Of a stretch of 25,740 bases of DNA, positions 1-25,740 are shown piece by piece. The stretch is taken from the IMG/VR virus record IMGVR_UViG_3300032331_000946, positions 1-25,740 of that record. One strand, written 5' to 3'. The first letter of the stretch is position 1; each line of letters opens with the position of its first letter. Position numbers and translations under genes: made by a program. Under the pieces are notes generated by a model. The model had not been told where the DNA came from, ran no database searches, and saw only the letters and a program-made list of their open reading frames with translations. The stretch is from a virus.

Positions 1-110
1 TGCATTGACCTGCGTTTAGGTTCGCACATGTGGGCATACAGAGTTCTCTCTTTCATAAAACTCTTACCGCAATGAGTGCAGTTAAACGGTTGATCAGCTA
101 GTTGTATCAT
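1..110 (-). CDS. C2HC-type zinc-finger protein, N-terminal part (cut by window edge)
   Basis: Only the first 36 codons are inside the window. The reading frame starts at ATG 110-108 and remains open to base 1. The visible peptide has a compact zinc-finger pattern: CTHC (residues 11-14), a 12-residue spacer with aromatic and basic residues, then HMC (27-29) and a basic stretch EPKRR. A C-x2-C...H-x-C arrangement is typical of small nucleic-acid-binding zinc fingers, and from memory similar N-termini occur in T4-like marine phages. The start overlaps the 3' end of the preceding gene by 17 bases, so it is probably translationally coupled as the last visible member of the gp32-uvsX operon. Its exact role is unknown; DNA or RNA binding is inferred from the finger only. 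Confidence 0.7.
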   Translation of the reverse strand, partial: MIQLADQPFNCTHCGKSFMKERTLYAHMCEPKRRSM

Positions 111-324
111 CTATACCCAATGTTGCCGGAGAGTGATCTAACCGGTCAATACCATCACCTCTATAGAAGAAAGCATCTGGATCATTTATTGTAACATTTA
201 AATCACTGTGATGTAAATCGTAGTCTATAAAATTATGATCCGCATCATATACGCGGAAGTAATAAGTTCCGTCAAAACTACGAATTAGGCATCCTTTGAC
301 ACCGTCAGCTAGTATTGGTTTCAT
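94..324 (-). CDS. Conserved hypothetical phage protein, 76 aa
   Basis: A small soluble protein with no membrane segment. It carries the phrase GVKGCLIRSFDGTYYFRVYD near the N-terminus, followed by an acidic middle (residues about 36-60). I recognise the general look from small proteins of T4-like marine phages but know no function. The start ATG overlaps the stop of the upstream 64-residue gene as ATGA, a classic coupling junction, which supports this start. It sits late in the gp32-uvsX-uvsW operon and its 3' end runs 17 bases into the zinc-finger gene. Its fold and activity are unknown. Confidence 0.7.
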   Translation of the reverse strand: MKPILADGVKGCLIRSFDGTYYFRVYDADHNFIDYDLHHSDLNVTINDPDAFFYRGDGIDRLDHSPATLGIDDTTS

Positions 325-515
325 TGCTTGCTCAATTGAGATTCGTTAAAGATATGTAACATTCCAGACGGACTATCAAATTCAAATACATAGCGTATAT
401 CTCCACGGGTGGTGATTGCTACACCAACGATAACTCCATCTGCTTCGTATGTTCCACCAACTTTTCTAACTTTGTCACCTACACTATATAGAGGTGTTTG
501 ATTTTGTTCATTCAT
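321..515 (-). CDS. Small conserved phage protein with SH3-like beta pattern, 64 aa
   Basis: The sequence reads VGDKVRKVGGTYEADGVIVG, then a TRGDIRYVFEFDSPSGMLHI strand pattern. This short, strand-rich, GDxVxKxGGxYxxxGxVV type resembles small SH3-barrel-like proteins that recur in many tailed phages; I infer the fold only from the pattern. The start ATG is preceded by AAGGAA at good spacing (minus strand, just upstream of 515), and the stop overlaps the next gene as ATGA. It follows the carbamoyltransferase gene after 9 bases. No catalytic residues are evident and the function is unknown. Confidence 0.75.
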   Translation of the reverse strand: MNEQNQTPLYSVGDKVRKVGGTYEADGVIVGVAITTRGDIRYVFEFDSPSGMLHIFNESQLSKQ

Positions 516-524
516 GATATTTCC

Positions 525-1466
525 TTATATACTAATTTTAATATGTTTAACAGAGCCCCAATCTCTCCAAATTCTCCCCTTGGTGTGATATAAGATTGCT
601 CCTATACTGCTACTAGGATCCCCAGGATTAGGCAATGACCAAACATATTTCCATGCTTTTACTTCGTATTCATTTGCCTTGCTATTCATAGCACAGCCGC
701 CCATATATACTAAACAATCAGTATCAATTAACTGTCGAGCTTTAAGCATAACAGCTGACACCTGATCCTCGAATACTAATTGTACAGCCGCAGCGATATC
801 ATTCCTATCTTGTTGAGTATCAATTGTGTAAGGCCAATCTGTTACTCCTTTGTGTAAATTTTTAGTTAATTTAACAGTGAAATTGATATAGCGTTTAACA
901 TCGCAATAATATCGTTTAGGGTCACCTTGTGCAGCCATTTGCTGTAGTAGATGTTCCTGTTTAATTGGTTCCAGGCCTATTAATTTAGTAAAGGCGCTGT
1001 AAAACAATCCAAGACTATGTGGATAACTACGACTCCATACTTTCTTTAATTCACCGCGACTACCTTCCCAGATGCTAGCACATTCAAACTCACCGATAGC
1101 ATCAAGAACAACTACAGCGCAATGATTAAAAGGACTCGTGTAGTATCCGGCAGCTGCATGACTGGCATGATGAGGAGTATATGTGACAGGAACATAGTCT
1201 AACCCTAATTGTTTAAGATGTCTACTAGGCAGTGACGACATATCAAAAGCAGTGGCATATTGACCAGCATACGCTTGCCTCGCTTTTTTAAGCCAAGGCC
1301 TCTCATACCAAAATATTCCATCGGGGATGCCATATCTGTCAATCATGTCAGTAACATCTGTTTGACTTAATCGATCTTTGTCAGAGTCTATCTTATTAAA
1401 CCCATTACGTGATAATACCGTCAAACTGCTGCCGTGATTAAGTGCGTTAATTCCCCAGTAGTTCAT
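525..1466 (-). CDS. Short carbamoyltransferase (NodU/TobZ/CmcH type), Kae1-like domain only
   Basis: The N-terminus WGINALNHGSSLTVL matches the opening strand of the carbamoyltransferase N domain. HHASHAAAGYY (residues 99-109) carries the metal-binding H-x3-H pair, VVVLDAIGEFE (118-128) the nucleotide-site acidic segment, YPHSLGLFYSAFTKLIGLEP (148-167) the family signature, and MGGCAMNSKAN plus PNPGDPSSSIGA (255-290) the C-terminal half of the ASKHA fold with Asp283. Known NodU/TobZ enzymes are about 550-600 residues and have a C-terminal YrdC-like domain that makes carbamoyl-adenylate. This 313-residue protein stops after the Kae1-like half and the downstream frame is a different gene, so it is short by design rather than broken. 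It is probably coupled to the 37-residue gene upstream (ATGA). The acceptor is unknown; a modified DNA base or small molecule is possible. Confidence 0.85.
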   Translation of the reverse strand: MNYWGINALNHGSSLTVLSRNGFNKIDSDKDRLSQTDVTDMIDRYGIPDGIFWYERPWLKKARQAYAGQYATAFDMSSLPSRHLKQLGLDYVPVTYTPHHASHAAAGYYTSPFNHCAVVVLDAIGEFECASIWEGSRGELKKVWSRSYPHSLGLFYSAFTKLIGLEPIKQEHLLQQMAAQGDPKRYYCDVKRYINFTVKLTKNLHKGVTDWPYTIDTQQDRNDIAAAVQLVFEDQVSAVMLKARQLIDTDCLVYMGGCAMNSKANEYEVKAWKYVWSLPNPGDPSSSIGAILYHTKGRIWRDWGSVKHIKISI

Positions 1467-1576
1467 TTGTATATAAAAGGATCTCGCTTGCGTAGTTCTG
1501 CTAATCTACGCTGTAGTTTCCTATGTTCTATAAATTTTTTAAAAGGCGATAACAGAAAATTGAATATTTTATTCAT
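1463..1576 (-). CDS. Small basic peptide, 37 aa
   Basis: A short frame from ATG 1576-1574 to TGA 1465-1463 encodes a very basic peptide with an amphipathic centre (KKFIEHRKLQRRLAELRKRD) and the ending DPFIYK. The start is preceded by an excellent SD, AAAGGAAA with a GATT spacer, lying inside the end of the preceding gene. The stop overlaps the carbamoyltransferase start as ATGA. SD plus both overlaps make this a real gene rather than a gap; it fills what would otherwise be the largest unexplained space in the operon. From memory, similar short peptides ending in KRDPFIY occur in T4-like marine phages. No function is known; nucleic-acid binding or a role as a coupling leader is possible. Confidence 0.7.
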   Translation of the reverse strand: MNKIFNFLLSPFKKFIEHRKLQRRLAELRKRDPFIYK

Positions 1577-2033
1577 AATCTTTCCTTTGCTTTTTGTCAA
1601 ATCCCATCTTGTCAAATAGCTCTTCTCGATCATTTTTATCCATCATACTAGCCATTAGTTTGATATCGCCAAGTTTCATAGCAGGGTATATCTCTGCTAA
1701 TAGTTTTTCAATCTTATTAGCTTTTTCTTTCTTGCCGGCAGCAAGATATGGATGGTAGGCATTGGCTCCTGTTCCTACTCCAGCAAACAATTTCCAAAGC
1801 ATGGCCTTGTGATTTTTGCTCAACACCCAATGATGTTTATTGACCATTTCATTGGTCATTTCGAGATACCATTCTTGTGTATCTCTGTCGCCTTGTACAC
1901 TTGCGGTATATCGCATCAATATGTAGGGACTAAATGCTTTCTTTTCGTCATCAGTGAGATTACTATAGAAATCGTAGTTCTTTTGATCTACAGCATTGAG
2001 CTCTCGTTTGATATCAAGTTTTGCGGTTGCCAT
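1569..2033 (-). CDS. Possible clamp-loader small subunit (gp62-like), 154 aa; tentative
   Basis: A mostly helical, charged protein with no Walker motifs. The order F-x-PYILMRYTAS (about 35-45), EMTNEMVNKHHW (59-70), an aromatic and lysine-rich centre (AGKKEKANKIEKLL), and a C-terminal helix with IYPAMKLGDIKLMASMM resembles what I remember of gp62 clamp-loader small subunits from marine T4-like phages, where PFIVNR, EMN-x-HH, and a KWAK-type segment occur in the same order. This is a pattern-level match only. Context fits a replication operon with gp32, uvsX, uvsY and uvsW, but gp44 and gp45 are not in the window. The start overlaps the upstream gene by 20 bases. If not gp62, it is a conserved hypothetical. 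Confidence 0.6.
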   Translation of the reverse strand: MATAKLDIKRELNAVDQKNYDFYSNLTDDEKKAFSPYILMRYTASVQGDRDTQEWYLEMTNEMVNKHHWVLSKNHKAMLWKLFAGVGTGANAYHPYLAAGKKEKANKIEKLLAEIYPAMKLGDIKLMASMMDKNDREELFDKMGFDKKQRKDYE

Positions 2034-2298
2034 GGCGGTCTTCGTATTCTTTACTGAGTTTGTATACTATTATACATTGTTCTAACAGTCTTTGTAAAGT
2101 GATATTTGTTTCGGCCCCTCGTCGGATGTCTGCCCAAAGCTGAGAATTTTTTATGCTAGCTCGGAGATCGCCCGTTCCGGCCAGCATCTCCCAACCTATA
2201 ATCTTTCGAGTGCTAGGATCAGATCCATGTTCTCTAGAATAGATTATGCCGTCTGCTCTTTCGTATATGTACGTTACGCCTTCTTTTAGTGTTCCCAT
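2014..2298 (-). CDS. Conserved hypothetical phage protein, 94 aa
   Basis: Starting at ATG 2298-2296 the protein begins MGTLKEGVTYIYERADGIIY and has a mid-segment with DPSTRKIIGWEML. This N-terminal phrase is one I associate with a widespread small hypothetical protein of T4-like phages. I choose this ATG over a GTG nine bases upstream because it forms a TAATG overlap with the preceding stop and sits six bases after AAGGTG. The 3' end overlaps the gp62-like gene by 20 bases. There are no enzyme motifs or membrane segments and the function is unknown. Confidence 0.75.
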   Translation of the reverse strand: MGTLKEGVTYIYERADGIIYSREHGSDPSTRKIIGWEMLAGTGDLRASIKNSQLWADIRRGAETNITLQRLLEQCIIVYKLSKEYEDRHGNRKT

Positions 2299-2801
2299 TA
2301 CCAGCACCTTGTATAATCAACTAGTTCACATTGTCTACTGACTTCTTTGACAAAATAAGCACACAATGGTTTTTCTCCTGCGTGTAGCGGCGTGCACAAT
2401 AGCTGCCCAGGCCGCATCTTTGGAAAATACCATTTAACATCTTGGTAGACATTAATAATATCAATCTCATGGAATTCTGGTCTGAAACTACTCAGTGGAT
2501 TGAAACAAAATGTTTTGAATCCTCTATCATTGAGACTAGTGATAGGCAGCACTTCCATATCAGGCCCTTCAGGATCTCCCACGATAGTACACCAATCCAA
2601 TGGCATAGTTAACTCATGTGGTCCAATTTTTAATACTACAGCAGGACCTGTGAAACTCTCTAAAAATATCAATGGAATAAAAAAATAATCAGGATCTTTA
2701 TTATCACTGTTATCCAAGACAGCAAATCTCATATCCTCCTCTATTTCCTCTGGAAGCTCATTCAAATAGAATGTCTTGTTGTCTAGTGTTAAAATCTGCA
2801 T
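2298..2801 (-). CDS. Conserved hypothetical protein downstream of uvsW, 167 aa
   Basis: A strand-rich soluble protein with an acidic N-terminal third (ELPEEIEEDMRFAVLDNSDN), a hydrophobic centre (FFIPLIFLESFTGPAVVLKI) and a C-terminal aromatic region (VKWYFPKMRPGQLL) ending in CW. It has no recognisable catalytic motif. The start overlaps the uvsW stop as TAATG and its own stop overlaps the next start as TAATG, so it lies in a strict coupled chain. Position next to uvsW suggests a role in replication or recombination, but this is context only. Confidence 0.7.
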   Translation of the reverse strand: MQILTLDNKTFYLNELPEEIEEDMRFAVLDNSDNKDPDYFFIPLIFLESFTGPAVVLKIGPHELTMPLDWCTIVGDPEGPDMEVLPITSLNDRGFKTFCFNPLSSFRPEFHEIDIINVYQDVKWYFPKMRPGQLLCTPLHAGEKPLCAYFVKEVSRQCELVDYTRCW

Positions 2802-4261
2802 TATTGATATTTTACCTTTTCGATTGTAAAGGGGTAATTAGCCTCTTTATAAAATTTCTTTCTTTCTGTTAAATGTTTCTTGGCATACTTTGTACTGGCT
2901 GTTAGATCCCAGATTTGGACGAAGTCTTTATCGTCCGCTTTCCTAATGCCTCGTCCAATTGATTGTATAACTCTTGTAAAGCTCTTTCCGGATTCCAACA
3001 TAACCAAATTAAAAATACGAGGGATATTAATACCCACAGCGGCCACACCGTAAGTCGCCACAATGATCTTGTTAGTACTCGTTTTAATTTCGTCATATTC
3101 TTCTTTACGATCTTTTGTTTTTACTTCACCTGATATGAATACAGAATCTTCTATTATACTAGTTATTATACGTCCTGATTCTATTCTGTCAACCAATACT
3201 AGTGTATTTCCACTATCAGAGATACCTTTTACTAGTTTACTGATCCATTCCATCCTAGTAGGGTCTGTCACTAGATATTTTAATTCTTCGGGATAACTAC
3301 CAAACTCTTTCCATTCAGAAGTTTGTATCACATTAACATGACACTCACTAAGCACACCCTTTTCTTGTAGTTCAGATGCGCTAACCCGATGAATAACATC
3401 ACCTAATCCAACACGAATATTCTGAAAATCTATGTCATCTTTAGGAACAGTACCTGTGAGTCCCCAACGTATAGGAGTATTGGCCAGATTGTTTGTAAGA
3501 AGTTTTTTCAACACTTCTGCCTTGGCCATATGTACTTCATCGACCATAACTGTCTTAACTCCAGCTAATAATTCTGCCAAAGTTAGTACCTCGCCTTCCT
3601 CAAAATCTTTGGATTTTTTGTCTAAAATATTAAGACTTTGCCAAGTACAGATTGTATGTGTTTTGTCGAGATTTTTTCTGTCACCGTAGTACACACCAAC
3701 ATCAAGTTGACAGTTAAGGAAGTCTTCTTCAGTCTGTTCTACAAGACTTTTGTTTGGAACGATAGTTACAGTACGACCGTATTTTTCACAGATTTTCGCC
3801 AAAGTTGCGGTGGTAATGGTCTTACCAAATCCAGTGGCAATTTCCTGGATACATTGGGGATTCTCGAGAAATTTATTAACAACTTCCACTTGGTCATCAC
3901 GTAGTCTAATTTTCTCTCCAGCAAACCGATGTCCGTCTGGCCAGGTTTGATCACCCCAAAAATCTTCGGAAATTTTGGTGAAATTTAATGGTTCTGAATC
4001 ACGTAGATCATCCAACAATGGATCATATCCCTGACGTAGTAATTCTTCTATAACCTCAGGAAGTATACTCATGTAAGTAGTTCCACCGAGACCAAAGAAG
4101 CTGGTACAGCCATCCCACCTACCCAGCTTATATGCTGGAAGATACCTGGCTTTTTGGTCAAAATATTTGAATTTTTTAACCAAAGATTTGCGTGTGTCGA
4201 GATCTAAATTTTCTATCTTGACATTAACTTCGTCCTTGATAACGATCCTACATGACTTCAA
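2801..4261 (-). CDS. uvsW: UvsW-type DNA helicase (SF2), recombination and late replication
   Basis: The superfamily 2 motifs appear in order: RDDQ (121-124), motif I ATGFGKT (142-148), motif II DEVH (241-244), motif III LTGT (268-271) and motif VI QSIGRGIR (433-440). An N-terminal segment of about 110 residues precedes the motor (KSLVKKFKYFDQ... RWDGCTSFFGLGG), as in T4 UvsW, which unwinds branched DNA and R-loops and reverses forks, helping the switch from origin-dependent to recombination-dependent replication. Length (486) is close to T4 UvsW. The start is TTG at 4261; no upstream ATG is possible and the N-terminal domain requires this start. It overlaps the preceding stop as TTGA. The start has no strong SD and probably depends on coupling. 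Confidence 0.95.
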   Translation of the reverse strand: MKSCRIVIKDEVNVKIENLDLDTRKSLVKKFKYFDQKARYLPAYKLGRWDGCTSFFGLGGTTYMSILPEVIEELLRQGYDPLLDDLRDSEPLNFTKISEDFWGDQTWPDGHRFAGEKIRLRDDQVEVVNKFLENPQCIQEIATGFGKTITTATLAKICEKYGRTVTIVPNKSLVEQTEEDFLNCQLDVGVYYGDRKNLDKTHTICTWQSLNILDKKSKDFEEGEVLTLAELLAGVKTVMVDEVHMAKAEVLKKLLTNNLANTPIRWGLTGTVPKDDIDFQNIRVGLGDVIHRVSASELQEKGVLSECHVNVIQTSEWKEFGSYPEELKYLVTDPTRMEWISKLVKGISDSGNTLVLVDRIESGRIITSIIEDSVFISGEVKTKDRKEEYDEIKTSTNKIIVATYGVAAVGINIPRIFNLVMLESGKSFTRVIQSIGRGIRKADDKDFVQIWDLTASTKYAKKHLTERKKFYKEANYPFTIEKVKYQ

Positions 4262-5493
4262 AATATGTATCTTTCTTTGAGTTTCTTCGTGGTGTAATTA
4301 ATTACAAAATGGTGGTTTTTCAGTAAATTTTTCAGGGTATAATGAACTGTTGTACTGCCAAGATTAACTATAGCATCTATTGTTGTAGAAGTCTTTAGCA
4401 ACGGCTTAGGAACCTTAGTGCTGATAAAAAATATATTGATTTTTTCATCAATAGGATTATTCAGCTGATTGTCTTTCACATAGTCATTACAAATTTTTCC
4501 AGTATTTCCATCCAATCTGAAGAGTACGGATATCTGTTCATTCTTTATTCCCATCCTTTGAAGAAATTGATGGGACTTTGTTAACATATTATATTCATCA
4601 CCCCCGGGTATAACAAATACTGTATTTCCAATGTAGTTAACAGTATCAGCTAAATCGTCGATTACCACAATTTCGGGGTCTATAACTATTTCACTACCGA
4701 TTTTTTTAGATAATAGTGCTTTTGTGTAAGGATTTATCGTACCATCATTTAACGATTGGTCAATATTTTCATCCCATGTATCAATGCCATACTTTTTTGC
4801 AAAAAATAAAACTTCAAGAAGATCATTGCTTTGTGGTTGAGGTATATTTTTGTGTGTATTAGAAAATTTGAAATTTTTTCCATCAAAAATCACCATAGGA
4901 ACATAGTTCTCTATCTGAATTTTTACCTTTTCTATTTCATTAGCAAATTCCTTTAACTCTTTGTCAAACAAAAACTCCTCAGAGGATAATTTTGAATTCA
5001 ACCAATCAATGTGTTCTTCTCGAAGATGAAAATCCCAGGTACGAGACTGGGTATTCCAAAAAATATCTTCAGAACTTGAAGGTCGAGAAAAACTCATTCG
5101 ATTCTTGTTAGCTTCTCTCTTGTAAGTCTTGATGTCATTCACTAATTTTTCATCATAGGGGAAACTAACACGAATCAAGGATCGTTTATTTTCTTGATCT
5201 TTAAATAATTTCACCGTTTTTGAATGACTGATTGATCTCGGAGGCGATCTAAATTGCGGATTTTCTAAAAATAACTCAACTGGCTTAGATAGTAGATTTG
5301 ATATTTCTTGCGAATGCTTTTTTAATATTCTTACCGCAAGAGTTTGCTGTTTTTCAGTCAGCCCGAGCCCGGATGATAGTTGGGAGTCAAAACTTGACAG
5401 CAGTGCTTCATCGTAAGCACCGAGAAATCTCGGCGCAGAATTCCCGAGACTGCTGAATCCCACTAAATTATCGATAATGTCTTCAATGTACAT
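4258..5493 (-). CDS. Uncharacterised 411-aa protein between uvsY and uvsW, HARP-like segment and possible degenerate helicase fold
   Basis: I do not know a characterised relative. The N-terminal 65 residues are helical (LTEKQQTLAVRILKKHSQEI). At about 104-160 a segment IRVSFPYDEKLVNDIKTYKR followed after a linker by WNTQSRTWDFHL resembles the HARP-type pattern (VxFPYDxxLIxxIK...W...WxFxL) found before SNF2-family annealing-helicase motors. The C-terminal part has alternating strands and helices (VFVIPGGDEYNML, INIFFISTKVPKPLL, IDAIVNLG) like a RecA-type domain, but I see no Walker A, DEAD-box or motif VI, so it would be catalytically silent. It is placed between the UvsX loader and the UvsW helicase with an overlap to uvsW. 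The start has no clear SD. Confidence 0.6.
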   Translation of the reverse strand: MYIEDIIDNLVGFSSLGNSAPRFLGAYDEALLSSFDSQLSSGLGLTEKQQTLAVRILKKHSQEISNLLSKPVELFLENPQFRSPPRSISHSKTVKLFKDQENKRSLIRVSFPYDEKLVNDIKTYKREANKNRMSFSRPSSSEDIFWNTQSRTWDFHLREEHIDWLNSKLSSEEFLFDKELKEFANEIEKVKIQIENYVPMVIFDGKNFKFSNTHKNIPQPQSNDLLEVLFFAKKYGIDTWDENIDQSLNDGTINPYTKALLSKKIGSEIVIDPEIVVIDDLADTVNYIGNTVFVIPGGDEYNMLTKSHQFLQRMGIKNEQISVLFRLDGNTGKICNDYVKDNQLNNPIDEKINIFFISTKVPKPLLKTSTTIDAIVNLGSTTVHYTLKNLLKNHHFVINYTTKKLKERYIF

Positions 5494-5502
5494 GATTTTA
5501 AA

Positions 5503-5961
5503 TTAGAGAACGATATCTTCCATACCGGCTGTTCGAAGTTTGATGATATTACTCAATTGCCATTGCTTAATATCTAGAGCTTTGATTATTCCTAACCATT
5601 GATTTCGTAAGAGAGCAAATTCGTTGATGATTTTTTCCATATCAACTACATCTGCTTCACCTTCTACATATTTTTCAACGTCTCTGCTGCTAAGGGCACG
5701 TTGATAGTTTTCCAGATATTTTTTAAATACCTTTGAACGTGTTCGTCTAAGCTCAATGTTGAGGTATTCTAATATAGCCTCAATTTCTTGTAGCTGATTG
5801 AACCGTTGCTCAACTATACCGGGAAGAATAGAAGAAGCTTTTTCTATGTTTCCATAGATTTTAATTTCTTTTTTAGCTTCTTCTAACTCTTGATAGAACC
5901 AATCGATACACGAAGGGAGATGCGATATGTCTTGACTAACTTTGGCATACCATCGTGCCAT
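5503..5961 (-). CDS. uvsY: UvsY-type recombination mediator
   Basis: A 152-residue helical protein. The C-terminal half (residues about 80-152) has the UvsY features: RTRSKVFKKYLENYQRA, then a VDMEKIINEFALLRNQWLGI helix, and the ending IKALDIKQWQLSNIIKLRTAG, which parallels the IKSRGFAIKHIQDMRAFEAG ending of T4 UvsY. T4 UvsY loads UvsX onto gp32-covered single-stranded DNA, and uvsX and gp32 genes lie directly upstream here, while uvsW follows one gene downstream as in T4 (where uvsY and uvsW are adjacent). A strong SD, GAGGAG, precedes the ATG and lies inside the end of the acidic-protein gene. Confidence 0.85.
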   Translation of the reverse strand: MARWYAKVSQDISHLPSCIDWFYQELEEAKKEIKIYGNIEKASSILPGIVEQRFNQLQEIEAILEYLNIELRRTRSKVFKKYLENYQRALSSRDVEKYVEGEADVVDMEKIINEFALLRNQWLGIIKALDIKQWQLSNIIKLRTAGMEDIVL

Positions 5962-5963
5962 CG

Positions 5964-6209
5964 TTACTCCTCATCTTCGTCGTAGTATTCGTCGTCTTCA
6001 TCTTCGAAGTCATATCCACCTTCATCTAATGCTGTTTTAATAGCATCATCGAGATGTGAATCATAACCCGACAACCCTTCTATAATTGAAGTGTCAACAT
6101 CTTTTCCCAAAAGGAAATCGATGTATTGTGTTGCTGCCATTTCCTTGTTTTTTTCCGGAATATATTCTTTGAATGTATCCCATATTTCCATAATTAATGA
6201 CTCTTCCAT
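5964..6209 (-). CDS. Small acidic protein between uvsX and uvsY, 81 aa
   Basis: The N-terminal 60 residues look globular (IWDTFKEYIPEKNKEMAATQYIDFLLGKD), and the last 18 residues are almost entirely Asp, Glu and Tyr (DFEDEDDEYYDEDEE). I remember similar small proteins in the uvsX neighbourhood of marine T4-like phages, all uncharacterised. The gene starts one base after the uvsX stop, with GAGGAA inside the uvsX end serving as SD. The acidic tail resembles DNA-mimicking tails such as the one that regulates gp32, so an interaction with UvsX, UvsY or gp32 is a reasonable inference but not shown. An internal ATG at residue 7 is a possible alternative start. Confidence 0.75.
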   Translation of the reverse strand: MEESLIMEIWDTFKEYIPEKNKEMAATQYIDFLLGKDVDTSIIEGLSGYDSHLDDAIKTALDEGGYDFEDEDDEYYDEDEE

Positions 6210-6210
6210 T

Positions 6211-7266
6211 TTATGCTTCCTCTGTTTCTTCTATAGTTATTGGCATGGTAATTTCTTCCCACTCAGCCATAATTGTAGTTAGTCCTTCTTTGTCATTGCT
6301 ATTCCATGCCTTGCGGAATTGCTTGATGATCTCGCCATCTTTAGTTGTGTAAACAAGACTGTTGCCTTCTTTCTTTAACTTACCTTTGGCTTCGAACAAA
6401 TCAACCAAACCACTAAATGGACTCATACCTGTTGAGTATGGAATCTCAACTTGTACTGATTCAAACGGTTTAGAATAGCGTGTTTTCATGATCTTACAGG
6501 CTGAACGAATACCGTTGATAGTAGTAGTCTTATTACCATCTTCATCAGTTTTAAGTTTTAATTTACGCATAGCAACTACAATAGAACTAGCGTAGATAAA
6601 ACCTTGTCCACCTGAAATCTTATCATCCGGATCAAACATATCCTGGCTTGCGTATGTGTGATTGGTACAAACTAACCCAACATTCCACGAGCCAAACATG
6701 TTCACACAGTTACGAACGAGACTGGTAAGTGCTTTAGGTTTACGACCCATATCACCCTTCATCTCACCTGCTTCAAACTGATTTACATCAGTAGGAGTCA
6801 ACAACATACCTAAACTATCGATAACGAAAAGAATCTTTGGGCGTGTCTCTTCAGGCATCGCTTTATATTCTTTCATGAATTCGGAAATGGTTTTAGCCAC
6901 ATCATCAATCATAGCCATATTGAGTTTAAGCAGTTTATCTTCACTGGTACTAACACCTAAATCCAACAACCACTTTTCGTCAAGTGCGTTTTCACTATCA
7001 ACTAGGATAACAAAAATACCTTGTTCTTGTGCGTGTCGAATAATGTTTCCAGAGCAAATATAACTCTTACCAGCACCGCTTTCGCCAGCAAATACAGTGA
7101 CCTTACCCAAAGGGACTCCCCTAAAGAAGTCCCCCGAGATAAGATAGTTTAGGGCGTAGTTACCGGTAGAGATCCAATCGGTTGGGTCGTTAAACCCTAT
7201 TCCTAATCCATCAATACTTTTAGTGATAGACTTACGGAACTTCGAAATATCGAAGGCTTTTCCCAT
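6211..7266 (-). CDS. uvsX: UvsX RecA-like recombinase
   Basis: A RecA-fold ATPase: Walker A GESGAGKS (61-68), the catalytic-glutamate segment VDSENALDEKW (89-99), Walker B ILFVIDSLGML (145-155), and DNA-binding loop region with SGGQGFIYASS. Length (351) is near T4 UvsX (about 390). It catalyses strand pairing and exchange that drives recombination-dependent replication, with gp32 and UvsY as partners, both encoded beside it. AAGGAG precedes the ATG, 11 bases after the gp32 stop. The C-terminus is acidic and ends in EETEEA; its last codons contain the SD for the next gene. Confidence 0.95.
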   Translation of the reverse strand: MGKAFDISKFRKSITKSIDGLGIGFNDPTDWISTGNYALNYLISGDFFRGVPLGKVTVFAGESGAGKSYICSGNIIRHAQEQGIFVILVDSENALDEKWLLDLGVSTSEDKLLKLNMAMIDDVAKTISEFMKEYKAMPEETRPKILFVIDSLGMLLTPTDVNQFEAGEMKGDMGRKPKALTSLVRNCVNMFGSWNVGLVCTNHTYASQDMFDPDDKISGGQGFIYASSIVVAMRKLKLKTDEDGNKTTTINGIRSACKIMKTRYSKPFESVQVEIPYSTGMSPFSGLVDLFEAKGKLKKEGNSLVYTTKDGEIIKQFRKAWNSNDKEGLTTIMAEWEEITMPITIEETEEA

Positions 7267-7277
7267 AGTCTAACTCC

Positions 7278-8258
7278 TTATTCTGCTTTTTGACGGTTAC
7301 GGATCATCGCAAGGATGTCCTGTGCTCGGCTTCCATTATCGCCAGCATCTGCTTTTGGTGCTTCTACTTTAGTTGGCTTAACAGCAGGAACATCGTCATC
7401 ATCGATATCATCTGTTACCGCAGGTTTTGCGGCAGGTGCTTTAGCAGTTGTACCTGCTTCGGCGTTGCTGTTATAACCAGCTGGTTTGAAGTATTGTCCC
7501 CACTTGTCCATGTCAAATGCTTCTCCGTCAACTGACGCTTCAAACATTTCTTTCATGACTTTGAGTTCAACATCGCCCGGCTTTTTAGGCAAGAAGTCCT
7601 TGAGATTAAACACACCGTGTTGCTTGATTGCCGAATTTTCATCTTCGGCTAGAGCACGTTCACGACGAGCCCAATTTGAAGTAGAATAGTCTGCGTAACC
7701 ACCTTTACTGGTCTTTGTGATTTTGAAATCAGTGCCGCGAACATAGTCAGTTGGCAATTCTTCCATATCCGGATCAAGCAATGCTGCCTTGATGATATTG
7801 AAGATCTGGCTACCGATAATGAATCTACGGATTGGATTTTCTGGAGTCTTTCCATCTTCTTTATAACTGCTGTCAACCACAAAGCCTTGGAACAAGTATG
7901 AACGCTTTTTCCAATACTTACGACCCATTTCCTCAAGGCTCTTGTCTTTAAACCAAGGACGGACCTCAGTAAGAATAGGACAAGTTTCGCCCCACATTTC
8001 CATACAAGGAACTTGTACAGTAACTGGTTTTGAGTTTGTTTCACCCTTCACTCCAGCGAAAGGCAATTTGATCATTGCTCGTTCGACCCAGAAAAAAGTG
8101 TTATTTGGATCAGCATCAGGTAAGAAACGAACAGTTGCTGTTTGTCCTTCTTGAATGTTCCAATGGGGGTAAATTGCGTTGTCTCCGCCGGATGCGCCGC
8201 CGCCGTTTTGTTGAGATGCTTGTTGAAGTTTTGCGCGAATTTCTGCTAAAGTTGCCAT
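7278..8258 (-). CDS. 32: Single-stranded DNA-binding protein gp32
   Basis: The sequence follows the marine T4-like gp32 pattern: basic N-terminal cooperativity segment (LAEIRAKLQQ), OB-fold core with VRFLPDADPNNTFFWVE (43-59), VPCMEMWGETCPILTEVRPW (83-102), RKYWKKRSYLFQGFVV, and a low-complexity C-terminal third with an acidic run DDIDDDD. gp32 coats single-stranded DNA and organises replication and recombination enzymes. T4 gp32 uses His64, Cys77, Cys87 and Cys90 for zinc; only Cys85 and Cys93 are in the comparable region here. AAGGAAAA lies before the ATG. It is the first gene of the leftward early/middle operon and stands behind a terminator and a late-type promoter. Confidence 0.9.
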   Translation of the reverse strand: MATLAEIRAKLQQASQQNGGGASGGDNAIYPHWNIQEGQTATVRFLPDADPNNTFFWVERAMIKLPFAGVKGETNSKPVTVQVPCMEMWGETCPILTEVRPWFKDKSLEEMGRKYWKKRSYLFQGFVVDSSYKEDGKTPENPIRRFIIGSQIFNIIKAALLDPDMEELPTDYVRGTDFKITKTSKGGYADYSTSNWARRERALAEDENSAIKQHGVFNLKDFLPKKPGDVELKVMKEMFEASVDGEAFDMDKWGQYFKPAGYNSNAEAGTTAKAPAAKPAVTDDIDDDDVPAVKPTKVEAPKADAGDNGSRAQDILAMIRNRQKAE

Positions 8259-8318
8259 AATGATTTTTCCTTATAAATGTTTTATGTGCCGCTTTCTTAA
8301 AGCCAACTGACTAAAAGA

Positions 8319-8352
8319 AAAACTGTGCATAGCGTTAACTATACACAGTTTT
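8319..8352 (-). terminator. Intrinsic terminator after the 642-aa gene
   Basis: A 14-bp stem with one mismatch (AAAACTGTGYATAG against its complement, arms 8319-8332 and 8339-8352) and a 6-base loop. On the minus strand it is followed by a T-rich tract (TTTCTTTT). It lies between the end of the 642-residue gene and gp32, and would insulate the gp32 operon from late read-through. It is fairly AT-rich, so strength is uncertain. Confidence 0.7.
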
Positions 8353-8359
8353 ATTTATC
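8352..8359 (-). promoter_or_regulatory. Candidate late promoter GATAAATA upstream of gp32
   Basis: It matches the T4 late element TATAAATA in seven of eight positions on the minus strand. It abuts the upstream arm of the terminator at 8319-8352; a transcript starting about six bases downstream would begin inside that arm and so lack most of the hairpin. It would give gp32 a leader of about 88 bases. Confidence 0.5.
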
Positions 8360-8390
8360 ATCGCAACCTTAACGATTGCTAATTGTGATT

Positions 8391-10319
8391 TTATTTTGCC
8401 AAACCTGCTAACTGTCGGATTCTATCAAACTCTTGACTTTCATTAGCTTCAGCCCAACCCATTTTGCCGCCACCGGATGGTTTTTCTGCCCCGTCGCCGT
8501 GGACTGGCCCGAATATACCGTTCTGCTCTTCTTCCATTTCTTTGTTACGGATTTCATGCTTTCTAGTCACTTTGTTAAGTGGCGTGTCATCCATATCACT
8601 GACCATTCGACCTACTATGTGTCCGTAACCTTCACCAAATTCTTTGTTGGCCATGATCTCTAATTCTGTAGGACCTTTCCTCCAAGGACTAGCGAACCCT
8701 TCTTCTTTGTAGTCTCTGTTATAGTGGCCCATCAACCATTCTGCTAGATCCCTTACTGTAGGTTCTTTATTCTTTTTTTCGCCACCCTCTGGATCAAAGT
8801 CAGCATTAGATGGTTCTTCTAAATCTTGTGGAGCTGCTGGTTCTTCACCTTCTGGAGGTTGATATCCTAATTCTGCTGCTGCTTCTGGATCGTCTTTCGC
8901 TAACCAACCTAAGATCGTATCTGTCGGATCAGAGTCGGGGTTTGTTTTAGCCAATGCCACAAGGGCTTGTGGTAAATCATCATTTTCGTCTTTGATAACA
9001 CCGATACCTTGTAGAGCTTCGATCGAAGGGGTAGCATCTAACCCAACAACATCTAGGTCTCCGCTATCTAACAAATCTTTCAATGCCATGATAGTGTCCG
9101 GCTCTAAATAACCTTCTTCAACACGATCAGCCCAATTCTCAAATTGTTCAAACCCTTCCTTCTTTGGAATCGCTTGTTTTGCTAGGTGCTTTGCTCTAGA
9201 ATGGCCGCCATGCTCGGATCCATCCTTGCCTTTAGTATCTTTAGGTTTCTTATCTTCCTTCTCACGTTCTTCGGCTTCGGCTTCATCTTCCCAAGGTGCT
9301 GCCGCTTCTCCTACATACCCTTCGAGGTCAAGTTCTCCAGTTTCCTGCATGATGCTATGTATCAAAGGAAAGTACTGTGCTAAGTCTTCTTTGAAACTGT
9401 TAACAGTAAACTTGCTCTTATAGTCTTCCATAGTTGCTTGGTCCATTTCCGCCATGCCTTGCATAGTAGATGCAGGTTGCCAACATTCTGACCATTCTTG
9501 ATAATGGTGTTGTTTACCAAGAGAATTTATTTGTGACCTCAGGCTTTCTAATTTAGCATTAGCACGTTCAGAAATGTTGTTTACTTCTTGATTCATGCCG
9601 TCATGCCCGCCCATGTGACGTTTGAATGCGCTAAGTTGAGCGATTTGTTCACTCATACCAATGATAGCTTTACCCTTGTCATCATAAGGTTTGCCACCAT
9701 GAGCACAGTGCATCTGCATGGCCTTAGCGCCCGCTACATGAATGAATGGGTATTTAAAACGCTCACCTTCTTCATTTTCGACGTAAAGTGCTTTGATGTT
9801 ATTGGCTCTGCTTCTTGCTCCAAAACTTTCATCTTCGATACTTTTATGATGTTTGGCAATTAGCTTGGTTTTTTGAAGTTGGCGGACGCTGGTCTTTTTA
9901 CCGCCTTGGAATTTAGATTCGTTCATATTTGTTTCGTCCTTGGGCCCTTTTGCGGCAAGATATTGAAAATCATCTTTATTTAGATTACTCTTTGTTATGT
10001 CTCTAGTATCGAACCGTAACAGTCTACGCATGGCAAAATTTCTCATTTCCCTTAGGAAATCATACCAATATTTTTTGTAGTCAGAGTCACTATTTTCTAA
10101 AAGACTCTGGCCGTAAAATACTTTCAATGTTCCTAGTTCGTTGATGCTTATGCTAACTCTGCCTAGGTTGTTTTCTTCTATAGCAAAGTCGAAGTCGAAA
10201 AATCTAGCTTCTCTAGGGTCCATCGTGATAGCGCCAGTTTCGTCGCCCATCTCTAGGTTTGAGAATCTGCTGCGTATTTTGTCAAATACATCTTGGCTGA
10301 TAATTTCAATAGTTTTCAT
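8391..10319 (-). CDS. Conserved large virion-associated protein of T4-like marine phages, 642 aa
   Basis: The N-terminal 330 residues contain phrases I associate with a large conserved, uncharacterised protein of T4-like phages: KYWYDFLREMRNFAMRRLLRFDTRDITKSNLNKDDFQ (about 84-120), NIKALYVENEEGERFKYPFIHVAGAKAMQMHCAHGGKPYDD (173-215), and an SEQIAQLSAFKRH helix. The centre (about 335-390) is a low-complexity Glu/Asp/Lys linker, and the C-terminus ends EFDRIRQLAGLAK, a short helical tail common in phage structural proteins. No catalytic motif is visible. It sits directly after gp17 among late genes and has its own late promoter and terminator, so it is probably a virion or assembly protein. There is no SD; the ATG lies 5 bases after TAAATA. 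Confidence 0.75.
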   Translation of the reverse strand: MKTIEIISQDVFDKIRSRFSNLEMGDETGAITMDPREARFFDFDFAIEENNLGRVSISINELGTLKVFYGQSLLENSDSDYKKYWYDFLREMRNFAMRRLLRFDTRDITKSNLNKDDFQYLAAKGPKDETNMNESKFQGGKKTSVRQLQKTKLIAKHHKSIEDESFGARSRANNIKALYVENEEGERFKYPFIHVAGAKAMQMHCAHGGKPYDDKGKAIIGMSEQIAQLSAFKRHMGGHDGMNQEVNNISERANAKLESLRSQINSLGKQHHYQEWSECWQPASTMQGMAEMDQATMEDYKSKFTVNSFKEDLAQYFPLIHSIMQETGELDLEGYVGEAAAPWEDEAEAEEREKEDKKPKDTKGKDGSEHGGHSRAKHLAKQAIPKKEGFEQFENWADRVEEGYLEPDTIMALKDLLDSGDLDVVGLDATPSIEALQGIGVIKDENDDLPQALVALAKTNPDSDPTDTILGWLAKDDPEAAAELGYQPPEGEEPAAPQDLEEPSNADFDPEGGEKKNKEPTVRDLAEWLMGHYNRDYKEEGFASPWRKGPTELEIMANKEFGEGYGHIVGRMVSDMDDTPLNKVTRKHEIRNKEMEEEQNGIFGPVHGDGAEKPSGGGKMGWAEANESQEFDRIRQLAGLAK

Positions 10320-10324
10320 ATCTG

Positions 10325-10332
10325 TATTTATT
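10325..10332 (-). promoter_or_regulatory. Late promoter AATAAATA, 5 bases before the ATG of the 642-aa gene
   Basis: Minus-strand AATAAATA followed by CAGAT and ATG 10319. The whole gap between the gp17 stop and this ATG is essentially the promoter. With T4 spacing (last A at -6) transcription starts at the A of ATG. No SD is present. Confidence 0.75.
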
Positions 10333-11920
10333 AAAAACTGCTGATGTAGATTGGCATAGGTAGATCGTAATCATCCATCTTGGCATCTTCGATCATCTTG
10401 TTATAGACCATGGGATCCCAGTCTCCTAGCATCATTATCATGCGTATGATCAACAATAGCCCTGCTACTAGGTCGTCATGTTCTTGACTTTTAGCCTTAA
10501 ATGTAATGCCCGTTGCTACAAAAGTCTTGAGCTCCGATATCAGGCTTTTACTGTATATGCTTATTTTTTTCTGTTCGATCAGCTGCTTGGCCTTGGCACA
10601 AGCTGATATTTTGGCAATGTGAGTAGTATTGAATCCCCTGCGGAATCTGCGTACATGACCCTTCTTTAACGGCTCACTTAAGAACATGCCCGGGATGCTT
10701 TCCTCGCCCATTTCGTTTATAGCGACTAGGGCAGCTTCGCCTACAGTATTATTTTCCACACTGTAATAGATCTTGGGATTAACACCCTGTGCTAGATTTT
10801 CAGTCTCTATATATTTGCATATTTCTCTTAAGATTTTTACCTGGCTTTGTATAGGTGTGGTATTATGCTGCCACTCTCCTACTTGTTCAAGAGCGGGCAA
10901 TTCAAATATTTCGATCGCGCCATAGTCACCTCCTGTACCAAGACTAGGATCTAATGCCACTAGATAAGTAGAATCGGGTTTGATTTTTCTATACCATCGG
11001 ACTTGACCCATCTTCATTATGGGTTCTATTCCTTCCATACCAGCTAGACATATAGAATTGATCAATGTTTCGTCAAAGATCAAAAATTCACATTCGTGTT
11101 CACGACGGAAACGTTCTTCACCAATACGTCCCTTTTCTTCATCAGCCCATTTCTGATCTCTATCTGGATGTTCTTGCCAACTTGCCTTAAATGGAAAGAA
11201 GCCGTTACGCCCTAGTAATGATTCGTTACCAAACTCATCTATACGTTTATTCGCTTCGTGCCATATTAGAGCAAATTGATCTTCATCTGAGTTAGGAGTT
11301 GAAGTGATAATGGCTTTACCGCCAGTTGCTAGTGTAGGCGATATTGAAGTCCAGAATTCAGTAGCAATGTTAGGTGGAACAAAGGCAAACTCGTCAGCGT
11401 ATAGTAATGATAGGGACATACCACGACCTGTTGTTTCTGTGGTGGTCTGTGCTACGATACGTGATCCATTGTCAAATTCTATACTTTCTTTGTTATAACT
11501 TGTAGCACCACAACGTATATGATCGGGACATAATTCATATGCGTATCGTATACGATTCATAATTTCTCGAGCACCTGTATATTTGTGCGCGGCGATTAGT
11601 ATCGTACTGTCTGGAATAAACATGGCGAACCACAGAAGGTATCCTGCGGCAGTAGTAGTCTTGCCCGTCTGACGAGGAAGTAAGTTTACGTTAAATCGAT
11701 GATTATGATAACTGTCAACTAATCGTTGTTGGTATTCAAATGGCTTATATAACAACTTACCTTTGGTAGGATGTTGTATATGAAAGAAGTTGTTTAAAAA
11801 ATAATGAGGACCATTAACCTGATCCATACAAGCAGCAAGATCTTTTACATCTTTTTCTGTAAAGCGTTGAGTGCTATGTGCTGTTTTTATCAGCTTACCG
11901 TCTAAATTTTTCGATCCCAT
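10331..11920 (-). CDS. 17: Large terminase subunit gp17 (packaging ATPase and nuclease)
   Basis: The ATPase motifs are in order: Walker A PRQTGKTT (82-89), Walker B and catalytic Glu LLYADEFAF (Asp176, Glu177) and coupling motif TSTPN (206-210). The nuclease domain has ALDPSLGTGGDYGA (Asp324), SVENNTVGEA (Glu389) and HDDLVAGLL (Asp482, Asp483), matching the T4 Asp401, Glu458 and Asp542 triad. It translocates DNA into the prohead and cuts headful lengths. It is somewhat shorter than T4 gp17 (529 against 610), mainly at the N-terminus. It starts at ATG 11920, five bases after a late promoter with no SD, just behind a strong terminator. Confidence 0.96.
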   Translation of the reverse strand: MGSKNLDGKLIKTAHSTQRFTEKDVKDLAACMDQVNGPHYFLNNFFHIQHPTKGKLLYKPFEYQQRLVDSYHNHRFNVNLLPRQTGKTTTAAGYLLWFAMFIPDSTILIAAHKYTGAREIMNRIRYAYELCPDHIRCGATSYNKESIEFDNGSRIVAQTTTETTGRGMSLSLLYADEFAFVPPNIATEFWTSISPTLATGGKAIITSTPNSDEDQFALIWHEANKRIDEFGNESLLGRNGFFPFKASWQEHPDRDQKWADEEKGRIGEERFRREHECEFLIFDETLINSICLAGMEGIEPIMKMGQVRWYRKIKPDSTYLVALDPSLGTGGDYGAIEIFELPALEQVGEWQHNTTPIQSQVKILREICKYIETENLAQGVNPKIYYSVENNTVGEAALVAINEMGEESIPGMFLSEPLKKGHVRRFRRGFNTTHIAKISACAKAKQLIEQKKISIYSKSLISELKTFVATGITFKAKSQEHDDLVAGLLLIIRMIMMLGDWDPMVYNKMIEDAKMDDYDLPMPIYISSF

Positions 11921-11925
11921 ATTTT

Positions 11926-11933
11926 TATTTACT
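11926..11933 (-). promoter_or_regulatory. Late promoter AGTAAATA, 5 bases before the gp17 ATG
   Basis: Minus-strand AGTAAATA followed by AAAAT and ATG. It directly follows the T-run of the terminator at 11935-11962, leaving almost no free sequence between them. Predicted transcription start is the A of the gp17 ATG; no SD is present. Confidence 0.75.
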
Positions 11934-11934
11934 G

Positions 11935-11962
11935 AAAAAAATAGCCCCCGAAGGGGCTATTT
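11935..11962 (-). terminator. Strong intrinsic terminator upstream of gp17
   Basis: On the minus strand AAATAGCCCC, loop TTCG, GGGGCTATTT and a run of T. The C/G-rich stem with a stable TTCG tetraloop is the clearest terminator in the window. It ends transcription of the 528-residue gene, whose stop is 16 bases upstream, immediately before the gp17 promoter. Confidence 0.9.
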
Positions 11963-11977
11963 GGATTCACTTAAGAA

Positions 11978-13564
11978 TTACTTAGCTGCATTTTTCCACA
12001 TGGCGGCAGCGGCAATCTTCTTGCCTTTTTCTCCGCCGCCTGCTTTGGCTGCAACTTTATCGAAGCTCTTGCCGGGCTTACCGATGTCTTTTCCTGATTT
12101 AGCTTTTTTAACTAAACTAGATTTTTCGCCTTTGCTCATACCAGCACTAGGCTTTGCTGCTTCTGCTACAAATTTCTTGTAATCAGAAAACAATTGGTCT
12201 GCTAGCGTTTCTGCCATGGCGGATGGTTGATTCATTACGCCCTTGTTATGGCCGCCAGCATTTGGATTCCACGCCATTTTATTGCTATCATGTGCTGGAA
12301 TATTGTTAGGGTCTGCTGGAGTATTGTCATATGATTCGTTATCGATCATATCCATCATCTTTCTCATAGGATGCTTATAAGCATCTGCTACAGGTTGATC
12401 TACTTCTCCAGAATCCGAAGTCTTCTTAGGTGGAGGTGTTGTCTTAGGAGGAGGTGTTGTCTTAGGAGGAGGTGTTTTCTTATTAAGAATGCCACCATCG
12501 GGATCGCTAGGAGCAGGAACATCAGGTTGTCCTTTTTTAGGAGGATCAGCAGTCCATACACCACCTACGATAGAACCTTCATCAGTTTCTGCGTCAGCAC
12601 CGATATCTTCTGGTTCCATATCAGATAATTCATCAGCCATGCCGCGAATTTCGTCTGCCATTGATCCCATATCACCTTCTTGTCCCATACCCATGCTTTC
12701 GTCTTCTGGCGCATCCATATTGGTACCGTCTGGATCGGGCTCGAACCCTCTTTTATCCATAGGAATAGGAACTCCGTCTGGAGTTGGACTAGGCGACGGA
12801 ACAGGTGTAATTGTTACCGGCTCCGACAAATATCCTTCATCTTCCGGGGGATTATTTTTGTTTATAAAACTATTAGGATCGCCTAAACTATAGTTCTTCT
12901 GAGTCTTAGATCCGGCCCCTAAACTGTAATCAGTTTTTGGAGTATTAATCATGTCAGTAGTAGACGGAGATGTAGTCGGAGTAGCAGGATTAGGATCAGT
13001 TGACGGCTCTGTATTAGTATCTCCAGGAACACCCGGTTTAAGGACAAGCGGCTCTGACATGTACCCTTCATCTTCCGGAGGATCATTCATCTTGTCCATC
13101 ATGGCCCTCATAATTTCGCCTGAGTCGCCGTGAGCAGCGATCTTAGAAATTGGAGTATCCATCGGAGTAGCTGACATAGCAGGGGTACTGGTCAATGCTG
13201 TGGCACCGCCGTCAACTCCTGGCATATGTTGAGGACCAACTTTATGTATGCCAGCTAGATTCATGATCTGTGTTAACATACCAGCGACTTCATCACCGTC
13301 GGCAGCAGTAGCATTGATACTAAATGTAGCTACAGGAGGATGACTGTCTCCCATTGGGCTCATTCCCATCATTCCGCATTCTGCGACTGTTTTAACACCA
13401 CTTAGTGCTTTTAATTCAGTTAGGTCAGTTAGGTCAGGCAACTGTGGTAGGTTGTCTTCTTGTACCGGCATTCTTACCTTAGTACCTGCTGCTAGAGGAT
13501 TGTTGATGTTAGGATTCTTTGAATCTAACTCGGCCAAACGCTTCATTACATCTATCATTTGCAT
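11978..13564 (-). CDS. Proline-rich, acidic virion-associated protein with internal repeats, 528 aa
   Basis: Ordered-looking ends flank a long disordered centre. Residues 1-110 are partly helical (MIDVMKRLAEL, DEVAGMLTQIMNLAGIHKVG). Residues 160-400 are low-complexity, with a duplicated block PPEDEGYxSEP (162-172 and 239-249), two YSLG motifs (213, 225) and a PPPKTT tandem repeat (365-382). The C-terminus (about 450-528) has a helix AETLADQLFSDYKKFVAEA and a Lys/Ala/Gly-rich tail ending AAAAMWKNAAK, a tail type I have seen in phage structural proteins. No enzyme motif is present. It follows the 201-residue gene with SD AAGGAAA and is ended by the gp17-side terminator. A structural or scaffold-like role is inferred from location only. 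Confidence 0.75.
   Translation of the reverse strand: MQMIDVMKRLAELDSKNPNINNPLAAGTKVRMPVQEDNLPQLPDLTDLTELKALSGVKTVAECGMMGMSPMGDSHPPVATFSINATAADGDEVAGMLTQIMNLAGIHKVGPQHMPGVDGGATALTSTPAMSATPMDTPISKIAAHGDSGEIMRAMMDKMNDPPEDEGYMSEPLVLKPGVPGDTNTEPSTDPNPATPTTSPSTTDMINTPKTDYSLGAGSKTQKNYSLGDPNSFINKNNPPEDEGYLSEPVTITPVPSPSPTPDGVPIPMDKRGFEPDPDGTNMDAPEDESMGMGQEGDMGSMADEIRGMADELSDMEPEDIGADAETDEGSIVGGVWTADPPKKGQPDVPAPSDPDGGILNKKTPPPKTTPPPKTTPPPKKTSDSGEVDQPVADAYKHPMRKMMDMIDNESYDNTPADPNNIPAHDSNKMAWNPNAGGHNKGVMNQPSAMAETLADQLFSDYKKFVAEAAKPSAGMSKGEKSSLVKKAKSGKDIGKPGKSFDKVAAKAGGGEKGKKIAAAAMWKNAAK
12425..12478 (-). repeat. 18-bp tandem repeat, three copies, encoding PPPKTT
   Basis: Three consecutive 18-base units (plus strand CTTAGGWGGAGGTGTTGT, last copy ending TTTT) lie inside the 528-residue gene and encode the proline-rich linker. 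Copies differ by one to two bases, so length variation by slippage or recombination is plausible. Confidence 0.85.
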
Positions 13565-13566
13565 AA

Positions 13567-14172
13567 TTATTTCCTTGGATCGTAGGCCTGATTTAACGGG
13601 CTGTTATTATTTTGAGCAGAGTCAGTATTATACTTGACATCGCTCTCTGTTGGGATTATTTCGCCCCGGGCTTTTCTCTGTAATTTAAGGATATCATTTA
13701 ATTCTTTAACGAACCCTGTATTATACTTGTCACCATAATAATCTTCAAATTGAGCGTTAGGTGATTCTTTATAATCTTTGTCTGTTAACAAAGGTTCTGT
13801 TCTTTCTTTCCTGGGTTCTTGATATTCTTCAGTTGGTTCACCTGGTCTACGAACTACTAGATTTTCTTTAGCAATAGAAAGATTGCTAGATAGATATTCT
13901 GTCAGTTCTTGTTGTGTAGTAGGGTACTCTAAACTAACTTCGTAAATGCTTACTTGCTCGTTTTTTATTTTAGGAAAATCTAAAGGAAATTGCTGTACGG
14001 GCGTAGTGCCTGATTTTTTAAAACTAGCTATCTTCCATTTTTCTAAAATAGATTCTAATTTAGTTTCGTTATCTTTACTAAAGCCTCCAGCTACCTTGAC
14101 ACGGAAGTCGTATTTTTTAGCTGCCATGCCTTCTTGTAGATGTTCTTTGAATTTTTTCATAGTGATGTCCAT
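13567..14172 (-). CDS. Conserved hypothetical late protein beside gp16, 201 aa
   Basis: The N-terminal region (KKYDFRVKVAGGFSKDNETKLESILEKW, about 18-46) continues into SGTTPVQQFPLDFPKIKNEQVSIYEVSLEYPTTQQELTEYL (54-93), an alternating strand and helix pattern like a ferredoxin-type fold. VVRRPGEPTEEYQEP follows, then a charged C-terminus with EDYYGDKYNTGFVKEL. I recognise this as a recurring protein of marine T4-like phages near the terminase genes, without a known function. It sits between gp16-like and the 528-residue gene in a late unit with its own promoter 6 bases before the ATG and no SD. A capsid or packaging role is inferred from position only. Confidence 0.75.
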   Translation of the reverse strand: MDITMKKFKEHLQEGMAAKKYDFRVKVAGGFSKDNETKLESILEKWKIASFKKSGTTPVQQFPLDFPKIKNEQVSIYEVSLEYPTTQQELTEYLSSNLSIAKENLVVRRPGEPTEEYQEPRKERTEPLLTDKDYKESPNAQFEDYYGDKYNTGFVKELNDILKLQRKARGEIIPTESDVKYNTDSAQNNNSPLNQAYDPRK

Positions 14173-14178
14173 ATCAGT

Positions 14179-14186
14179 TATTTATT
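14179..14186 (-). promoter_or_regulatory. Late promoter AATAAATA, 6 bases before the ATG of the 201-aa gene
   Basis: Minus-strand AATAAATA, then ACTGAT and ATG 14172. The TAA stop of the gp16-like gene is the TAA inside this element, so stop codon and promoter share bases. No SD is present. Confidence 0.7.
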
Positions 14187-14652
14187 TCAAATCTTTAAGT
14201 TTGGCCAGTATGCTATTACGGTCTGTAAGTATATAGCCCTCGCCTTCGACTTCTTCACCTTTATCCCCGTGGCGTTTATCAATGGCTAGTTTCTTTAACT
14301 GCAGATCAACCATCTTGAGTTTTTTGTCAATTTTGTTGGTTTTTGCGGTAATAGCTGCTGAAAGCATACCAGTGGCAACTTCAAACATGCGGGCGCTATA
14401 CTTAGGCTCTACTTGCATAGCTAGATCCATTATATCGTCGTAGGCTTCTTCGGCTTTGGCTGCTAATCCGTCTAGCTCAGCATCGCTAATGTCGCCCAGT
14501 CCTTTAACTCTAGGCAATGCTGAAGCGATTTTATCAAATTCTTCCAGCTTTTCTTCGAGGCTAATAGTAGCAGGAACCGGTATATCGACAATCTGTGCGA
14601 TGGGTTCTTTTGATGGTGCTATATCGAGTATTTCTTCAAGTTTCTTTGTCAT
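14182..14652 (-). CDS. 16: Small terminase subunit, gp16-like
   Basis: A 156-residue helical protein with the T4 gp16-type core: an acidic segment DISDAELDGLAAKAEEAYDDIMDLA, then VEPKYSARMFEVATGMLSAAITAKTNKIDKKLKMVDLQLKKL, comparable to T4 gp16 [29 protein letters not shown], the central helical hairpin that forms the ring. The small terminase recognises phage DNA and regulates gp17, encoded two genes downstream. Length is close to T4 gp16 (164). I start it at ATG 14652 (MTKKLEEILD) rather than the frame's first ATG at 14682, because this ATG lies 7 bases after a late-promoter-like GATAAGTA and just inside the gp4 end. The upstream ATG would lengthen the overlap with gp4. Confidence 0.8.
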   Translation of the reverse strand: MTKKLEEILDIAPSKEPIAQIVDIPVPATISLEEKLEEFDKIASALPRVKGLGDISDAELDGLAAKAEEAYDDIMDLAMQVEPKYSARMFEVATGMLSAAITAKTNKIDKKLKMVDLQLKKLAIDKRHGDKGEEVEGEGYILTDRNSILAKLKDLK

Positions 14653-14659
14653 AGTCAAA

Positions 14660-14667
14660 TACTTATC
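14660..14667 (-). promoter_or_regulatory. Weak late-promoter-like element GATAAGTA before gp16-like gene
   Basis: Minus-strand GATAAGTA, spacer TTTGACT, then ATG 14652. It differs from the common TAAATA core by one base but has the same position relative to an SD-less ATG. It lies within the last codons of gp4. Confidence 0.45.
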
Positions 14668-15106
14668 ACATCTTTTTACCACTATGGTATAAATCGTGTT
14701 CAGTGATAATACGGAAAATCACACCATTTTGCTGGCTCCATGCTCGAGCAGCGGCCCATTTTACCATATTTCTAACATACTGTGCCTGATTGTAGGGATT
14801 CTTCCCAACACGTTCTCTTATAGCCTGACTCGCTGGTTTTATTTCCCAAAGTTCGGCCCGTTTTTTCTTTTTGTTATCTACAAATACTACTAGGAAATCC
14901 GGAACGTAAACAGTTGGCTTGCCTGTCAGTGGATCTTTGTAAGGTATTTTTACGCTCTCACTTGCCCATTGTTCTATAGCATCATTTTCATCACACATAC
15001 GCATAACTGATAATTCCCAGGATGATCTATATCGAGGCTCGCCTAGGCCTATATACTTTTCAGGATTCTTAACCTGATAGATACCCTGACTAAATTTCAA
15101 GCTCAT
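14666..15106 (-). CDS. 4: Head completion protein gp4 (PD-(D/E)xK-type nuclease fold)
   Basis: A 146-residue protein with the gp4 pattern: FSQGIYQVKNPEKYIGLGEPRYRSSWELSVMRMCDEN, with the Glu in SSWE (31); VPDFLVVF (Asp70); and ELWEIKPASQ (Glu88, Lys90), together a PD-(D/E)xK nuclease arrangement like TnsA or VSR. In T4, gp4 (gp50/65 group) acts at the portal after packaging so that tails can join the head. The start overlaps the stop of the preceding gene as ATGA. There is no SD, so coupling is likely. Neighbours are structural and packaging genes, which fits. Confidence 0.9.
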   Translation of the reverse strand: MSLKFSQGIYQVKNPEKYIGLGEPRYRSSWELSVMRMCDENDAIEQWASESVKIPYKDPLTGKPTVYVPDFLVVFVDNKKKKRAELWEIKPASQAIRERVGKNPYNQAQYVRNMVKWAAARAWSQQNGVIFRIITEHDLYHSGKKM

Positions 15107-15489
15107 GCCAGTATGTTACGTCGAGGCTCTTCAGCTGGAGAAGCTAGATAATTTATTCCAAGATTACTTGTTTTAAATCTATTATAATTTAATATCTCTC
15201 CCACTAATGCTGACAACTGTACATCATTGAATCCCGTTAATGTATCTAATATTTGAAAAGGATTTAAATTATCTTTTTTAGCCTGAACAGTTATAATGAT
15301 AGCAACAGATTCCGCTGCGTCTGCGCCCCATCCCCTAGTTTCAAAAAATCCCTTTATCGCAGTTAATGTCGTATTGTTTATTTCAACAGGAAATTGATAA
15401 AAAGAGTCAAAGAATTTAGTAGTACCATCTGAGCTAGATTTTTTCTGTATGTCAGATTGAGGAATATTGTTGTAAAGATTATTGGCCAT
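15103..15489 (-). CDS. Small conserved structural protein (baseplate or tail associated), 128 aa
   Basis: After a polar N-terminus comes a helical domain: FFETRGWGADAAESVAIIITVQAKKDNLNPFQILDTLTGFNDVQLSALVGEILNYNRFKTSNLGI (about 48-112), ending EPRRNILA. The phrase NPFQILDTL...QLSALVGEILNYNR is one I associate with small virion structural proteins of T4-like phages; I am not sure of the T4 equivalent (gp53-like would fit by position and size, but I cannot show it). It starts 11 bases after the stop of the gp48/54-like gene with AAGG before the ATG. No enzyme motif is present. Confidence 0.75.
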   Translation of the reverse strand: MANNLYNNIPQSDIQKKSSSDGTTKFFDSFYQFPVEINNTTLTAIKGFFETRGWGADAAESVAIIITVQAKKDNLNPFQILDTLTGFNDVQLSALVGEILNYNRFKTSNLGINYLASPAEEPRRNILA

Positions 15490-15500
15490 TTATTACCTTA

Positions 15501-16679
15501 TTAGTTCCCGCCGTTTTGATTGACTTGTTTAGCATCAGTTTGGTTTCGTCCACTAAGATTATTATATTGTTTATAAAGATTTACAGCAGCCCAGCTGCCA
15601 GCTGTTTTTAGTCCCGAATAACTAGGATCGTTAATTGTCTGATCTGCGTAATTAGCAAAACCACCACCTGTTCTCGCGGCACCTGCCAATGCTCCTACTA
15701 ATACACTATATCCTTCTTGTTCGACATTTTTTATGGCCGACGGTATGCTTCTTGCTATCGCAGCAGACTTTAATCCTATCTGGAATAAATCTGCTGTGGT
15801 AGTTTCAGCAGTTATATTTCCAATATCACCAAAAACTTCTGCTGTGCCATTTAACACACCGCCAACACCTAATAGCCCGCCGGCCACTTGATTAGGACTT
15901 GGATTTTTATCATAGAAGTTATCATTAAATCCAGTATCGCTAGCTTTTCCGGTTTTGTAAAATACTGTTTCATATTCTACGGTCATTCTATTTTCGAGAA
16001 AAGAATTTGTATTTTGTTGAAGGTTTCCATGAGACCAATCTTTGATCACAGGATTAACTAATACTACGCTATTATATTTTTTCTTATTCAATTGATAAAT
16101 TTCTATACTATTGAAAAATTTAGAGCCGCTACGGTTATTTGAGGGATCAATGAGCTGGGTATTTGATAGTCCGTAATCATATGCCTGTTCTGAATATTTG
16201 GTATCACCAAAATTTGGACTTTTTACGATCCCTCTGTTGTTGAAATTTCTTCCTGCTACAGCATCTGCGGAAATAAAGTTATAATATTCTTTCCAAAAAT
16301 CAGTAGTAGCATTGGCCATATCATCATGAAATGTGATATTAATAGGACTATATGTCATTTTAGTTTGTACTATAGTTTTTCTATTATATTGGTTTACAGT
16401 TTCAGATGATATATTAAATCTTGGCATATCAACTGATTTGGCCAACAGTCCTATAGTATTACGTTTTAGCTGTCGAGACACCCATGTTGGATTTAATTTA
16501 GACGTTATATTAGTATTTTCAGTGTTTATATTAAATCTAACATAGTATAGCCATCCTGCTTTTGGGGCGAGATCATAAAATCTCTCACTCCTATACAGCC
16601 TACTGGCATGTTGGAAGTCCACCATGTACCCGTCGGCACCAAATACGCTATTTAAAAAACCATCAAAGAAATTAGACAT
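15501..16679 (-). CDS. Baseplate tail-tube protein (gp48/gp54-type)
   Basis: A 392-residue protein whose N-terminal 220 residues look like the tail-tube-related fold used by T4 gp48 and gp54 at the tube-baseplate junction: GWLYYVRFNIN, GLLAKSVDMPRFNISSETVNQYNRKTIVQTKMTYSPINITFHDDMANATTDFWKEYYNF, then IEIYQLNKKKYNSVVLVNPVIKDWSHG, and MTVEYETVFY. The rest is Gly/Ala-rich and flexible. It lies directly after gp19 in the late module, as expected for a tube initiator. I choose ATG 16679 (MSNFFDGF) because it is 5 bases after a late promoter; the longer frame (from 16709) would have to be translated across the promoter and terminator. gp48 and gp54 are paralogues, and I cannot tell which this is. 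Confidence 0.75.
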   Translation of the reverse strand: MSNFFDGFLNSVFGADGYMVDFQHASRLYRSERFYDLAPKAGWLYYVRFNINTENTNITSKLNPTWVSRQLKRNTIGLLAKSVDMPRFNISSETVNQYNRKTIVQTKMTYSPINITFHDDMANATTDFWKEYYNFISADAVAGRNFNNRGIVKSPNFGDTKYSEQAYDYGLSNTQLIDPSNNRSGSKFFNSIEIYQLNKKKYNSVVLVNPVIKDWSHGNLQQNTNSFLENRMTVEYETVFYKTGKASDTGFNDNFYDKNPSPNQVAGGLLGVGGVLNGTAEVFGDIGNITAETTTADLFQIGLKSAAIARSIPSAIKNVEQEGYSVLVGALAGAARTGGGFANYADQTINDPSYSGLKTAGSWAAVNLYKQYNNLSGRNQTDAKQVNQNGGN

Positions 16680-16684
16680 GCAGA

Positions 16685-16692
16685 TATTTATG
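16685..16692 (-). promoter_or_regulatory. Late promoter CATAAATA, 5 bases before the gp48/54-like ATG
   Basis: Minus-strand CATAAATA, spacer TCTGC, then ATG 16679. It matches T4 TATAAATA in seven of eight positions. It lies five bases beyond the T-run of the gp19 terminator. The predicted start point is the A of the ATG, and there is no SD. Confidence 0.8.
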
Positions 16693-16696
16693 CCAC

Positions 16697-16723
16697 AAAA
16701 AAAGCCCAATAAGGGCCTTTTTT
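16697..16723 (-). terminator. Intrinsic terminator after gp19
   Basis: Arms 16697-16707 and 16713-16723 (AAAAAAGGCCC, loop TTATT, GGGCTTTTTTT on the minus strand). The stop of gp19 is 14 bases upstream. Both sides have A/T runs, so it could work in both directions, although only leftward genes are nearby. Confidence 0.85.
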
Positions 16724-16736
16724 GATTTTTGTAAAA

Positions 16737-17366
16737 TTAACCTACTACTAACGAACGTACTGTACGTCCTACCAGGCCGCCAATTCCTTGTGCTTCGCCT
16801 GCTTGGTCTGTTTGTATAGCATTGTCATATTTGATAGTTAGTGTGATATCCATTGGTTCACTTGATTTATAGTCACCACCTTGATATACAGTGTTCTGTA
16901 AATAGCAACCATATAGTTCAAATCTTTCTAGTACAGTAGCATCAAATGCTCCGTTACCACCATCTAACAATTCAATATATGTCTGAAACTTATAATCAGC
17001 ACCGCTAGCAGCACTCGATTGCTCAAAGAAATCAAATTGTTTTTGTATTTGTTGACCGACGATTTTACTAACAGAACTAGTAACATCATCTCGCAACACT
17101 ATACTGACATCAGTCCAGCTATATCTACCAGCATAGTTAATTTTACTGTTGTAGACTGCTAACTCAACGTTTTCAAAACTAACTGAAGGACGACTAGCTG
17201 ACATGACTTGCTTGGTTAATTCGTGAGTCTGGTTAGATGCTCCGAATCCATTAAATATCACCCTAAAGCGATATTTTAACTTAGGCATCAAGAGGCCTTG
17301 ACTTGTTGCACTCCCGCCAGCACCGTTTAATGGTACTGAAAACTTACTTAAACTAGATATTGCCAT
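16737..17366 (-). CDS. 19: Tail tube protein gp19
   Basis: A 209-residue tube subunit: LMPKLKYRFRVIFNGFG (26-42), LTKQVMSASRPSVSFENVELAVYNSKINYAGRYSWTDVSIVLRDDV (50-95), VGQQIQKQFDFFEQ, and the C-terminal LERFELYGCYLQNTVYQGGDYKSSEPMDITLTIKYDNA. These are the signature segments of the contractile-tail tube fold, which polymerises in hexameric rings inside the sheath. It is longer than T4 gp19 (163), partly through a C-terminal Gly-rich tail. AAGGAG precedes the ATG, and gp18 lies immediately upstream, the usual gp18-gp19 order. A terminator follows directly. Confidence 0.93.
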   Translation of the reverse strand: MAISSLSKFSVPLNGAGGSATSQGLLMPKLKYRFRVIFNGFGASNQTHELTKQVMSASRPSVSFENVELAVYNSKINYAGRYSWTDVSIVLRDDVTSSVSKIVGQQIQKQFDFFEQSSAASGADYKFQTYIELLDGGNGAFDATVLERFELYGCYLQNTVYQGGDYKSSEPMDITLTIKYDNAIQTDQAGEAQGIGGLVGRTVRSLVVG

Positions 17367-17387
17367 CTAAATGCTCCTTGTTCTTAT

Positions 17388-17395
17388 TATTTACC
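17388..17395 (-). promoter_or_regulatory. Late promoter GGTAAATA upstream of gp19
   Basis: Minus-strand GGTAAATA overlapping the end of the gp18 gene. The predicted start gives a short leader of about 15 bases that still contains AAGGAG before the gp19 ATG. This contrasts with the SD-less late genes. Confidence 0.6.
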
Positions 17396-17396
17396 A

Positions 17397-20300
17397 TTAT
17401 AGACCAGCTTTGATAGAGCCAGTGTTTTTCAAGCGTAGTGGAATGTAAATAAATTCTACTGATTTAACTGGTTCTACAGCTATGTCCATATGTAGTTCAC
17501 TACGGTCGATCTGTGCTGTTGAATTATTTGATTCGTCACACACTACGATGTAGTCATATAGCGCACGTTGACCTACTAGTTCTACCAATAGGCTTTCTGC
17601 TGCGTTTTTAATTTCGCTTCGTGTATTTCTGTCATTTGGCTCAAACAAGAAAGGACGGGCTAGTATATCTAACTGCCTTCTTAAGTAGGCCACTAGTCTA
17701 GAAACATTGATTCTATCTAAACTACTTGTTCCAGTGGCTCGTGTATAGTTACCAAAGTTAACAATACCAACTCCGGGGAATTTAGCGATAGGGTTAATCT
17801 TAACACCTGCTAATACATCTCTAATTGTGGTTGGAAGAGCTGTGTCTATAAATTCCCCATTTGATAAGTATCCAACGGCTGTTACGTTGTCAACAGCACC
17901 ACGCTTGATACCAGCAGGAGCGAACCATTGATAAGATTTCTGATCGCTCAATGCTATAGTGCGTAACATCATATGACTAGGAGGAACAACAATGTTGTTC
18001 CCAGAGTTGTCATTTGTGTATCCACTTGGATAGAACATGGCCATATATTCGTCATAGCTAACAGCACCGTCGTCGTTGTTATCAACGGCAACCACAGAAC
18101 CGTTATTGTTACCCCAGTTACCTAGGCTAGTTCCAGATGCTTCTAATCTAAATGGTGTATCACCTATAACAAAGCCAGTGTATGATCTAGAAGCATTAAA
18201 ACCTATCATGTTTTGTATAGCTTCTGGATATCCAGGGCATGATATCAAGTTGAATACTAATGTATCAGTATCTCTAATCGATTGATTGGAGTCAATCAAT
18301 GATTTGAAAGATTCAACAACAAATCCGCGTTGTGCCTTACGGCCGAATGTTCCACTTCCGTTAGCATTGTTAGGACTTACAGAGACCCAACGATCAGCAT
18401 TATATTGGACTGTTAGATTAGATCCGTCCATTGGATCGTTGCCGTAACGAGCATTCTTTCCTTCATTAGCATTGATATCGATATATCCTGCTTGATATTT
18501 TTTAATATTAAATCCGCTGCGGCGTAGATTCCAGAGTCTCATACCCTTTGGATAGCTAGCAGGATCTGGAGCGTCTGGATCTAGATAATTGCTTGATAAC
18601 AAGCTCTTGATAGTAGAAGCAGAGTTGCTTTGACCTGTCGTAGCCCAACGAGCATCGGCAAATAACCACCCGGTTGGTGTTTCTTGATCACTAGGATCTT
18701 GTTTGATCCACTTTAATGTAGTGGCATTCCATACGTAGATATTTTGCCCATACATTTCTGAATCAGAACTGTCAATCCATATATCACCAGCAACTAACGC
18801 AGTTCCGTCACTCTGAAGCGCCGGGGCAGTGGCCTTGATCTGCGGACCATTAGGATCGCTGTTAGGGAAAGCGGTTAGATATCCCACCCAGGTTGTTCCA
18901 TTGTTATACATAATATCAACATCTGTAAATTGACTATTATACCATAATGTTCCATCTTCAGGAGTTGTATACGGACTTGATGATTTAGCTTCGTATACTA
19001 AAGGTTTCCAATTGGATGCTTTGTATTTGTATGTATTATAGGCACCGGCAGCATATAGGTTTTGTGTTCCGGCTTTGGTAGCCATGTTATAGGCGGTAAA
19101 TCCCAATTTATCTAATATATAAGCGCCTGTATCTGTAGTAGTCTCAGTAATGTTTATATCTCCACCCAATGAATGTGTGATCGATAGGTATCCATTGCTG
19201 GTTATGCTTGAGCTGATATTAGTAAATCCAGCAGCGCTGATAGCAGTTACTACAGAAGCTGCTGTAATATTAGCACTAGTAGTACCACTACTGATGGTAG
19301 CCACTGTAATAGTAGCCGTATTATAATGTCCATTAACACCTGCTAGGGTTTCTTCTAGTTTAAAACTATAAACATAGCTAGTAGTTGTCGTAGAAGGAGT
19401 GATAGTGAAAGACGTTCCGCTTACTGAAGTTAGGTTAGTAGATCCTACAACTGTAGTAGGACTTGTAGCATCTCTTCTAAAGACCTTAAATTCTCCCAAT
19501 CTTGGAGATCCGTAAACACCTGTGCCGTTGTCATAATTACTATGTACAAATAGTGTGCCAACTGGAATATTTTTTCCACCGCCTACATCAAGAGCTTTGA
19601 TGGCAGATGATTCATCGGAATATACAGGAGCTGCTACTGTAGCCCATGTCATTGTAGCACCGTTGTAGTATTTTACAATCCAACTAGCACCATTAGCAGG
19701 GCTAGTAGTTTTTAAATATACGCTACCTGTAGGATTGCTGTTAGTGCCGTACTGCGGAACTTGTGTATGAGGAGCGATAGTGATCGCTACATTGGCATAA
19801 GTTCCTGTAGATAGTCCTAGACTACCTAATACAGTTCCAGACAATGCAATTTTTCCATCTCTGTTAGTGCCGTCTGACTTAGCATTAGAATCAGCATACA
19901 GCTCAAGTACTCCAGTAGTAGCATTAACTTTAGCACCAACACCGCGTGTTGGCATTAGATTATTAATTGTTGTAGCTACACCATTAGTTGATGTGCTGCT
20001 CAAAGGAATTGTAACTCCGTTTATAAAAAAAGTGTTACCATTGTTAACATTGGTAGGAGCTGTTGTGCCCGAAACTACAGGCCAACTGGTTTGCCATGCT
20101 GTGCTAGAAAATGTGTAGTTATTAGATGTTGACGCAAAATTAGTCTCTTGGTTAGACCCCAATTGAACCCATGTATTGTCTTTATTCTTATAAAATACAG
20201 GATTTGAATTAGCGGATGTTGCTACAACAACATAGCTACCTTTCGTTCCAAAACTAGACGAAGGATTTCCGGACACCAAGCTTGTACCAGTAGTTGTGTC

Positions 20301-20801
20301 ATCTATAACTAATGGTGTTTTTAAGGTAAACACACTATTTGTAGCATCCCATTCGCTGATGCCAAAAGTAGTATTTCCTGTATCTAACCAATATGTTCCA
20401 TTAACTGGGTCACCCGATGGCTCTGAAGAGCTTGCTGTTAACTGAGATAGATCAACATCGGCACGCACAACGTAGGCCTTGCTACTCACTGCCAACAAAC
20501 TATAAGCAGCTTGCAATCCATATTCATTTAATTCTCCGCCGTGAATTGGATTGCCAGTGGTATCAGTATAAAATTTCGGAGTACCAAATGTATCAGTTAG
20601 ATCTCGTTGACTGGTAATCGTCCATACTTTTCCTACATTGGCTTTGGTAGTTCCTTGAGCAGTTCCTGTTTGGCTAGCATTTGATTTATCTTGTGCCGTT
20701 GCTACAAATATCATAGGTACTGTGCCGGGAGCAGCTGGGGTGTAGAAGCTTTCGTTTATTACGCTTACGTTTACACCTGGGGATTGAAGAGTTGTTGCCA
20801 T
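17397..20801 (-). CDS. 18: Tail sheath protein gp18, greatly enlarged
   Basis: The ends are classic sheath: N-terminal SPGVNVSVINESFYTPAAPGTVPMIFVATAQDK (7-39) with YGLQAAYSLLAVSSKAYVVRADVDL (94-118), and C-terminal IVNFGNYTRATGTSSLDRINVSRLVAYLRRQL...PNDRNTRSEIKNAAESLL plus AVEPVKSVEFIYIPLRLK. The 1134-residue length far exceeds T4 gp18 (659). Roughly residues 123-720 are inserted, Ser/Thr/Gly-rich, and contain repeated modules (WLDTG, VYLKTT, LWYNSQ and IWIDSS starts, each followed by an aromatic NGTTW-type turn) and two copies of a further domain (about 249-336 and 487-572). T4 sheath carries extra domains on its outer surface, so I infer that the insert is surface-exposed. AAGGAG precedes the ATG. 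Confidence 0.95.
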   Translation of the reverse strand: MATTLQSPGVNVSVINESFYTPAAPGTVPMIFVATAQDKSNASQTGTAQGTTKANVGKVWTITSQRDLTDTFGTPKFYTDTTGNPIHGGELNEYGLQAAYSLLAVSSKAYVVRADVDLSQLTASSSEPSGDPVNGTYWLDTGNTTFGISEWDATNSVFTLKTPLVIDDTTTGTSLVSGNPSSSFGTKGSYVVVATSANSNPVFYKNKDNTWVQLGSNQETNFASTSNNYTFSSTAWQTSWPVVSGTTAPTNVNNGNTFFINGVTIPLSSTSTNGVATTINNLMPTRGVGAKVNATTGVLELYADSNAKSDGTNRDGKIALSGTVLGSLGLSTGTYANVAITIAPHTQVPQYGTNSNPTGSVYLKTTSPANGASWIVKYYNGATMTWATVAAPVYSDESSAIKALDVGGGKNIPVGTLFVHSNYDNGTGVYGSPRLGEFKVFRRDATSPTTVVGSTNLTSVSGTSFTITPSTTTTSYVYSFKLEETLAGVNGHYNTATITVATISSGTTSANITAASVVTAISAAGFTNISSSITSNGYLSITHSLGGDINITETTTDTGAYILDKLGFTAYNMATKAGTQNLYAAGAYNTYKYKASNWKPLVYEAKSSSPYTTPEDGTLWYNSQFTDVDIMYNNGTTWVGYLTAFPNSDPNGPQIKATAPALQSDGTALVAGDIWIDSSDSEMYGQNIYVWNATTLKWIKQDPSDQETPTGWLFADARWATTGQSNSASTIKSLLSSNYLDPDAPDPASYPKGMRLWNLRRSGFNIKKYQAGYIDINANEGKNARYGNDPMDGSNLTVQYNADRWVSVSPNNANGSGTFGRKAQRGFVVESFKSLIDSNQSIRDTDTLVFNLISCPGYPEAIQNMIGFNASRSYTGFVIGDTPFRLEASGTSLGNWGNNNGSVVAVDNNDDGAVSYDEYMAMFYPSGYTNDNSGNNIVVPPSHMMLRTIALSDQKSYQWFAPAGIKRGAVDNVTAVGYLSNGEFIDTALPTTIRDVLAGVKINPIAKFPGVGIVNFGNYTRATGTSSLDRINVSRLVAYLRRQLDILARPFLFEPNDRNTRSEIKNAAESLLVELVGQRALYDYIVVCDESNNSTAQIDRSELHMDIAVEPVKSVEFIYIPLRLKNTGSIKAGL

Positions 20802-20833
20802 TGTTAAATCTCCTTAAATGGATCACTTTGAAG

Positions 20834-20841
20834 TATTTAGC
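20834..20841 (-). promoter_or_regulatory. Late promoter GCTAAATA upstream of gp18
   Basis: Minus-strand GCTAAATA, 32 bases before the gp18 ATG; the leader of about 27 bases includes AAGGAG. Together with the plus-strand element at 20864-20871 it forms a divergent late-promoter region between gp18 and the HNH gene. Confidence 0.65.
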
Positions 20842-20863
20842 GACAACCGGTAAAAATTACCAA

Positions 20864-20871
20864 GTTAAATA
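20864..20871 (+). promoter_or_regulatory. Candidate late promoter GTTAAATA for the HNH gene
   Basis: Plus-strand GTTAAATA, 31 bases before ATG 20903. The predicted leader contains AAGGGA ahead of the start. The core matches the other late elements; the upstream two bases do not help. Confidence 0.5.
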
Positions 20872-20902
20872 CTATGAAAAGGGCGCCAAAAAGGGAACGG
20901 CA

Positions 20903-21238
20903 ATGAGAAAATTATGTAAAGAATGTGATAAACGGCCAGCGGCAGTGAATTATCACAAGGAAGGAAGGACTTACTATAGGTCTAAGTGCGACCATTGTGC
21001 CAGAGGATTAGGAGATGGCGTTCCTAGGTGGCAATCAGCAGGTTATCAATTAAAATTAAAATGTGATAGATGTGGATATGCCAGTCGACATCAAGAACAG
21101 TTTAATGTATACCATATAGATGGTAATCTAGATAACTGCCGCCATACCAATCTTAAATCAGTTTGTGCCAATTGCCAACGACTACTTCACGTGCTAGGTC
21201 TACCCTGGAAGCAGGGTGATCTTGTGCCAGATTTTTGA
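20903..21238 (+). CDS. HNH-type zinc-binding protein, 111 aa
   Basis: Cysteine pairs Cys5/Cys8 and Cys29/Cys32 suggest one zinc knuckle, and Cys54/Cys57 with Cys88/Cys91 another. The core VYHIDGNLDNCRHTNLKSVCANCQ (69-92) matches the HNH pattern, with His71 as the likely general base, Asn83 in the NL motif, and the closing CxxC; the usual CxxCH histidine is Gln here. The ending LPWKQGDLVPDF is one I associate with an HNH family in T4-like phages. I start at ATG 20903, preceded by AAGGGA; frame codons before it are an upstream extension through the promoter. The last 86 bases overlap the 3' end of gp1 on the other strand. It could be a nuclease or a domesticated DNA-binding protein. Confidence 0.8.
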   Translation: MRKLCKECDKRPAAVNYHKEGRTYYRSKCDHCARGLGDGVPRWQSAGYQLKLKCDRCGYASRHQEQFNVYHIDGNLDNCRHTNLKSVCANCQRLLHVLGLPWKQGDLVPDF

Positions 21239-21848
21239 TCTGATTATATAGGTCGTCAATAGTGCCGTTGTTAGTTATAATGCGATCGATATCTCCGCCT
21301 ACCCATGAATACTCACTGGCATGAATTTCCATTCTTTCTAATTTCGCCCTGCTTATAGCCCAGGTCATGTTTCCACGTTCTCCTTGATTATAAGACAATG
21401 CTGCCTCGAACCACTCGGGGTCTTCTCCTCTTTTTACACGAATTACATTACCACCTGCATTATGTATCGCTCGTATTTCGTTAGGAAAACGAACATCGCT
21501 AATAACGATGTTATCATTAGTTTTACGCAATTTGTTTTCAAGACTGGCGATCCAAATATCGTCATGAAATCCCTGTCGGCAAACTTCTGTGCCCCAATTT
21601 TGAAGAATCCAACGAGGAGTGATTTTTATACCTAATCGGGCAGTCCACCAGGCGTCTTGTTTTTCTCGCCATTCGCGACTTTCTTTAGTACGGCCTTCTA
21701 GCAGGGTCCTATCCCAGCCAAATACTACAGCCACGGCATCTTTTAGTGTACCTGCGAAGCTGTCTCGTCTAAACCCATGGAAATTAACTAGATAATCTGC
21801 GGCAGTATCTTTACCTGAACCGATTAGACCGACAAATCCGATAATCAT
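21153..21848 (-). CDS. 1: Deoxynucleoside monophosphate kinase gp1
   Basis: It opens with a P-loop, GLIGSGKDTAADYL (7-20), followed by FHGFRRDSFAGTLKDAVAVVFGWDR, TPRWILQNWGTEVCR and IVISDVRFPNEIRAI, all typical of the T4 gp1 dNMP kinase family, which phosphorylates dTMP, dGMP and modified dCMP (5-hydroxymethyl-dCMP in T4). Length 231 is close to T4 gp1 (241). The last 25 or so residues (from QDHPASRV on) look less conserved and are encoded opposite the HNH gene. The ATG is preceded by CAGGAG; a short inverted repeat AGTATC/GATACT flanks that SD in the leader. Confidence 0.92.
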   Translation of the reverse strand: MIIGFVGLIGSGKDTAADYLVNFHGFRRDSFAGTLKDAVAVVFGWDRTLLEGRTKESREWREKQDAWWTARLGIKITPRWILQNWGTEVCRQGFHDDIWIASLENKLRKTNDNIVISDVRFPNEIRAIHNAGGNVIRVKRGEDPEWFEAALSYNQGERGNMTWAISRAKLERMEIHASEYSWVGGDIDRIITNNGTIDDLYNQIKNLAQDHPASRVDLAREVVVGNWHKLI

Positions 21849-21896
21849 AGTATCTCCTGTTGTGATACTATAATTTATTACATTTAGATTAAAATG

Positions 21897-22655
21897 TCAA
21901 CCTCTTGTGAACCACATAGGAGTTTGCCCGTCTACGTACATGGTTAATTCTAGTTCTAATTTTTCTATTTGAGCAAGACCTTCTGCTTTTAGCGCGGTTC
22001 CGTTTAGTTGTGTGCCGCCTTGTGGACTAGCGATGGTTCCAAACTTTTCACGAGCTTCACCTAGCATGATCTTACATTGTGCTAATGAATAGTCTCTAAG
22101 CCAAATTCCTGCGTAATTATCTTCAAACAAGCTGAATTCAGGGCGATGGTTGTTTAGCCAAATCAACACACTTTCTTGTCCTCTAGGGCGTTGAGTGATT
22201 CTTAGTTTTTTGCTAGTTGGATTGAAATCAAACAATATATAACTACCAAACATCTTACCTACTTCTTTCTGATAGCTAGCAAACATATAGTAAGTAGCTA
22301 ATCCGCCCATGTTACTGGTACTGAGCAAATATGTGTTAGCATAGGCTAAGTTAAACGGTTCAAACAGTGATCCACCGTCGCCCCCACCTGTACGTGAACC
22401 AACACTTCTACGAAAGACCTCGCGTACACTCATAACTTCTTTAGGAAGTATGTATTCGTTTTTGTCAATTTCTAATGTTAGAAAAGCGAAGCTTTCTTCG
22501 ACAGAATTGCTGCTTCTTTGACGATATTTTGCTAATGCCCGATCAATAGCAATATTATAGTGCTTGGCATCAAGCTCTATATCAACCATCCCGTCACCTA
22601 GTAGTGTACGGACATATTCTATCACATCTTGGCGTATTTGATCAGTTTCGTTCAT
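21897..22655 (-). CDS. 13: Neck protein gp13 (head completion)
   Basis: 252 residues. The N-terminus RQDVIEYVRTLLGDGMVDIELDAKHYNIAIDRALAKYRQRS (8-48) matches the T4 gp13 opening helices (LKDVILRRLG...VELTPDQIYDCIQRALELY). The C-terminal half has WLRDYSLAQCKIMLGEAREKF, an S-P-x-G-G-x-L-N-G turn and a final EGLAQIEKLELEL helix, parallel to T4 [22 protein letters not shown]...[21 protein letters not shown]. gp13 and gp14 form the neck that seals the portal and binds the tail. It is shorter than T4 gp13 (309). It starts five bases after a late promoter with no usable SD and is divergent from gp14. Confidence 0.88.
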   Translation of the reverse strand: MNETDQIRQDVIEYVRTLLGDGMVDIELDAKHYNIAIDRALAKYRQRSSNSVEESFAFLTLEIDKNEYILPKEVMSVREVFRRSVGSRTGGGDGGSLFEPFNLAYANTYLLSTSNMGGLATYYMFASYQKEVGKMFGSYILFDFNPTSKKLRITQRPRGQESVLIWLNNHRPEFSLFEDNYAGIWLRDYSLAQCKIMLGEAREKFGTIASPQGGTQLNGTALKAEGLAQIEKLELELTMYVDGQTPMWFTRG

Positions 22656-22660
22656 ACAGT

Positions 22661-22668
22661 TATTTACC
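22661..22668 (-). promoter_or_regulatory. Late promoter GGTAAATA, 5 bases before the gp13 ATG
   Basis: Minus-strand GGTAAATA, spacer ACTGT, then ATG 22655. It is back to back with the gp14 promoter; the two TAAATA cores are separated by only four bases. The predicted start is the A of the gp13 ATG. Confidence 0.75.
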
Positions 22669-22676
22669 TATAAATA
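22669..22676 (+). promoter_or_regulatory. Perfect T4 late promoter TATAAATA, 7 bases before the gp14 ATG
   Basis: An exact match to the T4 late consensus TATAAATA, spacer CACGACT, then ATG 22684. No SD is present. The predicted transcript begins one or two bases before the ATG and would carry gp14, gp15 and the Nudix gene. Confidence 0.85.
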
Positions 22677-22683
22677 CACGACT

Positions 22684-23889
22684 ATGCCACGTCTATCACT
22701 TTACAAGCCAGAAAAGGGTAACGATTTTAGATTTCTAGATCGTACCATAAACGAGCAGTTCCAAATTGGAGGAACTGATATCTTTGTACACAAATATCTC
22801 GGACCGGTTAATCCAGCAGATGGAGCCAGCAGTCCTAGTGTGCCTATAAACACAAACCCCATAGCAGAATTAGGCATACAAGACGTGCTTTTTATGGAAA
22901 ACCGTGATAGGCATTACGACTCTGATATCTATCAGCTTCGTGGAATATATACCATGGCTGATATAGATTTTAATTTAAGTCAGTTTGGATTGTTTCTTCA
23001 AAATGATAACTTAATGATAACATTCCATTTAAGTTCTACTTTTAACGCTCTAGGTAGAAAGTTAATGAGCGGAGATGTACTAGAATTACCGCATCTTAAA
23101 GACGAATATGCGTTGGATGATAGCATGGTAGCATTGAAAAGATATTATGTGATAACTGATGTTACTCGTGCTGCTACGGGATTCAGTCAAACATGGTATC
23201 CGCATTTATTAAGGGCTAAATGCCAACCTCTAGTTGATAGCCAAGAATTTAAAGAAATACTCGATGCTCCGTCCGGAGATGGCAATAAATCTTTACGAGA
23301 TATTATCAGTGTCTATAACAAGAGCATAGAAATAAATCAAAGTATTATCGCACAAGCGGAAGCAGATAGTCCTACCAGTGGATACGACATCAAAGGTCTT
23401 TACGTTATTCCTACCAAAGAAGACGGTACTGTTGATCTAGTAGATACTACTGTAACAGACGGAGATGCCAGCACCGATACCTCTGCTATGGATGCCAGTG
23501 TAGTACTACGCAGTCCTGATAAAAATTTGTATGTTGGCTACTTAACTGACGATGCTGTTCCGCCCAACGGAAGTCCCTATAGTTTTGGTATCACTTTTCC
23601 TAATGGACCAGTTAGGGGACAATTCCATTTACGTACAGATTTCTTACCGAACAGGTTGTTTAGATATGACGGAACCAGTTGGATTAAATTTGAAGACAAT
23701 GTCCAGATGACATTAGATAATTTTGGATCTGAAGATGTAGCAGCGGGCAAACTAAATGCTGGCAAAGATGTTAGACAAACACAAAAGACCAGCTTCGTCA
23801 ATAATACCAATACCGCTACTATCGCTGGCACAATAGTCAAAGAAAAACAGGCCTTGAGCAAGGCCCTTAAACCACAGGCAGATAATTAA
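22684..23889 (+). CDS. 14: Neck protein gp14, with C-terminal extension
   Basis: Residues about 1-190 follow T4 gp14: an N-terminal segment with NEQFQIGGTDIFVHKYLGP (comparable to VAESIQMRGVECYYVPR), then LSQFGLFLQNDNLMITFHLSSTF (comparable to FGMQVQDEVTLSINPNLF), GDVLELPHLKDEYALDDSMVALKRYYVITDV, and a final strand segment. T4 gp14 has 256 residues and this has 401: about 200-401 is additional, with a Thr/Asp/Ser-rich stretch and a NGPVRGQFHLRTDFLPNRLFRYDGTSW module (307-344) like those in gp15 and gp18. It forms the neck with gp13, encoded divergently next to it. The stop overlaps the gp15 start as TAATG. Confidence 0.85.
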   Translation: MPRLSLYKPEKGNDFRFLDRTINEQFQIGGTDIFVHKYLGPVNPADGASSPSVPINTNPIAELGIQDVLFMENRDRHYDSDIYQLRGIYTMADIDFNLSQFGLFLQNDNLMITFHLSSTFNALGRKLMSGDVLELPHLKDEYALDDSMVALKRYYVITDVTRAATGFSQTWYPHLLRAKCQPLVDSQEFKEILDAPSGDGNKSLRDIISVYNKSIEINQSIIAQAEADSPTSGYDIKGLYVIPTKEDGTVDLVDTTVTDGDASTDTSAMDASVVLRSPDKNLYVGYLTDDAVPPNGSPYSFGITFPNGPVRGQFHLRTDFLPNRLFRYDGTSWIKFEDNVQMTLDNFGSEDVAAGKLNAGKDVRQTQKTSFVNNTNTATIAGTIVKEKQALSKALKPQADN

Positions 23890-25292
23890 TGGCTGATCAT
23901 TTTTACGATGGGCAGGTACGTAGATACCTGACTCAGTTTATGAGGATAATGAGTAACTTTAGCTACAAGGATGCTAAAGGAAATCTCACACAGGTACCTG
24001 TTCGCTACGGAGACATGAGCAGACAGACTGCCGCTATCTTGACTAAGAATAGTGAGAACGTTGTTCAGAGTGCTCCGTTTATCGCCTGCTATATCAAGGA
24101 TTTACAATTTAATAGAGACATGCTACAGGACCCTACCTATGTTAGCAAGGTACAGATACGAGAACGTGCGTATGATGCGAATGGTCAAGAATATTTAAAC
24201 ACACAAGGGGCAAACTATACTGTAGAACGCATAATGCCCAGTCCCTATACTGCTACATTTGCCGCAGACATATGGACGACCAACACTGACCAAAAACTTC
24301 AATTATGGGAACAGATAGTAATACTATTCAATCCAGCATTGGAACTACAGACTACTGATAATTTTCTAGATTGGACCAGTCTAACTTCATTAGAACTAAC
24401 TAGTCAACAATTTGAAACTAGAACAGTTCCACAAGGATTAGAAAGCGATATCAGTATTTGTAACATGACATTTACTGCGCCTATATGGATAACACCGCCT
24501 GCTAAAGTAAAACAGTTAGGAATAATTACTAAAATTATCACAGGCATTTTTACAGATGTTCCGGGGCCATTCCCTACCTCTGAAGAAGGAATATCGGGTC
24601 TACTTAGAGGACAAGTCACCAGAGAAAAAGTTGTTGTCACTCCGGGCAATTTTGATCTACTAGTGCTCAATCATGTTGCTACACTACTACCAGTTAGGAC
24701 TAATGATATAGAATCGGGATTAGATGTTAATAATTCCAATAATAAAGGAAACTGGAAAAGTTTATTAGATTTATATCCAGGACAATTTATCGCAGGCCTT
24801 AGTCAACTAAGATTAACAAAACCAGACGGTAATGAAGTGGTTGCTTATATTAGTTTAAATCCAACAGACGAACAATCTATGATGATGAACATAGATGCTG
24901 ATACTATTCCTACTAACACAATTATCGGAGGTAGGGGTTCTATTGATGCTATCATAAATCCTCAGACATTTGATCCAGTGAACACCACGATAGGAACACG
25001 CTATCTAATATTAGAAGATATAAATGTCTACGATTTACCTAGCGGAACGGATGACACATGGAGGGCCGATGCTTGGAGAAGCACAACTGGCACTAGCTTT
25101 GTGGCCTATGCCAACGATATAATAGAGTGGAATGGATCGCACTGGGCTGTCATATTCGATTCTCGCAATACCTCTGCTGTAACTTACATAACTAATTCAT
25201 ACACTAGCATACAATACAAATGGGACGGAACACAATGGTCTAAATCCTACGAAGGTGTATATGATAAAGAAAATTGGCGGTTGATACTTTGA
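23889..25292 (+). CDS. 15: Tail sheath stabiliser gp15, with C-terminal extension
   Basis: The N-terminus HFYDGQVRRYLTQFMRIMSNFSYK...TQVPVRYGDMSRQ (4-46) aligns by eye with T4 gp15 YFYNSSFRRYATLMGDLFSNI...IRVPITYASKEH. MPSPYTATFAADIWTTNTDQKLQLWEQIVILFNPALELQT (116-155) matches T4 NPSPIKMIYELSIFTRYEDDMFQIVEQILPYFQPHFNTT, and ICNMTFTAPIWITPPAK matches WSLTFEVNGWMYPP. T4 gp15 caps the tail and has 272 residues; this has 467. The extra C-terminal part ends with tandem IIEWNGSHWAVIFDS and YKWDGTQWSKSYEGVY modules (about 413-461). It is in an operon with gp14, and its stop overlaps the Nudix start. Confidence 0.85.
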   Translation: MADHFYDGQVRRYLTQFMRIMSNFSYKDAKGNLTQVPVRYGDMSRQTAAILTKNSENVVQSAPFIACYIKDLQFNRDMLQDPTYVSKVQIRERAYDANGQEYLNTQGANYTVERIMPSPYTATFAADIWTTNTDQKLQLWEQIVILFNPALELQTTDNFLDWTSLTSLELTSQQFETRTVPQGLESDISICNMTFTAPIWITPPAKVKQLGIITKIITGIFTDVPGPFPTSEEGISGLLRGQVTREKVVVTPGNFDLLVLNHVATLLPVRTNDIESGLDVNNSNNKGNWKSLLDLYPGQFIAGLSQLRLTKPDGNEVVAYISLNPTDEQSMMMNIDADTIPTNTIIGGRGSIDAIINPQTFDPVNTTIGTRYLILEDINVYDLPSGTDDTWRADAWRSTTGTSFVAYANDIIEWNGSHWAVIFDSRNTSAVTYITNSYTSIQYKWDGTQWSKSYEGVYDKENWRLIL

Positions 25293-25714
25293 TTGAAATA
25301 GTTTGTAGTGGTGGGTTATTCCTAGCTAAAGACACTAAAAGATTCATGTTCCTATTGCGTACACAGGGTAAGACAGCAGGAACATGGGGACTTGTAGGTG
25401 GCAAAAAAGAACCTAGTGATAGCACACCATACGACACACTCAAGAGAGAAATTTCCGAAGAGGTCGGAAAAACTCCTGCTATCAAAAAGATAGTGCCTCT
25501 TGAATTGTTTACCAGTAGCGATCAACAGTTTAAATATAATACCTATGTCATCATAGTTGAAAAAGAATTTATCCCTACACTAAACGAAGAACACGCAGGC
25601 TATGCTTGGTGTGATTTAAATTCTTGGCCAAGACCGTTACATCAGGGTGTTAGGACCAGTCTTACAAATAAAACTATCAAGACTAAGATAGAATTATTGC
25701 TTGAATTAATTTAA
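25289..25714 (+). CDS. Nudix hydrolase-like protein, 141 aa
   Basis: The Nudix box is present in slightly altered form: GGKKEPSDSTPYDTLKREISEEVG (37-60), with REISEEVG matching REUxEExG. The spacing from the glycine to the arginine is one residue longer than the standard box and the first Glu position is Ser. A typical N-terminal strand MIEIVCSGGLFLAKDTKRFMFLLRTQGKTAGTWGLV precedes it. Nudix enzymes cut nucleoside diphosphates linked to other groups; phage members may clean nucleotides or remove caps from RNA or NAD. I choose TTG 25289, which overlaps the gp15 stop as TTGA; TTG 25274 would be an alternative five codons earlier. It is the last gene of the gp14-gp15 unit; nothing follows it to the window end. 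Confidence 0.8.
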   Translation: MIEIVCSGGLFLAKDTKRFMFLLRTQGKTAGTWGLVGGKKEPSDSTPYDTLKREISEEVGKTPAIKKIVPLELFTSSDQQFKYNTYVIIVEKEFIPTLNEEHAGYAWCDLNSWPRPLHQGVRTSLTNKTIKTKIELLLELI

Positions 25715-25740
25715 TTTTTACCCCAACTGATTTTATTCCA

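Follow-up and report, generated by a model that had tools for sequence, protein, structure and literature searches.

A single-domain carbamoyltransferase of aquatic T4-like phages and its pairing with a second, full-length carbamoyltransferase

The locus and the carbamoyltransferase gene

The window analysed here is the whole of a 25,740-nucleotide stretch of viral DNA (IMG/VR record IMGVR_UViG_3300032331_000946). Its left part holds the edge-cut start of a zinc-finger-like gene, a short carbamoyltransferase gene, a run of small genes and a UvsW-like helicase gene, all on the reverse strand (Table 1). The carbamoyltransferase gene is an open frame of 313 codons with an ATG start, and both its coordinates (525-1466) and its intactness had been given correctly in the original prediction. 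Further along the window (14666-15106), a head-closure protein carries a TnsA-like endonuclease domain (PF08722).

Table 1. Features of the window that bear on the short carbamoyltransferase
Feature	Position	Strand	Basis or remark
Start of a zinc-finger-like gene truncated at the window edge (relatives: about 231 aa)	1..109	-	MIQLADQPFNCTHCGKSFMKERTLYAHMCEPKRRSM resembles family-7 starts in L004 and L006
Short transferase-only carbamoyltransferase, complete Kae1-like domain, 313 aa	525..1466	-	Pfam, AF2
NPGDPSSSIGA (residues 280-290), containing Asp283 (GdmN D333), the fourth ligand of the iron	597..629	-	D283 invariant
GGCAMN, residues 256-261, Kae1-like nucleotide-binding motif	684..701	-	G256, G257 and N261 invariant
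Q175-Q176, where two-domain enzymes have an invariant (100%) Met-Gly pair	939..944	-	Alignment
Asp122 codon, third iron ligand (GdmN D156), start of acceptor loop DAIGE	1101..1103	-	Invariant in all aligned carbamoyltransferases
HHASH, residues 99-103, with iron ligands H99 and H103 (GdmN H133/H137)	1158..1172	-	Invariant
D29-K30, where two-domain enzymes have the ER....K segment that is lost here	1377..1382	-	Alignment
His11 codon, counterpart of the general base GdmN H27 / TobZ H14	1434..1436	-	No variation among short, phage two-domain or long forms
Small upstream genes, 56, 154, 97 and 167 aa	1463..2801	-	154, 97 and 167 aa match families adjoining uvsW in relatives
UvsW-like helicase, landmark of the replication/recombination cluster	2801..4261	-	Syntenic with relatives

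The protein had been described as the Kae1-like half of a carbamoyltransferase without the YrdC-like domain, and this is borne out by Pfam. It matches PF02543 (Carbam_trans_N) with 91 bits (E 1.3e-25, against a cut-off of 24 bits) over positions 122-345 of the 346 in the profile, and PF16861 (Carbam_trans_C, YrdC-like) is absent from it. The motifs listed in the original prediction could all be located: H99-H-A-S-H103, the "GxxF" within SLGLFYSAF (residues 151-159), and PNPGDPSSSIGA at residues 279-290. The nearest solved sequences are NovN, GdmN and TobZ, and all of the sequence matches in the PDB are carbamoyltransferases.

Structure prediction and comparison with TobZ and TsaD had been proposed as a check. 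The AlphaFold model, built on 20 relatives, has a mean pLDDT of 89.9 and aligns over nearly its full length with GdmN (VIA Z 26.4), VtdB (25.5), NovN (25.4) and TobZ (25.0). The scores against TsaD/Kae1 proteins are lower, 15-17 (about 17 for Kae1/TsaD, compared with 24-26 for GdmN/TobZ). Judged by sequence and model together, residues 1-313 are the whole Kae1-like domain and not a truncated half, and the protein is closest to the class III carbamoyltransferases, not to TsaD/Kae1.

In GdmN, the histidine equivalent to His11 acts as the base, two histidines and two aspartates are the iron ligands, and carbamoyl-AMP is held in the Kae1-like domain (PMC9633730). The window protein has the same class III features, namely the N-terminal base histidine and an iron site of His-x3-His and two aspartates. 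Short-form members down to 35% identity all retain His11, H99, H100, H103, D122, G125, E126, GGxAxN and PGD (D283) without exception. The original prediction had named a metal site lost in relatives as an observation that would count against it; this was looked for and did not occur. The median dN/dS between close pairs is 0.085 for the short form and 0.092 for its two-domain orthologues. The short gene is under purifying selection and is not a broken gene.

Short and two-domain forms at the primase-helicase locus

Relatives of the window protein are encoded on 196 stretches found by scanning viral contigs. Among the 80 relatives taken, nearly all are 312-318 aa long and 60-77% identical; the overall range is 312-339 aa, and the few short relatives outside 312-318 aa have an earlier start or cut ends. 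The short gene is a common gene of aquatic T4-like phages. Two contigs of this phage type (L249 and L250, contigs C57 and C77 of G041) are found in a Neomarinimicrobiota MAG, apparently as two copies, and are likely to be misbinned phage.

In most relatives the gene lies between the DNA primase and the DnaB/gp41 helicase, a position conserved in about 70 of 80. The start of a zinc-finger-like gene, which in relatives comes before the primase, forms the left edge of the window, and the carbamoyltransferase gene is thus differently placed: it lies nearer uvsW, a few kb upstream of the usual site and inside the same replication cluster. Its closest relatives, L002 and L003, are likewise outside the primase-helicase setting. 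A remnant of the YrdC-like domain downstream of the short gene was considered and rejected; in most relatives the helicase begins directly after the short gene.

Several other genes were seen near this locus. In most relatives, a gene upstream of the primase encodes a protein of 192 aa (L004:5084-5662; phrog_11778, "DNA polymerase") that has the PDIDIDF motif known from bacterial Pol III alpha. Several phages encode a Bax1-I (PF01027) membrane protein (L031:11846-12538) near the short carbamoyltransferase, and a QueC-like PP-loop gene (L226:2412-3071) overlaps the start of the short gene in one marine contig.

The usual site was surveyed from the helicase outwards, by taking 80 helicase loci and recording any carbamoyltransferase within 4 kb upstream. 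One is present at 71 of them: 45 are short, a count that takes in L288, the contig-cut end of a two-domain gene, and 26 are two-domain forms of about 489 aa in which Pfam finds both PF02543 and PF16861. At seven loci the primase is directly beside the helicase with no carbamoyltransferase between them. Close relatives differ in form or in presence: the flanks of L315 and L303 are 87% and 89% identical and enclose different carbamoyltransferases, while L077 and L319 have an occupied and an empty site. On the best helicase tree there are some 23-24 changes of state, and on well-supported branches at least 14 for the short label. The carbamoyltransferase gene behaves as a swappable cassette.

How many times the donor half was lost depends on the sequences included. 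Without the phage two-domain forms, all short forms fall in one clade (90/87). With them, the short forms split into a clade that contains the window protein (35 rows, 100/99) and a marine clade (18 rows, 100/99), the latter grouping with the phage two-domain forms (97/97). The initial view of a single loss was dropped when the added phage two-domain forms split the short clade, although a constraint to one short group, at a cost of 16.9 log units, has a p-AU of 0.064 and leaves a single loss just possible. Two separate losses are therefore the history of the YrdC half that the trees favour. The bacterial orthologues are two-domain proteins of 485-490 aa.

The two short clades have also changed at the same set of residues conserved in two-domain enzymes. 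Among these, the ER....K segment (changed or deleted at its site) and a Met-Gly pair are altered in both clades, while the transferase residues are kept; both motifs are about 100% conserved in two-domain forms, and Met-Gly is kept in the phage two-domain and bacterial enzymes and in the long phage enzyme considered below. The lost motifs presumably face the YrdC-like domain, and the residues lost in the short clades might affect donor binding. Because both short clades have lost the same charged and Met-Gly motifs, docking in the manner of a domain in cis is doubtful, and the usual mode of docking to a YrdC-like domain looks unlikely for the short protein.

The loss of a domain, together with motifs conserved in all two-domain enzymes, might also be expected of a decaying or non-catalytic remnant, or of a protein that merely binds a carbamoyl group or AMP. 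The original prediction had allowed for a binding protein, but the invariant base histidine, iron ligands and GGxxxN, and a dN/dS of about 0.085 like that of the two-domain orthologues, argue against it. The length of the short form is uniform, its catalytic residues and its low dN/dS hold across deep divergence, and intact cassettes have been exchanged repeatedly. A remnant or a binding protein is thus highly improbable.

Some 70 of 80 relatives have the gene beside those for the primase and the replicative helicase, which raises another reading, in which phage DNA or a nucleotide (e.g., 5-hydroxymethylcytosine) would be carbamoylated by the short enzyme in a manner coupled to replication; a DNA-modification role had been suggested in the original prediction. 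A two-domain relative of the same fold does carbamoylate 5hmC in DNA and 5hmdCTP (PMC8670742). However, the known 5hmC enzyme is a full-length protein of 63 kDa, and a search of the eight largest short-form relatives found no thymidylate-synthase-type dCMP hydroxymethylase (PF00303). The single PF00303 match, in G015, has the PFN motif of an ordinary thymidylate synthase, and ThyX is present in three genomes of relatives. A search for TET/JBP dioxygenases (PF12851) gave no match in 12 relatives and was equally silent in control genomes. The conserved position may be plain synteny, and linkage to the helicase was set aside as proof of a replication function, since the gene is exchanged or missing there and lies elsewhere in the window, L002 and L003. 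The 5hmC role is thus not supported, and carbamoylation of phage DNA or nucleotides in general is considered very unlikely. As for the gp1-like dNMP kinase that had been suggested as a partner, the kinase is real (PF21448) but lies 20 kb from the short gene, and a partnership is not supported.

A second carbamoyltransferase and the proposed supply of donor

A second, full-length carbamoyltransferase of about 600 aa is encoded 34-61 kb upstream of the short gene in paired genomes. All eight relatives with contigs of at least 86 kb (G001-G008) carry this long enzyme, 34-56 kb upstream, and it is also found in G041, G052 and G054, up to 61 kb away. This makes 11 of 11 short-form genomes, counted among those with enough upstream contig and chosen via the short gene or the helicase, not via the long gene. 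Conversely, the long gene is absent from the four two-domain-form genomes with ample contig (G042-G045; 0/4) and from G059, where no carbamoyltransferase was recognised at the locus (0/1); these are the only four two-domain genomes, and the only one without the gene, that were large enough for the comparison. Fisher's test gives 7e-4 (11/0 versus 0/4) when the relatedness of the genomes is ignored, and this value overstates the strength of the association, since the genomes share ancestry and several of them (G003, G007 and G022) are nearly duplicates.

Three further genomes (G010, G017 and G055) have 34-48 kb of upstream contig and no long gene on it, which is borderline and not decisive because the long gene is found at distances of 34-61 kb. 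When 20 contigs were found via the long gene instead, 10 carried the short gene and the other 10 had no helicase locus; these long-only contigs were dismissed as counter-examples, since none of them reaches the helicase locus.

Two-domain genomes nest among paired short-form genomes in the tree of terminase, uvsX and ssb, with G044 among G003, G007 and G008, and G042 and G043 among G001, G002 and G052. The form at the locus and the long gene have therefore switched jointly at least two times. The pairing of the short form with the long enzyme is strong; it rests on few independent switches, two against the genomic background, and on virus contigs that may be fragments. It is predicted that the phage from which the window derives carries the long enzyme beyond the window, which reaches only 24 kb upstream; the expected place is roughly 34-61 kb upstream of the short gene.

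The domain that the short form lacks is found in its partner. Paired genomes that were searched have exactly one PF16861 domain, always in the long gene, with no stand-alone PF16861 protein in the short-form genomes. The original prediction had offered "another phage protein" as one possible donor source, and this fits: short-form genomes with enough contig encode the long enzyme, and two-domain-form genomes do not.

The long enzyme forms a separate clade (100/100), so the possibility that the short gene is a recent duplicate of the long one was ruled out, and it matches the cyanophage Nol-like family phrog_1601. It is sited in the tail-gene region, near a GT9-like glycosyltransferase gene that lies within 3 kb in 79 of 80 loci (L138-L217), although the Pfam match to GT9 is weak. 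In the isolated cyanophages S-SSM7 and Sf-FS3, relatives of the long enzyme are encoded next to tail and neck genes, in cassettes of heptose or sugar type, together with an extra Kae1-only gene. In S-RIM44 (L256:2465-4086), a YrdC-like protein (181 aa) and a Kae1-like protein (337 aa) are encoded by neighbouring genes beside thyX. The cyanophage Kae1-only proteins keep the motifs that are lost in the family of the window protein. Bacterial orthologues of the short form adjoin GDSL-type genes.

The preferred reading, to which we give about an even chance, is that the short protein is a transferase-only O-carbamoyltransferase that uses carbamoyl-AMP made by the long phage enzyme. We infer both enzymatic activity and a donor supplied in trans. 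The short protein could not make carbamoyl-AMP because its YrdC-like domain is gone; the donor would most likely be made by the full-length enzyme encoded 34-61 kb upstream, and a single donor synthase would serve two transferases. Carbamoyl-AMP would be held at the iron site of the short protein, and His11 would act as the base in transfer of the carbamoyl group to an acceptor hydroxyl. That the conserved motifs are lost suggests arrival of the donor by diffusion or by a different contact, and not through the usual channel. Our guess is that the acceptor might be a sugar or glycan, since both the long enzyme and the bacterial orthologues are found in glycan-type settings. A different version, in which the freely diffusing carbamoyl-AMP from the second enzyme feeds a replication-coupled nucleic-acid or nucleotide carbamoyltransferase making a yet-undescribed base or nucleotide modification, has very little probability.

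The pairing and the loss of two-domain motifs would also be accounted for if the two enzymes worked in one complex or pathway without carbamoyl-AMP being taken from the YrdC domain of the long enzyme, for example by successive carbamoylations, or if the long enzyme made the acceptor of the short one. The constant GT9-like neighbour (79/80) gives the long enzyme a glycan-type context of its own, in keeping with such an arrangement. It leaves unexplained, however, why the partner brings exactly the lost domain and why each paired genome has one YrdC-like domain, and the short enzyme would still need a donor. This arrangement seems rather unlikely.

Alternatively, the host might supply the donor, e.g., threonylcarbamoyl-AMP made by TsaC/Sua5 or carbamoyl-AMP made by an enzyme of the HypF type; the pairing would then be ecological. 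A stand-alone Kae1-like domain does resemble the TsaC-TsaD arrangement, in which the enzymes act independently (PMC9654439), and no YrdC gene of the TsaC/Sua5 type (PF01300) was found in the phages among 20 relatives. But in sequence and fold the protein is closest to class III carbamoyltransferases (Z 24-26) and not to TsaD/Kae1 (Z 15-17), and a host donor leaves the pattern of 11/11 versus 0/5 unexplained. A host donor is distinctly unlikely.

Comparison with known systems

No description of a split or single-domain carbamoyltransferase, or of this paired arrangement, was found in the open-access literature searched. These phages have a single-domain carbamoyltransferase, and a second enzyme encoded by the phage itself provides a match for the half that is missing. 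The observations on sequence are firm, and the biochemistry is inference. A widespread phage lineage has dropped the half that makes the donor, on what appear to be two occasions; among the sufficiently large genomes examined, this is seen only where a second complete enzyme is present.

The nearest counterparts are the phage two-domain orthologues (about 489 aa; e.g., L279 2515-3981), which belong to the same family, occupy the same locus and have all the Kae1-like catalytic residues in common with the window protein. Bacterial relatives in Edaphobacter, Geodermatophilus and Binataceae (485-490 aa) belong to the same gene family and also share these residues. In both groups the YrdC-like domain is retained, as are the charged and Met-Gly motifs, all of which the window protein lacks. 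The four genomes with the phage two-domain orthologue that were checked are without the long second enzyme, unlike the short-form genomes. The intact two-domain and short alleles found at one locus in close relatives constitute matched pairs for experiments.

The class III enzymes TobZ, GdmN, NovN and VtdB have the Kae1-like fold, the base histidine and the four iron ligands in common with the window protein, but they fuse a YrdC-like donor synthase to the transferase, whereas the window protein has none. In TobZ and HypF, carbamoyl-AMP is thought to pass via a channel between the two fused domains (PMC9654439). These phages would provide a natural test of whether the channel from domain to domain is needed, and of how one donor synthase can serve two transferases.

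The 5hmC carbamoyltransferase found by MetaGPA is phage-type and belongs to the same superfamily; it is a full-length 63 kDa protein with a C-terminal domain and a thymidylate-synthase-type neighbour (PMC8670742), while the window protein lacks the C-terminal domain and no hydroxymethylase gene of that type was found in its eight largest relatives. The cyanophage Nol-like proteins (phrog_1601 and phrog_20469; S-RIM44, S-SSM7 and Sf-FS3) include split or Kae1-only genes that adjoin, or share a genome with, a YrdC-like domain, although the S-SSM7 Nol branches with the long clade and not with the clade of the window protein. Finally, TsaD/Kae1/Qri7 of tRNA t6A synthesis are stand-alone Kae1-like transferases fed by a separate YrdC-type enzyme, much as is proposed here, but they belong to another sequence family, are structurally more distant (Z about 17 versus 26) and use threonylcarbamoyl-AMP as the donor.
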